From Vibrio sinaloensis (GTDB taxonomy: Bacteria > Pseudomonadota > Gammaproteobacteria > Enterobacterales > Vibrionaceae): 64,000 nucleotides of DNA. The notes under the pieces are model-generated. The model saw nothing but the letters and a program-made list of their open reading frames with translations, was not told where the DNA came from and made no database searches. Below, in pieces: positions 1 through 64,000 of this stretch. Where the stretch lies: the NCBI RefSeq assembly GCF_023195835.1, contig NZ_CP096200.1:682001-746000 (forward strand). The letters run 5' to 3'. Made by a program: the position numbers and the translations under genes. Position 1 is the stretch's first letter; every line of letters begins with the position of its first letter.

Positions 1-85
1 AGGGACTATCGCCGCCACTATCACACCCGACCAGCAACAAGGCGCCAGTTAATCCCAGCGCCAGGGCTATCTTGTTCGCTCTCAT
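1..85 (-). CDS. Lipoprotein, N-terminal part only
   Basis: Only the first 28 codons are in the window; the rest lies beyond base 1. The protein begins with basic residues (MRANK), then a hydrophobic stretch and the lipobox LVGC, followed by a flexible DSGGDS segment. This is a typical signal peptidase II lipoprotein start, so the product is probably anchored in the inner or outer membrane by a lipidated cysteine at residue 21. A good ribosome binding site (GGGAGG) lies 5 bases before the ATG. The gene points away from the LuxR gene's start and is read on the same strand, downstream of it. Function cannot be told from this fragment. Confidence 0.7.
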   Translation of the reverse strand, partial: MRANKIALALGLTGALLLVGCDSGGDSP

Positions 86-200
86 GTTGCCTCCCTAGCA
101 ATCGCGCACTTCGTTGAGTCACAATCAGCTTAGAAAGCAGCCATTTAAAGCTCATCACCCATTTGGGGGATGAATGATTTCTAGTTACAGCGGCTTTGAT

Positions 201-1025
201 TTATATCAATTCTGCTAAACGCGAAGGCGGGCTCATCCATCGCTTGGTCGGCGCTGGCACACGCTCAAAATAACGACTCAGCAGTTGATTCTGATGACGG
301 CAGTCAGTTTTATGCAAGATCTGTTTGATTTGGCTGCGCACCGTCTCTTTTGAAACGTTACGCATTTTGGCCACTTCACTGCCATCAAAGCCTTGCGCCA
401 GCAAACTCAAGACCGAAAGCTCGGCGCTGGTCAACAGTTCAAGCGGCAGAGCTGGCCCCGCGTGCGTGGCCAACTGGGCAAAACGGCTCTCCATCTCGCG
501 CTGCGCCAGCCAATAATTGCCCCAACTGCGTAAAAACTGCCAAACGTTTTGCAACTGAGATTGGTCGCGTTGGCTTAACCGCGCGTCACCATGGCTACTC
601 AACATCAAATAGTGGCGATGATTCAAATGCACCAATCCACTGTGAGAGTGGTGAAGCTCCATGGTCGGCACTAAGATATCTTGGAAGATAGGGTCGCGAA
701 TAGTTGTGACTGGCAGCATCTGCTGCATGTACATCAAATTGCCCAGCAAACCACGCTGCATATAGTGATGAAAGAATGCATCGTGGTCGATGTGACGCTG
801 ATAAACGGCCATTTGGTGCTCAGAAAAGCCATGTACGTGTTGATAGATTGGCGTTTGCTTAGCGTCAATAATCATCAGCACAAAGTAGTTTAAGCCCAAT
901 CGCCCAAGCTCGAGTGTGAGTAAATACTCTAAATTATGGCCAGACACATTGGCATATGTTGACCGTTGCAACCAGTCGTTCATTGGCGTCACCTTGATTT
1001 GCAGCCCACCTGACGTTTGGGACAT
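201..1025 (-). CDS. LuxR-type HTH transcriptional regulator
   Basis: A 274-residue regulator with a C-terminal LuxR/FixJ-type helix-turn-helix at about residues 198-245 (LTSAELSVLSLLAQG, then the recognition helix SKETVRSQIKQIL). The N-terminal 190 residues have no motif I can assign; they are rich in histidine and aromatic residues and may form a sensing domain, as in the autoinducer-type LuxR layout, but no acyl-homoserine-lactone signature is evident. Two starts are possible: ATG at 1025 with a weak binding site, or ATG at 983 (MNDWLQ), which has AAGG at good spacing. It lies upstream of the cut lipoprotein gene on the same strand and downstream of the alkyl sulfatase terminator. The target genes are unknown. 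Confidence 0.8.
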   Translation of the reverse strand: MSQTSGGLQIKVTPMNDWLQRSTYANVSGHNLEYLLTLELGRLGLNYFVLMIIDAKQTPIYQHVHGFSEHQMAVYQRHIDHDAFFHHYMQRGLLGNLMYMQQMLPVTTIRDPIFQDILVPTMELHHSHSGLVHLNHRHYLMLSSHGDARLSQRDQSQLQNVWQFLRSWGNYWLAQREMESRFAQLATHAGPALPLELLTSAELSVLSLLAQGFDGSEVAKMRNVSKETVRSQIKQILHKTDCRHQNQLLSRYFERVPAPTKRWMSPPSRLAELI

Positions 1026-1110
1026 TGACTCATGTCTCTAATGATTAAATTAGTCAAAAAATCGCCACCGTCATGCAACCGAGATCAAACTATTGCGATA
1101 CCAAATGAAA

Positions 1111-1143
1111 AAAGCCCCAATTGAGTCAATCAATTGGGGCTTT
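1111..1143 (-). terminator. Rho-independent terminator of the alkyl sulfatase gene
   Basis: An inverted repeat (AGCCCCAATTGA / TCAATTGGGGCT) with a 5-base loop is followed, on the minus strand, by a run of T. It sits just after the stop codon of the sulfatase gene. Confidence 0.85.
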
Positions 1144-1157
1144 AGTGTTAACAGCGA

Positions 1158-3215
1158 TTAGTTATAAATCTTAGTATCGACTTCTTGACCTTGTGCCGGG
1201 CGAGGAACAATCTCAAATGCTGATTCAAAGTCTGTGCTCACCGACATCAGAGTTTGTAGCACTGATTTATCACCTTCCAAGCCTGCTTGGCCCATTTCGA
1301 ACAACTGTTGCAAGTTAGTTTGCTGCAACAAGATTTTGTTGATATCGGCCTTGTTGATGTGCAGCGTTGCGTCGGCATCTTTAAGCTCTGTGGTCTGAAT
1401 GTTGTTTAAGTTACCGTTAGACAGTTCAACAAAGTAGGTCTCTTTTAGGTCTGGCACGTTCACAGCGAGAGTGAAGTCTTTACCATCCGCCTCTTTCGCT
1501 ACGACTTTCACTGCCATGTAATCGAGTAGGTTTTCTACCGTCATCGCCGACAACACATCAGGTGAAGTGGTTTTCGGGTTGCCTGGGCGGGTACCGATAC
1601 GAACTTCTTGCGCACCCGTTAAGAAGATATTACGCCAACCAGCCCCTTCTGCTTGGTAACCTTGCTGCTCCCAGTTATCACCTAACAGTTTGCGCGCTTC
1701 AAGATGAGAGTCACAAGCTCGGACAATGTGGTCAAGCATGACACCTGCGAAGCGGTACTCACCTTTATCAAAGAAGGTTTTCGCAGTTTGGTAACCCGCG
1801 TCACAACCACCGTATGCAGTGACAAAGCGCTCGGCTTCTTCAGCCACTGTCATGCGGTCTAGATTCGCTGGGTTCATATCAAAGTAACCTAGGTACATGT
1901 TGTAGACCGCACGCGCATTGTGACTGTAAGTGCCGTGGTAACCATTGGTGTGCCACATCTGCTGCAGGCTCATTGGCAGCTCATCGTTGATGGTCGCGCC
2001 GATGTCTTGCAGCACCATACCGCTGTTGGCTAGACGAAGCGTTTGGTTGTGTACAAAGCCGTAGTTGTCACGTTGCGCTTTCATAAATTCGTTGATGTTG
2101 TCATTGCCCCACATTGGCGCTGAGTGAGAACCCATTAGGATTTCGATCTCGCCACCCCAAGCGTTGACCATCTCGTTGATGTCTTTCGACCATTTCAGAG
2201 CATCACGCACTTTGGCACCGCGCAGAGTGTAGATGTTGTGCATGCCTTGGTATAGCATCTCACCAGTCCAGATCACTTTGTGCTCAGGTAGGTAAGCCAC
2301 GTTACCAGCGGGTGCCTCGGTACCTGCGGTATCCATAAACACAAACTTCACCCCATCAATTTCACGCTCGTGGAATTTTTGTTTGTCGCCTGATGGCAGC
2401 GTTTCATCTGGCATCACTAGCGTGATTTGGTAATCCGGCCCTTGAGACCAACCATTTGACAGCGCCGCATCGACAACACCGGTGGTCGACGCCGCACCTA
2501 AAGTTGCCCCGTATTGGTAGGCTGCACGACGTGACATGGCATTACCCGCTAACACGTTCTCATCAACGGTTTCTTTAACAAAACCATGTGGCGCGTAGAC
2601 TTTTACATCAGGGAAACGGTTTTTAACCGCGCGTGAGCCACCAAAATGGTCAGCGTGAGAGTGAGAGTAAATCATCGCAACCACTGGCTCATCACCGCCT
2701 TCTGGCACATTGCTTAAGAAGAACTCTAATGACGCTTCCATCGCTTTATCGTGCATCAATACGTCGTACACGATCCAGCCTGAATCTGATTTAATGAAGG
2801 TGGTTGACGCTAAGTCAGTACCACGCACTTGATAGATGCCATCGGTCACTTGGTAAAGACCGTTGGCTGAAAAGTTAGCCTGACCTTGGCGCCATAGTGA
2901 TGGATTTACTGTGTCTGGAGACGAGTCATGCAGGCGTAGACCTTCATGCAGGTTGACGAAACGGTCACGCAGAGTGGCGTGCGTTTTTTCGTCCAACTCA
3001 ACGATAAGACCGCGGTCGTTGTCAGTGAAAACCTTGGTGTCTTGGTAGTTCAAGGTTTCGGCAAATGCCTGGTTAGCCGCGACTGTATGTTCGGAGGCTG
3101 ACTTGCCCTTGGTGCTGGTTAAACCACTGACATTGATATGCTCGTGATCATGAGTGCTTGCCACTACACCAAAAGAGAAACTAGAGACAGCAAGAGCTAG
3201 AATTGACTTGTTCAT
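1158..3215 (-). CDS. Exported alkyl sulfatase, SdsA1/BDS1 type
   Basis: Metallo-beta-lactamase-fold sulfatase that hydrolyses the sulfate ester of primary alkyl sulfates such as dodecyl sulfate. The hallmark HSHADHFGG metal-binding motif lies near residue 185, followed by the conserved EAPAGN and GSHSAPMWG segments. The last 130 residues look like the SCP2-like lipid-binding domain of SdsA1. Length (685 residues) is near that of SdsA1 and E. coli YjcS. The N-terminus (MNKSILALAVSSFSFGVVAS) is a Sec signal peptide, so the enzyme is probably periplasmic. I place the start at 3215, where AAGG lies 8 bases upstream, instead of the ATG 15 bases earlier, whose GGA is too close. A LysR gene lies upstream on the same strand and is a likely regulator. 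Confidence 0.92.
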   Translation of the reverse strand: MNKSILALAVSSFSFGVVASTHDHEHINVSGLTSTKGKSASEHTVAANQAFAETLNYQDTKVFTDNDRGLIVELDEKTHATLRDRFVNLHEGLRLHDSSPDTVNPSLWRQGQANFSANGLYQVTDGIYQVRGTDLASTTFIKSDSGWIVYDVLMHDKAMEASLEFFLSNVPEGGDEPVVAMIYSHSHADHFGGSRAVKNRFPDVKVYAPHGFVKETVDENVLAGNAMSRRAAYQYGATLGAASTTGVVDAALSNGWSQGPDYQITLVMPDETLPSGDKQKFHEREIDGVKFVFMDTAGTEAPAGNVAYLPEHKVIWTGEMLYQGMHNIYTLRGAKVRDALKWSKDINEMVNAWGGEIEILMGSHSAPMWGNDNINEFMKAQRDNYGFVHNQTLRLANSGMVLQDIGATINDELPMSLQQMWHTNGYHGTYSHNARAVYNMYLGYFDMNPANLDRMTVAEEAERFVTAYGGCDAGYQTAKTFFDKGEYRFAGVMLDHIVRACDSHLEARKLLGDNWEQQGYQAEGAGWRNIFLTGAQEVRIGTRPGNPKTTSPDVLSAMTVENLLDYMAVKVVAKEADGKDFTLAVNVPDLKETYFVELSNGNLNNIQTTELKDADATLHINKADINKILLQQTNLQQLFEMGQAGLEGDKSVLQTLMSVSTDFESAFEIVPRPAQGQEVDTKIYN

Positions 3216-3297
3216 CGTAGATACCTTCATTCCGCAACCGTAAATAAACTGATTAGCGCTACCATGTAGCGTTTCGATGAGGTCACTATAACGAACT

Positions 3298-3352
3298 AGA
3301 TATCAGCAAATAACCGTAATAATCCATATCTGATATTTATATATATGATATC
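3298..3352. promoter_or_regulatory. Candidate LysR operator upstream of the alkyl sulfatase gene
   Basis: The gap between the LysR gene and the sulfatase gene holds AGATATCAG at 3298-3306, the palindrome ATATCTGATAT at 3326-3336 and a further GATATC at 3347-3352. Interrupted dyads of this size are usual for LysR-type regulators. The link to the neighbouring LysR protein is inferred. Confidence 0.35.
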
Positions 3353-3355
3353 TAA

Positions 3356-4252
3356 TTACTCAATCGCACTCGATATCAAATCTCTTAGCCAGCTATTTGC
3401 TTGGTTGGTATGCATTTTTGCCAGAGCGATCATGTAGGAATCAAAAGTGTGATTGGCAAACGGAAAAGGAAGCAAATCTAGATTGAAAGCCGATTGGTAG
3501 CGCTGAGCAACCGAGAGAGGGACCACACCTACGGCTTCACTATAAGAGATGGCTTCGATCATACCGAGTAGAGACTTGTGCTCACTGTAGGCATTGCGCT
3601 GTGGCAGCACTTCATCAGTAATCCAATCGACAAACTTTAGATTGAGTCGAGTCAGATCAAACAGCGCGTGTTGCTCATTGAGATAACTCGACTTACTCAT
3701 TGTGTTTGAATTTAAACGCGGGTGTCCTTGTTTGACAATGCAGCACAGCTCTTCTTGCTTTACAACCACCGAGTTAAACATCGCGCCTGTGGGGCGACTG
3801 ATATCAATCACCAGATCCACTCGCTCGTTGATCAGGTCATCGTAGATTTTTTCTTCATCAGAGGGCATTTCAATTAGAAACACCTCGATAGAAGTATCCA
3901 TTAACCGTTGATCTAAGCTTTGGCGCAGAGTGTGAAACATAGCTTCATGGCAATAGACAACAAATCGATGATAGGTAACAGGATTAAACTCAGACAGCCC
4001 CTCCATTAACGACTCCATCTCTAATAATGGCGCCTGCAGTTGGCTGTAAAACTCTTGAGCAAAACGGGTAGGTTTCACACCTCGTCCTGTGCGACTAAAC
4101 AACGCCTGACCAACCTGACTCTTCAAGCGGGTGAGACCGTTACTCACCGCAGACTGAGTGACATTAAGTTTATCGGCAGCTTTTGTTACCGAACCTTGTT
4201 CGTAAACGGCGGCAAATACTTTCAGCAAGTTGAGATCAAGTTTTTGAGACAT
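3356..4252 (-). CDS. LysR-type transcriptional regulator
   Basis: A 298-residue LysR regulator. The N-terminal winged HTH (DLNLLKVFAAVYEQGSVTKA, then LNVTQSAVSNGLTRLK) occupies residues 5-65, and the rest is the periplasmic-binding-protein-like effector domain. It ends about 140 bases before the start of the alkyl sulfatase gene on the same strand, so it probably controls that gene; both may also be co-transcribed. The DSYMIALAKMH stretch near the C-terminus is usual for the NodD/LeuO-like subgroup, which fits but does not prove an activator role. The inducer is unknown. Confidence 0.9.
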   Translation of the reverse strand: MSQKLDLNLLKVFAAVYEQGSVTKAADKLNVTQSAVSNGLTRLKSQVGQALFSRTGRGVKPTRFAQEFYSQLQAPLLEMESLMEGLSEFNPVTYHRFVVYCHEAMFHTLRQSLDQRLMDTSIEVFLIEMPSDEEKIYDDLINERVDLVIDISRPTGAMFNSVVVKQEELCCIVKQGHPRLNSNTMSKSSYLNEQHALFDLTRLNLKFVDWITDEVLPQRNAYSEHKSLLGMIEAISYSEAVGVVPLSVAQRYQSAFNLDLLPFPFANHTFDSYMIALAKMHTNQANSWLRDLISSAIE

Positions 4253-4539
4253 GATAAATGGTTATCTATTTTTGCATCAGGCGTGCTGTCCACTCTACCA
4301 CAAAAACTCACCGCTTCACTTGCTGTACGAGGCGCCGTAGCGCGAGAAAAACAGTGTTGGGTTCGAGATTTATTTCAAGCTGTTTCACAACCTGCAAGTT
4401 TTACTCAATTCGCAACACACCTTTACAAATCGAACTTGGAAAAATCCCTGCTTGGTACAACACTTAGATCAATAGGACGATGGCTGAGGATCAATCGTTT
4501 CAGCGCTCGTCATACTGAACACAATCTAAGGAGCCAGGG

Positions 4540-5475
4540 ATGAAAAGGTTTAAAAACATACTGTATGTCAGCCAAGGACTGCCAAGCGAGAGCGACTCTA
4601 TTGGCCAAGCACTGCGTCTCTCGTCGGCAAACCAAGCAACCCTCAACGGCTTGATTGTGAGTCCCGCGCTGCCAGCGCACATGGAACAATATCAAGAGCT
4701 GTACCGTGGCTCGCTGTTTCAATCTTTGGAACAACAAATAAGCCAAGCTCGCCAAGTCAACGACATCAGCCATGCTGATACGCCGTTTCCATTGCATCTC
4801 TCCTGTGACGAGCATCCTGCCGTCACTATTATTCGTTCGGTATTGAGTCAAAAGCATGATTTGGTGATCAAAGACGCCGAGCCCGTCGATGATGATGGCG
4901 AGGGCTTTAAGGCGATGGACATGACGCTATTACGTAAATGCCCATGCCCAGTTTGGTTAAACCGCCCCGCTCACCAGCCGAGAAACAAGCGTCGTGTCGC
5001 GGTGGCGATAGATCCCACCAGCAACAGCGAAGAGCACCACCGATTGTCATTGCGCTTGCTCGAGTTGGCTCGCTCGATTGCCGATAGCTGCGACAGTCGC
5101 CTACACGTGGTGTCGTGTTGGGAGTATCAACTTGAGCGCTACTTAAGCAATCATGTGTGGATCAAAATCGAAGACCAAGAGCTTAACCGTGAACTCGACA
5201 AAGCCAAACAGCATCATCGTCAAGCGCTCGATTCGATGATTGCTGAAGCCAATATCTCAGGCAATATTCAAGTGCATCATTTGCATGGTGTGCCGGATGA
5301 CAAGATTCCTGACTGTGTGGAAAGTGAAGATATTGATGTGTTGGTGATGGGGACACTGGCAAGAACCGGAATTCCCGGCTTTGTGATTGGTAATACCGCC
5401 GAGAATATATTGCAGTCAGTGAAGTGTTCTTTGGTTGCCTTAAAGCCAGATGGGTTCGTGTCACCCATCAGCTAG
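4540..5475 (+). CDS. Tandem universal stress protein (UspE-like)
   Basis: A 311-residue protein with two Usp domains, as in UspE. The N-terminal domain (1-145) is degenerate. The C-terminal domain (about 150-305) keeps the ATP-binding loop pattern G-2x-G-9x-G(S/T): GTLARTG followed by GFVIGNTAE. The protein probably acts in the cytoplasm in stress or stationary phase. AAGGAG lies six bases before the ATG. It converges on the mrpG end of the Mrp operon with only 9 bases between the two stop codons. The 287-bp gap between it and the divergent LysR gene holds no motif I recognise. Confidence 0.88.
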   Translation: MKRFKNILYVSQGLPSESDSIGQALRLSSANQATLNGLIVSPALPAHMEQYQELYRGSLFQSLEQQISQARQVNDISHADTPFPLHLSCDEHPAVTIIRSVLSQKHDLVIKDAEPVDDDGEGFKAMDMTLLRKCPCPVWLNRPAHQPRNKRRVAVAIDPTSNSEEHHRLSLRLLELARSIADSCDSRLHVVSCWEYQLERYLSNHVWIKIEDQELNRELDKAKQHHRQALDSMIAEANISGNIQVHHLHGVPDDKIPDCVESEDIDVLVMGTLARTGIPGFVIGNTAENILQSVKCSLVALKPDGFVSPIS

Positions 5476-5484
5476 ATCAGGTTA

Positions 5485-5811
5485 TTAGCTGTTAGGTTTA
5501 TTATTCTCAGGCTTATTACTCTGGTTGCGCCACATTTTATACCCGCTGTGGCGCATCGCCTTGCCTAATAGATGCGTGCCTACCGGCGCGGTCAAGAAGA
5601 TAAACAGCGCGGTGCCCACCACACGCGACCACACGGTTAAGTCTGACAACGCAAACGCCACGGCTAATAGCAAAGCGCCGAGCCCAACCGTTCCCGCCTT
5701 AGTGGCAGCGTGCATTCGAGTGTAAAGGTCAGGCATTCTCAGCACGCCTAAACTGGCAATAAAAATGAGTATGGTGCCGACAATCAATAGCACACTAATC
5801 AGCAGCGTCAT
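5485..5811 (-). CDS. mrpG: Mrp antiporter subunit G
   Basis: A 108-residue membrane protein with three predicted helices and the MrpG signatures LGVLRMPDLYTRMHAATKAGT and APVGTHLLGKA. It is the last gene of the Mrp operon and belongs to the hetero-oligomeric Na+/H+ antiporter of the inner membrane. Its start codon overlaps the mrpF stop codon by one base, so translation is coupled. Confidence 0.93.
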   Translation of the reverse strand: MTLLISVLLIVGTILIFIASLGVLRMPDLYTRMHAATKAGTVGLGALLLAVAFALSDLTVWSRVVGTALFIFLTAPVGTHLLGKAMRHSGYKMWRNQSNKPENNKPNS

Positions 5812-6089
5812 TATTCCTCTCCTATCTGCTTCACAATCAAACGAGCAAACACCACGGTGCCGAGAAAGGCCACTAATCCCAAGGTAATGGCAATATCCAA
5901 CAGCGCTTCTTGGCCGCTCTCTAAGGTAAACACCGCGATAAAGCCTATGGTGATAAAGGCAATCACATCCAGTGCTACCACACGATCAGCCAAAGTTGGA
6001 CCTTGCACCAACCTCACTAAAGCCATCGCAATGCTGACGATTAACCCAAAGTAAGCAAAATAGACCGACATCGTCATCCAACTATCCAC
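5811..6089 (-). CDS. mrpF: Mrp antiporter subunit F
   Basis: A 92-residue, three-helix membrane protein with the MrpF core (RLVQGPTLADRVVALDVI). It is part of the Mrp complex that exchanges Na+ (and possibly K+ or Li+) for protons. The start overlaps the end of mrpE by 8 bases and the stop overlaps the mrpG start. Confidence 0.93.
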   Translation of the reverse strand: MDSWMTMSVYFAYFGLIVSIAMALVRLVQGPTLADRVVALDVIAFITIGFIAVFTLESGQEALLDIAITLGLVAFLGTVVFARLIVKQIGEE

Positions 6090-6558
6090 GAGTCACCTCC
6101 AAAATGCGCTTCTCTAAACCCTGTTTGATCGGCTCTATCACTTGATCATGCCGCTCAGCAAACATGGCATGAACAATAAGGTGCTTTTTATCTGGCGTCA
6201 CATCGAGACTCAGACTGCCCGGCGTCAATGAGACCATATTTGCCAACAAGGTGATCTCCAGATCGCTACTGACCTCCAGTGGCACATACACAATGTCGGG
6301 TTGGCTCAAGTGAGTTGGTGTAACCACATCCCAAACCACACGTGCAGCCGATACGATCAGCTCATAAAAGAAGAACAGCAATAACCCGAGTGAAGCACGA
6401 AAACGGCGAAAGTAACTGGTTTTCAAGCCAAACGGCTGACTAAGCCGCAAAGCAACAAAACCGAGCGCGAAGCCAACCACGAAGCTCAGGCTGTCGTATT
6501 GCCCGTTTAACAGCATCCAAGCCATGGCAAGAAACAAGTTGAGCAAGAAATAGTTCAT
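6082..6558 (-). CDS. mrpE: Mrp antiporter subunit E
   Basis: A 158-residue MrpE family protein: two N-terminal membrane helices followed by a soluble domain with the family segment LANMVSLTPGSLSLDV. MrpE supports assembly and activity of the antiporter. It overlaps mrpD by four bases (ATGA). Confidence 0.93.
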   Translation of the reverse strand: MNYFLLNLFLAMAWMLLNGQYDSLSFVVGFALGFVALRLSQPFGLKTSYFRRFRASLGLLLFFFYELIVSAARVVWDVVTPTHLSQPDIVYVPLEVSSDLEITLLANMVSLTPGSLSLDVTPDKKHLIVHAMFAERHDQVIEPIKQGLEKRILEVTRG

Positions 6559-8048
6559 CGCGCCTCTCCTAGCACCGCAGTCACATAATCATCTGGACTC
6601 AGCAGTTGCGCCGCTGCGTGCTGAGCAAACTGATAAAACGGCTCAGCCGCCAAGCCGATGATCACACTCAGCCCTGTCAGGGTAATGATTGGCAGGTAGT
6701 ATCCCCACCGAGTGGGCACACGATGAAGCGGCGTATCATCGCTCGGGGCTGGCTTCCAAAATGCTTCAGCCCAGATTTTGCTCATCGAGAACACAGTAAG
6801 TAGCCCCACCACTAACGCAGTTGCTGCCAGTAGATAGTGCTGTTGTTCAATACTGGATTTGATCACCAGAAACTTGCCCCAAAAACCTGACAACGGAGGA
6901 AACCCAGCCAATGAAAACGCAGGAATAATAAACAGTAGCGCTAAACCAGGCATGGCTTTGTAAGCGCCACCGAGCTGACTCAAATGGCTCGACCCCATTT
7001 GGCGCTCGAGTACGCCGCCAATAAGAAACAAGTTCGCTTTCACTATGATGTGGTGGATGATGTAAAAAATCGCCCCAGCTAACGCCAACGGGGTATACAG
7101 TGCCAACCCCATAATCATGTAACCAATCTGGCTGATAATGTGGAACGAGAGGATTTTCTTAACATCGAACTGACTGGCGGCGCCCAATACGCCGGTCAGC
7201 ATGGTCAAACCGGCCACCACAATGAGTAACGGTTGCAAGCCCATCTCAGGTAAAGGAAACACTAAGCTAAACATTCGCATCAACGCATACACCCCTACCT
7301 TGGTGAGCAAGGCAGCAAACAGCGCCACAACACCACTCGGAAGCGTATGGTAAGAGGCGGGCAACCAGGCAAACAGCGGAAACAAGGCGGCTTTAATCGC
7401 AAACGCAAACAGAAACAGTGCAGCTAACATCCGCTGCATATCCAGCGAAACCTGCGGCAATTTACTGTGTAAATCGGCCAAATTTAACGTACCTGTGGCC
7501 CCATAGAGTAAGCCTATAGCGAGCAGTAAACTCAAGGTTGAAATCAAGTTCAGCACCACATATTTCACCGCGCCATCAATTTGGGTTTTATCAGCATCGA
7601 GTACCATTAGCGCAAACGAAGCAATCAGCATCACTTCAAACCAGACATAGAGATTGAATACATCGCCGGTCAAGAATGCCCCGTAGATCCCGGCCAGTAA
7701 AATGTGAAAGTAGCAGTGATATAATCCGTAGCTGGTTTGTTTGGCGAGATCAGCAATGGCATAGACAACAGCGGCCAAGCCAATGATCGCAGTGACCACC
7801 ACCATGGCCGCACTCAGATGATCCGCCACAAAAACAATCCCAAACGGCGCAGCCCATTCACCAAATGCCACTGCCTGCACGCCAGTGCCAATAACATCTG
7901 CCATTAACAGTAAAGCCACCACTAACTGCAAAGCGGCGCCAAGTACACTCACCCACTCAACCCAGCGCGGTTGCGTACGCAACGTGTACAGGAGCACCCC
8001 TGTGCCCAACGCCAGTACAACAGGCAAGGTAAGAAGTAGCCCGCTCAT
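6555..8048 (-). CDS. mrpD: Mrp antiporter subunit D
   Basis: A 497-residue proton-translocating subunit related to complex I NuoL/M/N. The conserved features are the charged helix KAALFPLFAWLPASYHTLP and the buried lysines and histidines in SFHIISQIGYM and IIHHIIVKANLF. About 14 membrane helices are expected. It lies in the middle of the operon and overlaps mrpC and mrpE by four bases each. Confidence 0.95.
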   Translation of the reverse strand: MSGLLLTLPVVLALGTGVLLYTLRTQPRWVEWVSVLGAALQLVVALLLMADVIGTGVQAVAFGEWAAPFGIVFVADHLSAAMVVVTAIIGLAAVVYAIADLAKQTSYGLYHCYFHILLAGIYGAFLTGDVFNLYVWFEVMLIASFALMVLDADKTQIDGAVKYVVLNLISTLSLLLAIGLLYGATGTLNLADLHSKLPQVSLDMQRMLAALFLFAFAIKAALFPLFAWLPASYHTLPSGVVALFAALLTKVGVYALMRMFSLVFPLPEMGLQPLLIVVAGLTMLTGVLGAASQFDVKKILSFHIISQIGYMIMGLALYTPLALAGAIFYIIHHIIVKANLFLIGGVLERQMGSSHLSQLGGAYKAMPGLALLFIIPAFSLAGFPPLSGFWGKFLVIKSSIEQQHYLLAATALVVGLLTVFSMSKIWAEAFWKPAPSDDTPLHRVPTRWGYYLPIITLTGLSVIIGLAAEPFYQFAQHAAAQLLSPDDYVTAVLGEAR

Positions 8049-8401
8049 CTTTCTTGCTCCGAGTTGCGCATCTTATCCACATCCGCGCTCCCTGTTTCAA
8101 CGAATGCGCGATAAATCAGCAGCAAGGCGAATACCAGCAAACCAAAACCGATCACAATCGCGGTGAGTATCAGGGCTTGCGGCAGCGAATTAGCGGCCCC
8201 TTCAGGAGGAAGTGTGGCACTGGCATCAATCAACGGCGGTACAGCGACCGTAAGTCGACCTGAAACCAGAATCGACAAGTTCACAGCGCTACTCAATATG
8301 ATCAGGCCAAACAACACGCGCAGGACGTGCTTTTCCATCATCAAGTAGATGCCAGCCGCCACCATGACGCCTATCACTAAACTCCACAGTACTTCCATCA
8401 A
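8045..8401 (-). CDS. mrpC: Mrp antiporter subunit C
   Basis: A 118-residue NuoK-like subunit with three helices. The motif [21 protein letters not shown] is typical of MrpC, and the C-terminal half has [19 protein letters not shown] sequence (here [15 protein letters not shown]). It overlaps both mrpA and mrpD by four bases. Confidence 0.94.
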
Positions 8402-11079
8402 TCCAGCTCCTGATTTACTCTCAACATCATGCCCATGACACCACCAATGACGGCTAAGTAAATGCCCACATCAAACAGCAGCGGCGTACCCAATGGCAGC
8501 ACCTGCTTCCACCACAAGCCAGTCAAAAAGGCTTGTCCAGACAGTAAGCCGATGACACCCGCGCAAAGACTGAGCGCAATACCAAACAGGGCGATGTTGA
8601 AGGGTGCAAACTGCAATCGGCGCTGCACATAGTTGGGCGTCTCTGCCAACATCAATAACGACAGCCCTAACACCGCCACTAACGCGCCAATAAAACCGCC
8701 GCCGGGTGCGTTATGTCCGCGCAGCAGCAAGTAGAACGAGAACAGCAGCATTAGCGTCGCGACAATATGCGCCGTCGTGGTAAAAATCAGCGAATGAATC
8801 CGATTGATGTAGTGGGTTTGTTGCGGCAGCAAGCTAACGGCGGCTAAACCCGCAATCACCACCACCACTACTTCGCCCAAGGTATCGAACGCGCGGAAAT
8901 CCACTAAGATGACATTAACAATATTGCGCCCAAAGCCGCCCGGCACACTGTTTTCGGCAAAGAAGTCACTCAGTTGGGTATCTATCGGTTGCGAAGTCAA
9001 GGTTATCAGCAGCAGTGAGACACAAGCGCCAATCGCTACAGCAACCAAACCGTGCCAGGCTCGACGCTGTTGACTGTGACTGGCGACTTGATCCAGTTTA
9101 GGTAGATGGCGCATTAAGATGGCAACAAAAATCACCATTAAGGTTTCTACCAGCAGCAAGGTTTTTGCCACATCTGGCGCACTGAAGATCATAAACACCA
9201 AAGTGGAGAGAAAACCGACCACGCCCAGCGACGCCACCGACAACAATCGCGATCGAGAATAAATCACCACTCCCACCGAGACCATGATCAGCAACGCTAT
9301 CGCCACTTGATACAAGCTCACCTCACCAAACGACTGGAACGTCTCCATAGGTGCAATAGTGACGGAGTTGAGCAGCAAAGCCGCTAATACCGTAAAGAAC
9401 AGAGCAACATAAAGGGTGAGGCGCTTGCGCTGTAGCTGCTGTGTTTGCCAGCTCGCTAGTGTAGTCATCCCTTTGACGACTTGGTCGAAGCTTCGATCGG
9501 CACTTGGCAGGGAATCTATCATCGCGCCAAGCCAGGTAATCAGACGCGAATAGTAACGATACCCCAATACCCCAAGCGCTAAGGTGATAAGACTCAGCAT
9601 TAACGCCGTGTTAAGCCCATGCCACAGTTTAACCTCTGGCATCGTGGCCATCGGCGCCATAGCGCGAACTCCGCTGCTCAATAAGGCCTCGCTCAAACCA
9701 CTCAGTGCCAGCACTGGCACGAACAGGCTGGCCAGCGCCAACAATAGCGCTGGTGCCCAAGCACTGTAATCACGCTCAACCGGCTTAGGCGAGCTATCCT
9801 CGCGATTGTTAAGTTCACCAAGAAATGGCTTGATCAGAACAACCAAAGCCATCACCACCATGGTTGCGTTGACGACAAGTAGCACTAGCGACGGCCAAAT
9901 ACTCATCTCTAACGCCGCTTTGTACATGTACTCTTTACTGATAAAACCTAACATCGGCGGCAACCCTGCTTTCGACAAGGCGGCACCAATCGCCGCAACA
10001 AAGCTGAGCAGCAGCACGGTTCGCAATCCGGACAATTGCGCGACCTCTCGCGTCCCGGTTGCTCTATCAATATTGCCGATTACCATAAACAGTGCCGCTT
10101 TGTAGAAAGAGTGCGCCAAAACGAAGATAAGCGCGGCCACCAGTGCCAGCTCGGTGCCAATGCCGAGTAGCAGAGTGAGTTTTCCCAAAGCGACATTGGT
10201 GCTGTACGCCAGCATCAGCTTTAAATCGGTCTGCTTTAAAGCCACCAAAGCGCACCAAATGGCGGTAACCGCACCAATGCTGGTAAGTGACCAAAACCAG
10301 AGTTCGCTTGCAGAGTAGACCGGCGATAAACGCGCCAGTAAATAGATGCCCGCCTTGACCATAGTGGCTGAATGTAAGTAAGCGCTTACGGGCGTGGGTG
10401 CTGCCATGGCATTGGGCAGCCAGAAGTGAAATGGAAACTGTGCTGACTTAGTCAGTGCCCCTAGTAGAATCAATACCAATGAGGGGATGAAAGCCGGATG
10501 TTCGAAGTAGCTTGGAGCCCGGTCGATAATCACCGCAAGCTGGAAACTGTCGGCCATATTGCCGAGCAAAATCAGACCGGCGAGCAAAGCAAGCCCACCG
10601 CTGCCGGTCACCAACAAGGCTTGCAGCGCGTTTTTTCTCGATACCGACTTATGATGATTAAAACCGATCAACAAGTACGAGGTGATCGTCGTCAGCTCCC
10701 AAAAAACAAACAGCAATAAAATGTTGTCACTGAGCACCACACCCAGCATCGCCAGCATAAATAGAGTGAGATAAAGATGGAACGAGAAACGTCCTTGATA
10801 GCTTCGCATGTAAGACCAGGCATAAAGCTGAATCAAACAACCAATGCCAGCAATCAATCCGGCAAACAGCATGGATAAGCCATCAAGGTGTAACGCGAAA
10901 GCAATATCTAGACTCGGCACCCATTCCAATTGATAGCGAGAGCCTGCAGGCGAGTACTCGGCCAGTAACAACACCAACAAGGCGGCTGGAAAAAGCGCAA
11001 ACAGCAGCAACGCATGACGCTTGTCATGGTTAGTACCTTTACTGCCTTCGAGTGAGTCCAAACAACGCTCTTTGTTCAT
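8398..11079 (-). CDS. mrpA: Fused Mrp antiporter subunit A-B
   Basis: An 893-residue membrane protein. Residues 1 to about 650 are the NuoL-like MrpA part, with the proton-channel motif [20 protein letters not shown] and the helix [16 protein letters not shown]. The last 140 residues match MrpB ([20 protein letters not shown]). No separate mrpB exists, so A and B are fused, as in group 2 Mrp operons. It is the first gene of the operon: A(B)-C-D-E-F-G. AGGA lies five bases before the ATG. In V. cholerae the Mrp system gives Na+, K+ and Li+ antiport and raises bile-salt resistance; the same role is inferred here. Confidence 0.93.
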
Positions 11080-11237
11080 TGCTTCCTGCTAACGATAGGT
11101 TGCTCCTATACCTAAACGTAAACCATTCACCGCAGTTTTGGGGAACGATTCATCTAAGCAGTCATTTTTTTACCTTTTGCAACATTCTTGTTTTTCGGCT
11201 GTGGACAGTATTTTCGGGTATTTCTGACACCATCAAT

Positions 11238-11264
11238 ATAAAAAGAGCTCCAAACGGAGCTCTT
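11238..11264 (-). terminator. Rho-independent terminator after the BCCT gene
   Basis: The hairpin AAGAGCTCC / GGAGCTCTT with a short loop (AAAC) is followed on the minus strand by T residues. It lies between the BCCT gene and the promoter region of the Mrp operon. Confidence 0.8.
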
Positions 11265-11294
11265 CAATATCACAAGATCTGTTGACCAAAACGA

Positions 11295-12878
11295 TTAAAT
11301 AATACCTTGCTGTTTCGCCATCTGATTGGCGATCGAATAGGCTTTGACAATGCCCGGCAGCAAGATAAAAGAGACCGGTACGGCAGTAATCACAATAAAG
11401 GATTGCAGCGCCGATATCCCACCAGCCCCCATCGAGATAAGCGCAATCGCGACCACCCCCATCATCACTCCCCAAAATGCACGAATACCCGCGCTCGGCT
11501 CAGTCGTGCCTGTCATCACCACGCTAATAGTATAGGTCATGGAGTCACCCGTGGTCACAATGAAGGTGGTGGTTAGGATCAGAAACAGCACCGAAATCAC
11601 CATGGGCATCGGCAACTGTGCGGTAATGGCAAGTAGAGCCGCTGGAAGGTTAAACCCTTCGAACGCCGATGAAATAGAGCCTGGATTGGCAAGTTCAAAC
11701 GCTAAACCACTGCCGCCAACAATGCTAAACCAGAAACAGGTAATCAGCGGTGCGACGATACTAATGGCAAGTATCAATTGGCGGATAGTGCGACCACGCG
11801 AAATACGAGCGATAAAGATCGCCATCATAGGTCCGTAACCGATAAACCAGCCCCAGAAAAACACGGTCCACCAGCTCAACCATCCTGTATCACCGCGATA
11901 CAGTGCCATCGGGAAGAAGTTGTCTATCATGCGTCCAACCCCTTGGACATAGCCATCAACAATAAAACTCGTCGGGCCAAAACCGAGGATGAAACCTATC
12001 AGCGCCACCGACAAAATGATGTTGTAGCGACTCACCAGTTGAATGCCTCGGCTCAAACCGCTTAAAGCCGACAAGGTGTACATAGCAATGGCAAACACAA
12101 TCACTAGGCTTTGAGTGACATAGGTATCAGGAACGCCAAAAAGGCTATTGAGCGCGTAGCTGATTTGTAAGCCTAGGAAACCAATCGGGCCAATGGTACC
12201 GGCAGCAACGGCAATGATGCTGCAAGCGTCAGCGACGTTGCCAATCCAGCCCTTGATCGCTCGCTGCCCAAACAGCGGGTAGAGCAAAGTGCGCGGTTTA
12301 AGTGGCAGGCCTTTGTCGTAGTGAAGGTGCATCAACACAATGGATGAGAGACAGCCAAGAATGGCCCACGCCAGAAAGCCCCAATGCATGAAAGATTGAG
12401 ATAGGGCATTGATCGCCGCCGAGCGTGCAGGTGCTTCGCCAAACAGAGGCGGCGCAGAAACAAAGTGTGCAATCGGCTCTGCAGCGGCCCAAAACACACC
12501 GCCGCCGGCCAATAGGGTACACAGCACAATCGATAACCATTTAAAGGTATCGATTTCTGGTTTCGCGAGACCACCAAGACGAACATAACCTGTGCGTCCG
12601 AACGCTATCGCCAAACCAATGAGAAAATTAACCAGGAGTAGAACTTGCCAATAGGCACCAAAATATTGAGTTGCTAGGCCAAAGCCAGTGTTAACCATTG
12701 CGGTCAGAGAGTCGGTACTCGTGAGAGCGAGAAGCACAAATAGAGTGAGGAAGCTGCCACTTAACCAAAAAACAGGGTTGGTCAGTTCAAGGCGCTTGAG
12801 GATAGAAGGAGGATGAATGGCAGAGTAGTCCGCGTCCTCAATCGAGACATGAGAGGCGGTATTCGTCATATTTGACAT
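11295..12878 (-). CDS. BCCT family betaine/choline/carnitine transporter
   Basis: A 12-helix transporter of the betaine-choline-carnitine family (527 residues from ATG 12878). The substrate region GWFIGYGPMMAIFIARISRGRTIR contains the family signature, with W-W-x-x-x-F-F-W just before (LSWWTVFFWGW). Such proteins take up glycine betaine or related trimethylammonium compounds with Na+ or H+ for osmoprotection. A reading frame from TTG at 12935 is possible, but the internal ATG (MSNMTN) has GAAG upstream and fits the family's usual length better. The gene is alone, with its own terminator. Which substrate it carries cannot be read from sequence. Confidence 0.92.
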   Translation of the reverse strand: MSNMTNTASHVSIEDADYSAIHPPSILKRLELTNPVFWLSGSFLTLFVLLALTSTDSLTAMVNTGFGLATQYFGAYWQVLLLVNFLIGLAIAFGRTGYVRLGGLAKPEIDTFKWLSIVLCTLLAGGGVFWAAAEPIAHFVSAPPLFGEAPARSAAINALSQSFMHWGFLAWAILGCLSSIVLMHLHYDKGLPLKPRTLLYPLFGQRAIKGWIGNVADACSIIAVAAGTIGPIGFLGLQISYALNSLFGVPDTYVTQSLVIVFAIAMYTLSALSGLSRGIQLVSRYNIILSVALIGFILGFGPTSFIVDGYVQGVGRMIDNFFPMALYRGDTGWLSWWTVFFWGWFIGYGPMMAIFIARISRGRTIRQLILAISIVAPLITCFWFSIVGGSGLAFELANPGSISSAFEGFNLPAALLAITAQLPMPMVISVLFLILTTTFIVTTGDSMTYTISVVMTGTTEPSAGIRAFWGVMMGVVAIALISMGAGGISALQSFIVITAVPVSFILLPGIVKAYSIANQMAKQQGII

Positions 12879-13098
12879 AGTTACTTCGCTTTTTAGGGCT
12901 ATGTTAGCCGTGTATTTCCCCCACACAGTCGACAAAAAAGTGTGAGGACGTTCAAAAAGCTGCCTATGCTAACATGCCCAGTCGTAGATGATAACCGTTG
13001 AATTTGACTCAAATGGAAATCAGCAGGTTGCGTGAACCATGCTCTAGTTTCTGGCGGACGTTGATAGTGATAACTTAACTCGACCTGGTTCACAGCTG

Positions 13099-13126
13099 AA
13101 AAAAATCCCCGAAAACTTCGGGGATT
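13099..13126 (-). terminator. Rho-independent terminator of the INDY gene
   Basis: The inverted repeat AATCCCCGAA / TTCGGGGATT is followed on the minus strand by seven T residues, 13 bases after the stop codon of the dicarboxylate transporter. Confidence 0.85.
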
Positions 13127-13139
13127 GTCATAGTGCTCG

Positions 13140-14528
13140 TTAAGTCCAGAAGCTTAGTGCGATTATGGTCAACACACCGATGCACGCGAAATTAAGCAAG
13201 ATCCCAACTCGCATCATTTCACTCTGCTTAATATGGCCAGAGCCAAATACTATCGCATTGGGTGGCGTTGCCACTGGCAACATAAACGCACACGAGGCAG
13301 CAATAGCGATCAGCACTGACAATATCACTGGCGACATGCCAAACGCTTCGGCAACACTGGCAAAAACAGGAATCAGTAGCGCGGCACTGGCGGTGTTACT
13401 GGCAAACTCAGTTAAGAACACAACGAAAACCGCAATCACAGCGACAATGAACACGATGCCGAGATGGGCGATCATCTCGCTCAGTGCGTTAGCCAAAAAT
13501 ACACTGGTCCCGGTCGCTTTGAGCACGTTACTCAAACAGATACCGCCACCAAACAGCAGCAACACACCCCAGTCGGCCGTCTTTTCGATATCCTTCCAGT
13601 GCACAACACGCGCAAAGTTGACTGCGACAATCGCGGCCAGTGCCACCAAGGTATCAAATTTAGCGTAACCGCCAATCATGGCATTGATCGGCTTACTGAA
13701 AATCCACAAGCAGACGGTGGCCGCAAAAATGGCCAACGTCACTACTTTGCCTTTATCCCAGTTCACTGGTTGGTAGTTGAGTTCAAACTCGCCACTCAGA
13801 TTCGGTTTCAATACCAAATACAGCACCGCAATCGACACAGGCAATAGTACTAGAGTCGTAGGGACACCAAAGCGCATCCAATCGGTAAACGTTAAGCCCA
13901 CTTCAGCAGCGGCAATAGCATTGGGCGGACTACCGACAATGGTTGCAATCCCGCCAATACTGGCGCTGTAAGCAATACCAAGTAACACAAACACATAGGT
14001 TTTATGCCCGCTTTCTGAATTAACTTTACTCAACACCCCGAGCACCAATGGCAACATCATTGCGGTGGTCGCGGTGTTACTTATCCACATCGACAGCGCT
14101 GCGGTCACACCAAACAACATAAACACCGCAACACTCATCTTACCTTTCGCGATAATCAGTACCTTGTCGGCAATCACCTTGTCTAGACCTTGGCGATGCA
14201 TGGCTGCGGCCAACGCAAAACCACCGAGAAACAAGAAGATAATCGAGTTGGCAAAATTATTGAGCGCGGTTTGGGTATTGAACACCCCAAACAGCACCGC
14301 CATGATCGGCACCAAAATCGCCGTGACGGTGACATGTAGGGCTTCGGTTAACCAAAGAATCGCGATAAAGGTAAGCATGCAGATCCCCAACACCACTTGA
14401 GGGTCAAAGGGTAAGGTAAGGTACATCACCGCAAACAAAGCGATATCCGCTAAGATAATCATGCTGTTGCGGTTAAAAAACCACTCTCGGGTATTGGTGG
14501 GCAAAGGGACACTATCATTTCTATTCAT
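13140..14528 (-). CDS. Na+/dicarboxylate symporter, VcINDY orthologue
   Basis: A 462-residue DASS (SLC13) transporter that imports succinate, malate or fumarate with Na+. The two Ser-Asn-Thr motifs that form the substrate and sodium sites are present ([11 protein letters not shown] and [12 protein letters not shown]), as is the duplicated hairpin layout. By recall the sequence is a close match over its whole length to VcINDY, the V. cholerae protein of known structure, which is also 462 residues long. I use ATG 14528 (MNRNDS), preceded by AAGGA, and not the upstream ATG at 14576. The gene is monocistronic, with a strong terminator. Confidence 0.95.
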
Positions 14529-14854
14529 TATTATTTTCCTTATGAGGGCCTTGTGGCATTGCAAATGATCCCACATAACGTCACTCGGAAATAACGATTC
14601 ATTACGAATTTGTTAACCACATCATAAACAAGGTTAAGGATGTTAACGTCATGAATATTTTGGATATTTTGCGCCCAATACCTGACGATAAAACCACCAC
14701 CAACCAAGACGATGTCTGTCTTATCTCAATCGGGAGACATCTTTGACAGAGCATTGTTGGTTGCTAGCAATTATAGACAAAGCAACCATTGATAGCAGAG
14801 AAAGGTCAAGAGAATAGAGAGGTAAGGGGAAGTGACGTCTTCCCCTTAGATTGA
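14529..14854. other. Intergenic region between INDY and the alpha/beta hydrolase
   Basis: This 326-bp gap has no credible gene. It holds three inverted repeats: GATGTCT / AGACATC at 14711-14741, TGGTTGCT / AGCAACCA at 14758-14788, and GGGGAAG / CTTCCCC at 14826-14847. The last lies just after the hydrolase stop codon but has no T-run, so it is at best a weak terminator. The region also contains the INDY promoter. Confidence 0.5.
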
Positions 14855-15706
14855 CTAACCAATGAGCTTGTCGAAACTGTCCATCACTTGTTGGCACTTC
14901 ATCACGCGGCCATGCCCCTGACCTTGGGTCGTCACCAGTTCCACTCGCGCTATTTCTTCAGCGGCTTTGCTCGAGACATGATATTTTGCGAACTTATCTC
15001 CTTGATCATGAACGATAATTGTTGGTGAAGTGCGCAGCTTAAGTTTGTTGTAGGGGTCGATAGACTGAAGCGGATAGCGATACTCCTGCTCCACTTCAGA
15101 GACAACTGCATTAAACAAACGCATCGAGTACCCCGAGCGGGCCACACTGCCAAACAGGTTATCTAGGTAATCAAGCACCGGAGCAATAAGCAGTAAAGGT
15201 TTGTTAGCCAGCTTTTGATGATGACACTCTATCGCCGACACTGTCCCCATGCTGTGTGCAACTAAGCCTGCGACCTCTTGCTCTACGCTATCGAGAATCG
15301 CCTCCAAGCCGTGAACAAACGCGGGTATATGACCGTACGCGCCTTCGCTTTGACCGTGTGCCGGATGATCATACGCCAGCGCGGTGTAACCACGACTGGC
15401 AATATGCGCCATCAACGGGAAGAACTGACTGGCGCTGCCAGACCAGCCATGGCTGAGCAACCACACCGGTCCTGAGCCAAGCTGGTAGGTTTTCAATACC
15501 CCTTCTCTCGAGTGAACTTCCGCCTTGATCAGCCCCTGCGGTTCACTGTTTTTGGGCTGAGTGCGAGCAGGGGTCAGCAACAACTGACGTGCGGTTTTTT
15601 TCGCGTGGTTGGGTAACAGCGTATGGTGCAGCCGAGTGGTCATATTGACCAAACTCTTTTTCACACTGAACTTTTGCGAGGTATTAAAGTAAATCTTCTC
15701 ACTCAT
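14855..15706 (-). CDS. Alpha/beta hydrolase
   Basis: A 283-residue alpha/beta-hydrolase-fold protein. The nucleophile elbow is AHSMGT (Ser near residue 150); the oxyanion strand LLSHGWSGSA and a C-terminal GQGHGRVM histidine complete the triad region, with the acid likely in IVHDQGDKFA. No signal peptide is visible, so it is probably cytoplasmic. AAGGA precedes the ATG by seven bases. A TetR gene lies 106 bases upstream on the same strand and probably regulates or is co-transcribed with it. The substrate is unknown (esterase, lipase or thioesterase). Confidence 0.85.
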   Translation of the reverse strand: MSEKIYFNTSQKFSVKKSLVNMTTRLHHTLLPNHAKKTARQLLLTPARTQPKNSEPQGLIKAEVHSREGVLKTYQLGSGPVWLLSHGWSGSASQFFPLMAHIASRGYTALAYDHPAHGQSEGAYGHIPAFVHGLEAILDSVEQEVAGLVAHSMGTVSAIECHHQKLANKPLLLIAPVLDYLDNLFGSVARSGYSMRLFNAVVSEVEQEYRYPLQSIDPYNKLKLRTSPTIIVHDQGDKFAKYHVSSKAAEEIARVELVTTQGQGHGRVMKCQQVMDSFDKLIG

Positions 15707-15812
15707 GGGGTTTTCCTTTTGCAGCCAGTCTTTAGATTACGCAAAAAGCGAACGACCGTGCTATTTATAGTTAAATAATAAGCCAAGCACACTGACTCGG
15801 CCTATATTTCGA

Positions 15813-16403
15813 TTATTTCCAAGCGTTGAACAAACGCCTAACACCCGACCAAAAGTGTTGATAGCTCGCTTGCTCACCGTGGATCGAGTAGAACAAATGC
15901 GCGCTAAGATAGAGCCCGTACAACTCAAAGGTGGCTTGCTTTGGGTCTAGGTCGGCGCGAAATTCACCTTGCTCGACACCTTTGGCAATCTGAATTCGCA
16001 AGTATTCGACCCAAGACGCAATGGTCTGCTTCAATACCTGTTGAGTCGGCACATTGTCTGAATCGGCCTCTTTCCACGCATCCAAAAACATACAACTGCC
16101 TTGAAATGAGTGGTTCCAGCCGAGCCAGTTGTCGAGCAGCGCGGTCAACTTAGCTTCGATGGTTTGCGTCTGTTGCTCGCGTGCCGGTGCGATCACTCGC
16201 TGAGTAAACACACGATTGGCGTGCTCTAACACCGCGATTTGCAAGTTATCTTTCGAGTTAAAATGGGCAAACAGACCGCTTTTTGACATACCACACTGCT
16301 TCGCCAGCTCGCCAATGGTTAGACTCTCTAAACCATTTTCACTGGCCAACTCAAACGCTTTGTTCAGTATGTTCTCGCGGGTAATTTTTCCTTTACTCAT
16401 CAT
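15813..16403 (-). CDS. TetR family transcriptional regulator
   Basis: A 196-residue TetR regulator with the N-terminal HTH (ITRENILNKAFELASENG, then LAKQCGMSKSGLFAHFNSKD) at residues 5-55. The C-terminal domain resembles the YcdC/TetR_C_16-like ligand domains that bind hydrophobic effectors. It sits just upstream of the alpha/beta hydrolase on the same strand and divergently from the acyltransferase-3 gene, so it may control either. The 16404-16577 gap contains CCGGATGAG and CCGATGAG in direct repeat (about 16468-16488), a possible half-site pair. Confidence 0.9.
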   Translation of the reverse strand: MMSKGKITRENILNKAFELASENGLESLTIGELAKQCGMSKSGLFAHFNSKDNLQIAVLEHANRVFTQRVIAPAREQQTQTIEAKLTALLDNWLGWNHSFQGSCMFLDAWKEADSDNVPTQQVLKQTIASWVEYLRIQIAKGVEQGEFRADLDPKQATFELYGLYLSAHLFYSIHGEQASYQHFWSGVRRLFNAWK

Positions 16404-16607
16404 CTACTCTCATCGCTAACCTATTAGTTTTAGCACACTCGTTCTTTTTTTCCAACTTAGATTCAAACCGGATGAGCCAATCCGATGAGTGAATGACCGC
16501 ATAATCTCACCACTCACACACAAGTCGACCCACTCCTTGACAAAAATCATACCCGCTTGAAGGGCAGCTGAGGTAATTTGGCGACTTTAGATTATTCAGT
16601 CGTCGTT

Positions 16608-17630
16608 ATGCAAAATAAAAAAATTCAGAGTATCGAGCTTGGGCGTGTGGTCGCTATTTTGGCCATCGCTGCCATGCACTGCCAACTGTTCCTCAGTTAT
16701 TGGCATATTGGAGACACCCCTTGGGTCGCCTACATTTTCAACCAAGCCACACGGTTTGCCGTGCCGCTATTTTTCCTCATCTCTGGTTACTTGATTGAGC
16801 CCAAACTCAGCCAGCAACCGCTGCAAACGTTAAAGCGCTACAGCTCGCCACTGCTACGAGTGTTCGTTGTCTGGAGTTTTATCAGTCTCGCCATGCCGTT
16901 TAACCTTGAAACGGTGGCGCAGCACGGCTATTTGGCTGAGCGCCAAGGATATTGGGGCTTTCTCGCTCAAGCGCCTCTAAACTCGCTGCTTGAGGGCGGA
17001 CTGGTTCATTTGTGGTTTCTTCCGGCCTTGATCATCGCCACCGCCATTGGCGCATTGCTCAGTCACTATCGACAATTAGCGCTGTTTGTCCCATTAGGCA
17101 TCGCTTTATACGTCTATGGCGTGTTGGCTGGCAGCTATCAAGAACTGACGGGCTTTGTCGCGCCATTTTTTACGCGAAATGGCCCTTTCTTTAGCACCTT
17201 ACTGTTTGCGATTGGCTTTACCATTCGGCAAAAATCGATTCAAGCAACCGCTCGCCAAGCCGGTATCTTGGCCTTGGTGGGGATGACCCTCCATTTCGCC
17301 GAAGCGTGGGTGCTCACTGGTCACAATCAAGCTTTTAACGCCAATGACTTTGTGTTTGGTACCGTATTGTGGGGAACGGGCTGTTTCTTATGGCTATTGG
17401 CGAAACCCAACTTGGGCAGCAACCAATGGCTAACGGCGCAATCTCGCTATGTCTTGCCGCTCTATGTGGCACACTTACCGATGATCATCGTCATGATGAA
17501 TGTGGCGGGCGCGGCCGGCCTTAGCGGTTTAAGCAAAGATATTCTGCTGTTATTTGGCGCCACGGTCCTGACGTTTGGCTTGATTAAGGCTCTTGAGAAA
17601 ACGCCACTGTATCGATGGTTGTTTCGTTGA
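16608..17630 (+). CDS. Acyltransferase-3 family membrane protein
   Basis: A membrane acyltransferase (about 340 residues, 10 helices) of the family that adds acetyl or succinyl groups to surface glycans. The N-terminal signature IQSIELGRVVAILAIAAMHC and the block FAVPLFFLISGYL are characteristic; the catalytic histidine is expected in AAMHC. I use ATG 16608, which matches the usual family N-terminus. A TTG at 16578, ten codons earlier, has a better-placed GAGG and could be the real start. No glycan biosynthesis genes lie nearby, so the acceptor is unknown. Confidence 0.85.
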   Translation: MQNKKIQSIELGRVVAILAIAAMHCQLFLSYWHIGDTPWVAYIFNQATRFAVPLFFLISGYLIEPKLSQQPLQTLKRYSSPLLRVFVVWSFISLAMPFNLETVAQHGYLAERQGYWGFLAQAPLNSLLEGGLVHLWFLPALIIATAIGALLSHYRQLALFVPLGIALYVYGVLAGSYQELTGFVAPFFTRNGPFFSTLLFAIGFTIRQKSIQATARQAGILALVGMTLHFAEAWVLTGHNQAFNANDFVFGTVLWGTGCFLWLLAKPNLGSNQWLTAQSRYVLPLYVAHLPMIIVMMNVAGAAGLSGLSKDILLLFGATVLTFGLIKALEKTPLYRWLFR

Positions 17631-17640
17631 TTTAATAAAA

Positions 17641-17666
17641 AAGCGATGAGTTTAACTCATCGCTTT
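17641..17666 (+). terminator. Rho-independent terminator after the acyltransferase gene
   Basis: The perfect inverted repeat AAGCGATGAG / CTCATCGCTT with a 5-base loop lies ten bases after the stop codon. The T-run is short. Confidence 0.75.
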
Positions 17667-17728
17667 GCATACCAATCGCACTAATGAGATGTGCAGAGAA
17701 TTGGGGTGATTGGTATTACTTTAGCTCT

Positions 17729-18115
17729 CTACCACAAGCTATGATAAGGCAGATAGAAAAGGTTGATAGCCACCAGCGCCACCATCACCGCAAAGGTCAG
17801 CTTCATTCCGCTAATGCGCCCTTTCAGTTTATCGGCCAAAATCGCTTTTGCGTGAAGCAGACGCCCGATAATAAAGGCCACGCCGAGTAGATGAATCATC
17901 CAAAGCGGTGCCCCATTGTACTCGGCAAGAGCCATCATAATCACTGTGATCGGCACATACTCAACCGCATTGCTATGCGCACTGCGTGCCATTTGCAGGG
18001 CGGTCACGCCGCCATCTGCGTACTTAATTTGTGCTTTACGTCGTTGCTTGATCACCTCAATCGCAAGCCACAACAAAAGCAGCGCCGATAAACTGGCATA
18101 AAGGGCCGTTACCAT
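17729..18115 (-). CDS. MAPEG family membrane protein
   Basis: A 128-residue protein with four predicted helices. It belongs to the MAPEG (membrane-associated proteins in eicosanoid and glutathione metabolism) family: the segment ARSAHSNAVEYVPITVIMMALAE and the later GRLLHAKAI are typical. Bacterial members often have glutathione S-transferase activity. AAGGAG lies seven bases before the ATG. It follows an ArsR regulator by 36 bases on the same strand, so the two form a likely operon. Confidence 0.88.
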   Translation of the reverse strand: MVTALYASLSALLLLWLAIEVIKQRRKAQIKYADGGVTALQMARSAHSNAVEYVPITVIMMALAEYNGAPLWMIHLLGVAFIIGRLLHAKAILADKLKGRISGMKLTFAVMVALVAINLFYLPYHSLW

Positions 18116-18151
18116 GTTTTCACTCCTTGATTCATCCGCTGCTTTAACCGC

Positions 18152-18469
18152 TTATCCCGATATCGAGCAGTCCGACGAGCTTCGCTCATCCGCGCAGCAT
18201 TCCTGCTGCAAGAAATCAATCACCTCCTTGAGGCATTGATAATCAGTGACACAATAAAGGATTCGTCCTTCGCGCCTTTGGCTTATTAGACCAACATCGA
18301 CTAGGTTGGAGATATGGTGTGATAAGGTTGACCCTGGAATCGACAACTTTTCTTGCAATCCACCCACCGCGATGCCTTGGTATCCCGCTTTAACCACACT
18401 TTTGTAAATCGACAGTCGCGTTGGGTGTCCTAACTCTTTCAACGCTTTAGCGACCGCTTCCAGCTCCAT
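18152..18469 (-). CDS. ArsR family transcriptional regulator
   Basis: A 105-residue winged-helix repressor. The DNA-binding part is LSIPGSTLSHHISNLVDVGLISQRREGR. Two cysteines near the C-terminus (QQECCADE) could bind a metal or thiol-reactive compound, but the usual ELCVCDL arsenic site in the recognition helix region is absent. It is the first gene of an operon with the MAPEG protein and probably represses it. AGGAG lies six bases upstream of the ATG. Confidence 0.88.
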   Translation of the reverse strand: MELEAVAKALKELGHPTRLSIYKSVVKAGYQGIAVGGLQEKLSIPGSTLSHHISNLVDVGLISQRREGRILYCVTDYQCLKEVIDFLQQECCADERSSSDCSISG

Positions 18470-18713
18470 TCATCACTCCTACTCGTTGATACATTTCCAA
18501 AGTAGTCGAAGCATACGCAACTTACAATCCCTTTCAATCGGCTTTTAACCTTTAAACTTGACCCATGTCTATCTATTGCCCGGCAAACCGAGAACGAACC
18601 ATTAATTGAGCAAAAATTAACCTACATCAAGTTTAGTGGTGATTTGGTCAAGTATCGGCATAGGCTCGCCTAAACTTGTGGTAGCCAAATTGGAAAAGCA
18701 AGGAGGGAGACTG

Positions 18714-19004
18714 ATGATTTTGCTACATAGAGACTATCAGTTAAACGACACCGGCCACTATCACGCTCATGTGGCCATCAATCCTGTCGGTTTCATTGAT
18801 GTCGATATCGAAGAAAGCGAGCAGCACCATAGCGCAAAGTTCAGTGAGTTAGTGTTTAAAAAAGCGGACGGATGCACGCAATTGATTGGTCGTCATGCTG
18901 GTCGACCCTGGCAAGTGACCTTGTCTGATCAAGACGCGGCTGAGGTTCATCATTTAATTGATCAAGCTGCTGACGAGTTTGAAGTGTTGATGTGTGACCT
19001 ATAA
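18714..19004 (+). CDS. Hypothetical protein, 96 residues
   Basis: A small soluble protein rich in His, Asp and Glu, with no signal peptide and no domain I recognise. The reading frame is open further upstream, but the ATG at 18714 has an excellent ribosome binding site (GGAGGG, 7 bases upstream), which settles the start. It lies between the ArsR gene (divergent) and the PAP2 phosphatase (convergent), so it is transcribed alone. Function unknown. Confidence 0.75.
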   Translation: MILLHRDYQLNDTGHYHAHVAINPVGFIDVDIEESEQHHSAKFSELVFKKADGCTQLIGRHAGRPWQVTLSDQDAAEVHHLIDQAADEFEVLMCDL

Positions 19005-19044
19005 AAATGGGCAAAAGTGAGGTTTGAACTAACTCGAGCCTCAC

Positions 19045-19815
19045 CTAGCCATGATGTCGAACCAGCGGCAACCCAGAGAAAAGACGTTCAACCACGCGCT
19101 GAACGTTGGGCATGAGTATATAGACCAAGCCAACAAACACAATCGAGCCAATCAGATCGATAGGACGATGCATGCCGATCCACAACCGGCTGTAGGCGAC
19201 CATCAAAGCCCATCCTCCCAAAGCGGCGGTAAGAAGATAGCGTCGATGCTCGATAAACAGTGAACCGAAAAAGACCAAACAAATCGCGGCAAAAATAGTG
19301 TGGCCTGACGGAAACGAGTAATCTTTCTCCCCTTGCCAATGTTGAGTTCGCCACGGTGAGACCTTCGCAGAGATCTGCTCAATCATTTGTGCCTGTTGCT
19401 GATCGTTCAACTTGTAGAAGTGACTTGGCTCAGGAATAAGAAGCTGCTGGGTCAATAGCTCAGTATAGGGACGGGGACTTTCCGTCATCTGTTTCAGCCC
19501 GGTTTTCGCCGCAAAGCCGACCACCAGCAATAACCCCAGCTGTGCCATTAAGGTGACAAAGCGCAATCTGTACCTAACGAGATGCCAAGAGAGGGCAATC
19601 AGCACCACCAAAGTGATGGCAAAGCCGTGATGACCAGCAGAGTCGGTCATCGCGCTAAACGCCACGCCCGACAGGTCACTGACTGGTTCCATTAAGTTGA
19701 TATGGCTTACCTGCAGCGACATCAGCGCAACTGAAAGCAAAAACACGGCAAGTAGCAGTAACCCGCTACGTTTGTTTCGAAGAAGATTGTTCACGATAGA
19801 CGACACACCTAACAA
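19045..19815 (-). CDS. PAP2 family phosphatase
   Basis: A 256-residue membrane phosphatase of the type 2 phosphatidic acid phosphatase family. All three active-site motifs are present: KQMTESPRPY (K-6x-RP), FPSGHT (PSGH) and SRLWIGMHRPID (SR-5x-H-3x-D). Substrates of relatives are phosphatidylglycerophosphate or undecaprenyl pyrophosphate (PgpB/BacA-like roles). Five to six helices are expected. The start is uncertain: the frame opens at a TTG at 19815, and GTG codons at 19806 and 19794 are alternatives. Confidence 0.9.
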   Translation of the reverse strand: MLGVSSIVNNLLRNKRSGLLLLAVFLLSVALMSLQVSHINLMEPVSDLSGVAFSAMTDSAGHHGFAITLVVLIALSWHLVRYRLRFVTLMAQLGLLLVVGFAAKTGLKQMTESPRPYTELLTQQLLIPEPSHFYKLNDQQQAQMIEQISAKVSPWRTQHWQGEKDYSFPSGHTIFAAICLVFFGSLFIEHRRYLLTAALGGWALMVAYSRLWIGMHRPIDLIGSIVFVGLVYILMPNVQRVVERLFSGLPLVRHHG

Positions 19816-19828
19816 TGCTGAGTCAGCA
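19816..19828. promoter_or_regulatory. 13-bp palindrome at the start of the PAP2 gene
   Basis: The perfect palindrome TGCTGAGTCAGCA lies directly at the 5' side of the PAP2 coding region. Its position suits an operator or a hairpin close to the ribosome binding site. The protein that would bind is not known. Confidence 0.3.
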
Positions 19829-19904
19829 TGTTAGCCGAAGAGATCGCTACGGTTTATCAATGGAATGTCAATTTGTTGCCAAGGAAAATCGTCCTGTTAA
19901 CCCG

Positions 19905-20873
19905 CTAGCGTTTTGAGGCAAACATCTGCTTATCTGCCCGTTGCAACAGGAGCTCTAGTTTCATGTCACTTTTGTCTTTCGCCGACGCCACTCCGACACT
20001 AAATCGCAGCTGATATTGTCCGCTATGGTCTTGGTTGAACCTCTCGACTGCACTGCGAAAACGACTGATGGCAACATCGGCCACTCGATCGCTGGCACCA
20101 GACATCAGAACCACAAACTCATCGCCACCAATCCGTGCAATCACATCGGAATCTCGAAACGACTCTGTCAACAGCAGAGTGAAGCTCACTAGGGCTTGGT
20201 CGCCAACCGCATGGCCGAAGGTGTCATTAATCTGTTTAAAGCTATCGAGATCAAAATAAGCCAGCGAGACTGACAACCCTGCCACCAAACAGTGGTCCAT
20301 CGCTTTAGGTGCCAATAGCTCAAAACCACGCCGATTGGAAATCTGCGTCAGGGCGTCGGTGGTGGCGGTTAAACTGGCCGAGAGTTCATTTTCAGCAATC
20401 TTGGCTAAATCAACCAAGTCGACTAACTGCTCAGAATTGAGGTGACGCGGCTGAGTGTCAAAAATGCACAGCGTTCCCAGTTTGTAACCATCAAGGTAGA
20501 CCAGAGGAACGCCTGCATAGAAACGGATCCCCGTCTCTCCTGTGACCATAGGGTTATCACGAAAGCGCTCATCTTCCAGTGCATCGGCAATCACCAGCGG
20601 CTCGTTGCCCAAAATGGCGTGGCCACAAAACGACACTTCGCGTGATGTTTCACTAAAATCCAGGCCATCGCAAGATTTAAACCATTGGCGATCCGAGTCG
20701 ACCAAACTGACCACAGCGACGGGCACATCAAACAAACGTCGAGCAAGACGGGTCACTCGGTCAAAGCGTTCCTCAGGTTTAGTATCCAGAATATTGAGTC
20801 GTTTTAGCGCCTCAATTCGCTGCGCTTCGTTTTGTGGCTGTTTTGGCGCTTGCATCGTAATCATCTCATTCAC
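19905..20873 (-). CDS. GAF-GGDEF diguanylate cyclase
   Basis: A 322-residue cytoplasmic protein. Residues about 15-160 form a GAF domain (FDRVTRLARRLFDVPVAVVSLVD, then the SREVSFCGHAI block). The GGDEF domain follows (DALTQISNRRGF, RIGGDEFVVL), with intact catalytic residues. RDSD, five residues before GGDEF, is the RxxD inhibitory site, so c-di-GMP feedback control is expected. The frame starts with GTG at 20873; ATGs at 20864 and 20855 are alternatives. It makes c-di-GMP from two GTP in response to an unknown GAF ligand. Confidence 0.92.
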   Translation of the reverse strand: MNEMITMQAPKQPQNEAQRIEALKRLNILDTKPEERFDRVTRLARRLFDVPVAVVSLVDSDRQWFKSCDGLDFSETSREVSFCGHAILGNEPLVIADALEDERFRDNPMVTGETGIRFYAGVPLVYLDGYKLGTLCIFDTQPRHLNSEQLVDLVDLAKIAENELSASLTATTDALTQISNRRGFELLAPKAMDHCLVAGLSVSLAYFDLDSFKQINDTFGHAVGDQALVSFTLLLTESFRDSDVIARIGGDEFVVLMSGASDRVADVAISRFRSAVERFNQDHSGQYQLRFSVGVASAKDKSDMKLELLLQRADKQMFASKR

Positions 20874-20971
20874 TTAGATACAAAGATCTTAGCACTCAAA
20901 AGCAGCGATGTTGAGTCAGGAGAAGCCATTAGCGAAATTAACCTCGGCCTGCTCACCGTTTGCGCTATCTA

Positions 20972-21802
20972 CTAGCGCACATTGTAATGGCCAGGAAAGA
21001 AGTGCGACACCGGTCCGTGTCCGTGACCGACTTGCAGATCATCGGCATGGGTCAGTGCCTGAGTGAGATATTGTTTAGCTAAACAGACTGCCTTATGCAA
21101 GCGATGCCCCTGCGCGACATAGGAAGCAATCGCCGACGATAACGTACACCCAGTGCCGTGCGTGTTGTTGGTGAGCACTCGCTTGGCGCGCACCAACTCG
21201 TAGTCGTCCGCTGTGACCAGTAGATCGTTGCTGGTCGGTTGGTGGGTTAAATGACCTCCTTTTAGCAGTACGGCATTAGACGCTAGCCCGCGCAGCTCAG
21301 CCACCAGCGCGCCCATTTCATCCTCGCTGCTTGGTGTCGGTATATCAAGCAGTGCAGCCGCCTCTGGCAAATTAGGGGTCACTAAGTCGGCAAGAGGAAG
21401 CAGTTGTTGCTTCAGGCTTTGTATCGCTTGCTGCTCGAGTAACAGGTCGCCGCTGGTCGCCACCATCACCGGATCGACAACCACAAACTTGGGACGATAC
21501 TTGGCCAAGTGATCCGCGACCACTTGAATGATGTTGGCATCGGCGAGCATACCCACTTTCACCGCAACCACATTCAAATCCTCAAACACAGCCGCTAACT
21601 GACTGGCAACATGCTCGATAGGAATCGGGTGAATGGCTCGTACGCCTTGGGTATTTTGCGAGGTGATCGCCGTGACCACTGAACAGGCATAACTACCCGT
21701 GGCAGAGATGGCTTTAATATCAGCTTGGATTCCAGCACCACCGCCACTATCAGAGCCAGCAATAGTGAGAACAATGGGAGAAGTGTCTTGTAAATGTGGC
21801 AT
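20972..21802 (-). CDS. thiD: Hydroxymethylpyrimidine/phosphomethylpyrimidine kinase
   Basis: A 276-residue ribokinase-fold enzyme that phosphorylates HMP twice for thiamine synthesis. The N-terminal AGSDSGGGAGIQADIKA and C-terminal NTHGTGCTLSSAIA motifs are those of ThiD. It stands alone, without thiE or thiM beside it, and is preceded by a TPP riboswitch, so it is turned down when thiamine pyrophosphate is plentiful. AGGAG lies six bases before the ATG. Confidence 0.95.
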   Translation of the reverse strand: MPHLQDTSPIVLTIAGSDSGGGAGIQADIKAISATGSYACSVVTAITSQNTQGVRAIHPIPIEHVASQLAAVFEDLNVVAVKVGMLADANIIQVVADHLAKYRPKFVVVDPVMVATSGDLLLEQQAIQSLKQQLLPLADLVTPNLPEAAALLDIPTPSSEDEMGALVAELRGLASNAVLLKGGHLTHQPTSNDLLVTADDYELVRAKRVLTNNTHGTGCTLSSAIASYVAQGHRLHKAVCLAKQYLTQALTHADDLQVGHGHGPVSHFFPGHYNVR

Positions 21803-21879
21803 AAAAGCTCCTACAACAAGACGCAGGAACCCTTATTGCAAAGCGAATAAGGACGCAGCCTAGGATAGGACTGCGTTTA

Positions 21880-21962
21880 TAGTTCCCTACGTCAGTGTTA
21901 ACTGAATCAGGTTCAACGGGTCTCGCACAGCGATCTCAGCCTTAACTAGGCACCCCGACTAT
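21880..21962 (-). promoter_or_regulatory. TPP riboswitch (THI element) of thiD
   Basis: Read on the minus strand, this leader has the conserved thi-box blocks in order: GGGGTGCC, GGCTGAGA, ACCCGTTGAACCTGA and CGTAGGGAA. The aptamer ends about 80 bases before the thiD start codon. Downstream, ACGCAG at 21871-21876 can pair with CTGCGT at either 21853-21858 or 21821-21826, which suggests a two-state expression platform near the ribosome binding site. No T-run is present, so control is more likely at translation. Confidence 0.95.
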
Positions 21963-22098
21963 CGAAGTTGGATATTAGCAGCAATTATTGCCCATGTGCA
22001 GGGTAAAATGTCACAACGGTGAGCCAGTGGCCGCAGTACCGAAATTTATTGTTATCATATACACTCATTAACATAACCATCTCTTATAGGTATAGCGC

Positions 22099-23004
22099 AT
22101 GCTCAATCCAGCTTGGCTTAAAACATTTGCCACCTTAATTGATACTGGCCACTTCACCAAAACCGCTGACAAACTGTTTATGACCCAACCAGGGGTTAGT
22201 CAGCACATTAAAAAGCTGGAACAGGCGTGTGGTCACCCATTGATTGAAAGGCATAACAAAAGCTTCGAAATTACCGAGGCGGGCAAAACCGTTTACCAGT
22301 ATGCGCTTGAGATGGAATCGCAGCAGCAGCAAATGCTGCAATCGCTTGACCAAGATGATCCCTTTTCGGGCAAGTTGGCTGTGTCATGCTCAGGCTCGTT
22401 GGCACTGCGGCTCTACCCTCACTTACTCGATTTACAATGTAAACACCCTCAGCTGGTGACCCACCTAGAGGTTGCTCCACAGCAAAAGATTTTGGCGGGT
22501 GTGATCAATGGCGACGTCGATATTGGCCTCATGACTCATCAAAGCTCAGACCCAAGAGTCGAGTCGGTTAAAATCGGCGATGAACCGCTCTGTTTAATGC
22601 TGCCGAAAATGTGCCAAACCGAAACCTTAACTTTAGCGCAACTACAAGCGATCGGCTTAATTGGTCACCCTGATGCCGAGCACTATTTATCGCTGTATTT
22701 CTCACGCTGCGCTGAACCTGACTTAGCCACCATTAATATCAATCAATTGCCCGTGACAGGTTATATCAACCAACTGAGTCAAATTCTGCTCCCGGTCGCC
22801 AAAGGGCGAGGCTTTACCGTGCTCCCACAAAGTGCGTTGGAGGCTTTCAGTGACAAAGAGCGCATTGCCGTTTACCCATCCAAGCAAACCGTGATTGAAA
22901 CTCTGTATTTGCTGACCAAACGTCATCGTCGCCTCCCGGCAAGGTTCGACACTATCAAACACACCCTTAAGCAAACGCTGAATGATGCCAATCGGGACAA
23001 ATAG
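22099..23004 (+). CDS. LysR-type transcriptional regulator
   Basis: A 301-residue LysR protein with the N-terminal HTH (WLKTFATLIDTGHFTKTADK, then MTQPGVSQHIKKLEQ). The effector domain follows from about residue 90. It is not adjacent to an obvious target: thiD is divergent on the left and a small membrane protein converges on the right. An exact parS2 site lies inside the gene at 22430. A bidirectional terminator follows. Confidence 0.9.
   Translation: MLNPAWLKTFATLIDTGHFTKTADKLFMTQPGVSQHIKKLEQACGHPLIERHNKSFEITEAGKTVYQYALEMESQQQQMLQSLDQDDPFSGKLAVSCSGSLALRLYPHLLDLQCKHPQLVTHLEVAPQQKILAGVINGDVDIGLMTHQSSDPRVESVKIGDEPLCLMLPKMCQTETLTLAQLQAIGLIGHPDAEHYLSLYFSRCAEPDLATININQLPVTGYINQLSQILLPVAKGRGFTVLPQSALEAFSDKERIAVYPSKQTVIETLYLLTKRHRRLPARFDTIKHTLKQTLNDANRDK
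22430..22444. other. parS2 partition site inside the LysR gene
   Basis: ATTTACAATGTAAAC fits the chromosome II centromere consensus NTTTACANTGTAAAN at all 12 fixed positions. ParB2 (encoded at 59458-60429) is expected to bind it. Confidence 0.8.
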
Positions 23005-23061
23005 GTGGTGTGGGATTTGTGTGGGGGGGTATTGAAACGGCTAAGCTCGAACCACAAGATC

Positions 23062-23090
23062 AAAAAAGGAGCCACAACGGCTCCTTTTTT
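23062..23090. terminator. Bidirectional rho-independent terminator
   Basis: AAAAAAGGAGCC / GGCTCCTTTTTT forms a symmetrical hairpin with a run of A before and T after. It lies between the LysR gene and the convergent 50-residue ORF and can serve both. Confidence 0.88.
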
Positions 23091-23107
23091 GCTTAGCGTA
23101 AAGTCAT

Positions 23108-23260
23108 TTATGCTTCAAGGACATCTTCGCCAGACATTTCTGAGATAAGCAGTAAGTCCGACTCGTCCAGCTTCATACCCAAAACGGGCAGGCCATGCTG
23201 TGCAACCCAGCAGCACATAAATACGAAGAAAGCTAACGCGATTATACCTAGTGATACCAT
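23108..23260 (-). CDS. Small membrane protein, 50 residues
   Basis: A 50-codon ORF beginning MVSLGIIALAFFVFMCCWVAQ: one membrane helix at residues 3-22, then a short soluble tail rich in acidic residues (KLDESDLLLISEMSGEDVLEA). The ATG at 23260 has AAGGAG seven bases upstream; an ATG six bases earlier is too close to that site. It ends at a shared terminator, which also supports a real gene. Function unknown. The 382-bp region to its right (23261-23642) holds its promoter, the PhoX terminator and a perfect 12-bp palindrome, GCATAATTATGC, at 23568-23579; I see no other gene there. Confidence 0.7.
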   Translation of the reverse strand: MVSLGIIALAFFVFMCCWVAQHGLPVLGMKLDESDLLLISEMSGEDVLEA

Positions 23261-23600
23261 AATCATTCTCCTTCTGGGTTATCAAAAAATGTATCGATAA
23301 CTCACAGGTGAGAGATAAAGAGGGGTAAAGCAAAAGGCCGTTGAAAATACTAATTCTTATACGTTTTTCGATGCACGATAACGAATTGCTCGTTAGGCTG
23401 TGTGTGTCTATTGCGTTCAGTTGTTCGTATTTGCTCTGGGAGTTTACTTGGTTCTCTACACCTTTGAAGTTATTCGGCTACCCTTTCAATATAGTGATAC
23501 CGTATAGATGAAGCAACCATATTTAGTGTCTATTGGTCAAAAGATCACAAATTTTATGCTGCTGCGCGCATAATTATGCTCACCGTCACTGTAATACATA

Positions 23601-23626
23601 AAAAATGGGGCACACTGCCCCATTCC
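23601..23626 (-). terminator. Rho-independent terminator of phoX
   Basis: The hairpin ATGGGGCA / TGCCCCAT is followed by a T-run on the minus strand, 17 bases after the PhoX stop codon. Confidence 0.85.
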
Positions 23627-23642
23627 TATGTCGTTTGATGGC

Positions 23643-25520
23643 TTATGCGCCAATCACGCCACCGTCTTCTCGAGTGATGGCCATGATGGTCGAACGTGGC
23701 TTACTGTTACCGCCCGCTGGGAAGTGAGACGGTGCGCCTCTCTCACCCGGATGCTGAACGCCAACAAACATGGTTTTGTAATCAGGTGAGAAGGTTAACC
23801 CGGTAATTTCACACGCGATAGGCCCCGTCAGGAAACGGCGCACTTCGCCAGTGATCGGGTCGCCACACAACATCTGGTTATTGCCTTGACCGGCAAAGTC
23901 CCCTTGGTTTGAGTAGTTACCGTCGGTCTGAATCCACAAACGGCCCGCTTTATCGAAGCCAATTCCGTCTGGGCTATTGAACATATTGTCGGCATTAATG
24001 TTGTCGCTACCGGCATACAGATCGCCCTGGTGCACCGTTGGGTTACCAGCTATCAGGTACAGATCCCAGTCAAAACGCTCTGAGGTATGGTCACCATTTT
24101 GTGGTAACCAACGCACAATCTGACCATAGTGGTTTTCTTGACGTGGGTTTGGCCCACCTACTGGCTGACCTTCTTTCACACCACGATGTTTATTGTTGGT
24201 CAGAGTGCAGAACACGTGTTGGTTGTTTGGATGCACCGCTACCCACTCAGGACGGTCCATCGTAGTCGCACCCACTTGTGTTGCTGCGCGGCGAGCAAAG
24301 ATCATCACTTCCGCTTGGTCATTAAAGCCATTCTCTTTGGTTAAGCCGTTTTTGCCATAGCTAAGCTCAATCCATTGGCCTTGACCTTTCAGCTCTTTAT
24401 CATCCATATCGAATTTGGCCACATATAAGGTGCCCTCTTCGAGTAGGTCACGATTGGCGCGGTCATTGCCTGGTTGGTACTTGTTCTTCGATACAAACTT
24501 GTACAAGTGCTCGCCACGTTCATCATCACCTAGATACACCACAACGTGTCCATCATCATTGATAAGTAGCGCCGCGTTCTCATGCTTGAAGCGTCCTAGC
24601 GCTGTGCGCTTAAGTGGCGTAGAGGTTGGGTCGTTCGGGTCGATTTCAACCACCCAACCGAAGCGGTGCGGTTCATTAGGATGTTTGGCGACATCAAAAC
24701 GCTCATCGCTGTCATGCCATTGGTATTTGCTTTTCGCCGCTTTAATACCGTAACGCTTGTGATCCGCAGACAGCTCAGCGCTGCCGCTGGTACCAAAGTA
24801 GCCGTTGAAGTTCTCTTCACAAGTGAGATAAGTGCCCCAAGGCGTCTCACCATTGGCGCAGTTGTTGAAGGTGCCAAGTGGCTTGGTGCCGCTTGGGTCC
24901 AATTTGGTCTTCATTAATGAATGACCGGCCGCTGGCCCAGTTAAGCGCATTTCCGTGTTCGCGGTAATGCGGCGATTGCGCTGGCCATTTTTGTCTAACT
25001 GCCATTCACCGCCAGACTTAACAATTTCAAACACAGTGACACCATGCGCCGCCTGTGCTTTGAGCACATCATCAGCCGTCATCGCTTTGCCGCCATGGTC
25101 GAACAGCAAATCGTAATTGGTGTATTCGTTATTGACGGCGATCACGGCACGTGAGTCGTTAATCGGGAACAGGCTCATCCCATCGGTGTTGTCACCAAAC
25201 TGACGGAGTTGCGCTTGTGAGCCTTGTTTACCACTAGGGTCAAACTCTGGGGCATCGGGAAAAATTGGGTCTCCCCAAGAGAGCAGTGGCGTTGCCTTGT
25301 AGCCTTTGGGAACAACGAACGCATCTGCGGTTGAAGCGGGAACGGGATCAAAATTGAGCAAAGATCCTTGGCTGGAAGCGGCAAACGCTTTGGTAATCGG
25401 GTTAAGCGAGAGGAAAGCACTCGCGCTGACGGCGGCGGTTCCGGCTAAGAATCGACGACGGGATAGTCGTGCATCGATCATTTGGCTGAATTGAGAATCT
25501 TGATTGTCACGATCCCACAT
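23643..25520 (-). CDS. phoX: PhoX-family alkaline phosphatase, Tat-exported
   Basis: A 625-residue protein of the DUF839/PhoX family, calcium- and iron-dependent phosphatases that release phosphate from organic esters. Twin arginines in SRRRFLAGTAAVSASAF at residues 20-36 mark a Tat signal, so it is folded in the cytoplasm and exported to the periplasm. Family blocks such as NCANGETPWGTYLTCEENFNG and HENAALLINDDGHVVVYLGDDERG are clear. AAGGAG lies six bases upstream of the ATG. A possible Pho box lies upstream. The gene symbol rests on family membership and activity was not checked. Confidence 0.9.
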   Translation of the reverse strand: MWDRDNQDSQFSQMIDARLSRRRFLAGTAAVSASAFLSLNPITKAFAASSQGSLLNFDPVPASTADAFVVPKGYKATPLLSWGDPIFPDAPEFDPSGKQGSQAQLRQFGDNTDGMSLFPINDSRAVIAVNNEYTNYDLLFDHGGKAMTADDVLKAQAAHGVTVFEIVKSGGEWQLDKNGQRNRRITANTEMRLTGPAAGHSLMKTKLDPSGTKPLGTFNNCANGETPWGTYLTCEENFNGYFGTSGSAELSADHKRYGIKAAKSKYQWHDSDERFDVAKHPNEPHRFGWVVEIDPNDPTSTPLKRTALGRFKHENAALLINDDGHVVVYLGDDERGEHLYKFVSKNKYQPGNDRANRDLLEEGTLYVAKFDMDDKELKGQGQWIELSYGKNGLTKENGFNDQAEVMIFARRAATQVGATTMDRPEWVAVHPNNQHVFCTLTNNKHRGVKEGQPVGGPNPRQENHYGQIVRWLPQNGDHTSERFDWDLYLIAGNPTVHQGDLYAGSDNINADNMFNSPDGIGFDKAGRLWIQTDGNYSNQGDFAGQGNNQMLCGDPITGEVRRFLTGPIACEITGLTFSPDYKTMFVGVQHPGERGAPSHFPAGGNSKPRSTIMAITREDGGVIGA

Positions 25521-25643
25521 TGCTGACTCCTTGTGTTGATATTTTTATATAAAAAGCGCAGAGATCGTAGAAGTGCAGCGTGACAAAGTGGTTAAGCTAT
25601 TGTTTCTAAATGATGAAAGAAAAACGTCAATTTAAGTGAGTTT

Positions 25644-25663
25644 GCATGACAGCTTCATGTAAA
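25644..25663 (-). promoter_or_regulatory. Possible Pho box upstream of phoX
   Basis: On the minus strand the sequence reads TTTACAT-GAAG-CTGTCAT, where the second half is an exact PhoB half-site and the first matches 4 of 7 bases. It lies about 125 bp before the phoX start codon. The 25521-25833 gap otherwise holds only the divergent promoters of phoX and the 28-residue ORF. Confidence 0.35.
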
Positions 25664-25833
25664 CGCGTCACCCTTCACTTTAATGCAATAAAACAGCGTT
25701 TACATACAGAAAAATGTGATCAAAGGTCTAGATCTTTTGCCAATTGACGGCTACATTGAGTTTTGTTCATGAGGAACTAGATTCACAAAAGGCTCATTGA
25801 AGAGCAATGTTGTTTTTTAAGTGAGGGATTATC

Positions 25834-25920
25834 ATGAAAAAAATGAGAAAAGCGCAATTGCATCGCGTTCGCATTCAATACTGGAAAGAGTCGAACAAAA
25901 ACGCGAACAAATCATCATAA
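25834..25920 (+). CDS. 28-residue basic peptide
   Basis: The ORF encodes MKKMRKAQLHRVRIQYWKES followed by NKNANKSS. It has a good ribosome binding site (GAGGG, 7-8 bases upstream) and a strong rho-independent terminator directly after the stop codon, so it forms a complete small transcription unit. The peptide is very basic (about ten Lys/Arg against one Glu) and has no membrane segment, which suits RNA or ribosome binding. I do not recognise the family. Confidence 0.6.
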   Translation: MKKMRKAQLHRVRIQYWKESNKNANKSS

Positions 25921-25938
25921 CGCGCAACCCACCGTACT

Positions 25939-25970
25939 AAGCTGGCCTAACCGCCAGCTTTTGTGTTTTT
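25939..25970 (+). terminator. Rho-independent terminator after the 28-residue ORF
   Basis: AAGCTGGC / GCCAGCTT with a 6-base loop, followed by TTTTGTGTTTTT. Confidence 0.88.
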
Positions 25971-25981
25971 AGCGCTCAGTA

Positions 25982-26821
25982 TTATGCAGCCCTATCGCGA
26001 AAAGGGCTCAACTGACCCAACTCATGCAAAATGCTCTGAGTCTGTTTCGAGTACAAGTGCTTGTCTTTATAGCCGACCAACTGCACCTGACGCACTTTAT
26101 TGAAAAGGAGCAACTGTCGCAGCATCCGATTCACCATTGGCACTTCGAGCGCCGAGTGACCTTCCAAACGAGTGAGCGGGTAGAGGCTGTTTAGGTCGAT
26201 GTTAACCACGATATCATCACAATGAGCAAGATAGGTCGCCAACTGCTGCTTCACCTGAAAGCGGTGGGTAAACGAACACTCTTCGATACTCAGCCAGTCG
26301 CAGCCCAAGTCTTCGGCGTATTCTAACACGCGCTCGCTTTGCTGCAGTGCATCAATCCCCAAGCAAAATAGACGACATTCGCTGAAACGGCTCAGCGCAA
26401 AGTGAAACGCACTGCCCTGCTCCAACTCAAGTGACGGTTTAAGCTCAAACTGACGACCAATATGGACGATGCCAAGTTCGCGACTAGATGACTGGATAAG
26501 CGGTAAGGTGTAGAGCAGTGTTTCACACTGGTTAGTTAATACCACTGGCATCGCTTGCGAGCCCAAGCAATGACTTAAGCTAAGCTGGTAGTCGTCGCGC
26601 GACTGAGCAGTGAGGTTAAAATGTCCACCATTAAACCAGTGTGACCCTTGGCTATCCGCGACCCATTGATACATCTCCTCAAGGCTCTGATTGGCCATTT
26701 CAAACTCGACTTGGGCCATAGGTTTGAGCCTCTCACTCACGCTCAACATCACTAAACGATGGGATGTGATCCCAATGGTTGTGTGTTTATTGTGACGACG
26801 AAATAGCCCAAACATATCCAT
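25982..26821 (-). CDS. Arginase-fold (HutG-like) protein lacking metal ligands
   Basis: A 279-residue protein whose C-terminal two thirds follows the order of blocks in formimidoylglutamase/arginase enzymes. The metal motifs have changed: the DAHxD position reads HIGRQFE (in GIVHIGRQFELKPSLE), the SxDxD position reads NIDLNSLYP, and the GGDxS loop reads TNQCE. The later FHFALSRFSECRLFCLGID and ALEVPMVNRMLRQLLLF segments keep the fold pattern. It is therefore probably not an active ureohydrolase and may be a ligand sensor or a scaffold. It is translationally coupled to an IclR regulator: its ATG overlaps the IclR stop codon by one base. Confidence 0.65.
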   Translation of the reverse strand: MDMFGLFRRHNKHTTIGITSHRLVMLSVSERLKPMAQVEFEMANQSLEEMYQWVADSQGSHWFNGGHFNLTAQSRDDYQLSLSHCLGSQAMPVVLTNQCETLLYTLPLIQSSSRELGIVHIGRQFELKPSLELEQGSAFHFALSRFSECRLFCLGIDALQQSERVLEYAEDLGCDWLSIEECSFTHRFQVKQQLATYLAHCDDIVVNIDLNSLYPLTRLEGHSALEVPMVNRMLRQLLLFNKVRQVQLVGYKDKHLYSKQTQSILHELGQLSPFRDRAA

Positions 26822-27546
26822 TACCTCTCTGGGGGCAGTGCCCTCGCTGCTTGTAAAACGTGTAAAACAATCCTTTGTTGATTGAGTTGAACGCGATGAG
26901 CCGGAGCCATCACGCTAATTGCCCCAATCAACTTTGAGCCTTTCATTACCGGCGCGCTGATCCCCGATACCCCAACGTCGATTTCCGAGGTACTGACCGC
27001 GTAGCCTTGATTTCTGATCTGCTCTAACTCTTGCTGCCACTGCTCGATTCTCTGTTGCTCACCAAAGTGGCGTAAAATCTTTTCGCAGCGCGCAACTGGC
27101 ATATAAGCCAACATCACTTTGGATGAGGCGCCACGTAGCAGGGGTTGACTTTGACCCTGGACGTAACTGCAACGAAGCGCCTGCATACTCTCTTTCCGAC
27201 TGACACACAAAGCTCGATATCCAACCGGCACCATGTATGCCGCCATCTCGCCAGTCTGCTTTTGCAGTCGGTTCAGCACCGTATCAATCACATCGAGATC
27301 GTGCTGACTGGTCTCATAACTGCGCATCAACAGCAAAGCTGCCGGACCGATGATCAAGGTTTTGTCATTCGGACTTTCTTCTATTAGGTTCCACTCTTTG
27401 AGCAGTTTCAGGTGTCGATAGAGACTGCTGATCGGGGTACCCAATTGTTCGCTTAACTGTTTGGCGGTGACAGGCTCATCGCTCACCGCAACTTGCATCA
27501 AAAGTTGCAGAACTTTCTCGTTAACCTGTCCACTATTTAGCTTCAT
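26821..27546 (-). CDS. IclR family transcriptional regulator
   Basis: A 241-residue IclR regulator. The N-terminal winged HTH (VSDEPVTAKQLSEQLGTPISSLYRHLKLLKEW) covers residues 15-60. The C-terminal effector domain ends with the family signature region YAVSTSEIDVGVSGISAPVM. Such regulators usually bind small aromatic or carboxylate molecules. It shares an operon with the metal-less arginase-fold protein and is probably the regulator of that unit; autoregulation is likely. Confidence 0.92.
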   Translation of the reverse strand: MKLNSGQVNEKVLQLLMQVAVSDEPVTAKQLSEQLGTPISSLYRHLKLLKEWNLIEESPNDKTLIIGPAALLLMRSYETSQHDLDVIDTVLNRLQKQTGEMAAYMVPVGYRALCVSRKESMQALRCSYVQGQSQPLLRGASSKVMLAYMPVARCEKILRHFGEQQRIEQWQQELEQIRNQGYAVSTSEIDVGVSGISAPVMKGSKLIGAISVMAPAHRVQLNQQRIVLHVLQAARALPPER

Positions 27547-27673
27547 AACCTTTATGCCTATTTGTATCGCTCCGAATGAGTTTCGATCAAACTATATTCT
27601 TACAATGCGAGAATGCGTAATATCTTTTCGCTTCATTTTCTCACCAAATGGTAATATCAACAATCAAGGGCAG

Positions 27674-27699
27674 AAAAAAGGGAGCTCGAAAGCTCCCTA
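27674..27699 (-). terminator. Rho-independent terminator of the 6-phospho-beta-glucosidase gene
   Basis: AGGGAGCT / AGCTCCCT with a TTCG loop and a T-run on the minus strand, just after the stop codon. Confidence 0.88.
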
Positions 27700-27702
27700 T
27701 GA

Positions 27703-29094
<1,392 letters not shown>

Positions 29095-29222
29095 CTACTC
29101 CAGATTACGCTCAATACTTCACCCATTGTAGCGAGCAAAATCGGCACAAATAAGGTTGAGTTGTGAGGCTAATTTTTCCGAGTTTGTCGACGCCGTTTAA
29201 AATTTTTACGTTTTCGAGACAT

Positions 29223-29242
29223 TCGCGACAACTTTGTCGCGA
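29223..29242. promoter_or_regulatory. 20-bp perfect palindrome between bgl and usp
   Basis: TCGCGACAACTTTGTCGCGA has two 9-bp perfect arms around a 2-bp centre. It lies between the divergent GH1 and UspA genes, 47 bp before the UspA start, so it is well placed for an operator. The binding protein is unknown. Confidence 0.5.
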
Positions 29243-29289
29243 TTGAGAGATTATGCTTAAGTTAGGCTAGTTACGAGAAGGTCATGATT

Positions 29290-29709
29290 ATGAACTACAA
29301 ACACATTCTGGTTGCCATTGAGCTTAGTGAAGAGACCAAGGTGCTGATCGACAAGGCAAACTATTTAGCCAAGCTGACCGAGGCTGAGATTTCGTTTATC
29401 CATATCGATGGCTCCCATGGAGAGATTTATCCTGAAGTGACCGATATTCAGGCCAATCAAGATCAGCAGCCATTCGGTGAGCACACGATTGAGCAAATTC
29501 GTGCTTTTGAAGCCTACAGTGAGCATCCGATCAAACACATTCTCGTCGGCACCGGCGACCTCGCCGACAAGCTAAAAGGGACAATTGAAGACAATCAAGT
29601 CGACCTGCTGTTGTGTGGCCACCATCATGACTTCTGGAGCAAAATCGTCTCCTACTCTAAACACTTAGTGGATAAGTCTCCGGTCGATATCCTTGTTGTA
29701 CCGATCTAA
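29290..29709 (+). CDS. Universal stress protein A family protein
   Basis: A 139-residue single-domain UspA protein. It begins MNYKHILVAIELSEET, typical of UspA, and ends with a CGHHHDFWSKIVSYSKHLVDKSPVDILVVPI-like tail in which the last strand matches UspA. It lacks the G-2x-G-9x-G ATP loop, as UspA proper does. I use ATG 29290: GAAGG lies eight bases upstream, while the ATG at 29284 is too close to it. Confidence 0.9.
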   Translation: MNYKHILVAIELSEETKVLIDKANYLAKLTEAEISFIHIDGSHGEIYPEVTDIQANQDQQPFGEHTIEQIRAFEAYSEHPIKHILVGTGDLADKLKGTIEDNQVDLLLCGHHHDFWSKIVSYSKHLVDKSPVDILVVPI

Positions 29710-29724
29710 CCGCTTCAAACAGAC

Positions 29725-29750
29725 AACGGGCTTCCTTTAGGAAGCCCGTT
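29725..29750 (+). terminator. Hairpin terminator after usp, overlapping a parS2 site
   Basis: AACGGGCTTCC / GGAAGCCCGTT is a perfect 11-bp stem. The tail is TTTACAATGTAAA, so instead of a plain T-run the hairpin runs straight into a parS2 site. Confidence 0.7.
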
Positions 29751-29762
29751 TACAATGTAAAT
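29748..29762. other. parS2 partition site
   Basis: GTTTACAATGTAAAT fits NTTTACANTGTAAAN exactly. It lies between the usp gene and the convergent diguanylate cyclase gene. Confidence 0.85.
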
Positions 29763-29798
29763 CAGAAAGCGTCTGGCATTCACCTATTATGCTGATTT

Positions 29799-31268
29799 CT
29801 AGGCGCTAGCCGCTACCACTCGATTTCGCCCTAAACGCTTAGCCTGGTACAGCGCTTGGTCGGCCTGAGTGAAAAGCGCTTGGCCATCATTCGAATGATC
29901 ACTTCGCTGCGCACAACCAATAGAGATAGAACAACGTACTTCCACCCCATCAATCCGTATTGGGTGACCAAAAACGGCCCGACACAAAGAGTGCGCAACG
30001 CGCTCTGCGAGCGGCAGCGGCATGTTAAGCAGCAAGCAGGCGAACTCCTCGCCGCCAATCCGATACACGTAATCCATGTTCAGTCCTTGGTTGCAGAAGA
30101 GAGTACTCAATTGTTTTAATACCAAGTCGCCAATTGCGTGGCCGTACTGATCGTTGATCGACTTAAAGTAATCAATATCTATCACCAGCAGGCTAAGGGG
30201 CTCGTGCTCTGGGCGCGCTATCAAGTCAGGCAAATCCTTATCAAACTGACGGCGATTGTTTAGCCCAGTTAACGGGTCGGTCACCGCCTGCGATTCCAGT
30301 GCCGCTTCGCGGCGTTTGCGCTCGGATATGTCCCACATGACGCCAGCAATCACGGCGCGGGAGCCTGTCATATCAAAGCTTTGATTGGTTCGGATATCGA
30401 CCCAACAATACTCTCCGCTGTCGTTACACACTTCAAGGTCTAAACACAATGTGTCTAGCTGCCCACTGAGATAAAGCCGCAAATGGCGAAAAAAAGCAGA
30501 GCGGTGCTGAGGATGTATGCGTCTCAGCCATTGGCGGCTGGTATAGGTATTTAGATAGCGGACGCTGCTGCTTCGCCCAAGGATCTCTGACGTGCACCAG
30601 CAAAAACCGCGGCGAACGTCCACTTCCCAGGTACTAAAAAAGCTACTTTGCTTGATGATCTCTAATTGGCGCTGCTTAGCCCACAAGTTATCTTTCACTA
30701 TCGCGCTAGAGATAAGATAGCTGGCCGTTCGCAGCAGGGTAATTTCACTGGCACTCCACGCTTGCTCGCGAGCGCAGTCATCGAGACCAAGCGTCCCCCA
30801 CCATTGATTATCTACCACAACAGGAATGGTCAGCATCGAACGAATGCTCTGCTGCTGTAAATACCCTTTAAGCCAGGACTCCGGTAACTGCTCGGTCAGG
30901 ACCGCTTGATACTCACCTCGCTGACGGCTAGCAACCAGTTGGGCATATTCTGGGTTGGCTAACGAAGAGCGAAAGTGATTGAACTGAGGTAAACCTATTT
31001 GTACATATTGTTCATCTTTGGCCCATTCAAACACGTAATCTTGCAAAATCTCATCGTCGGAGAGCGACAAGACTTGAAAGATCCACACCCGACTCACACC
31101 AGTGACACCACCCAGCTCTTTTAGCAACCCCTGAATGCTGTGCAACGAACCACCACCGGTGACAAGCTCTTGCGCACCATGAAGCAGCGCCATTAACAAG
31201 CCGCTTTCTAACGAAGTCTCTCCCTGAGAATCTAGTTGATTGACGTTGCCAAGTGTAATTGTCATCAA
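29799..31268 (-). CDS. GAF-PAS-GGEEF diguanylate cyclase
   Basis: A 489-residue protein. Residues about 25-195 form a GAF domain (VSRVWIFQVLSLSDDEI, SMLTIPVVVDNQWWGTLGLDD). A PAS/PAC domain follows (to about 320), ending in VIAGVMWDISERKRRE. The GGDEF domain has intact RIGGEEF. The residue five before the motif that should be Arg of the RxxD inhibitory site is Leu (LNMD), so feedback inhibition by c-di-GMP is probably absent. No membrane segment or signal peptide is seen, so it is cytoplasmic. Confidence 0.92.
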   Translation of the reverse strand: MMTITLGNVNQLDSQGETSLESGLLMALLHGAQELVTGGGSLHSIQGLLKELGGVTGVSRVWIFQVLSLSDDEILQDYVFEWAKDEQYVQIGLPQFNHFRSSLANPEYAQLVASRQRGEYQAVLTEQLPESWLKGYLQQQSIRSMLTIPVVVDNQWWGTLGLDDCAREQAWSASEITLLRTASYLISSAIVKDNLWAKQRQLEIIKQSSFFSTWEVDVRRGFCWCTSEILGRSSSVRYLNTYTSRQWLRRIHPQHRSAFFRHLRLYLSGQLDTLCLDLEVCNDSGEYCWVDIRTNQSFDMTGSRAVIAGVMWDISERKRREAALESQAVTDPLTGLNNRRQFDKDLPDLIARPEHEPLSLLVIDIDYFKSINDQYGHAIGDLVLKQLSTLFCNQGLNMDYVYRIGGEEFACLLLNMPLPLAERVAHSLCRAVFGHPIRIDGVEVRCSISIGCAQRSDHSNDGQALFTQADQALYQAKRLGRNRVVAASA

Positions 31269-31523
31269 GTCGTGTCCGAACTAATGAAAAGTGTACTCAC
31301 GGTTAACACCACTATGCACGATTGTGTGGTTTGTTCAACATCGGTAAACACCTTTGAGAGCTCGGTTAACCTATCGATGCGCTCACTATTTGACAGCGTT
31401 AACAATAAGCCGTACGGATAAGAACAATCTCACCCATTTATGACCTATATCAAACCCCAAAACGGCCAATCTTCGCCATGCTAGCTATATTAGAAAAACA
31501 TATTTTAATAATAAGGAATGAAC

Positions 31524-33233
31524 ATGACTTCAGCGACGCTAGAATCCACTCAAGCTCATGGTCCAGAGCAAACGAAGTTATCCAATTTTTTCGCAAGTGT
31601 CGGGACCAAACTTAAAATCAGTGTGCTGCTGACTTTGATCGCCTTTTTAGTATTGGGCTATCAAGGTATTTCCGGGATGCGAATCGCCGCCAGTGACATT
31701 GAAGAGCTTTACAGCCAGGGGATGCAGCACACCATACGTACCAGTAAAGTTATCGATGAGCTCGGTAACGCTCGTAGCGCTTTGTTACTGGCGTTTCAAC
31801 ACGATCCCTCATCCAAAACTTCCTCAATGCACGATCATCCGGTCGAGTTTCACATCAAGCAGATTGAAGAGTCACTTAAGACGCTGCACCACATTATTGA
31901 TAACGAGTTACTTCAGTCAGACCTAGATGCTAGCGAGGCTCAACTGGTCAGCGACTTGGCAAAGATTGTTGATCGGATTAGCGATTTAGGTTTTGTCCCT
32001 GCCATAGAAAAATTGAAGAGTGGCGATTTTGACGGGTCTAATCTGGTGCTATTAAAAGTCATCAACCCCAATTTTCAGCAGGCCTACCAATACGCAGAGC
32101 AGTTCTTTGCGATGCAGGTAGAAGAAGGACGTGAAAGCTTTGAAGATGCTGAAGCCAATAGCGAGCGCTTTATTTGGGTTGTGAGTGTTATCACCATCTT
32201 ATCTCTGCTAGTGATTATTACCATGTCACTGTTTGTGATTCGACGAGTGAACCATGCTGTTGCTGAACTAGAACAGCAATCCGACAAAATCGCTGCGGGC
32301 GATCTGACCCAACGTTTAGATGCGTCTGGAGACGACGAGTTTTCGCACATTGCCCAGTCGGTCAATCGTATTGTGACCAGCTTCCAACACGTGGTGCAAA
32401 CCAATCGTGACTCTATTGGTCAACTGGCGCGCTCTGCGGAAGAAAACTCAGCGGTGTCGATGCAAACCAAACAAAACATCATGACTCAGCAGTCACAAAC
32501 CGAGCAGGTGGCCACTGCGATTAACCAGTTCACCGCCACCGTACACGAAGTCGCGAAAAGTGCCGCCTCTGCCGCCGATGCGTCTGAGCAAGCCGATATC
32601 GCCGCAGCAAACGGCCAACAGGTGGTGATGGACAGCGTCACCATGATTGAGCGTTTATCGCAAGAGATGCAAGAGTCGGTCGACGCGATGCACCAACTGG
32701 CCAAGCACTCGGAAGAGATCGGCAGTGTGGTTGATGTGATTCAAGGGATTTCTGAGCAAACTAACCTATTGGCGCTCAATGCCGCCATTGAAGCCGCGCG
32801 CGCTGGCGAACAAGGTCGCGGTTTCGCGGTCGTAGCAGACGAAGTACGCACATTGGCCAGTCGAACTCAAGAGTCAACCGAGGAGATTCTGCAAACCATT
32901 CAACGTCTGCAGCAAGGCAGCCGAGATTCTACCCAACGCCTCGAAGCAGGGGCCAACAATGCCCTATCGACGGTAGATAAAGCGCGCGAGGCCGGAGATG
33001 CGCTAACTCAAATCAAAGCCAGCGTTGACCAAATTACCGCGATGAACGCGCAGATTGCCACCGCAGCTGAGGAGCAGAGTTTAGTGACTGAAGAGATCAA
33101 CGCCAATATCAGTAGCATCAGCGAGATCTCTAATCAAAACGCAGTGGGTGCCGAGCAAAGCAGTGCGGCGACACAGGAGTTGGCAGAGCTTGCAGAAGTG
33201 CTGCGTAACGAGATAGAACACTATCGAGTATAG
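31524..33233 (+). CDS. Methyl-accepting chemotaxis protein
   Basis: A typical transmembrane chemoreceptor of 569 residues. It has an N-terminal helix (about residues 33-50), a periplasmic four-helix-bundle domain (to about 220), a second helix ([21 protein letters not shown]), a HAMP domain and the MCP signalling hairpin [23 protein letters not shown]. No C-terminal xWxxF pentapeptide is present. I use ATG 31524, six bases after AAGGA, instead of ATG 31518. The ligand is unknown. Confidence 0.93.
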
Positions 33234-33245
33234 TGAATGATATAT

Positions 33246-33270
33246 GGCCCGCTGAAGCAACAAGCGGGCC
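33246..33270 (+). terminator. Terminator hairpin after the chemoreceptor gene
   Basis: GGCCCGCT / AGCGGGCC with a 9-base loop, followed by a short TATT. It lies between two convergent genes and ends at the EamA stop codon. Confidence 0.6.
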
Positions 33271-34115
33271 TATTGCCGCGCATGACCAATAAAGATCAAC
33301 GCGATACCGCCAAGCACCAAAGCAGACGATATTAACGCCATCACAGAAATCACCTCACCCAACCCTAGCCCACCCGCAATAAACGCTATCACTGGCACGG
33401 CAAGTTGAGCGACAGAGGCCTGCAACACGCTAATTTGTTTGACCACCTGATACCAAACAATATAACCAAAGCCCGACGCTAACACGCCAGACAACACGCC
33501 CCAACCAGCGCCAGACCAAGTTATTTGTTCGAGCGACAACAACATAGGGCTGGCAAACACCGCCATGACGGATGCGAGAACAAATCCATGAGTGATAGCC
33601 ACAGGCGCACTGGCCGCTTTACGCCCTATCAAGGTAAACGCCGCCCAGCATCCCCCTGCAACCATCATTAATAGCGCAGCAGAGAGGCTCGGCATTTGCG
33701 CAGAGGGCAACATCAACAGCACAAAACCGCCCAATGCAACGGTAACGCCCAGCATTTCACTCTTTGATAGCCGATGCCCAGAGCCGACGTAGAAAGCAAC
33801 CAAACTCAGTTGCACCATACCAAACAAAATCAACGCCCCAGTACCGGTGCTCAAGGCGGTATAGGCAAACGAAAAACAGATCGCATAGCCAAATAGAGCC
33901 GCGCCAGACCACCAGCTTAACTTGTCGTTAAACAGCGACACTTTGAGCTTTCCTTGCCAGCATAAAAGTGTGGCTAAGGTTACCGCCCCCGACAACAAGC
34001 GGATCCAAGTGAATGAACCAGGATCGATGGATTCATCAGCGAGCGCATAGCGGCAAAAAAACGAATTAGCCGCAAATGCGACTAAAGCAACAATCAATTG
34101 AATGGAACGGGGCAT
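33270..34115 (-). CDS. EamA/DMT superfamily transporter
   Basis: A 281-residue, ten-helix membrane protein of the drug/metabolite transporter family, with the duplicated EamA pattern (SGAVTLATLLCW, later GVLASGFGYIVWYQVVKQ). Members export amino acids or other metabolites. The frame is open to 34214, but the ATG at 34115 (MPRSIQLIVALVAFAANSF) has AAGGA upstream and starts directly at the first helix. Substrate unknown. Confidence 0.88.
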   Translation of the reverse strand: MPRSIQLIVALVAFAANSFFCRYALADESIDPGSFTWIRLLSGAVTLATLLCWQGKLKVSLFNDKLSWWSGAALFGYAICFSFAYTALSTGTGALILFGMVQLSLVAFYVGSGHRLSKSEMLGVTVALGGFVLLMLPSAQMPSLSAALLMMVAGGCWAAFTLIGRKAASAPVAITHGFVLASVMAVFASPMLLSLEQITWSGAGWGVLSGVLASGFGYIVWYQVVKQISVLQASVAQLAVPVIAFIAGGLGLGEVISVMALISSALVLGGIALIFIGHARQ

Positions 34116-34743
34116 AATCTTCCTTATTAGCTTTCCGCTCAGTATATCAGCCAGTGGAGAACAGCATAGCCCAGTCATTGGCGCTAAATGAAAGAAACAG
34201 CTTGGAGCAATCACCAGAGGGAATTATCGACGAGATAAACTCAACGCTAAGCCTGACCATTGAAGAACCATCGAGTTCGGGGTAGAAGGCAGTCTCTCCC
34301 TTTTGCCAACAGGAGAAACAAGGGAGAAACCGCCAAAATAGTGTTAGTCTCCAGCAAGCTTCTTAGCTTCGGAACGCATAAGGGCAGGTGCTGTGTTTTC
34401 ACCAAGCCCAGATTGACGTGGATTGGTAAAGTAGGAGACTCCCATAAAGTAACGCTCTAGATTAATGTATAATCATTGACCTAGGTGTCCACTTTTTCCA
34501 TCGCACCATTTTCGGATATGAAGTCCAACTGCTAAGCCTGGTATTTTTCAGCTTGGTTGAAGGCATGCACAGAGCTCTCTTCATTGGTTGTCCCAGCATA
34601 AGCGTTATAGTCACCACTGGCTTGGATTCATTTAATGACTGATAGAGATTGGAGTTTCATTGTTCCATCCCTTGTTTTGTTATGTATCTATACTATTTGA
34701 TAGTAGAGTGGATTTTTAGGTCATATAGCGCCAAGGAGTACTC
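34116..34743. other. Gene-free left edge of the accessory block, with a degenerate ORF
   Basis: This 628-bp gap holds no intact gene. On the minus strand, 34621 to 34481, a readable frame (ASGDYNAYAGTTNEESSVHA, then FNQAEKYQA, stop, QLDFISENGAMEKVDT, stop) is broken by an in-frame TAG. It looks like the remains of a coding sequence, possibly from a mobile element, but I cannot name the family. The AraC operator lies at the right end. Confidence 0.35.
34717..34733 (+). promoter_or_regulatory. Accessory-block operator, site 1 (araC self-control)
   Basis: TAGGTCATATAGCGCCA, the motif repeated at other promoters of this block. It overlaps the ribosome binding site of the AraC gene (CCAAGGAG), so binding would block that gene's expression. 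A weaker copy with TATTTGATA lies 23 bp upstream at 34694. Confidence 0.6.
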
Positions 34744-35715
34744 GTGTTAACTAACATTAATACCACTAGTTCCAGTAATCTTGTCCCATTTGTTCGGTAT
34801 TTTGAAAAACACAGAATTGAATGGAAACAGCTCGCGAAGGTGCATCAAATTCCAGAAGATTTAACCAGTCGTACTGTATGGCTGTCTTCACAACAAGTAA
34901 TGTCGTTCCTATTGGACATGATGCGCCATAGTAATAAAAGAGTAGGAATAGAAGTCGGAAAGCTAATAACTCTCGGTCAAATATCAACCTCGCTAGAAGA
35001 AAAGTTTAAGCAGTGCAATGACTTAGAGGAGGCGATAGTCGCCTTGATTAAGCTAATGCCGGAACTCAATAGTCACGTTGTTGTTTGGGTGGAGAAAATG
35101 GAGGGCCATTGGTATCTCTGTCATAGAGGAGCCTACCATCCTTCTACACCAGGCTTTGATCAGACAGAGTGGTTTCGATCTTTTGCTTTATTATCAATGT
35201 GCCGCTTATTTTTGGGGAAGGATTGGGTACCCGAACATGCCTTTATGAGCTTTTCTGAACACTTAACAAAAGGATTGCCCATTGGTTTTTCTAAAACAGC
35301 GTTTAGCTTTGGCCACCCTTTCGGTGCCATTAGGATAGATCTTGAGGATGATTTTAAGCCGATCCCTCCTTCACTCGAAGATGAAGTAGAGTGGTCGCAA
35401 CGGGTGAAACGTCTATCACAAACTTATGCCGTACTACCTTTTTTTAGTGTTGATTGGTTTGCTAAATTTTTGAGCATGTCCGCTCGAACACTACAGAGAC
35501 GACTAGCAGAGCATGGTTTATCCGTGAAGCAGTTGCGAGATGAAGCGAGAAGAGATGTCGCCATCCAATTGTTAACTCAAGATGGGCTCTCTCCTGACGA
35601 GACTTCTTGGCGATGTGGCTATAATGACTTGTCTAACTTTAATCGAGCTTTTCGTAGCTGGCTAAATATGACACCAGCACAATATCGTAGAAAGCATTTT
35701 CAATGCGCGCAGTGA
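34744..35715 (+). CDS. AraC family transcriptional regulator
   Basis: A 323-residue regulator. The first 200 residues resemble the arabinose-binding-like domain (PF12625) seen in OruR/ArgR-type AraC proteins. The C-terminal double HTH covers residues 220-318 (LSMSARTLQRRLAEHGLSVKQ, then CGYNDLSNFNRAFRSWLNMTPAQYR). The start codon is GTG, with AAGGAG five bases upstream. The gene converges on the amidohydrolase gene, with 21 bases between their stops. Its HTH is the best candidate to bind the 17-bp motif found here and in front of three other block genes; this is inferred. Codon use is more AT-rich (many AGA) than in the flanking core genes. Confidence 0.92.
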   Translation: MLTNINTTSSSNLVPFVRYFEKHRIEWKQLAKVHQIPEDLTSRTVWLSSQQVMSFLLDMMRHSNKRVGIEVGKLITLGQISTSLEEKFKQCNDLEEAIVALIKLMPELNSHVVVWVEKMEGHWYLCHRGAYHPSTPGFDQTEWFRSFALLSMCRLFLGKDWVPEHAFMSFSEHLTKGLPIGFSKTAFSFGHPFGAIRIDLEDDFKPIPPSLEDEVEWSQRVKRLSQTYAVLPFFSVDWFAKFLSMSARTLQRRLAEHGLSVKQLRDEARRDVAIQLLTQDGLSPDETSWRCGYNDLSNFNRAFRSWLNMTPAQYRRKHFQCAQ

Positions 35716-35736
35716 GTCTGCGCGCAGAGCTAGCAA

Positions 35737-37299
35737 TTATTTTTGTTCACGACGTATTGGTTGGCCTGCTTTGACCGTAGTATCGAGCTCAGTGTTGTTA
35801 ACGACAATCTCACCGTTAACTAGCAACCAATGAACACCAACAGCAGGATGATTTGGATCTTGATAGGTACCGACATCCGTGATGGTTTCAGGGTCGAATA
35901 CGACAATATCGGCGTCCATATTTTCTTGAATTCGACCTTTACGTTTCATTTGCGGAACAAAGTCTTCAAGCAACTGAGCTGGCATTAAGGTCATTTTTCG
36001 TAACGCTTCAGACATAGATAATAAACCACGTTCGCGAACATAAACTCTCAACACTTTGGCAAAGGTACCATTTGAGCGTGGATGAGAGAAAAGGTCTTGA
36101 GGTAAAGGCCATTCATCTCCCTCGTAGTTATCTACGTGACCTTCCTCATCCATATGCATCCAGAACATTTCATCAGACTCGATTAGGACATCTGGACTCA
36201 GAATTGATGCGTCAAGTTTAGCGAGATCTTGGGGATTATTTTCATCTAGAAAGTGCCAAACGATGAAGGTTCCAGGGTTGTTTTCCTGATAATCAGCGAG
36301 CTGCTCTTCAGTCATACGCTCTTTTCCGAGCTGGAAATTTTCTGCTGTTGAGCCCATACGCTCACGCCAACCTTCCCCTTGGAACATGGCTGCACCGACA
36401 ACGGTACTCGCCGCACCATAGGGATAAGCACCTACAGTAACGTTAATACCTTGATCTTTGGCTCTTTCGACCATTGGAAGAATAGTATCAATATCCTTGA
36501 GTGATGTGCTATTGATATGACATAAATGCATATGAGCGCCTGTGATCGCGGCATTGCCAATTAGCTCTTTTACCGCTTCAAAAGAACTTTGTGGTTCCGT
36601 GTTACTTGCATAACGCACATGAGTATATGTTGCGACACCGCGTTCTGCTGCTAATTCAGCCAGTGCGTAATATTCTTTCTGACCATGGCCCGGCGCATAG
36701 CCAGCATTAACTCCAATGCCTAAGCCACCTTCATCTAGGCCCTGTTCAATAAGTTTAAGTATTTTGTCTTGTTGTTCAGGGGTCGCGATGTCCATCTTCC
36801 AGTCGTCGCTAGATTGTGCTTGCTGAAAGTAAGTGGCTGTAGCCTTCGGTTCGGTATCAGTAAAAGTAGCGATGCGTGCATAAGTCCAGCCTGCAGCAGC
36901 ACCGTAGTTAAGAGGCAACCCTTTCTCGCCTTGTGTCTCATACCAGTCACTGATTGGTAGAACGCCTGATTCTAGCTCTAGCATTGTCGTAACCCCCTGC
37001 ATTGCTTGCATGCGATAGTCGCCAATGTTTTGTCCGTGGGCATGAACGTCAATAAAACCCGGTGCAACAACCTTGCCTGTCGCGTCGATGGTTTTGTTGC
37101 CACTGATAGCGTCGGTGGTAATGGTCACGATTTGATTGTCTTTAATACCAACATTGGCGATTGAATCAAACTGTGTTTCAGGGTCAATAACTCGCCCATT
37201 CAAAATGACGGTGTCATAATCTGCCGCCAAAATGGCCGGTGACAAAAGTGCGAGACTAAGAAGAGAGGCCTTTTTTATTGCCGAATAGGAATATTTCAT
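35737..37299 (-). CDS. Exported D-aminoacylase-like amidohydrolase
   Basis: A 520-residue amidohydrolase of the N-acyl-D-amino-acid deacylase group. The metal motif DVHAHGQN lies near residue 85, followed by the QGVTTMLELESG block seen in D-glutamate deacylase-like members, and HLCHINSTS and DADIVVFDP later. A Sec signal peptide ends near residue 26 (ALLSPAILAADY), so it acts in the periplasm; classical D-aminoacylases are cytoplasmic. It would cleave N-acyl groups from D-amino acids or similar amides. Two copies of the block operator lie 112-151 bp upstream. Exact substrate uncertain. Confidence 0.85.
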   Translation of the reverse strand: MKYSYSAIKKASLLSLALLSPAILAADYDTVILNGRVIDPETQFDSIANVGIKDNQIVTITTDAISGNKTIDATGKVVAPGFIDVHAHGQNIGDYRMQAMQGVTTMLELESGVLPISDWYETQGEKGLPLNYGAAAGWTYARIATFTDTEPKATATYFQQAQSSDDWKMDIATPEQQDKILKLIEQGLDEGGLGIGVNAGYAPGHGQKEYYALAELAAERGVATYTHVRYASNTEPQSSFEAVKELIGNAAITGAHMHLCHINSTSLKDIDTILPMVERAKDQGINVTVGAYPYGAASTVVGAAMFQGEGWRERMGSTAENFQLGKERMTEEQLADYQENNPGTFIVWHFLDENNPQDLAKLDASILSPDVLIESDEMFWMHMDEEGHVDNYEGDEWPLPQDLFSHPRSNGTFAKVLRVYVRERGLLSMSEALRKMTLMPAQLLEDFVPQMKRKGRIQENMDADIVVFDPETITDVGTYQDPNHPAVGVHWLLVNGEIVVNNTELDTTVKAGQPIRREQK

Positions 37300-37410
37300 T
37301 GGTTCGTTCTCATACAGTTAAATAAGGTTTATAAAATGCTAGTAAAGCAATCATCTTCATTGATTAACTAAATAGACACATGACTATTGATTTGCTCTGT
37401 ACGAAGAATA

Positions 37411-37427
37411 TAGGAGATCTCGCCTCA
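37411..37427 (+). promoter_or_regulatory. Accessory-block operator, site 2a (amidohydrolase promoter)
   Basis: TAGGAGATCTCGCCTCA matches site 2b at 13 of 17 positions and lies exactly 23 bp from it, so the two form a tandem direct repeat of two helical turns, as AraC proteins usually need. Confidence 0.5.
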
Positions 37428-37433
37428 CCAAAG

Positions 37434-37450
37434 TAGGTCATTTCGCGTCA
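37434..37450 (+). promoter_or_regulatory. Accessory-block operator, site 2b (amidohydrolase promoter)
   Basis: TAGGTCATTTCGCGTCA shares TAGGTCAT and the final CA with sites 1 and 3. It lies 135 bp before the amidohydrolase start and is read against that gene's direction, as at the other target promoters. Confidence 0.6.
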
Positions 37451-37750
37451 TCATTTAATATTAGGTACCTGTCTGTGCAGGTGTGCGATACTAAAGACTA
37501 TTTCGCTTAACTATCAAGGAACACAAAGCCTGGTATGGGCTCACATTGCGAGATAGGATGAAGATGAAGCAGTAAGGGCGACGCCAGCTATGGGCGTACT
37601 TATCAATTGAGGATGAGTTAACTTTTTTACTTTCGACAGCAGCAACCGAAGTTAAGAGCAATGGAATGGAGTATCTCACCCTTGTTGTATAGGCATGTTG
37701 TACTGAATAAAGATGGACAAACACCATTCTAGCTGGACAATCGAAACGAC

Positions 37751-37773
37751 AAAGCCTCACTTCGTGAGGCTTT
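37751..37773 (-). terminator. Rho-independent terminator of the beta-lactamase-fold gene
   Basis: AAAGCCTCAC / GTGAGGCTTT with a 3-base loop, 25 bases after the stop codon. Confidence 0.8.
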
Positions 37774-37798
37774 GTATAATAAAGTTTTAGGTTCGCTG

Positions 37799-39235
37799 TT
37801 AGAAGCCAGCCATAAGTTTCGCTGCATTGCGCAGGTAGCCAGGAGAGTGGTCAATTCCTGTAACGCTTTCATCATTACTCGCCAAGCCAAAGTAGATCGC
37901 GCAGAAGTCTCGCTTAGGATCGACATAGATACCTTGTCCCATGTTGCCATGTTTGAACATTGCACCATCGGCGAAAGCATGATCCCATTGCGCAGTATTT
38001 AGCTTTGGGGTTTCGCCGAACCAACGTTTGCCATACTCAAGCTCTGTCGAGATTTTATAAGCTTCTGGGCTGCCCATGTTCTGGATTAATCGTAACAACT
38101 CATTATCAACAATCTGTTCGTTGCTCACTGCTTGGTAACTTGGTGTGTAAATCATTGCATAACGAAGCATATCTTCTGCGGTGGTGAAATTGAGTCCACC
38201 ACCAATAGGTGTACCATCAGGGGTCAAACCGACAATAAACGAGTTTTTGGCCCCAATTTTAGACCAAACGCGCTGATTCCAGTAATGCTGCCAAGACATA
38301 TTTGTAACGCTTTCAACAACTAACACCAAAACTTGAGTGTTAGCTGTGGAGTAACGGAAGCGCTCTCCTGGCTTTTCGTTTGGTAATGGCTGAACTTCTT
38401 TTAGAAGCTCTCTCCATTTGTGACTACCCGCTGGCGATTCAAAAATTGCGGTGAAGAAAGTCGACATCCAAGACTTAGGGTTACTTAAGCTTTCAAAGGT
38501 CTCTTCATTATCTAGCGCAGGAGCCATATTCATTGTGTCTTTGACACTCACCTTGTCCCAGGCACTGCCCTTAAGCTCTGTCACGTAATGAGAAACGGGT
38601 TTAGATAAGTCAATTTTGCCGTCTTGCGCCAACATAGACACCAGTAGTCCAGCTGTGGTTTTAGACGCTGACATCCACACATGAAAGTCGGTCGGATTCA
38701 TACCCGGATAGGTTTCAAACACGACTTTACCCTTATGAGCCATCATCATGGCTTGTACTTGTTTTGGACCAGTAAGATAGCGCTCTAGTGTCGGTGTCTT
38801 CGAACCATCATGAGCAGTAAACGAAACGTGTTTAATTCGCTCATCTATTTGACGCTCTAGAGTTGATGGGGCGAAAGGTGGCGCTACAACACTAGATTTA
38901 AAGAATGATGGAATGTTCAGGTTATAGTACACCGAATCATCATTCCCCGACTGCCAGTTTCTAAAGCCAAATCTCTCTGTTGCGCCATTAACAAAGTCAA
39001 TCGATTGTGGCAGCTTCCAACGCGCCATGTTGCTCTCTACCTCTAGCGGAGAGATTGCCGTACTGATATCTGATATGGCTGGCGCTTTCGTCGGTGCTGC
39101 GATGGCATTCGTTGCAGACGCTAATCCCATCCCAACCAATCCAGCAGTCGCTCCAACAGCGGCTCCTTTGCTCATAAAGTTTCGGCGGCTCAGGTCGATT
39201 TCATTTTGTGTGTGATTTGATGTTTGTGTTTTCAT
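37799..39235 (-). CDS. Tat-exported beta-lactamase-fold serine hydrolase
   Basis: A 478-residue serine hydrolase of the class C beta-lactamase/DD-peptidase/esterase family. The active-site SxxK is SASK (in VWMSASKTTAGLLVSML, near residue 188), and the second motif is YSTAN (FRYSTANTQVL), in place of the usual YxN. The third motif is likely HGNMGQG near the C-terminus. Twin arginines in DLSRRNFMSKGAA at residues 15-27 mark a Tat signal, so it works in the periplasm. It is probably an esterase, D-aminopeptidase or amidase and not a resistance enzyme. An operator copy lies 56 bp before the ATG. AGGAG precedes the start. Confidence 0.85.
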   Translation of the reverse strand: MKTQTSNHTQNEIDLSRRNFMSKGAAVGATAGLVGMGLASATNAIAAPTKAPAISDISTAISPLEVESNMARWKLPQSIDFVNGATERFGFRNWQSGNDDSVYYNLNIPSFFKSSVVAPPFAPSTLERQIDERIKHVSFTAHDGSKTPTLERYLTGPKQVQAMMMAHKGKVVFETYPGMNPTDFHVWMSASKTTAGLLVSMLAQDGKIDLSKPVSHYVTELKGSAWDKVSVKDTMNMAPALDNEETFESLSNPKSWMSTFFTAIFESPAGSHKWRELLKEVQPLPNEKPGERFRYSTANTQVLVLVVESVTNMSWQHYWNQRVWSKIGAKNSFIVGLTPDGTPIGGGLNFTTAEDMLRYAMIYTPSYQAVSNEQIVDNELLRLIQNMGSPEAYKISTELEYGKRWFGETPKLNTAQWDHAFADGAMFKHGNMGQGIYVDPKRDFCAIYFGLASNDESVTGIDHSPGYLRNAAKLMAGF

Positions 39236-39564
39236 GCTGTTTCTCCTGTTTTCGAACTGAGCTCATTATGCTTCGGTAGAGAAACCTTTTTTAGGTCATT
39301 GTATGCCAAACGACCAACAAACAGTATTTCAGTACTTTCCTCTTTATAAGGTCACTTTACTCTCACTCTTCAGCCTACTCGGCCAACTGCCTCTGACCTC
39401 TATACAGCCTGCGCTAACTAGCTTCCGTGGCAATTTCTAACGTTTCACCTAGATTCAGTGGATCAGATCCTACAAAGGCGAGTACGCCATTTAGGCACCT
39501 TTAAATAGACTGATGATATTGCATATTCCACGTCCGGATTCGGACTATTGATTAGAGTTGTATT
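39236..39564. other. Divergent promoter region, beta-lactamase-fold gene and ThrE-like exporter
   Basis: A 329-bp gap without a gene. It holds operator site 3 at 39292 and a weaker partial copy (AAGGTCAC) at 39348. It must contain the promoters of both divergent genes. Confidence 0.55.
39292..39308 (+). promoter_or_regulatory. Accessory-block operator, site 3 (beta-lactamase-fold promoter)
   Basis: TAGGTCATTGTATGCCA. In the gene's direction it ends 56 bp before the start codon, almost the same distance as at the small exported protein gene (57 bp). Confidence 0.6.
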
Positions 39565-40857
39565 ATGTCTAGAACTGAAATAATGACTTTAAGAGACAGC
39601 AAGAGTGCAGCTGATTTAGAATGTCTTGCTAGAAGCTCAAATTATAGCGATGAAGAAATATGGGAGGTACTTTCTCTAGTAGGAGTTTGTGCTCACAAAT
39701 ATGGTTCTTCCTCCATTCGGATTGAAGGGTATCTCAAGTCTCTTGCTGAACTTTTTGGGTATAGAGCTCAAGTTGAGAGCTTCCCTGACCGATTACAAAT
39801 AGCTCTGACAAGGATTGATAATGGCTGGCAAAAAAGTGATTTTTTTCAAGTGGCTGGAGATGTTGAATTACACAAACTGTCTTTGATTGGAGACGTTGTC
39901 ACCAAGCTAGAAAAAGGTAGGGTATCTCCTGCCGCTGCGGTACGACACCTTAAGGCCATTGACACAATGCAACCAGAATGGGATTCGCATCTGGTGCTGT
40001 TCGGCTATGTCGCTGTTGCATTTGGATTGCCAGGCATAATTGGCGGCAACTGGTTAGATACATTGTTTGCGTCAATGCTGAGTACTCTTATCTTTTTTAT
40101 CGTCCAATCCAGTTCTCGTTGGAATGTGCGGTTACAGCCTTGGATGCCATTAGTATCGACTTTTTCGGTTGGTCTACTAACGGCTGTTGTCAGCACCTGG
40201 CTGCCCGCAATAAATAGCGTCATCGTTATTGTTTCGGCGACAGCAATTATACTGCCAGGGTACTCCATTAGTTTGGGGGTCAGTGAATTGGCGGCGACTA
40301 GATGGCGGTCTGGCTGGGTTAATTTATCAATGGGTATGCTCTGTATGACAAAAATGGTCATAGGTGCGTGGGCGAGCCTTAACCTTGTTTACCCGTCGAT
40401 AGCGTTGTCAGTGTCTCCATATAGTGTACCTTCGGTCAATGAATACTGGTTTGTTATTCTGTTCCCAATCTTAATGGTGGGGCTGAATGTGGTATTCCAA
40501 GTCTCAAGACGAGATTTTTTGTGGGTAACATTGGTCGCTGTGATTGCATTTGCCGTTTACTTAATGGGAGGCAAGTTGTCTGGTACCCATTTAGGCGCAT
40601 TATTGGGCAGCCTTATCGCTGTGTTGTTGGCGGGGGAATGGTCGACGCGTACAGGTCGACCTAGCTCAGTAATTATGGTTCCAGTTGTAGTGATGCTAGT
40701 TAGTGGAACAATAGGCTTTCGAGGTCTGATTAATATCACTGATGGAGATGTGACGCTTGGCTTAGAGCAGTTTTCACAAACCTTTACCGTGGCGCTGTCA
40801 ATCCTGTTTGGATTATGGATGGGTCATCGGCTAAGAAAGCCACTAATGACGCTGTGA
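39565..40857 (+). CDS. ThrE-type threonine/serine exporter, single-chain form
   Basis: A 430-residue membrane protein. The N-terminal 135 residues are soluble and carry the ThrE start pattern (VGVCAHKYGSSSIRIEGYLKSLAELFG). About ten helices follow. The first set holds the DUF1212-like part with LPGYSISLGVSELAATRWRSG, and the last 150 residues match the DUF3815-like half (LGALLGSLIAVLLAG, VMLVSGTIGFRG). Both halves are fused, as in Corynebacterium ThrE. It would export small hydroxy amino acids by proton exchange. It is divergent from the Tat-exported hydrolase. Confidence 0.8.
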   Translation: MSRTEIMTLRDSKSAADLECLARSSNYSDEEIWEVLSLVGVCAHKYGSSSIRIEGYLKSLAELFGYRAQVESFPDRLQIALTRIDNGWQKSDFFQVAGDVELHKLSLIGDVVTKLEKGRVSPAAAVRHLKAIDTMQPEWDSHLVLFGYVAVAFGLPGIIGGNWLDTLFASMLSTLIFFIVQSSSRWNVRLQPWMPLVSTFSVGLLTAVVSTWLPAINSVIVIVSATAIILPGYSISLGVSELAATRWRSGWVNLSMGMLCMTKMVIGAWASLNLVYPSIALSVSPYSVPSVNEYWFVILFPILMVGLNVVFQVSRRDFLWVTLVAVIAFAVYLMGGKLSGTHLGALLGSLIAVLLAGEWSTRTGRPSSVIMVPVVVMLVSGTIGFRGLINITDGDVTLGLEQFSQTFTVALSILFGLWMGHRLRKPLMTL

Positions 40858-41051
40858 TCTGATCAAGTTTATCGATAAAAAACAAATTAACTGAACATAA
40901 GAAGCACCATCCGTTCTCGTTGAACCATTAACCTAAGCAACAACATTACCACCACCGAAATCTCAATCCCTTGCTCATGAGATATATACAGTTGCGCTTT
41001 CTAGCCGACAATCAAAACTTGGTGGTATGATTAAAATACGAGTTTACAACG

Positions 41052-41975
41052 ATGGTGCTCTACATGAACTTCAGCCTAGAACAACTCCTTGCGTTTGTGA
41101 CTGTTTATGAACAATCATCACTTAGCAAAGCAGCTGTGCAACTGAACAAACATCGCACGACTATTGGTCAGGTTGTCACCAACCTTGAAGACCAACTGGC
41201 AGTCACGCTATTTGAGCGACTTGGCCGCTCTGTTGAAGCGACAAAAGATGGACATTTGCTTTATCACTATGCCAAGCAAGCGATTGAGCACGCCAAAGTG
41301 TTTGACAAGGTTGCGCTCAGTCTCTCTTATGGTGAGTTAGAAAGAGTGACTATCGCGTATCCCAGCTATATCCCACACAACGCCCTTCTAAAAATACGCC
41401 AGCAGCTCTCAAAGGCATTCCCGACCATGAAAGTCGATTTTCTGGTTCGAGATAGGGAAGATATTAGAACCGGAGTATTAGATGGTAAGTATCATTTTGG
41501 CATTGCTAACTCACATCAAAGCACCGCGATACAAAGCTTAGATACTGTATTTATCGGCCACACGGAGTTTGTACCATTCGTAAAGAAAGGTGGAAAAATC
41601 CATCAGGTAACAGAATCCCAGTTGTTATCTACTTTGCAAACGGAAAGACAGTTCGTCCTGCGCTCGCTCATTGATGAAGGGTTGGGCGATAAGTTCATTG
41701 TTTCTGGCAATAATGAAGATGTCGATCAATTGGCACTGGCCGTAAAACTGGTTAAGGATGATTTAGGTTGGGCATGGCTTCCGTTGTCACTTTCTCAATC
41801 AGAGCTTACGGTGGATGAACTGGTTCCGCTGAAAATACCTCAATTGTTGGAAGGGTTCAAAGTACCTCTAACGTTATGCTGTCAACATTCAAATATTTTG
41901 AAAGATGTTAAGCACGTTATTGTACCTGCAATCGAAAGATACATTACGGAGTTTAAGAAAAGTCAAAGCAAGTAA
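41052..41975 (+). CDS. LysR-type transcriptional regulator
   Basis: A 307-residue LysR protein with HTH FSLEQLLAFVTVYEQSSLSK and LNKHRTTIGQVVTNLE at residues 6-65, then an effector domain. No strong ribosome binding site is seen at either ATG (41052 or 41064). It lies within the accessory block, between the exporter and the small exported protein genes, all on the plus strand. No copy of the AraC motif lies in front of it. Confidence 0.9.
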   Translation: MVLYMNFSLEQLLAFVTVYEQSSLSKAAVQLNKHRTTIGQVVTNLEDQLAVTLFERLGRSVEATKDGHLLYHYAKQAIEHAKVFDKVALSLSYGELERVTIAYPSYIPHNALLKIRQQLSKAFPTMKVDFLVRDREDIRTGVLDGKYHFGIANSHQSTAIQSLDTVFIGHTEFVPFVKKGGKIHQVTESQLLSTLQTERQFVLRSLIDEGLGDKFIVSGNNEDVDQLALAVKLVKDDLGWAWLPLSLSQSELTVDELVPLKIPQLLEGFKVPLTLCCQHSNILKDVKHVIVPAIERYITEFKKSQSK

Positions 41976-42075
41976 TGTAGGCGAAGCTCTATCCTGCTAG
42001 TAGGAGTTCCTCATCCACTATATCTATATAGCCATTTCACCTATAGTAAAACTAGGCTTGAACTAGGCAATGTTT

Positions 42076-42092
42076 TGGCGCTAACTGACCCA
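42076..42092 (-). promoter_or_regulatory. Accessory-block operator, site 4a (small exported protein promoter)
   Basis: In gene orientation TGGCGCTAACTGACCCA; its complement TGGGTCAGTTAGCGCCA fits the block motif. It forms a tandem direct repeat with site 4b at a 22-bp period, with 15 of 17 bases identical. Confidence 0.65.
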
Positions 42093-42097
42093 TCGCC

Positions 42098-42114
42098 TGG
42101 CGCGAACTGACCTA
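42098..42114 (-). promoter_or_regulatory. Accessory-block operator, site 4b (small exported protein promoter)
   Basis: In gene orientation TGGCGCGAACTGACCTA, ending 57 bp before the start codon. Its complement TAGGTCAGTTCGCGCCA is the closest single copy to the consensus of all sites. Confidence 0.65.
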
Positions 42115-42137
42115 TTTGAGGTATAACGAAATCCGTA

Positions 42138-42169
42138 TAGTTCTCCACAGATTCAATACAGGAGAACTA
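42138..42169 (+). promoter_or_regulatory. Hairpin that would cover the ribosome binding site
   Basis: TAGTTCTCC at 42138-42146 and GGAGAACTA at 42161-42169 are a perfect 9-bp inverted repeat with a 14-base loop. The second arm contains the GGAG ribosome binding site of the gene starting at 42172, so folding would hide it. Confidence 0.55.
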
Positions 42170-42171
42170 AC

Positions 42172-42927
42172 ATGAAACTACTCACTAAGACATTAATTGC
42201 CACTGCCCTAGTTGCCTCTAGTGCACAGGCTACATTCGCCCAAGATGCTGTAACAGATAAAATTGATCCTTCTGATCTTACTCAAGTCAGCACCTCAGGA
42301 TATGTGGGCATGAATAACCAAGGTGATGTTAAACTTTCGGCATCGTTCGGGTTTGGCATAACCGAAGGCCAAATGGGAATGGCAACGATTGAAGGGACAA
42401 TTGACGATGATGGTAATTACAGCGATAGCCGTGCACAGTATTTCCAAGTTTTTAATACTGGCAATAGCATTGCTCCAAAAGCAGCAGTCTCACTAGACAT
42501 TATCGATAATACAAACTTTACAACTGCTGCAGTCGGCGCGATTTCGATGTTCAACCCAGGAATTGAAAACTTTGTAATATTCGGCCGTGTAGGTGTATTA
42601 GCTGGTCAATATGATAAGGGCTTTACTCAGGCAATGGGAGAAACAGACAAAGATATAGTGGGCGGGATGGCCGCCGCATATTTATCCTGGAAAACTGGAG
42701 CCGATGGCACCTACCTTATGTTCTCACCGGAGTACACCTACATGGACGGTAGTATTGAAACTTCGACACTAAAAACTTCACTAACGGTGGGTACACCTTT
42801 GTCGGCGGATGGTAAGCGATGGGGACAATTTAAGCTTGAAAATACCTATGGCAGCATGGAATCGTCTAAAGCTAAGATTGATATTGATGATACGGTTGCT
42901 TGGGCTTTTTACAAAGTATATTTCTAA
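42172..42927 (+). CDS. Small exported protein of unknown function
   Basis: A 251-residue protein with a clear Sec signal peptide (MKLLTKTLIATALVASSAQA, cleavage near TFA-QD). The mature part is rich in Gly, Ser, Thr and aromatic residues, alternates polar and non-polar residues, and ends in WAFYKVYF, an aromatic C-terminus as in outer-membrane beta-barrels. A small barrel or surface protein is a reasonable guess, not more. A ribosome binding site (AGGAG) lies in a possible hairpin, and a pair of AraC-type operator sites lies upstream, so its expression is probably tightly controlled. I do not recognise the family. Confidence 0.75.
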   Translation: MKLLTKTLIATALVASSAQATFAQDAVTDKIDPSDLTQVSTSGYVGMNNQGDVKLSASFGFGITEGQMGMATIEGTIDDDGNYSDSRAQYFQVFNTGNSIAPKAAVSLDIIDNTNFTTAAVGAISMFNPGIENFVIFGRVGVLAGQYDKGFTQAMGETDKDIVGGMAAAYLSWKTGADGTYLMFSPEYTYMDGSIETSTLKTSLTVGTPLSADGKRWGQFKLENTYGSMESSKAKIDIDDTVAWAFYKVYF

Positions 42928-43113
42928 GCGCCTCAATACTAAATCAAGGGCATGGACGCCCATAATCTCGCTCCTTTCAGTCTATGCTGATTTCATCAAA
43001 TTTTTGTAGGCGTTCTGCCAAAACACTTTTCCTAAATGAGTTCGACGATTGTAGTCAATCGATGCGTCTCTGCTTTGCGATACCCTTTTCATTGCGCCAG
43101 TCTACACAAACAA

Positions 43114-43143
43114 AAACACCCGCAGTGATTGCTGAGGGTGTTT
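43114..43143 (-). terminator. Rho-independent terminator of the FapA-like gene
   Basis: AACACCC-TCAG / CTG-CGGGTGTT hairpin, followed on the minus strand by TTTGTTTG, 20 bases after the stop codon. Confidence 0.75.
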
Positions 43144-43163
43144 GGGTTATCGGTGGTCAACGA

Positions 43164-44843
43164 CTACAGCTCTTGGTCTAAATCGTCGTCTTCGAACATT
43201 GATGAGAACTTAATCTCGAATTGATTAAACTTGAAGATACTGGCGCCATGAGCGCGCTTGGTGATGACTTTTTCTTCACCAAACTGAACGGTCACATGGG
43301 TGAACACCTTGCCTTTCACTTCGACAATCGACTCTTCTAGGGCAACTTCCAGTTCGTTCTCGTGGTTATCGCGCGCGGCTTTGACTTTTTCAAGGTACGC
43401 ATTGGCAGCTTGTTTGTCTTGTTCTAGCTTTTGTTCTTGCTCGGGTGTTCGTTCAGACTTAGGTATTTTTTTGAACTCCAGCTCTTTGCGCACCATCGAC
43501 ATGGTTCCTTCCTGAGCTTGAGTGTATTGCTCTTTGAGTTTCGCCTGTTTGTCTTTGAACATCTGAAAACGAGCGAAAGCGTGAACGTAGGTGGCGGTAT
43601 CGCCCTCAACACCCAAGTTCACACAGGTGACTTTTCCGCCCACTTTCGCATGACCGCCACTCAGGGTACCTTGCTTTTCAGAGGCATCACAAACCACTAA
43701 GTCGTGGCCACATCGCAGTTCGTTACTCATACAGTGAACACTGAGCTTGATGTCGTTCGCTGCTTGTAGCTCCGAAAACTGGGCGTAGTTAGCGGTGATG
43801 GTGCCGCCAGATTTGACGACACAACTCTTCTTCTCGCCCTCTGACACATTGTGGCCGATGATGCCTTTAGCCACTTCGATATCGCCCTGCACTTGAACAT
43901 CCGCCGATTCAATAAACCCACCAACGGTTAATGAACCCGTCGCGCGAACCATCATGTCCGACTCGATATCACCGAGCACAACCACATTGCCTTTAAACTT
44001 AACATGCCCGGTGGCAACCCCTATGGTAGGCAAGCACAACGCATCTTCCACTTCGACGCTGCGCTCTTTGAGGATCGGCATACCGGAAACTTCTGCAATC
44101 AGCAGGTTAGGGTTATCGGGCGAGATTATAGTCCCTTTGCCAACCTTTAAATCGGCATCACTGCCCGGTTTCGGTGGGATCGGCTTGCCTTGTACCGTCA
44201 TACCTGGCGTACCTTTGGTCGCGGGGACGCGCTTCATCAGGGGTTGATTGGCCGCAACGTTGATGGTTTCTCCCAAGTTGAGCATGTCAACTTTACCACC
44301 CGGGCTCGACTCTTTAGGCGCGAGAACCTGTTTGGTCGGGTCATCAACCAGGGGGATAAATTTGGCGTCAGTGCCTTGGATCGGTTCTTTACCTTTGGCG
44401 ACAGGTTGGGTGAAGGTTTCGCCCGGCTTGAGTTGATGACTCATCACTAACACTTTTTTTAGTGCCAGTTTATTGATGCCTTTAGTGACATGGGCTTCTG
44501 CTAGCGCTTGAACAATTTGCGGGCCTCTTAGCGGTTTACCACGATAAGCGCCAGTGACTGTGATACTGGCCAGCATATCTTGTTCAGACAGCTCAACCTT
44601 AATCGACGCATCTCTGACTTCAGCAATGGCCACACCCACGTAAGCCTCGCTTTTCATTTCTTTTGCGTAATTGATGAACTTAGTCACCGCCTCTTCCATT
44701 AGATAGAGGTCAGCCGCTTCAATTGCCGCTAGCGCTTCGTTGAGGCCGCGCGTATCGAAATTCGAGTCTACCGTGATATCAGGTGAAAGCTTGGCTAGCA
44801 CCTGAGTGTTGTCGTCAGAAAACGCGACAAATTTATCCCACAT
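43164..44843 (-). CDS. FapA (DUF342) family protein
   Basis: A 559-residue protein of the DUF342/FapA group. The central part is a right-handed beta-solenoid pattern (GHVKFKGNVVVLGDIESDMMVRATGSLTVGG and repeats to about residue 400), preceded by the GTPGMTVQGKPIPPKPGSD block that defines the family. A C-terminal coiled coil lies at about 425-495. In Vibrio and relatives FapA proteins affect polar flagellum or glucose-PTS linked signalling; the role here is not known. It lies next to the chemosensory operon on the same strand but is separated from it by a parS2 site. Confidence 0.85.
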   Translation of the reverse strand: MWDKFVAFSDDNTQVLAKLSPDITVDSNFDTRGLNEALAAIEAADLYLMEEAVTKFINYAKEMKSEAYVGVAIAEVRDASIKVELSEQDMLASITVTGAYRGKPLRGPQIVQALAEAHVTKGINKLALKKVLVMSHQLKPGETFTQPVAKGKEPIQGTDAKFIPLVDDPTKQVLAPKESSPGGKVDMLNLGETINVAANQPLMKRVPATKGTPGMTVQGKPIPPKPGSDADLKVGKGTIISPDNPNLLIAEVSGMPILKERSVEVEDALCLPTIGVATGHVKFKGNVVVLGDIESDMMVRATGSLTVGGFIESADVQVQGDIEVAKGIIGHNVSEGEKKSCVVKSGGTITANYAQFSELQAANDIKLSVHCMSNELRCGHDLVVCDASEKQGTLSGGHAKVGGKVTCVNLGVEGDTATYVHAFARFQMFKDKQAKLKEQYTQAQEGTMSMVRKELEFKKIPKSERTPEQEQKLEQDKQAANAYLEKVKAARDNHENELEVALEESIVEVKGKVFTHVTVQFGEEKVITKRAHGASIFKFNQFEIKFSSMFEDDDLDQEL

Positions 44844-44942
44844 GTCATTCTGTCCTTAGTACTTCCTAACCTCAGTGTATAGAAAATATTCTTGGGACTG
44901 TATCAAAACTGTGACATTTTAAGGCGTACATCACTAGATGTT

Positions 44943-44957
44943 TTTTACACTGTAAAT
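44943..44957. other. parS2 partition site
   Basis: TTTTACACTGTAAAT fits NTTTACANTGTAAAN exactly. It lies in the short gap between the end of the chemosensory/partner-switch operon and the FapA-like gene. Confidence 0.85.
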
Positions 44958-44961
44958 GGTA

Positions 44962-46659
44962 CTAGCTCGAGCTTGGAAAATGGTGTGAAGCCGATAACGA
45001 ATACACAGCGGTGACACAGCGACCCTGGTTTGAATATTCCAATGAATCACATAATTCTGTAGCAAGAACAATGCCGCGACCATGAGTGAGCACCTTATCA
45101 GTGCGCGCTTGATTGGCTTGGTAGTCGAAGCCTTCACCATTGTGTTCGAGTGTCATCACCAAACGAGCTTGGTGCGGATCGAAATGAATATTAAGATCAA
45201 CCCATGCGGTATCGTCCAACTGTTTCAGCTTTTCTTCTCGCAGTTGATAGAACAGAAAGAAACCATCGGGTTCCTCTTTAATTGACGAGTCCAGTTTGAG
45301 TAAACCGTGCTCTATCGCATTGGCAAATAACTCGGACAACACCGAGCAGACCAAATCAAGGTGCACGCCGCCATTGAGTATTCCGGTCAAGAACTTGCGC
45401 ACTTCGGTCATCACTGTAATACCACGTAACGTCGCGCCGTTAAGATGCAGTTTTGCGTCGATGGGGATATTATTGAGCACAATTTCGTTGGGTGGTGGCT
45501 CTTGAATATTGGCATTGGAGATGGGAAACGTCATGGCCAAAATAGACAAATCATCCCCGACCGATTTGTCGGCGAACTGACGCACCGACTCATACAGCGT
45601 GGGAATGATGGCGCGATTTTGCTTAAACACCGACTCAAGCCGCTGTTGACCGTATTGCTCCCCTTGTTCGTTACAAGCTTCAATGACCCCGTCGGTATAA
45701 CAGATAATCTGCTGCTCTGGCTCCAAGCGAAAGTTGACAATATCCGCTTCGAACTCATGCGGCTTTAACACCCCAAGCGGCATGTGAGTGGAGACCAAAC
45801 GACTGACTATCTCACCTTTACGGTCGATCAAATAACCATCAGGCAATCCCCCGCCCCACCATGACACCTCAAAGCCATTGGCTCGAACTTCAAAAATGCT
45901 GGCGGCCAGCATCATCCCCATCGGTAGAAACCGAACTAAGACTTCATTGATTTCTCGGGCTATCTCACCTAAAGACAGACCTTTTGCCGCCATGGAAAAA
46001 AAGGCACGAGTAGCAGGAATCGCGGAAATCGCTGCGGGCAAACCATGTCCGGTAGCGTCGGCGATCATCACATACACACCGCCATGAGGGCGGTTTGCCA
46101 CTACGATTAAGTCGCCATTAAACACAGTAGAAGGGGTAGACAGGTAGTTAATGCCGTAAATGTTTTGCACTTGAGTGCTCATTTCCAGCATCAAGTTGGA
46201 AAAAATAGACTCGGCTATCGCATACTCGTAGCGCACCTGCTCGTGAAACTGACTCAGTTCATCACGCTGCTCCATCACCTGATTGTGCATACGGACAATG
46301 CGGTAGTGCGCCTGTACTTTGGCAATGATGATGCTGCGCTCTATCGGCTTGAGAATGAAATCATCACCATAGTTTAAACAGCGCTCAAACGACGCATGAT
46401 CGTCAAGCACCGTGAGGAAAATAATCGGTATATGAGTATCAGGGAACGCGTGGCGGATCTCTTGCGCAGTGGTGAATCCATCTTTAATCGGCATCATCAC
46501 ATCAAGCAAAATGATGTCTGGCAAGGCCTTCATCTCGCTCATGGCCTCGACGACCCCTTGTCCATTCTCAAACGTGGTCACCTGCTCGGCTAGGTGACTG
46601 AGCATAAAACGACATAGCTCTCTGTTCGTTGCATGGTCGTCTACGATCATTACATGCAT
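44962..46659 (-). CDS. Receiver-PP2C phosphatase-HATPase fusion (RsbU/RsbW-like)
   Basis: A 565-residue regulator with three modules. Residues 1-120 are a receiver domain (acidic pair Asp7-Asp8, phospho-acceptor Asp53). Residues about 165-380 are a SpoIIE/PP2C serine phosphatase (IADATGHGLPAA, GDDLSIL). Residues about 410-555 are an anti-sigma-factor-type HATPase (LSELFANAIEHG N-box, HGRGIVLATELCD G2 box). The expected Asp of the G1 box reads His (EHNGEGFD), so ATP binding may be weak. The protein should dephosphorylate and perhaps phosphorylate a STAS protein. It is the last gene of the operon, after a STAS gene. Confidence 0.9.
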   Translation of the reverse strand: MHVMIVDDHATNRELCRFMLSHLAEQVTTFENGQGVVEAMSEMKALPDIILLDVMMPIKDGFTTAQEIRHAFPDTHIPIIFLTVLDDHASFERCLNYGDDFILKPIERSIIIAKVQAHYRIVRMHNQVMEQRDELSQFHEQVRYEYAIAESIFSNLMLEMSTQVQNIYGINYLSTPSTVFNGDLIVVANRPHGGVYVMIADATGHGLPAAISAIPATRAFFSMAAKGLSLGEIAREINEVLVRFLPMGMMLAASIFEVRANGFEVSWWGGGLPDGYLIDRKGEIVSRLVSTHMPLGVLKPHEFEADIVNFRLEPEQQIICYTDGVIEACNEQGEQYGQQRLESVFKQNRAIIPTLYESVRQFADKSVGDDLSILAMTFPISNANIQEPPPNEIVLNNIPIDAKLHLNGATLRGITVMTEVRKFLTGILNGGVHLDLVCSVLSELFANAIEHGLLKLDSSIKEEPDGFFLFYQLREEKLKQLDDTAWVDLNIHFDPHQARLVMTLEHNGEGFDYQANQARTDKVLTHGRGIVLATELCDSLEYSNQGRCVTAVYSLSASHHFPSSS

Positions 46660-46676
46660 ACGATCTCCTTAGCCAT

Positions 46677-46976
46677 CTACTCGATGTCGAACTTTTTGTC
46701 GAACCGAGAGATAGTCAGTATCTTTCTCACTTGAGGTAGGGTGTTAGTGATGCGAATCGTCCCATCTTGCTGGCCTAGGTAGTTGTGCATGTTAAGCAGC
46801 ATCCCCAACCCGGCACTATCGATATAATCAACCTTGCGCAGATCAATGGTAAAACGAAACTCTTGGCGGTCACTGTAGGTGCGCCGAAACTCTTGGACTA
46901 AGTTGAAACCAAAGGCGCCCTCTATCAAGATTGTTATGTGCTTGGCCGCAGCATCAATTTGTGCTTCTACTGTCAT
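46677..46976 (-). CDS. STAS-domain anti-anti-sigma protein with phospho-acceptor serine
   Basis: A 99-residue single STAS domain (SpoIIAA/RsbV type). The phosphorylation motif is intact: DYIDSAGLGML, with Ser in the DSxG position. It should switch between phosphorylated and free forms under the kinase/phosphatase protein encoded directly downstream. I use ATG 46976 (MTVEAQ), preceded by GAGGAA; the open frame runs 16 codons further but lacks a better site. Confidence 0.9.
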   Translation of the reverse strand: MTVEAQIDAAAKHITILIEGAFGFNLVQEFRRTYSDRQEFRFTIDLRKVDYIDSAGLGMLLNMHNYLGQQDGTIRITNTLPQVRKILTISRFDKKFDIE

Positions 46977-47030
46977 TATTTTTTCCTCACCATCTGTCGT
47001 CGATATCGTCCCGCGATATCTCATTTTGGG

Positions 47031-48191
47031 TTAAAACAGTTCAACCTCACCCTCATCAATGCTGTGCTGTGAAGCGGCAGGCGCATCACGCCCAGAGATC
47101 TGTTGCTGAAGCGCCATCACTTGCTCGGTAAACTCATCCATCGTCAAGCTACCCTTCGCCCAGTGCTGGCAGAGATCCGACAGCCTCTGCAGATAAGTGA
47201 CGGTGTGCTTCGCATAATCACCTTGCTGGGTAATGATGTCGGCGAACTGCAACGCGCGGATACCATTGTCGACCTGAACACGCAGCTGCTCGCCACTGGA
47301 ACTGATTTTATGAACCTCTTGCTCCACAGAATGATTGACTTGCTGCACACCACGCAGCATGTCGTCGACTTTTTCCTTAGACTCAATCGCCTCTGTCATA
47401 TCGATTGATGCCATTTCTCCGACGGTTTTGTTCGCTTCTTGCACCGTTTTTTGCGCCACATTAATCTCTGCCTCTATCAAACCATTTAACTCTTCTGCTT
47501 TGACAGAAAGATTACGCACCTCTTGAGCGACCACCGCAAAACCACGCCCTGCCTCACCCGCGCGCGCCGCTTCTATCGCTGCGTTCAACGCCAATAAGTT
47601 GGTTTGTTCCGATAAGCCTCGAACTTGGTCGAGTAGTTTGAATACCGCATCCAACTTATCCGACATATCGTGAATGCTGTGCACTGCGGAAATGCTCTTT
47701 TCCGACACGTTAACTAGTGTGTCGACAAACTGACGAATGATGGCTTCGGTTTTCGGCAGCACCTGACTGATGTCGCTATCGCTGTCTCGGTTACCGAGTA
47801 GATTCTCGACCAATTGAGAGGTGATTTGGTTCTGCTCTTCTGCCAACTGCTGCAAGCCAAAATAGCTTTCGTTAAGCGTTTCTACCGACTCATCGACGAT
47901 ACTGCGTTGGTGATCGAGTGGCTCGGTTAACTGGTGCGAAATCAGATCAAGGGTCGGACTTAAATCAACCGACGAGCGCTCAGGTTCGCTCTCGCGCAGA
48001 GCAGGGCTTGGTTGTGTTGAAGTGCGGGGCTCGGTTTTGCCAATAGCAAACCAAGGGATAGCGGCCACCAACACCATGATCACGACATGGGCCATCGAGG
48101 AGGACATGCTCAGTGCTGCCAGCAGCAAAATCACTTGTAAACTTATTGCCGCTAGGTAGCGTGTTTTGATGTTTCGCTTGTCTGTTTGCAT
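47031..48191 (-). CDS. Short membrane chemoreceptor without periplasmic domain (DosM-like)
   Basis: A 386-residue chemoreceptor. Two closely spaced N-terminal helices (residues about 12-30 and 33-50) leave almost no periplasmic loop. The signalling hairpin [23 protein letters not shown] is intact. In V. cholerae the second receptor of this cluster, DosM, has the same plan and joins the Aer2 array; orthology is inferred. The C-terminus is GEVELF, nearly the same as that of CheD (NDVELF). AAGGA lies six bases before the ATG. Confidence 0.88.
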
Positions 48192-48219
48192 GTTTGCTTC
48201 CTTGCTGTTGTCGTACTGA

Positions 48220-49257
48220 CTAGCTGTCAGGCGAGAGGTAATGAATCACTTGGTGGGCGACCTGGTTAATGTCGACCACTGACAGCGCAGCGCCGAGTTC
48301 CACGGCTACTCTTGGCATGCCCCACACCACAGAAGACGCTTGATCTTGCGCTATGGTTTTCGCGCCTCGCTGCTTCATGCGCAATAAGCCTCGCGCACCA
48401 TCTTGCCCCATTCCGGTTAAAATAACGCCAATCGCTTTATCAGCCACGGTTTCGGCGACGGTATCAAACATGACATCCACTGAAGGTTTGTGCCGATTGA
48501 CCGCGGGTCTGTCGTCAAGGTGGCAATAAAGGTGTGACCCACGACGCGATACGGTTAAGTGTTTATCTCCGGGGGCGAGATAGGCACAGCCTTGAGTTAA
48601 AGGTGCTTGATTGGCCGTCAGCTCTTTGACTTCAATTTCGCTGTTCTGGTTGAGACGTTCGGCAAATGAGGCTGAGAACTTGGCGCTGATATGTTGAGTG
48701 ATAACGATAGGTGGCAGCCCCGCGGGTAAAGCAGAGAGAACATTTCTTACCGCTTCCGTACCGCCTGTTGAGGCGCCAATCGCAATCAGTTCAATCGCAT
48801 TATGATGTTTAGGTACAGCCAATTTTTGTTGTTTGGGTGGCTGTGCGGAGGTGACATTCGCTCCAGCAGCAATCTTTATCTTGTCATTGACCAAGGATTT
48901 GTAGTTGAGCATCTCGGCAGTGTTGTCCACTGCCGGTTTGGGGAAATAGTCCACCGCACCAAGCTCGAGTGCCGCCAGAGTCGCGTCGGCTCCATGCTGG
49001 GTTAAGGTCGAAATCATCACCACCGGCATGGGGCGTAAACGCATTAAATTCTTCAAAAACTGAACGCCATTCATTTTTGGCATTTCTATATCGAGCGTCA
49101 GCACATCTGGGTTGTGTTGTTTGATCAGCTCTCTCGCCTCAAACGGGTCTTCAGCGGTCGCGACCACTTCAAGTTCAGGATCGGCATCGATAAGCTGTGA
49201 CAGCAACGCTCGAAACACCGGCGAGTCATCAACGATCAATACTTTTATCTTTTTCAT
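48220..49257 (-). CDS. cheB: CheB protein-glutamate methylesterase
   Basis: A 345-residue CheB with an N-terminal receiver domain (Asp10-Asp11, phospho-acceptor Asp56) and a C-terminal methylesterase domain with the catalytic GASTGGT, TQHIS and [10 protein letters not shown] blocks. It removes methyl groups from receptor glutamates and deamidates receptors. The ATG at 49257 overlaps the last base of the cheD stop codon (TGATG); a TTG just before is not needed. Confidence 0.95.
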
Positions 49258-49904
49258 CAAAACAGCTCCACATCGTTGTTATCTGTTGCGTGGCTCTCTC
49301 TATCCAACTGACTGGCGTATTTCTCTTCTTGATGTTGGAGGTGATGAACTTCAGTGAACGGAATACGCTTAAGCCAGGCCTTTCCTGTGTATGGGTCAAA
49401 TAAGATTTTGCGCGGCTTCAATCCTCCTAAATCTTGAGAGACGACCTCCATGCCCTCCTGCTCAACGTAATTGAGAATAAACGCCACGTTTTTTTCGCCA
49501 ATCATCGAGTTACGCCCAAGCATTTGCGCGCCACCAAACAGCTTCAAGCGCAGCGAGGTGCGTCGCGCGCCGCGTTTTAGCAGCGCATTGAGCAGGATTT
49601 CCATCGCGTAACTGCCGTAGCGCGAAGCAGTCGATGCCACTTCATCCGGGCACCATGTTTTAAGCTGCGATTTGCTATCAAACGGCAACAGAAAATGATT
49701 CATTCCACCGATATGTAAATCGCTGTCCCACATACAAGCCGACACGCAGGAGCCCAGTCCGGTCGCAATCAACTCGTCCTCGGCCTCAGTGCAGTAAACG
49801 CCACCAGGCAACACTTTAACGATGTGCTTATCTCTAAGCGGATGATAGAACCGATTAAAGTGGCTGTTTTGATATTGAGGTGGCATTAGTTTTGGACCCA
49901 GCAC
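49257..49904 (-). CDS. cheD: CheD chemoreceptor deamidase
   Basis: A 215-residue CheD with [13 protein letters not shown] (catalytic Cys) and GGMNHFLLP (catalytic His). It deamidates receptor glutamines. The frame opens with GTG at 49904, whose ribosome binding site overlaps the cheR stop codon; ATG 49886 is an alternative. The C-terminus, NDVELF, resembles that of the short receptor two genes downstream. Confidence 0.93.
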
Positions 49905-49913
49905 TGTCTTATC

Positions 49914-50765
49914 CTATTTCTTCACGTAAATGGTGTGTCCCAAGTGATGGAACAGATTGATGCCAGCAGGCACACTCTCTGAGTGACCGAGAAACAGCAC
50001 GCCATTGGGCTTAAGGTGTTGATAAAAACGTTCAATCAATTGGCGCTGTGTTTTTTTATCAAAGTAAATCATAACGTTACGACATGAAATTACGTCAAAC
50101 TCCTGCTCGAACTCCCAGTTTTTCAACAGATTGAGCTGACGAAACTCGACCAACTGCTGCAGCCCCGCTTTGCATTTAATCTTGCCTTGTTGAGCCCCTG
50201 TGCCTTTCACAAAGCAGGGTTTGAGATACTTAACCGGGATCGAATCAACCGCTGATTGATCGTAAATACCCGCCTTTGCGTGACTCAGCACATTGGTATC
50301 AAGGTCAGAGGCGATAATCTTCACGTCAGAGACGCTGTCGAGTAACTTGGACCAATATAAAGAGGCGATAAAGCTGTAAGGCTCTTCCCCTGTTGAGCAC
50401 CCTGCTGACCAAATGCGTATCCGTTCGACGCCTTGCTGCTGCCACTCGTTAACTAAGACCTTCTCTATGAAATCAAAATGGTGGTACTCACGGAAAAACT
50501 GCGTTTTATTGGTGGTTAAACAGTTGATAAAATTGGCGTGCTCTTGTGAGTCTTGCTCAATCAACACACGGTAATCGGCAAAGCGACGCAGGCCCAGCCG
50601 CCTTAACTGACGGCTGATCCGGCCATAGACCAAGGTTCTTTTACGATCAGAAAAGTAGATACCCACGTTCTTATGCATAAACCATTGGATATATTTAAAA
50701 TCCTTATCCGTTAGTTCAAATTCGTCGGCCACTCGGTTTTCCGATTGCGCTAGAACTCTTCCCAT
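49914..50765 (-). CDS. cheR: CheR chemoreceptor methyltransferase
   Basis: A 283-residue SAM-dependent methyltransferase with the N-terminal helical CheR domain and the C-terminal methyltransferase ([15 protein letters not shown] is the SAM motif [16 protein letters not shown] is typical). It methylates receptor glutamates. Its start codon lies inside the codons for the C-terminal WEEF tail of the upstream receptor (16-base overlap), so the two are tightly coupled. The GGAG site is within the receptor gene. Confidence 0.95.
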
Positions 50766-53143
50766 TCGTCTCCATCCTCTTCAAGCTTAAAGCCAGAGTT
50801 GGCCACTTTTGAGGTGCGGATCTCCCTAACATTGGTGTCACGTGAGGTGCTCGGTTTGGCTTCAAACGTCGCGACATTGGCATCGGTGACAAAGAAGTTC
50901 ATTAAGTGCAGTAACTGTTTCCCTTCATCTTTGAGTGATTGACTGGCCGCCGAAGTTTGCTCAACCAAGGAAGCATTTTGTTGGGTCATTTCATCCATGG
51001 TGGCGACCGCGCGGTTTATCTCGTCGATACCGGTCGACTGCTCTTGGCTCGACGAGGCGATTTGCGCGATGAGCTCAGTCACTTTCTCTACCGCTTCAAC
51101 GATCTCATTTAAGGTGGCACCCGATTCATCGACTAAGCGCGAACCTTCGTCCACTTTCTCGACGCTATCTTTGATAAGCCCCTTTATCTCCTTAGCGGCC
51201 GCGGCACTACGCTGCGCCAAATTACGCACTTCACCCGCTACGACTGCAAACCCGCGCCCCTGTTCTCCGGCTCTGGCTGCCTCAACCGCCGCATTGAGCG
51301 CCAGTAAGTTGGTTTGGAATGCGATCTCGTCGATGACGCCGATAATATCGGCAATTTTTTTACTTGCGGCGTTAATCTCTGCCATTGCTGAAACGGCCTG
51401 ACCGACCACCTCTCCGCCTTTGCTGGCTTTTTTCGCCGCATCGTCAGACAGCTCATTGGCACCTCGGGCATTATCGGCATTCTGGCGTACCGTAGCGGTC
51501 ATCTGCTCCATACTCGCCGCTGTTTCTTCAAGGTTGGAGGCTTGTGCTTCAACACGTTGGCTTAAGTCGTTATTACCTTCGGCAATTTCCGTCGAGGCCG
51601 TTGCCACACGAGCAGATGATTGGGTGATTTTTTCTACCATGTTGCGCAGATTGACAATGGAGGTATTGACCGCATTCGATAAGCGCGCAAATTCTCCGGT
51701 GTTGTCATCGGGCATGGTGACATTGAGATTGCCATCCGCCACTTGACTCATCACATCAATACATTGTCCAAGTGGCGCGACCATGGTATCGAGTAGGTTG
51801 TTGATGCCATCTCCCAGCTCGCGCATAAAGCCGTTATAGACGCTGGTATCAATGCGCTCACTCAGCTCACCTGCGATGGCTTTTTGAATCAAAGATTCAA
51901 CCTGGCGCTGGCCATCTTGCTGCTCGGTAATATCCACCCATTGCAGCGCCGGACCAATGTAGTTGCCTTGTCCATCGCGCATCGCAATACAGGTCAGGTG
52001 AAATTCCAACCCGCCCACCGCAATGTTGGATGAGAACGGTAAGCGGTCAGGGTTGGCAATGATGTTACGTTGATGGCTCGGGTTCTTATGGAACACATCG
52101 ATGTTTTTGCCCACCAAATTACTTGCATCGAAACCGGGTAACACTTTTTGTAAGTCACTCTCGCGGCTGCGCAGCAGGCTTTCAAGTGAGGGATTGAGAT
52201 AGGTAATGATGCCGTCTTTGTCTGCCATCATTAAGTTGGTTGTCATCCCCTCGACTGCTGACGCTAGGCGACCAATCTCTTGTTCTTTGGCTCGCTCTTC
52301 GGTGACATCGCGCCACTCGAGGGTGTTGCCAATATAATTGCCTTGACCATCATGTATAGCCGCAACGTTCAGTTCGATTTTTAAGCTCTGAATTTGAATA
52401 TCAGTGCTGTAAGGCAGATTGCTAGGGTCAGCTAAGAGTGCTCGCTGGTGAGCGGGGTTGCGATGAAACTCATCAATACAACGTCCCATCAGCCACTCTT
52501 CACTGGCGGTAAACCCACTCCAGACACTTCGCAGCGTCGCTTCATGTTTCGCGAATAACTGTAAGGTTTCTTGGTTGATGTAAGTGATCAGGAAGTCTCG
52601 GTCGATCATCACCATGGCGGTTTGCGCTTGATCAATCGCTGCTTGCAGCCGGCTCAGCTCATGGCTCTGTTTCAAGCTCTCAGTTACGTCAGACCATTCC
52701 AGTGTATTGCCTACATAGTTACCGAGATCGTCAATAATGGCACCGACGTTAAGCTCGATCTTGACGTCTTTGACACTGATGGTTGTGGTGTAGGGTAAGT
52801 TGGCAGGATTAGACAAAATCTGACGCTGATGACTTGGATTTGCATGAAAAGCGTCAATGCAATAACCCAACAGGAACTCTTCTGTCGCTTTGAAATTGGG
52901 CCACACGGACTGAAATAGTGCCTCGTGCTGCTGTAACAGTTCAAGCGACTTGGCGTTGAGGTAAGTGATGTTGAAGTCACGGTCAATCATCATCAGTGCC
53001 GTCTGCGCCGCGTTCAGTGCTGACAGGAGTTGATTTTTGCTTATCCCTTGCTCAGGTTCGATATCAAACTCCTGCGCCAACGTGTCTTGCGTTGGGGCGA
53101 CAAATTGAGTTTCTGACTCGGTTCTTCTATTCCAAAATGCCAT
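50750..53143 (-). CDS. Soluble Aer2-like chemoreceptor with three PAS domains
   Basis: A 797-residue cytoplasmic receptor without membrane helices. Three PAS domains repeat at about residues 42-160, 165-285 and 290-405. Each carries F-H-x-N-P-x-H-Q-R and ends in (E/Q)W-x-D-(V/I)-T-E, the histidine and Trp positions used by Aer2 to bind heme and oxygen. HAMP-like segments follow (about 410-500), then the MCP hairpin [23 protein letters not shown]. The tail EWEEF is a CheR/CheB-binding pentapeptide. V. cholerae Aer2 has two PAS-heme domains; this one has three. Heme binding is inferred. Confidence 0.9.
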
Positions 53144-53212
53144 GAGTTACCTCTCACTGGTTGCTTCTTCTGACCGTCGTACCAAAACGAATAAACCACA
53201 TTCAGATTGGCA

Positions 53213-53677
53213 TTAAGCCCAACTCTCTTGTACCTGGTCGGGTTGCGCGAGCTCTGCTGCATCGAACAAAGCTTGCATATTGATGACTATTAGATGCCCA
53301 TTCGCCACCGAGGCGATACCATGGACATAGCTGTGATCAACATCTGAGGACACGTGCGGTGAAGGCTTGATTTGATCATCACGCAATGAGTAGACCTCTG
53401 ACACGCCATCGACAATGATGCCCAGCGGATGACGTTGATCGTCATTAAGCACAATCACCACAGTGGTGGCGTTAATCTCAGCAGGGGATAAACCAAACCG
53501 CAGGCGTAAATCCACGATTGGGATGTACTCTCCTCGGATCTCAAGTACCCCTTGCATATAGGTGGGCGAATTTGGCACCTGTCTTACTGGCGTCCAGCCT
53601 CGCACCTCTCGGACATCAAGAATGGGTACCGCGTACTCATCACCTTCTAGCACAAAGCTCAGGAATTCTTGTGTCAT
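53213..53677 (-). CDS. cheW: CheW coupling protein 1
   Basis: A 154-residue CheW that links receptors to CheA. Typical blocks: GDEYAVPILDVREVRGW, MQGVLEIRGEYIPIVDLRLRFG. The ATG at 53677 has GAGG eight bases upstream, formed by the last codons of the second cheW gene; a GTG two codons earlier is too close. The preceding stop lies two bases upstream. Confidence 0.94.
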   Translation of the reverse strand: MTQEFLSFVLEGDEYAVPILDVREVRGWTPVRQVPNSPTYMQGVLEIRGEYIPIVDLRLRFGLSPAEINATTVVIVLNDDQRHPLGIIVDGVSEVYSLRDDQIKPSPHVSSDVDHSYVHGIASVANGHLIVINMQALFDAAELAQPDQVQESWA

Positions 53678-53679
53678 GC

Positions 53680-54234
53680 TCACTTCCTCAAGATTCTGTC
53701 GATATTGAGTAGCTCTTGGGTGTCAAGTAGCGCCATGACGCGCTCACCAACATTGATCAGCCCCTGCAAATAAGGGGTGACTAGAGAGTCGCCCACCGAC
53801 GGAGATAACTCACTCTCGCCGCGACTGATAACATCACTCACCGCGTCGACCACTAAGCCCATCAGCCTATCGCCGCTGCTTACTTGAGACCGCAACACAA
53901 TCACAACGGTTGTGGGGCGATAGTCACACTCTCCAACTGAAAATCTGGCTCGAAGATCCACGACTGGCACTATCATGCCGCGCAGGTTGATCACCCCAAG
54001 TACAAATTTGGGTGCCCTTGGGATAGGCGTAGGTCGTTCCCAAACGCGTATCTCTTCGACGTCTTTGATGTCTACGCCATAGAGTTCATCGGCGAGTTCG
54101 AAACTCAAATAGTCGGCGTTTTCGCTCACTTCATTGCTGACTTCGGTCACCGGATCCAATCCGTCGATCAGTGGCATCTTGGTTAGCGCATCCTGTGAGT
54201 TCGTCTGAGCTGAGCCTAGAGTGATGTTGTCCAT
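53680..54234 (-). CDS. cheW: CheW coupling protein 2
   Basis: A 184-residue CheW paralogue with about 30 extra N-terminal residues. Core blocks: ADELYGVDIKDVEEIRVWE and VLGVINLRGMIVPVVDLRARF. It lies directly after cheA and before the first cheW. Two CheW proteins in one operon are usual for this cluster in Vibrio. AGGAG lies seven bases before the ATG. Confidence 0.94.
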   Translation of the reverse strand: MDNITLGSAQTNSQDALTKMPLIDGLDPVTEVSNEVSENADYLSFELADELYGVDIKDVEEIRVWERPTPIPRAPKFVLGVINLRGMIVPVVDLRARFSVGECDYRPTTVVIVLRSQVSSGDRLMGLVVDAVSDVISRGESELSPSVGDSLVTPYLQGLINVGERVMALLDTQELLNIDRILRK

Positions 54235-54243
54235 AGCCTGCTC

Positions 54244-56316
54244 CTATGCAGCAATTCCACTGTGCGATGTGTCATGGGTTCGGTGGGTAAAGCTGGTCAC
54301 TAAACCTTGAATATCGAGTATTAGTGACACAGAACCGTCACCTAAGATGGTGGCACCTGAGATGCCCGACACCTTGCTGTAATTAGACTCTAAGCTTTTG
54401 ATCACGACTTGCTGCTGGTCTAACAGCTCATCAAGGAGCAAACCGACTCGCTGGCCAGCGGCTTCAACAAAACACAAGAGTTGTTGGTCTAAGGCGCCGC
54501 TTTGCCCCATTTCCAGTTCATCTTGAAGACGCAAAATAGGAATGTTTTCGTCGCGTAATCGGTACAACTCGATGCCCCCTGAAGCCAACTTGATACTGGC
54601 AGGGTCGATTTGAATCGACTCGACAATCGTTAGTAGAGGAATGACATACACCTCCCCGGCCACCTTGACCAATTGTCCATCTAAGATGGCCAGAGTGAGC
54701 GGCAAACTGATGACAAACCGGCTGCCAACCCCAAGCTGAGACTCAACCTCGATATGGCCTCCGAGCTCTTCAATGTTGCGTCTAACAACGTCCATGCCGA
54801 CACCGCGCCCGGAAATATCGGACACTTGCTCAGCAGTTGAGAAACCGGGGGCAAAAATCAGATTCATGATCTGCTTGTCAGAGAACTCTTCTCGGCGGGC
54901 CTCCTCTGCCAACACGCCCTTCTCTAGCGCCTTACTCCACAGTTTGTCACAATCAAGGCCCGCTCCATCGTCACTGATTTCTATGATGATAGACCCGCCT
55001 TGATGGTAGGCATTCAACTCTATGGTTCCAGCTGCGGGTTTGCCGTTTTCAACCCGCTTTGCTGGTGCTTCGATGCCATGGTCAATACCGTTGCGAACTA
55101 GGTGCACGAGTGGATCGACAATGCGTTCTAGCACCGTTTTATCCAGTTCAGTGTGTTCACCTTTGATCTTGAGTTCGACCTGCTTATCCAGGCGACTCGA
55201 CAAATCCCGAATCAGTCGAGGAAAACGGCTGAACGCAAAACTGACCGGTAACATACGGATGTTCAGTACATTCTCTTGCAGGTCTTTGCTATTTTGCAGC
55301 AGTTGTTCCAGCCCTGTTTTTAGCTTGTCGAGCTTATCCATGGAAAAGTCGTTACCAATTTCCGTCAGCATGGATTGAGTGATCACCAGCTCGCCAACCA
55401 GATTAATCAGACTGTCGACTTTATCGATATCGACACGAATCGAACTGACGCTCGACTCTGATTTGACGCTTTTCGCCGCGGCCGGAGCTGCGCTCACTGA
55501 CTCAACCGGTTTGGATGCGGGTTCGACTGGGGCAAGCTCCGTGCTTGAAGTGGGTTGAGCATCTTCAGGTTGGGATGATGACGGTTCGAATCGCTCTAAT
55601 ATCAGGTCACACTCATCTTCAACCCACTCGAAAATTTCCTTAATTAAGGCTTCGTCAATGTGAGCGGGCAGTGTTGCAGACCAACGGAGAAAACATAACT
55701 CTGCCTCAAGCGCATCAATCTCGGGTAAATTCGATGTATCCACATCAATGTGGCACTCGACATCCAACTCTTTTAATTCACGAAGAATACGCAGTGGGTC
55801 GTTACCACTGAAGAACATATCTGGATGGGGAATAAAGCGCAGCTCCCAAGGCTTGTCTGTGCTTGAGGTATCAGGCGTAGGCTCTATGTTTGTTTGCACC
55901 TGATCTTGATTCTGCTCACTCTCGCCAGAGTCGTCGAGCAGCGCCACCAAGCTCTGAGTGACTTGCTGCTGTAGTTCTTTGTCTACCTCGCTGCCAAGTT
56001 CATGCCCTTCGAGCATACTGTGAATGCAATCGACGCTTTTGAGCAATAGGTCGACCGTTTGCTGAGTAAGTTGACGCTGGTGGTTGCGTACTAAATCGAG
56101 GTAGGCTTCGACACTGTGAGTAAACTCACTAATATCGAGCAAGTTAAACGTCCCCGCTCCACCTTTAATAGAATGCGCTGCACGAAAAATCGTATTGATA
56201 GACTCATCATCGACCTGCTCTATCTCTAAGTTGAGCAGTATTTCTTCAAGCACAGTCAGGTTTTCACGACACTCTTCGTAAAACATCTTGCGCAGTTGTT
56301 CCATGTCTAAAGCCAT
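54244..56316 (-). CDS. cheA: CheA chemotaxis histidine kinase
   Basis: A 690-residue CheA. The Hpt domain carries phospho-acceptor His48 (FRAAHSIKGGAGTF). Residues about 155-260 form the P2-like region. From about 290 follow the dimerisation helix (VGELVITQSMLTEIG), the ATPase (LVHLVRNGIDHGIE, ISDDGAGLD, DISGRGVGMDVVRRN) and the CheW-like P5 domain. All catalytic motifs are intact. It passes phosphate to CheY and CheB of the same operon. Confidence 0.95.
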   Translation of the reverse strand: MALDMEQLRKMFYEECRENLTVLEEILLNLEIEQVDDESINTIFRAAHSIKGGAGTFNLLDISEFTHSVEAYLDLVRNHQRQLTQQTVDLLLKSVDCIHSMLEGHELGSEVDKELQQQVTQSLVALLDDSGESEQNQDQVQTNIEPTPDTSSTDKPWELRFIPHPDMFFSGNDPLRILRELKELDVECHIDVDTSNLPEIDALEAELCFLRWSATLPAHIDEALIKEIFEWVEDECDLILERFEPSSSQPEDAQPTSSTELAPVEPASKPVESVSAAPAAAKSVKSESSVSSIRVDIDKVDSLINLVGELVITQSMLTEIGNDFSMDKLDKLKTGLEQLLQNSKDLQENVLNIRMLPVSFAFSRFPRLIRDLSSRLDKQVELKIKGEHTELDKTVLERIVDPLVHLVRNGIDHGIEAPAKRVENGKPAAGTIELNAYHQGGSIIIEISDDGAGLDCDKLWSKALEKGVLAEEARREEFSDKQIMNLIFAPGFSTAEQVSDISGRGVGMDVVRRNIEELGGHIEVESQLGVGSRFVISLPLTLAILDGQLVKVAGEVYVIPLLTIVESIQIDPASIKLASGGIELYRLRDENIPILRLQDELEMGQSGALDQQLLCFVEAAGQRVGLLLDELLDQQQVVIKSLESNYSKVSGISGATILGDGSVSLILDIQGLVTSFTHRTHDTSHSGIAA

Positions 56317-56357
56317 TGTTCACCCTACCCGTTGACGTTGTTAGTTTTGATCGGTAG

Positions 56358-56717
56358 TTAAATCACACGTTTTAGTGTTTTGAGTAGTGTGTCTGGATTG
56401 AAGGGCTTCACTAACCAGCCCGTTGCCCCAACCGCTTTTCCTTGTTGTTTTTTATCGCTGCTGGTTTCTGTGGTGAGCATCAATATGGGCGTAAACTTGT
56501 ATTGCGGCTTCTCTCGCAACGCTTTCACTAATTCAAAGCCGCCCATGTTTGGCATGTTGACATCTGAGATCACGACATCAAATTTGGCGCGCATTACCTT
56601 AGCTAAGGCATCACGCCCATCATTCGCGGTTTCAACGTCATAACCTGCGTCACGCAAGGTATGGCTGACCATTTGACGAATGGAAACTGAGTCATCCACA
56701 GCAAGAATTTTTGTCAT
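56358..56717 (-). CDS. cheY: CheY response regulator
   Basis: A 119-residue single receiver domain: acidic pair Asp8-Asp9, phospho-acceptor Asp52 (VVISDVNMPNMGG), conserved Thr in MLTTE and Lys in LVKPF. It lies between a STAS gene and cheA. In V. cholerae this cluster does not drive swimming, so its output is likely something other than the flagellar motor. Confidence 0.94.
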   Translation of the reverse strand: MTKILAVDDSVSIRQMVSHTLRDAGYDVETANDGRDALAKVMRAKFDVVISDVNMPNMGGFELVKALREKPQYKFTPILMLTTETSSDKKQQGKAVGATGWLVKPFNPDTLLKTLKRVI

Positions 56718-56732
56718 ATCCCTATCCCCAAC

Positions 56733-57020
56733 TTAATGGTTAATCTCAAGAATTTCAGTTAGTCCGAGCGTGTTAATACCTTCGATCAACAGCTCAGTCG
56801 GACGAAGTAGTTGAATATCTGTCTGATTGGCCTTAGCGGTTAGGAACAATGAGGTCAGCGCTTGGATTCCGGCTGCATCGACTTTTTTTACGTTCGACGC
56901 GTCGAGTAACAGTGCGCAGTCTTCGCTAAGCCAAGTTTTATAGAGGTCAGTGCTATCGAGAACGGTTGATATATCAAGGCTCTCGGGCAATAAACATTCC
57001 ATGTCATCACCGTTTTTCAT
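56733..57020 (-). CDS. STAS-domain protein lacking the phospho-acceptor serine
   Basis: A STAS domain of about 95 residues and the first gene of the chemosensory operon. Where SpoIIAA-type proteins have DS(S/T/A)G, this one has DAAG (VKKVDAAGIQAL), so it cannot be phosphorylated at the usual place and may always be in the free state. The start is uncertain: I use ATG 57020 (MKNGDD); GTG 57047 and ATG 57002 (MECLLP) are possible. A candidate sigma-70 promoter lies upstream at 57062-57089. Confidence 0.85.
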   Translation of the reverse strand: MKNGDDMECLLPESLDISTVLDSTDLYKTWLSEDCALLLDASNVKKVDAAGIQALTSLFLTAKANQTDIQLLRPTELLIEGINTLGLTEILEINH

Positions 57021-57061
57021 TATTGTTTCTAGCCAAATATTAAGCACGTTGCTTATAAATC

Positions 57062-57089
57062 AGTGTAGAAACTATTTGATAATACGCAA
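57062..57089 (-). promoter_or_regulatory. Candidate sigma-70 promoter of the chemosensory operon
   Basis: On the minus strand TTGCGT, 16 bases, TACACT: four of six consensus bases in each box. It lies 42 bp before the first start codon of the operon. The assignment is tentative. Confidence 0.35.
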
Positions 57090-57293
57090 GAAGGTGCAAA
57101 GGTGTGTAAGCCGAAGACGGCGGTTAAAGTGGGCGAGTGAGTCTGAAAAAATTGATATAAATTAAACGATTACATTGACTATTCTATCTGAAAAATATTT
57201 GCTGAATCAGCCATGCAGGTTGAGATGTTATTTCAACTAAAGAACGAGTTAACAGGTATTGAGGCGAGTGTTCAATTCGCAGCAGGTGGTGAA

Positions 57294-57308
57294 ATTTACA
57301 CTGTAAAA
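57294..57308. other. parS2 partition site, pair member 1
   Basis: ATTTACACTGTAAAA fits NTTTACANTGTAAAN exactly. It lies 42 bp beyond the end of tmcA. Confidence 0.88.
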
Positions 57309-57326
57309 GCAGACGGTCAGCCGTGG

Positions 57327-57341
57327 CTTTACAGTGTAAAT
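57327..57341. other. parS2 partition site, pair member 2
   Basis: CTTTACAGTGTAAAT fits NTTTACANTGTAAAN exactly, 33 bp from the first. The two sites are about three helical turns apart. Confidence 0.88.
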
Positions 57342-57349
57342 TATCGGCA

Positions 57350-59371
57350 TCAGTTCGATCGTTGTGATGGATTGATTGAGCCAAGAAGATGGGTGAGTTG
57401 CTCTCGAAACAGAGCTTCGGCTTGCTTGCGACCAACCAGATTAAAGTGTGCAACACACTCACTCCAACTGTTTCTTTGCACCACTCTCTTAATCAATAAA
57501 GGAGTGGCATTTTGCCAATGTTTAGGGACCCGCTTCCACCATAAATCGAGCAGTGGCGCTATCGTTTCGAAGCTTGCTCCACCTTGAAGATAGTGTTCAA
57601 CCAGCTCGAAACCACTAGGAAAATCAACGGAAGCATTAGAATTTGCTAACAAACTACGGACAACTTCAGTCTCAAGTGCAGTAAAGTTACCACTCAATGC
57701 AAAGCAGAGCGAATCGAAGTAGAGTTGCTCAGCCTTCGCCCGCCAATCCGGTTCTCCATGAAGCATGATTATCGAATGGCACCCACTCGCTTGATCGCGT
57801 TGATTGCCCAAGCGAACCGGATAAAAACCACTGCTACACCAAAAATTAATCAGTTCTGCGGTGGCACCAAAGCTGGTGGAGTAAAAATCATAATCGGTTT
57901 GCGCTCGTAGCTGACTCAACATCTGTTTGCCAATTCCTTGTCCTTGCCGCTCTGAGTGAACGGCGATTCGCATCACCCGCAGACTGCGTTGCAGCGCTGC
58001 TTCGGCAATGCCCAAGTGATTAGCGACAGTGACCGGTACCAGATGTCCTCTAGGTCTGCGTTTACCAACTTGTATTTGAGACACCAGTTCAGACGACAAT
58101 CCCCCCTCCTCTACCGTCAGTAAGCAGCCGATACAATGGTGCTGCTCAAAATAGGCATAGAGTTGAATCGCCTCATCAGCCAACAACAGCATTAAATCAT
58201 TGGGGGTTGTTTGGTAATGGGCGTTGACTAGCAAAGCAAAACATTCTCGTAATAGATGAGGCTGTTCGACTAGACGTTGTTTTTCTATCGGGCGCAGCAC
58301 TATCTCATGAGTGGTTTGACTCGCGACCCCGTTGCTTAGCTCTGCGTTGAGAATAAAACTATCAAACAGCCAACGCTCTAATGGGTCGGCTTGGTTCCAA
58401 CGAATAGGCTGATCAAGGTGATAAAATGCGCAGCCTGGTCGTTGGTCTTTGAGCCAAGATTGAAACTTGACCGTAAAGCCACGGCCACACCCCTCATAGC
58501 CATGGATGGTGGTTGAGAAAATAGCGCGATGATGAGAATCCACCATGGATTGCAACATAGGAATAGGGATGGCTGACGCCTCATCCACCATTAAGCAATC
58601 CCCTATGGAGCCGCAGCGAAGTAGCTCATCCGGCGCGATAAATTCAAGAACTGAGTTTTGAAAACTGAGTCGAGTCGAACTGTGCTCAGCCTCAGGTAAC
58701 AAACGAGCGGCGTGGGCAAACACAGGTTTGACCGCAGATAAAGTTGGCGCGGTAAGCACGATATGAATAGGGCGACTTTGCATCAGTTGCGCCGCGGCAA
58801 TACCTAATGCGCTGCTTTTGCCTCGACCTCTATCAGCAGTGATCACCAATGGGCGCTTACGGTGGCCGTTGACCACCTTAAGCATCTTGTCGACAGCTAT
58901 ATTCTGCTGATTAAAAGCAGGCGCTGGATTCGATGCGACCACAGGTAAGCTGGGTAACACACCACCATCAGTGATAACCATCAACTTCTCCAAAGCTCGA
59001 GATAACCATTGCTGAGCATAGCCGGATGGCTCGGCATGCTTGGTCAATATCACCAATAATCCACCGCCGACAATACACCCGCTGGCCGCGCTAAAACTGT
59101 TGGCATCAAACCCTTGTTCAAAATCACACACCAACAACTGACATTCACGACCCAAAAGTTGATGACCTTTGTTAAACGCCACACTGGTATTGGTTTGGCT
59201 TTCAATATCAGCCCCCAGGCAAAAAATTTGCTCCGCAGCAATAGATTGAAGTAGGGGGGCTAGGGCGCGCAGTTGCCAATCTCTATCGCCTTGAAGTACC
59301 ACGCCATAGCGGTGATTACCTTGTGCAGCGATGTCGAGGAGTTGGGTAAAAAACAGATCAGTTGAATTCAT
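57350..59371 (-). CDS. tmcA: tRNA(Met) cytidine acetyltransferase
   Basis: A 673-residue TmcA (E. coli 671) that acetylates the wobble cytidine of elongator tRNA-Met using acetyl-CoA and ATP. The RNA-helicase-like module has Walker A TADRGRGKSSALG (near residue 180) and DEASAIPIPML as Walker B. The GNAT domain has RIAVHSERQGQGIGKQML. I choose ATG 59371 (MNSTDL), which aligns with the E. coli N-terminus; the frame is open to a TTG at 59404. It sits just downstream of parB2, separated by a terminator. Confidence 0.94.
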   Translation of the reverse strand: MNSTDLFFTQLLDIAAQGNHRYGVVLQGDRDWQLRALAPLLQSIAAEQIFCLGADIESQTNTSVAFNKGHQLLGRECQLLVCDFEQGFDANSFSAASGCIVGGGLLVILTKHAEPSGYAQQWLSRALEKLMVITDGGVLPSLPVVASNPAPAFNQQNIAVDKMLKVVNGHRKRPLVITADRGRGKSSALGIAAAQLMQSRPIHIVLTAPTLSAVKPVFAHAARLLPEAEHSSTRLSFQNSVLEFIAPDELLRCGSIGDCLMVDEASAIPIPMLQSMVDSHHRAIFSTTIHGYEGCGRGFTVKFQSWLKDQRPGCAFYHLDQPIRWNQADPLERWLFDSFILNAELSNGVASQTTHEIVLRPIEKQRLVEQPHLLRECFALLVNAHYQTTPNDLMLLLADEAIQLYAYFEQHHCIGCLLTVEEGGLSSELVSQIQVGKRRPRGHLVPVTVANHLGIAEAALQRSLRVMRIAVHSERQGQGIGKQMLSQLRAQTDYDFYSTSFGATAELINFWCSSGFYPVRLGNQRDQASGCHSIIMLHGEPDWRAKAEQLYFDSLCFALSGNFTALETEVVRSLLANSNASVDFPSGFELVEHYLQGGASFETIAPLLDLWWKRVPKHWQNATPLLIKRVVQRNSWSECVAHFNLVGRKQAEALFREQLTHLLGSINPSQRSN

Positions 59372-59414
59372 AGGTCCATAGGTGCGCAACATTGGGCTGG
59401 CCAATATTATGGCA

Positions 59415-59439
59415 TAAAAAAAGCCGCTAAAAAGCGGCT
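59415..59439 (-). terminator. Rho-independent terminator of the parAB2 operon
   Basis: AGCCGCT-TTTT-AGCGGCT hairpin followed by seven T on the minus strand, 19 bases after the parB stop. Confidence 0.9.
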
Positions 59440-59457
59440 CTCAATAGGGGGGAAGGA

Positions 59458-60429
59458 TTATTTTAGTTTCTGTTCAATCAGCGCCAAAATCTCGCTCATC
59501 AAAGCATCATCGACTTTCTTTAGATTCAGTGTCAGATTATTGCCTTTACGAGAGTAGGTCGCGCGTCCTTTCACTAGCTCGGTTTTGGCAACCGCCCCTT
59601 TGGTGGAAGGAGACAACTCTTCAATCCAGGCTTCGATGGTTTCACTCACTTCCTTGGTAATTCGCGCTACACCCTGTGACTCACTGCGTTGCCAAACAAA
59701 GCCCTCTTTTGAGCGGCACTTATCTAGCAACTGAGCGCGTTGCTCATCATCTAAGCCATTAAATTGCTTGTGCAGTTTCACAATCGTTGGACGACCAAGA
59801 TCGGCAACGTTTGGATAAGCTTGCAACAACTCCAGTGGCAAATCGGCCGCTTTTAGTGCGCCACTTACCAAGGCTTCGCTGCACTGGAACATCTTAGCGA
59901 GCGCTTTTTGATCAGCGGCCTCTCCACTTTCGAGTTTAGCGAGCATCTCTTTGCCCTTTTCGTACAAAGAGAGCGGTTTGTGGGCATTGGCGACATCAGA
60001 CAAGAACTTCGCATGTTCAGCACTGATGTTTTCACCCACATAAATCAGGAATTCTTTCTCAGCCAACAGACACGACATGCGACGACGGCTGCCATCAAGC
60101 ACCTCAATTTTTCCATCATCACGCTTGCGGCCCACTGCCGGATACTGTTGTCCTCGCTCGCGCAGTGTCACCAACACATCAGACAGAGCATGCTCATTGA
60201 GGAAAGACTGCTCACGGGCATTATCAGCAAAAACAACGGTCTGCGCTTCAATCAACTCGGCCGGAATGCGCACCAACTCAAACTGCACTTTATTTTCACC
60301 AGCAACTGCCAGTTCAATCACTTGAGTCTGCTCTTTGGCCGCTTGTTGGGCTTCCTGTGGTGTGGTGACATGACGCTTGTTCGCTTTACCAAATAATCTA
60401 GCGTTCAAATCTGAAGTTTTAATTGCCAT
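59458..60429 (-). CDS. parB2: Chromosome II partition protein ParB2
   Basis: A 323-residue ParB of the plasmid P1/F type. The N-terminal domain has the nucleotide/ParA-contact box VLDGSRRRMSCL, and the HTH is in EAADQKALAKMFQCSEALVSGALK. It binds parS2 sites (NTTTACANTGTAAAN), spreads, and with ParA2 moves the chromosome II origin. AGGGG before the ATG lies in the last codons of parA2. It is the second gene of the operon. Confidence 0.93.
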   Translation of the reverse strand: MAIKTSDLNARLFGKANKRHVTTPQEAQQAAKEQTQVIELAVAGENKVQFELVRIPAELIEAQTVVFADNAREQSFLNEHALSDVLVTLRERGQQYPAVGRKRDDGKIEVLDGSRRRMSCLLAEKEFLIYVGENISAEHAKFLSDVANAHKPLSLYEKGKEMLAKLESGEAADQKALAKMFQCSEALVSGALKAADLPLELLQAYPNVADLGRPTIVKLHKQFNGLDDEQRAQLLDKCRSKEGFVWQRSESQGVARITKEVSETIEAWIEELSPSTKGAVAKTELVKGRATYSRKGNNLTLNLKKVDDALMSEILALIEQKLK

Positions 60430-60436
60430 TATTCAA

Positions 60437-61654
60437 TTACCCCTGATTGAGTGATGACCAGTGACTATGCAATACACGCTCAAGTTCAAGTGCACTCTTT
60501 TGCACCGCATCTTGCGCTGTCGCCAAGGTTTTTTTGCCGCCCTCGAAGTCACCCGTAGTAAGGTCGAATACCGTACTGTAGGTATCGGCACAAGTTTCAA
60601 ACGCACGGCTTCGTGGAATCGTCGCCATTGTGACTTGATCCCCCAATAGGTAGTTCATTTCCGTCAGCACCGCGACCTGCTTCTTGTTGTCATCTTCAAA
60701 CATGGTTGGCATCAAACGAACAAACTCGAGTCCTTGCCAATCATCAGGGAACATTTCATAAACGGTTGGCAAATGTTGGAAGAAGTTGACCGTCGACGCC
60801 CAATCCAGTCGCTTAGCAGCACATGGGATCAGCAGCGCATTCGATGCATACATCGCATTCCATACCAGTGGGTCAACGTGAGGACCCGTATCAATCATGA
60901 CAACGTCAAACTCATCCGCGATTTTATCAATCAGCTTCTCTTTAAGTAGCTTCACAATATCGAGCGATTGATTTTTGGATAGGTGTTGCCATGCCTCAGC
61001 ATTGAACATCGCATCCTCCGGGAACGCAGATACTGTCTTGAGGTTTGGGTATTGAGTCGGTAACAACACGTTCTTTTGCAGAAACTCTTTATCGACCTCA
61101 ACCCCTTCAGGGACATTATCCAGCATCACATCGACGGCAGAGTAGATGTTGTCGTGGTCGTTGAGGCTGATTTGAGGATTCAAGAACAGGCGCAAAGACC
61201 CTTGTGGGTCCAAGTCGATCAAGCAAATACGGTAGCGCTTATCGAGGTTAAGTGCCAAGCAAGCCGCCAAATGCACTGCAGTCATTGATTTTCCAGTACC
61301 ACCTTTTTGGTTTTGTACGTTGATGATCCAAGGCTTGTTGTCACTGTTCTTTTTACGTTCATGAAACTTAGGAATACCGGCTGCATCCATAAGCATGTGC
61401 GCTTCTTGCAAAGAAATCGAATAGTGGTTGGCATTATTTTTGGTGAACTGATGGCCATTTTCTTCAAGCTTACTGATCGCATCATCCAATTTGCGACGCG
61501 TTAATCCTGAGCGCGTTTCCATCAAGGCTTTCGACATTGGAGGAAAGTGTTCGTCACTGCGTTCTTCCAATACGATTTCAATTCGATCAGCCTGAACCTG
61601 AGCGGTCTGATCTGCTAACTGAATGAGACTCTCTATGGTCTGTTCTCGTTTCAT
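60437..61654 (-). CDS. parA2: Chromosome II partition ATPase ParA2
   Basis: A 405-residue ParA with a deviant Walker A motif (QNQKGGTGKSMTAVHLA, near residue 118) after an N-terminal DNA-binding region of about 105 residues, as in P1-type Ia partition ATPases. Walker A' and B regions are LIDLDPQGS and VVMIDTGPHVD. The gene is read away from the origin, followed by parB2 after 7 bases. parA2 is probably autoregulated. Confidence 0.94.
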   Translation of the reverse strand: MKREQTIESLIQLADQTAQVQADRIEIVLEERSDEHFPPMSKALMETRSGLTRRKLDDAISKLEENGHQFTKNNANHYSISLQEAHMLMDAAGIPKFHERKKNSDNKPWIINVQNQKGGTGKSMTAVHLAACLALNLDKRYRICLIDLDPQGSLRLFLNPQISLNDHDNIYSAVDVMLDNVPEGVEVDKEFLQKNVLLPTQYPNLKTVSAFPEDAMFNAEAWQHLSKNQSLDIVKLLKEKLIDKIADEFDVVMIDTGPHVDPLVWNAMYASNALLIPCAAKRLDWASTVNFFQHLPTVYEMFPDDWQGLEFVRLMPTMFEDDNKKQVAVLTEMNYLLGDQVTMATIPRSRAFETCADTYSTVFDLTTGDFEGGKKTLATAQDAVQKSALELERVLHSHWSSLNQG

Positions 61655-61874
61655 TTGCCAAATTCCGTTGTTATTGACCTAAGTGCGATTGTACAGCATT
61701 TTTGGCATCATACAATAAAAAGGTGAACGGGCAATTATCGATAGAAATCACATTAAATATAAATTTTACATAAATTTAATGAATATCAGCGAATCTATCG
61801 TCTAAATATTGATATTTTTTTGTATCCAAAGACCAATGAACACGGACTACTTTTAAAATATTACAGTGTCACAT

Positions 61875-61889
61875 ATTTACAATGTAAAG
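61875..61889. other. parS2 partition site near oriCII
   Basis: ATTTACAATGTAAAG fits NTTTACANTGTAAAN exactly. It lies between parA2 and the RctB sites, in the position of the parS2 site that influences oriCII activity in V. cholerae. Confidence 0.9.
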
Positions 61890-62053
61890 AGTGTGAAGCA
61901 ATTGAATAGGTTTTACTCGGAACGATTAAGATTGACTGCTAATTTACGGCAAGTGCATTTTCAATTTAACGTAACGCCATAATGAGAACGACGGTAAGAA
62001 ATCCTCTTGAATAGGACATACACAAACTCTCTACATCGTTTGTAACCGGAACG

Positions 62054-62195
62054 ATGATCAAGAAGGTTATCATGATCATGCTTGCGAGGGATAAGTCAGG
62101 GTAGGGAACAATGATCAAGGCTAAAATCGCCCAATAGCAAGTTTTACTTATGGTCGGTTGAAATGATCAAAGATCGGAAAAATGATCAAGTGATA
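62054..62195 (+). repeat. RctB-type repeats in the left part of oriCII
   Basis: Four sites begin ATGATCAA: 62054 (ATGATCAAGAAGG), 62111 (ATGATCAAGGCTA), 62163 (ATGATCAAAGATC) and 62182 (ATGATCAAGTGAT). One 12-mer iteron, ATGATCATGCTTGC, lies at 62072. This side probably corresponds to the inhibitory region with 39-mer elements. Confidence 0.7.
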
Positions 62196-62528
62196 TCCAG
62201 CTCCGGAAGCATGAAAAATATCACTCAAATTACGGAAGAATGCAGACAGACTAAAGGTTAACGTCCGTTGACTGGCTATCGTGGCGAGCAATTGAATGAC
62301 AAAGCTTAAGTTGACCAATTGCGACACCCATCATGATCATGCTTTCGCACGTTTTGTTCCGCTATCTCATCGAATCGAATTCATCATCCTGTGTATTTCG
62401 ACCGATAAATCTGATGCTTAAGCGTGCAAATCACGCTAATATGAGCTCACCTTGATCATTGTTTCGAGTGAGATGGCGGTTTTCTCACCCGTGACAAGCA
62501 GCTTGATTGTTGCCTTTATCCATTCAGC

Positions 62529-62537
62529 TGTGGATAA
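62529..62537 (-). other. DnaA box of oriCII
   Basis: TGTGGATAA, the complement of a perfect TTATCCACA DnaA box, lies 15 bp before the iteron array. Confidence 0.88.
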
Positions 62538-62551
62538 GATGTGTAACCTTG

Positions 62552-62679
62552 ATGATCATGCTTTCATTAACCCTTTGATCATTGATTCGGTTGAACAATG
62601 ATCATGGTTTCAAGGATTTTTGATCATGCTTTCAGATACTTAATGATCATGCTTGCGAGAAAGTCATGATCATGCTTTC
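62552..62679 (+). repeat. Six-copy RctB iteron array
   Basis: Six copies start at 62552, 62575, 62598, 62620, 62643 and 62666, a period of 23, 23, 22, 23 and 23 bp (about two helical turns). The consensus is (A/T)TGATCAT(G/T)(C/G/A)TT(T/G)C. Each holds a Dam GATC site. All are in one direction, towards rctB. Confidence 0.92.
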
Positions 62680-62689
62680 CAAGCGTTAA

Positions 62690-62870
62690 AAAAATAGCTC
62701 TTTAAAGACAATTACTTACGGAGCTAACACCTCTCGGATCAATAGATCATATAATCAATTAAGATCAGATTAATCAAAAAGATCAGTTATTTAAAAGCAA
62801 TAAGTTTTTCTTTATTTATGATCTTTTTTTCTTTATTCTTTCGGAACTATAGCGATATTACGGCTAGTGT
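62690..62870. other. DNA unwinding element of oriCII with ATCA repeats
   Basis: An AT-rich stretch with six ATCA copies at 62738, 62746, 62754, 62764, 62773 and 62782 (period 8-10 bp), all on the plus strand. In V. cholerae RctB binds the single strand of this element through such repeats. Confidence 0.8.
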
Positions 62871-62885
62871 GACACGGATCTAATA

Positions 62886-64000
62886 ATGAGCTCTGAAGAA
62901 AAACGACTGATCAAAGCGCCAAGAAGCCATAAAGATGGACACTTATTTGAAGTGTCTGAATCGGCGGTGAACTGGATAGAGCAATACCAACATTTCAAAG
63001 GCGTTACGAAAAGCATCGTTGAGCTTCTGAACCTGATTTCACTGCGTGGCTTTAGCAGTAAAGATGGTCTGGTGTCGACAACTGAGCTGATTGAAGCCAC
63101 TGACGGACAAGTGACCCGCGCTGCAATTCAACAGCGATTGCGCGCAGCGGTTAACATTGGCCTGTTCCAACAAATTCCCGTTCGCTTTGAAGAAGGGCTT
63201 GCAGGGAAAACCATGCTGCATCGCTTCGTCAATCCGAACCAGCTCATTTCAGTACTTGGTGCCACCAGCTTAGTCACCGAGTCGGTCAAACAAACTGAGA
63301 AACAGAAACGTTCCAAGGCGTTAGCACAAACTCAAGTGAACAAACGTCTACTCAACGAACATGGTCTCAATACTCCGCCTGCAATGAAAGATGAAGCGGA
63401 TCAATTTGTGGTATCTCCGACCAATTGGGCAGGTATCATTGACCAGGCCCTCGCACCACCACGCACGCGCAAAAGTTATCAAAAAAGTATGGTTTCGATC
63501 TCCGGAACCCGCGCTGTGATCGAAACACGATCATCGAAAAACATCATGACAGTGGATGATCTGATGACGCTGTTCGCCCTGTTCACGCTGACCGTGCAGT
63601 ACCACGAGCACCACCAGCATCAGTACCAGCTCGATGGCACTCATGTTCCCAACAAAACCCCACTCTACATCACCGATATTTTGTCGCTGCGTGGCAAAAA
63701 AGACAGTGGTCCTGCTCGCGATTCGATCCGTGACAGTATTGATCGCATCGAGTTTACCGATTTCCAACTGCACGAACTGACGGGACGTTGGTTAAGCGAG
63801 AACATGCCAGAAGGCTTTAAGAGCGATCGTTTTCGTTTTCTAGCTCGTACCATTACTGCATCGGAAGAAGCCCCTACAGAGGGCGCTGACGGCGAAATTC
63901 GCATTAAACCAAACCTATACATCCTGGTTTGGGAGCCTTCATTCTACGAAGAGCTACTCACGCGCGATTATTTCTTCCTCTTTCCGCCAGAAATCCTGAA
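62886..64000 (+). CDS. rctB: Chromosome II replication initiator RctB, N-terminal part
   Basis: The first 371 codons of RctB; the 3' part lies beyond the window. The protein begins MSSEEKRLIKAPRSHKDGHL, and segments such as WAGIIDQALAPPRTRKSYQK and DILSLRGKKDSGPARDSIRD are, by recall, almost identical to V. cholerae RctB. RctB is specific to Vibrionaceae: it binds the iterons of oriCII and opens the origin. The included part covers the N-terminal domain and the two winged-helix domains that bind DNA and form dimers. The ATG at 62886 has a weak GGA site at 8 bases. Confidence 0.96.
   Translation, partial: MSSEEKRLIKAPRSHKDGHLFEVSESAVNWIEQYQHFKGVTKSIVELLNLISLRGFSSKDGLVSTTELIEATDGQVTRAAIQQRLRAAVNIGLFQQIPVRFEEGLAGKTMLHRFVNPNQLISVLGATSLVTESVKQTEKQKRSKALAQTQVNKRLLNEHGLNTPPAMKDEADQFVVSPTNWAGIIDQALAPPRTRKSYQKSMVSISGTRAVIETRSSKNIMTVDDLMTLFALFTLTVQYHEHHQHQYQLDGTHVPNKTPLYITDILSLRGKKDSGPARDSIRDSIDRIEFTDFQLHELTGRWLSENMPEGFKSDRFRFLARTITASEEAPTEGADGEIRIKPNLYILVWEPSFYEELLTRDYFFLFPPEIL

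Follow-up and report, generated by a model that had tools for sequence, protein, structure and literature searches.

Does a 17-bp motif that recurs in front of several genes of one block in Vibrio sinaloensis mark a regulon and, if so, which protein reads it? The motif lies in a stretch of 64,000 nucleotides (hereafter the window), in which a search for tRNA found none, and an earlier note, made from the letters alone, had proposed that it defines the regulon of an AraC-type protein whose gene is at 34744. The sequence comparisons described here support a single regulon with this protein as the most likely binder: the motif is very probably its predicted binding site, from which the protein would act as a class II activator of the genes for an amidohydrolase, a beta-lactamase-fold hydrolase and a porin, in addition to a divergent gene that has decayed (Table 1).

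Table 1. Motif copies, −10 hexamers and genes discussed in the text (positions in the window).
Feature	Position	Strand	Basis or remark
Remnant of divergent beta-lactamase-fold gene	34347..34660	-	tblastn of intact homologues
-10-like hexamer TAGTAT, divergent promoter	34690..34695	-	21 nt from motif
Motif copy upstream of araC	34717..34733	+	geometry of a promoter of the divergent - strand remnant
AraC/XylS-type regulator, 323 aa, GTG start	34744..35715	+	HTH_18, E 1.9e-21; proposed motif binder
Amidohydrolase, N-acyl-D-glutamate deacylase / D-aminoacylase type, predicted target	35737..37299	-	PRK09061 match
-10 hexamer TATATT, amidohydrolase promoter	37407..37412	-	21 nt from motif
Motif copy, amidohydrolase promoter	37434..37450	+	sequence match
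Beta-lactamase-fold hydrolase, relative of 6-aminohexanoate-dimer hydrolase, predicted target	37799..39235	-	PF00144; 4gb7, E 8.9e-23
-10 hexamer CATAAT, beta-lactamase-fold hydrolase promoter	39265..39270	-	21 nt from motif
Motif copy, beta-lactamase-fold hydrolase promoter (weakest copy)	39292..39308	+	sequence match and composite scan
LysR-type gene beside porin	41064..41975	+	HTH_1 and LysR_substrate; homologues adjoin porin in other lineages
Motif copy, porin promoter, distal	42076..42092	-	sequence match; 22 bp from proximal copy
Motif copy, porin promoter, proximal	42098..42114	-	sequence match and composite scan
-10 hexamer TATAGT, porin promoter	42136..42141	+	21 nt from motif
Probable outer-membrane beta-barrel (porin), predicted target	42172..42927	+	12 strands as read from model

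Sequence and promoter geometry of the motif

Read toward its target gene, the site has the pattern TGKCRYNAAnTGACCTA, in which TGACCTA is the constant half, and a check of the window found the five complete copies at the places and on the strands first described. At all four promoters of the window a −10-like hexamer begins 21 nt past the motif, so that the motif abuts the −35 region, the position of a class II activator. The spacing extends beyond these promoters: among 33 motif sites picked irrespective of promoter, TATA stands exactly 21 nt away in 17 and at 20 or 22 nt in 3, while all remaining offsets from 5 to 59 together account for 6 occurrences. One orientation, adjacency to −35 and a fixed distance to −10 make up the layout of a class II site, and the activator-like placement suggested for three target genes is supported. 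The motif ends 57 bp before the ATG of the porin and 56 bp before that of the beta-lactamase-fold hydrolase, in agreement with the gaps reported for these two targets; at the amidohydrolase the gap is 134 bp, and its counterpart sites in three related genomes (G094, G025 and G036) have gaps of 116–124 bp.

The suggestion that sites are paired 22–23 bp apart stands for the porin promoter, where the two copies form a real tandem pair (the porin locus of G094 has a degenerate counterpart of the distal copy, likewise offset by 22 bp), but not for the other promoters, which carry single sites. Across 31 sites, a search for a conserved second half-site in direct or inverted orientation brought out no preferred offset. 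The partial copy described at 37411 does agree with the neighbouring site at 13 of 17 positions, but it matches only 10 of the 15 defined consensus positions; it overlaps the −10 hexamer of the amidohydrolase promoter, and at its offset the three closest relatives have only 5, 7 and 4 matches out of 15.

Occurrence in the genome

Within the window, 7 matches with at most three mismatches to TAGGTCANTTNGCGCCA were found, against 2.07 ± 1.49 in 100 shuffles, one of which reached that number, but such counts are circular because the consensus was derived from those same sites; two of the matches, with three mismatches each, lie outside the described sites and look like background. Across the whole genome, only five places have at most one mismatch and four of them are inside the block. 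The fifth (C1:737056) was rejected, being inside a long ORF, which we take to resemble apolipoprotein N-acyltransferase (lnt-like). The −10 spacing and the relatives are more independent tests than these match counts. When the motif, the 21 nt and the −10 hexamer are searched as one composite with at most two mismatches, the 4.17-Mb genome contains five occurrences, four of them at the four promoters of the window, against none in the reversed control. Two places were discarded, namely C1:1389183, which falls within a long ORF of the opposite strand, and C1:965845, which is intergenic, has two mismatches within the motif itself and is probably a chance match; its flanking ORFs are presumably fabG-like and acyl-carrier-protein-like.

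Co-occurrence with the regulator in related bacteria

The composite tends to accompany the regulator. Among 196 genomes of the genus, its strict form is present in 33 of the 45 that have an AraC homologue and in 1 of the 151 that have none, and in an order-wide sample it is present in all 7 AraC-bearing genomes, six of which also belong to the genus sample, versus 5 of 288 others; both the 33 and the 7 include G044, whose composite lies 189 kb from its AraC gene and looks like chance. In the genus sample 37 of 41 composites are found within 8 kb of an AraC match, one at G008:C1:1062127 being also distant from any such match, and the reversed control yields 11 matches versus 41 (8 versus 12 in the order sample). 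The plain motif, searched without the −10 hexamer, is a weaker predictor (14 of 45 AraC-bearing genomes, 14 of 151 others). In the sole AraC-less genome of the genus that has the composite (G139), the site precedes a truncated homologue of the beta-lactamase-fold gene; in G299, the one of the seven from outside the genus and a member of another family, a site lies 53 bp before the porin, with the amidohydrolase adjoining. Good composite matches in the genome and its relatives are confined to the block and to similar loci, as had been anticipated, one doubtful place apart.

Probabilities computed on the relatives' sites overstate the case, because sites from related genomes are not independent. 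Furthermore, some observations count against the regulon: the strict composite is absent from 12 of the 45 AraC-bearing genomes of the genus, G182 and G008 have a close AraC and a porin homologue without a site, and in the window the site of the beta-lactamase-fold hydrolase is weak and is followed by CATAAT as its −10.

The site upstream of araC

The copy before araC had been interpreted as a self-repression operator covering the ribosome binding site. The geometry argues otherwise, being that of a target promoter of a gene on the minus strand, with the 21-nt spacer and a gap of 56 bp to the start codon of a remnant. This remnant keeps the start region and, after it, the last ~100 codons; it contains stops and a frame change, and tblastn gives it 59–63% identity to intact homologues over the last ~50 residues and 38–53% over the preceding ~50. 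The identical 17-mer stands beside an intact divergent gene in Photobacterium sp. DA100, and several Vibrio genomes have a homologous form of the site with the divergent gene intact. To judge from this arrangement, the site at 34717 is chiefly the putative promoter site of the divergent beta-lactamase-fold gene, now a remnant.

It is possible, if rather doubtful, that the site is also, or instead, a true autoregulatory operator. It adjoins the ribosome binding site without covering it, the overlap with AAGGAG being one base (34733); it is intact in the window although the divergent gene has decayed, and in G094 it is kept 13 bp before araC, where tblastn finds no remnant of the divergent gene. 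Among the 12 close AraC loci examined (11 genomes of the genus and G299), however, a site matching at least 14 of 15 positions within 300 bp before araC is present at only four, of which two have an intact divergent gene (G169, G189), one the remnant (the window) and one neither (G094); the remaining eight reach 9 or 10 of 15 at best.

The porin and the neighbouring LysR-type gene

The structural model of the probable barrel, with its 12 strands, resembles KdgM/NanC porins; by sequence it matched nothing in Pfam or NCBIfam at E ≤ 0.001 and nothing among PDB sequences at E ≤ 1. In the window its direct neighbour is a LysR-type gene, and in the majority of the other porin loci surveyed the porin likewise has a LysR neighbour: a divergent homologue lies in the same stretch of ~3.8 kb at 17 of 24 motif-less porin loci. 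The LysR-type protein, rather than the AraC-type one, could therefore control the porin and perhaps the block, the motif being its site or irrelevant, but we consider this improbable. At the LysR-linked loci no motif lies within 300 bp of the porin, five of the six motif-bearing porin loci have AraC and no LysR in the stretch, and the motif is not symmetric, unlike most LysR boxes. A box common to LysR-linked porin promoters and the window was sought by eye and with 8-mers, and nothing clear emerged. In the six closest porin loci, window included, the motif lies at gaps of 53–57 bp, whereas in genomes without a close AraC none of the 22 loci has a site within 300 bp of the porin. The LysR-type protein may add a second input at the porin of the window.

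That the shared motif merely goes back to a recently duplicated promoter region, or to a dispersed repeat, and has no regulatory role, as four promoters within 8 kb might suggest, is hardly credible, since their 21-nt spacers have pairwise only 1 to 9 of 21 bases in common, motif, spacer length and −10 are kept despite this divergence, and composites with other spacers are present in other genera.

The AraC-type regulator and its predicted mode of action

The protein at 34744, the preferred binder, has the C-terminal double helix-turn-helix of its family (HTH_18 with 76.5 bits versus a cut-off of 33.6; both helix pairs are present in the model). Its N-terminal domain scores 26.1 bits with Arabinose_bd (PF12625), just below the cut-off of 27.6, a label that many close homologues carry, and the model matches the N-domain of VirS (8rcw; TM 0.72 by target length). 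At E ≤ 1e-20 this genome contains no other match, and a scan of genome contigs with the protein found no relative. In related genomes variation in the distal half mostly parallels that in helix 1 of the regulator, the sequence being GCGCCA in the clade of the window and GTGACA in a sister clade; one regulator breaks this rule, a second AraC of G036 that has helix STR and stands next to a TGACA site.

Once bound, the protein would act as a class II activator by recruiting RNA polymerase, with TGACCTA touching the −35 position. Its second, nearly invariant helix-turn-helix would read TGACCTA, and the first, more variable one the distal half. As for the targets, the amidohydrolase reaches 781.9 bits in the PRK09061 subfamily (cut-off 340), an entry titled only 'amidohydrolase family protein'; its best solved relatives are D-amino-acid deacylases, the first being 3gip, an N-acyl-D-glutamate deacylase, and a signal peptide was recognized by eye. 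It is deacylase-like by subfamily and may act on N-acyl-D-amino acids. The regulon would probably serve the uptake and cleavage, outside the cytoplasm, of an N-acylated or amide-linked compound. The oxidative-chitin pathway, considered because OngB is a related deacylase, was set aside, its regulator being of the MurR/RpiR type (PMC9537276).

Comparison with known systems

AraC at araBAD binds 17-bp half-sites arranged as direct repeats about two helical turns apart, the proximal half touching −35. The 17-bp length, the repeat spacing and the −35 contact are shared, but tandem half-sites ~21 bp apart at each promoter are not: a second half-site occurs here at the porin promoter only, the other three being single. 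The sites resemble the class II promoters of MarA, SoxS and Rob in Escherichia coli, which likewise have a non-palindromic site in one fixed orientation that overlaps −35 (class II as defined in PMC12052159); the window's AraC differs from those proteins in its complete N-terminal domain, its local regulon and its site sequence. The top solved relative by both sequence and fold is CdpR of Pseudomonas aeruginosa (5chh), although the match to the PDB sequence spans the DNA-binding half only. The motif reported for CdpR in PMC8151288, RGWYNNNWNCGGCCA, has the layout and length of GGTCANTTNGCGCCA, and a GliR motif described there spans the −35 region at one of the targets. The NCBIfam matches of the protein include GliR, far under its cut-off, and the targets of CdpR, VqsM and GliR of P. 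aeruginosa are unrelated to those of the window. Literature searches for the motif and the gene combination turned up neither the exact site nor the 21-nt rule nor the regulon, and one for QhpR sites brought up nothing on this regulon.

Implications

The regulon predicted here is new and belongs to a familiar kind. An orphan AraC-type regulator gains a precise predictive site, defined by motif, orientation and promoter distance. With this site its likely regulon can be located in genomes that lack annotation, and an outer-membrane barrel without a name, a deacylase and an amide hydrolase are placed in one pathway. Tentatively, one may go further and suppose that the porin family has passed between a LysR-type regulator, in many Vibrio lineages, and an AraC-type regulator with the composite promoter, in a few; that the porin here would integrate two signals, since this genome has been caught with both regulators; that a full-length, effector-sensing AraC works from a single 17-bp site; and that a change of helix 1 from S-x-R to T-K-R has shifted its target, throughout the regulon, from GCGCCA to GTGACA. 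Related bacteria that keep the AraC protein tend to retain the motif at the same promoter distance. A single porin family subject to either LysR or AraC offers a comparative case, and the two main types of site, with two types of helix, form a natural series for the study of specificity change in AraC proteins.

Promoter Architecture and Genomic Distribution of the Motif

Read along the target gene, a –10-like hexamer begins exactly 21 nt past the 17-bp motif at all four promoters of the block, a spacing that sets the constant half of the motif, TGACCTA, against the –35 position. The window, together with 19 related stretches, yielded 33 motif sites, gathered blind to the promoter; TATA stands 21 nt from the motif in 17 and at 20 or 22 nt in three, with six occurrences at the remaining offsets from 5 to 59 nt; the sites are partly kin by descent, and the counts are therefore given without a probability. 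The composite of motif, spacer and hexamer, searched with at most two mismatches, gave five places in the genome, four of them the block promoters, and the reversed control pattern gave none. The “partial copy” at 37411, which the earlier note had counted among the sites, runs into the –10 box from which the amidohydrolase would be transcribed, and it is not conserved in the three closest relatives.

Promoters and other features of the block and of a related locus
Feature	Position	Strand	–10-like hexamer	Distance after motif
Porin promoter			TATAGT	21 nt
Amidohydrolase promoter			TATATT	21 nt
Beta-lactamase-fold hydrolase promoter			CATAAT	21 nt
araC-side site		–	TAGTAT	21 nt
Remnant of second beta-lactamase-fold gene	34347-34660	–
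ThrE-like threonine/serine exporter	39565-40857
LysR-type gene	41064-41975	+
Identical site, intact divergent hydrolase gene and split araC, Photobacterium sp. DA100 large replicon	L242:10074-10917

A homologue of the AraC protein (E ≤ 1e-20) is present in 45 of the 196 genomes of the genus-wide sample. The strict composite occurs at 41 places in 34 of these 196 genomes (reversed control, 11 places): in 33 of the 45 with the regulator versus one of the 151 without it. The 12 regulator-bearing genomes lacking it count against the regulon reading. A regulator match lies within 8 kb of 37 of the 41 places, and the other four were considered singly: in G139, which has no regulator match, the gene behind the site is a truncated beta-lactamase-fold homologue; the composite at G025:C109 closely resembles the site preceding the beta-lactamase-fold gene in G036; those of G044 and G008 (C1:1062127) look like chance matches. 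In the order-wide sample (295 genomes; eight reversed-control matches), the composite occurs in all seven regulator-bearing genomes versus five of the 288 others. Six of the seven, G044 included, were already in the genus sample; the seventh is G299, a genome from a different family, whose regulator, amidohydrolase and porin, the last with a site at 53 bp, adjoin one another. Genome comparison supports the claim that the shared motif marks one AraC regulon.

The Site Upstream of araC

The gene remnant beside araC keeps its start region and C-terminus and has lost most of its middle; its start codon lies 56 bp from the araC-side site, a gap equal to that at intact targets. In G169, G189 and several genomes of the sister clade, araC and a beta-lactamase-fold gene diverge over one common site, and in Photobacterium sp. 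DA100 an identical 17-mer has an intact divergent hydrolase gene 56 bp off, the adjoining araC copy being split into two frames. For these reasons, the araC-side site is best explained as the target promoter of a lost divergent gene. Self-repression, as formerly proposed, finds no support as its principal role. Of the 12 close AraC loci inspected, eight lack a site within 300 bp ahead of araC. An autoregulatory role is possible, given that the site is still intact in the window and that G094 keeps one before araC where a divergent gene was not detected, although the same eight loci speak against it. In five of these eight (G025, G036, G130, G149 and G299), araC lies downstream of the porin gene and is co-directional with it, and could therefore rise along with the porin.

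Target Genes in Related Genomes

Of the 196 genus genomes, 68 carry a porin homologue; 30 such loci were inspected. At the six closest, window included, a site lies 53–57 bp upstream of the start, and all six genomes have a close AraC (at least 45% identity; 11 genus genomes). The remaining 24 show no site within 300 bp upstream, one having a partial copy at 315 bp; 22 belong to genomes without a close AraC, the exceptions being G182 and G008. A divergent LysR homologue occupies the same stretch at 17 of these 24 motif-less loci, five of the six motif-bearing loci have AraC in the stretch and no LysR, and LysR and motif occur together only in the window, whose LysR-type gene may encode a further regulator acting on the porin. 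DcaP-type porins lie near further AraC homologues in stretches from G036 (L063) and G008 (L076), and the L076 porin has a site in target orientation. The exporter of the block, which joins both ThrE domains in a single chain, has no motif site.

Amidohydrolase matches number 45. Of 30 inspected loci, 11 have site-like upstream sequences, of which some are weak and five lie roughly 800 bp away, and no site was found upstream at the other 19; an 86% identical amidohydrolase in G152, without a close regulator, likewise has none. At three loci with a distant site a further ORF intervenes, assigned to DUF3299 by Pfam in one; the ORFs of the other two are like this one at their ends only. In L067, a stretch from G182, a CobW-type GTPase gene and an amidohydrolase gene share one divergent, site-bearing region, and the former is possibly a metal-supply gene within the regulon.

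Recognition Helices and Site Halves

When 31 regulators are compared, recognition helix 2 proves nearly invariant (mean frequency of the commonest residue 0.95) and helix 1 variable (0.77), a contrast that mirrors that of the two site halves. Nine of 12 close regulators have a site in the inspected stretch, and all nine combine S-x-R in helix 1 with CGCCA; in the sister clade, T-K-R accompanies TGACA in 19 of 19, and this split between clades may reflect a single evolutionary change. Among six extra regulators, three with K-R adjoining TGACA agree with the helix-1 rule, one STR regulator has CGCCA sites plus a GTGACG copy, a TPR regulator with CGACA is intermediate, and another STR regulator, with TGACA, contradicts the rule. 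The reported site of CdpR, the nearest solved relative of the AraC protein, is built like the block motif, the sequence bound being RGWYNNNWNCGGCCA as quoted in PMC8151288.

Proposed Regulon

With their constant half against –35, the sites lie where MarA-like activators bind at class II promoters, as defined in PMC12052159; from there the AraC protein would act as a class II activator. The regulon is new and of a known type, and its function, put forward somewhat tentatively, would be to take up and cleave a compound that is N-acylated or amide-linked.
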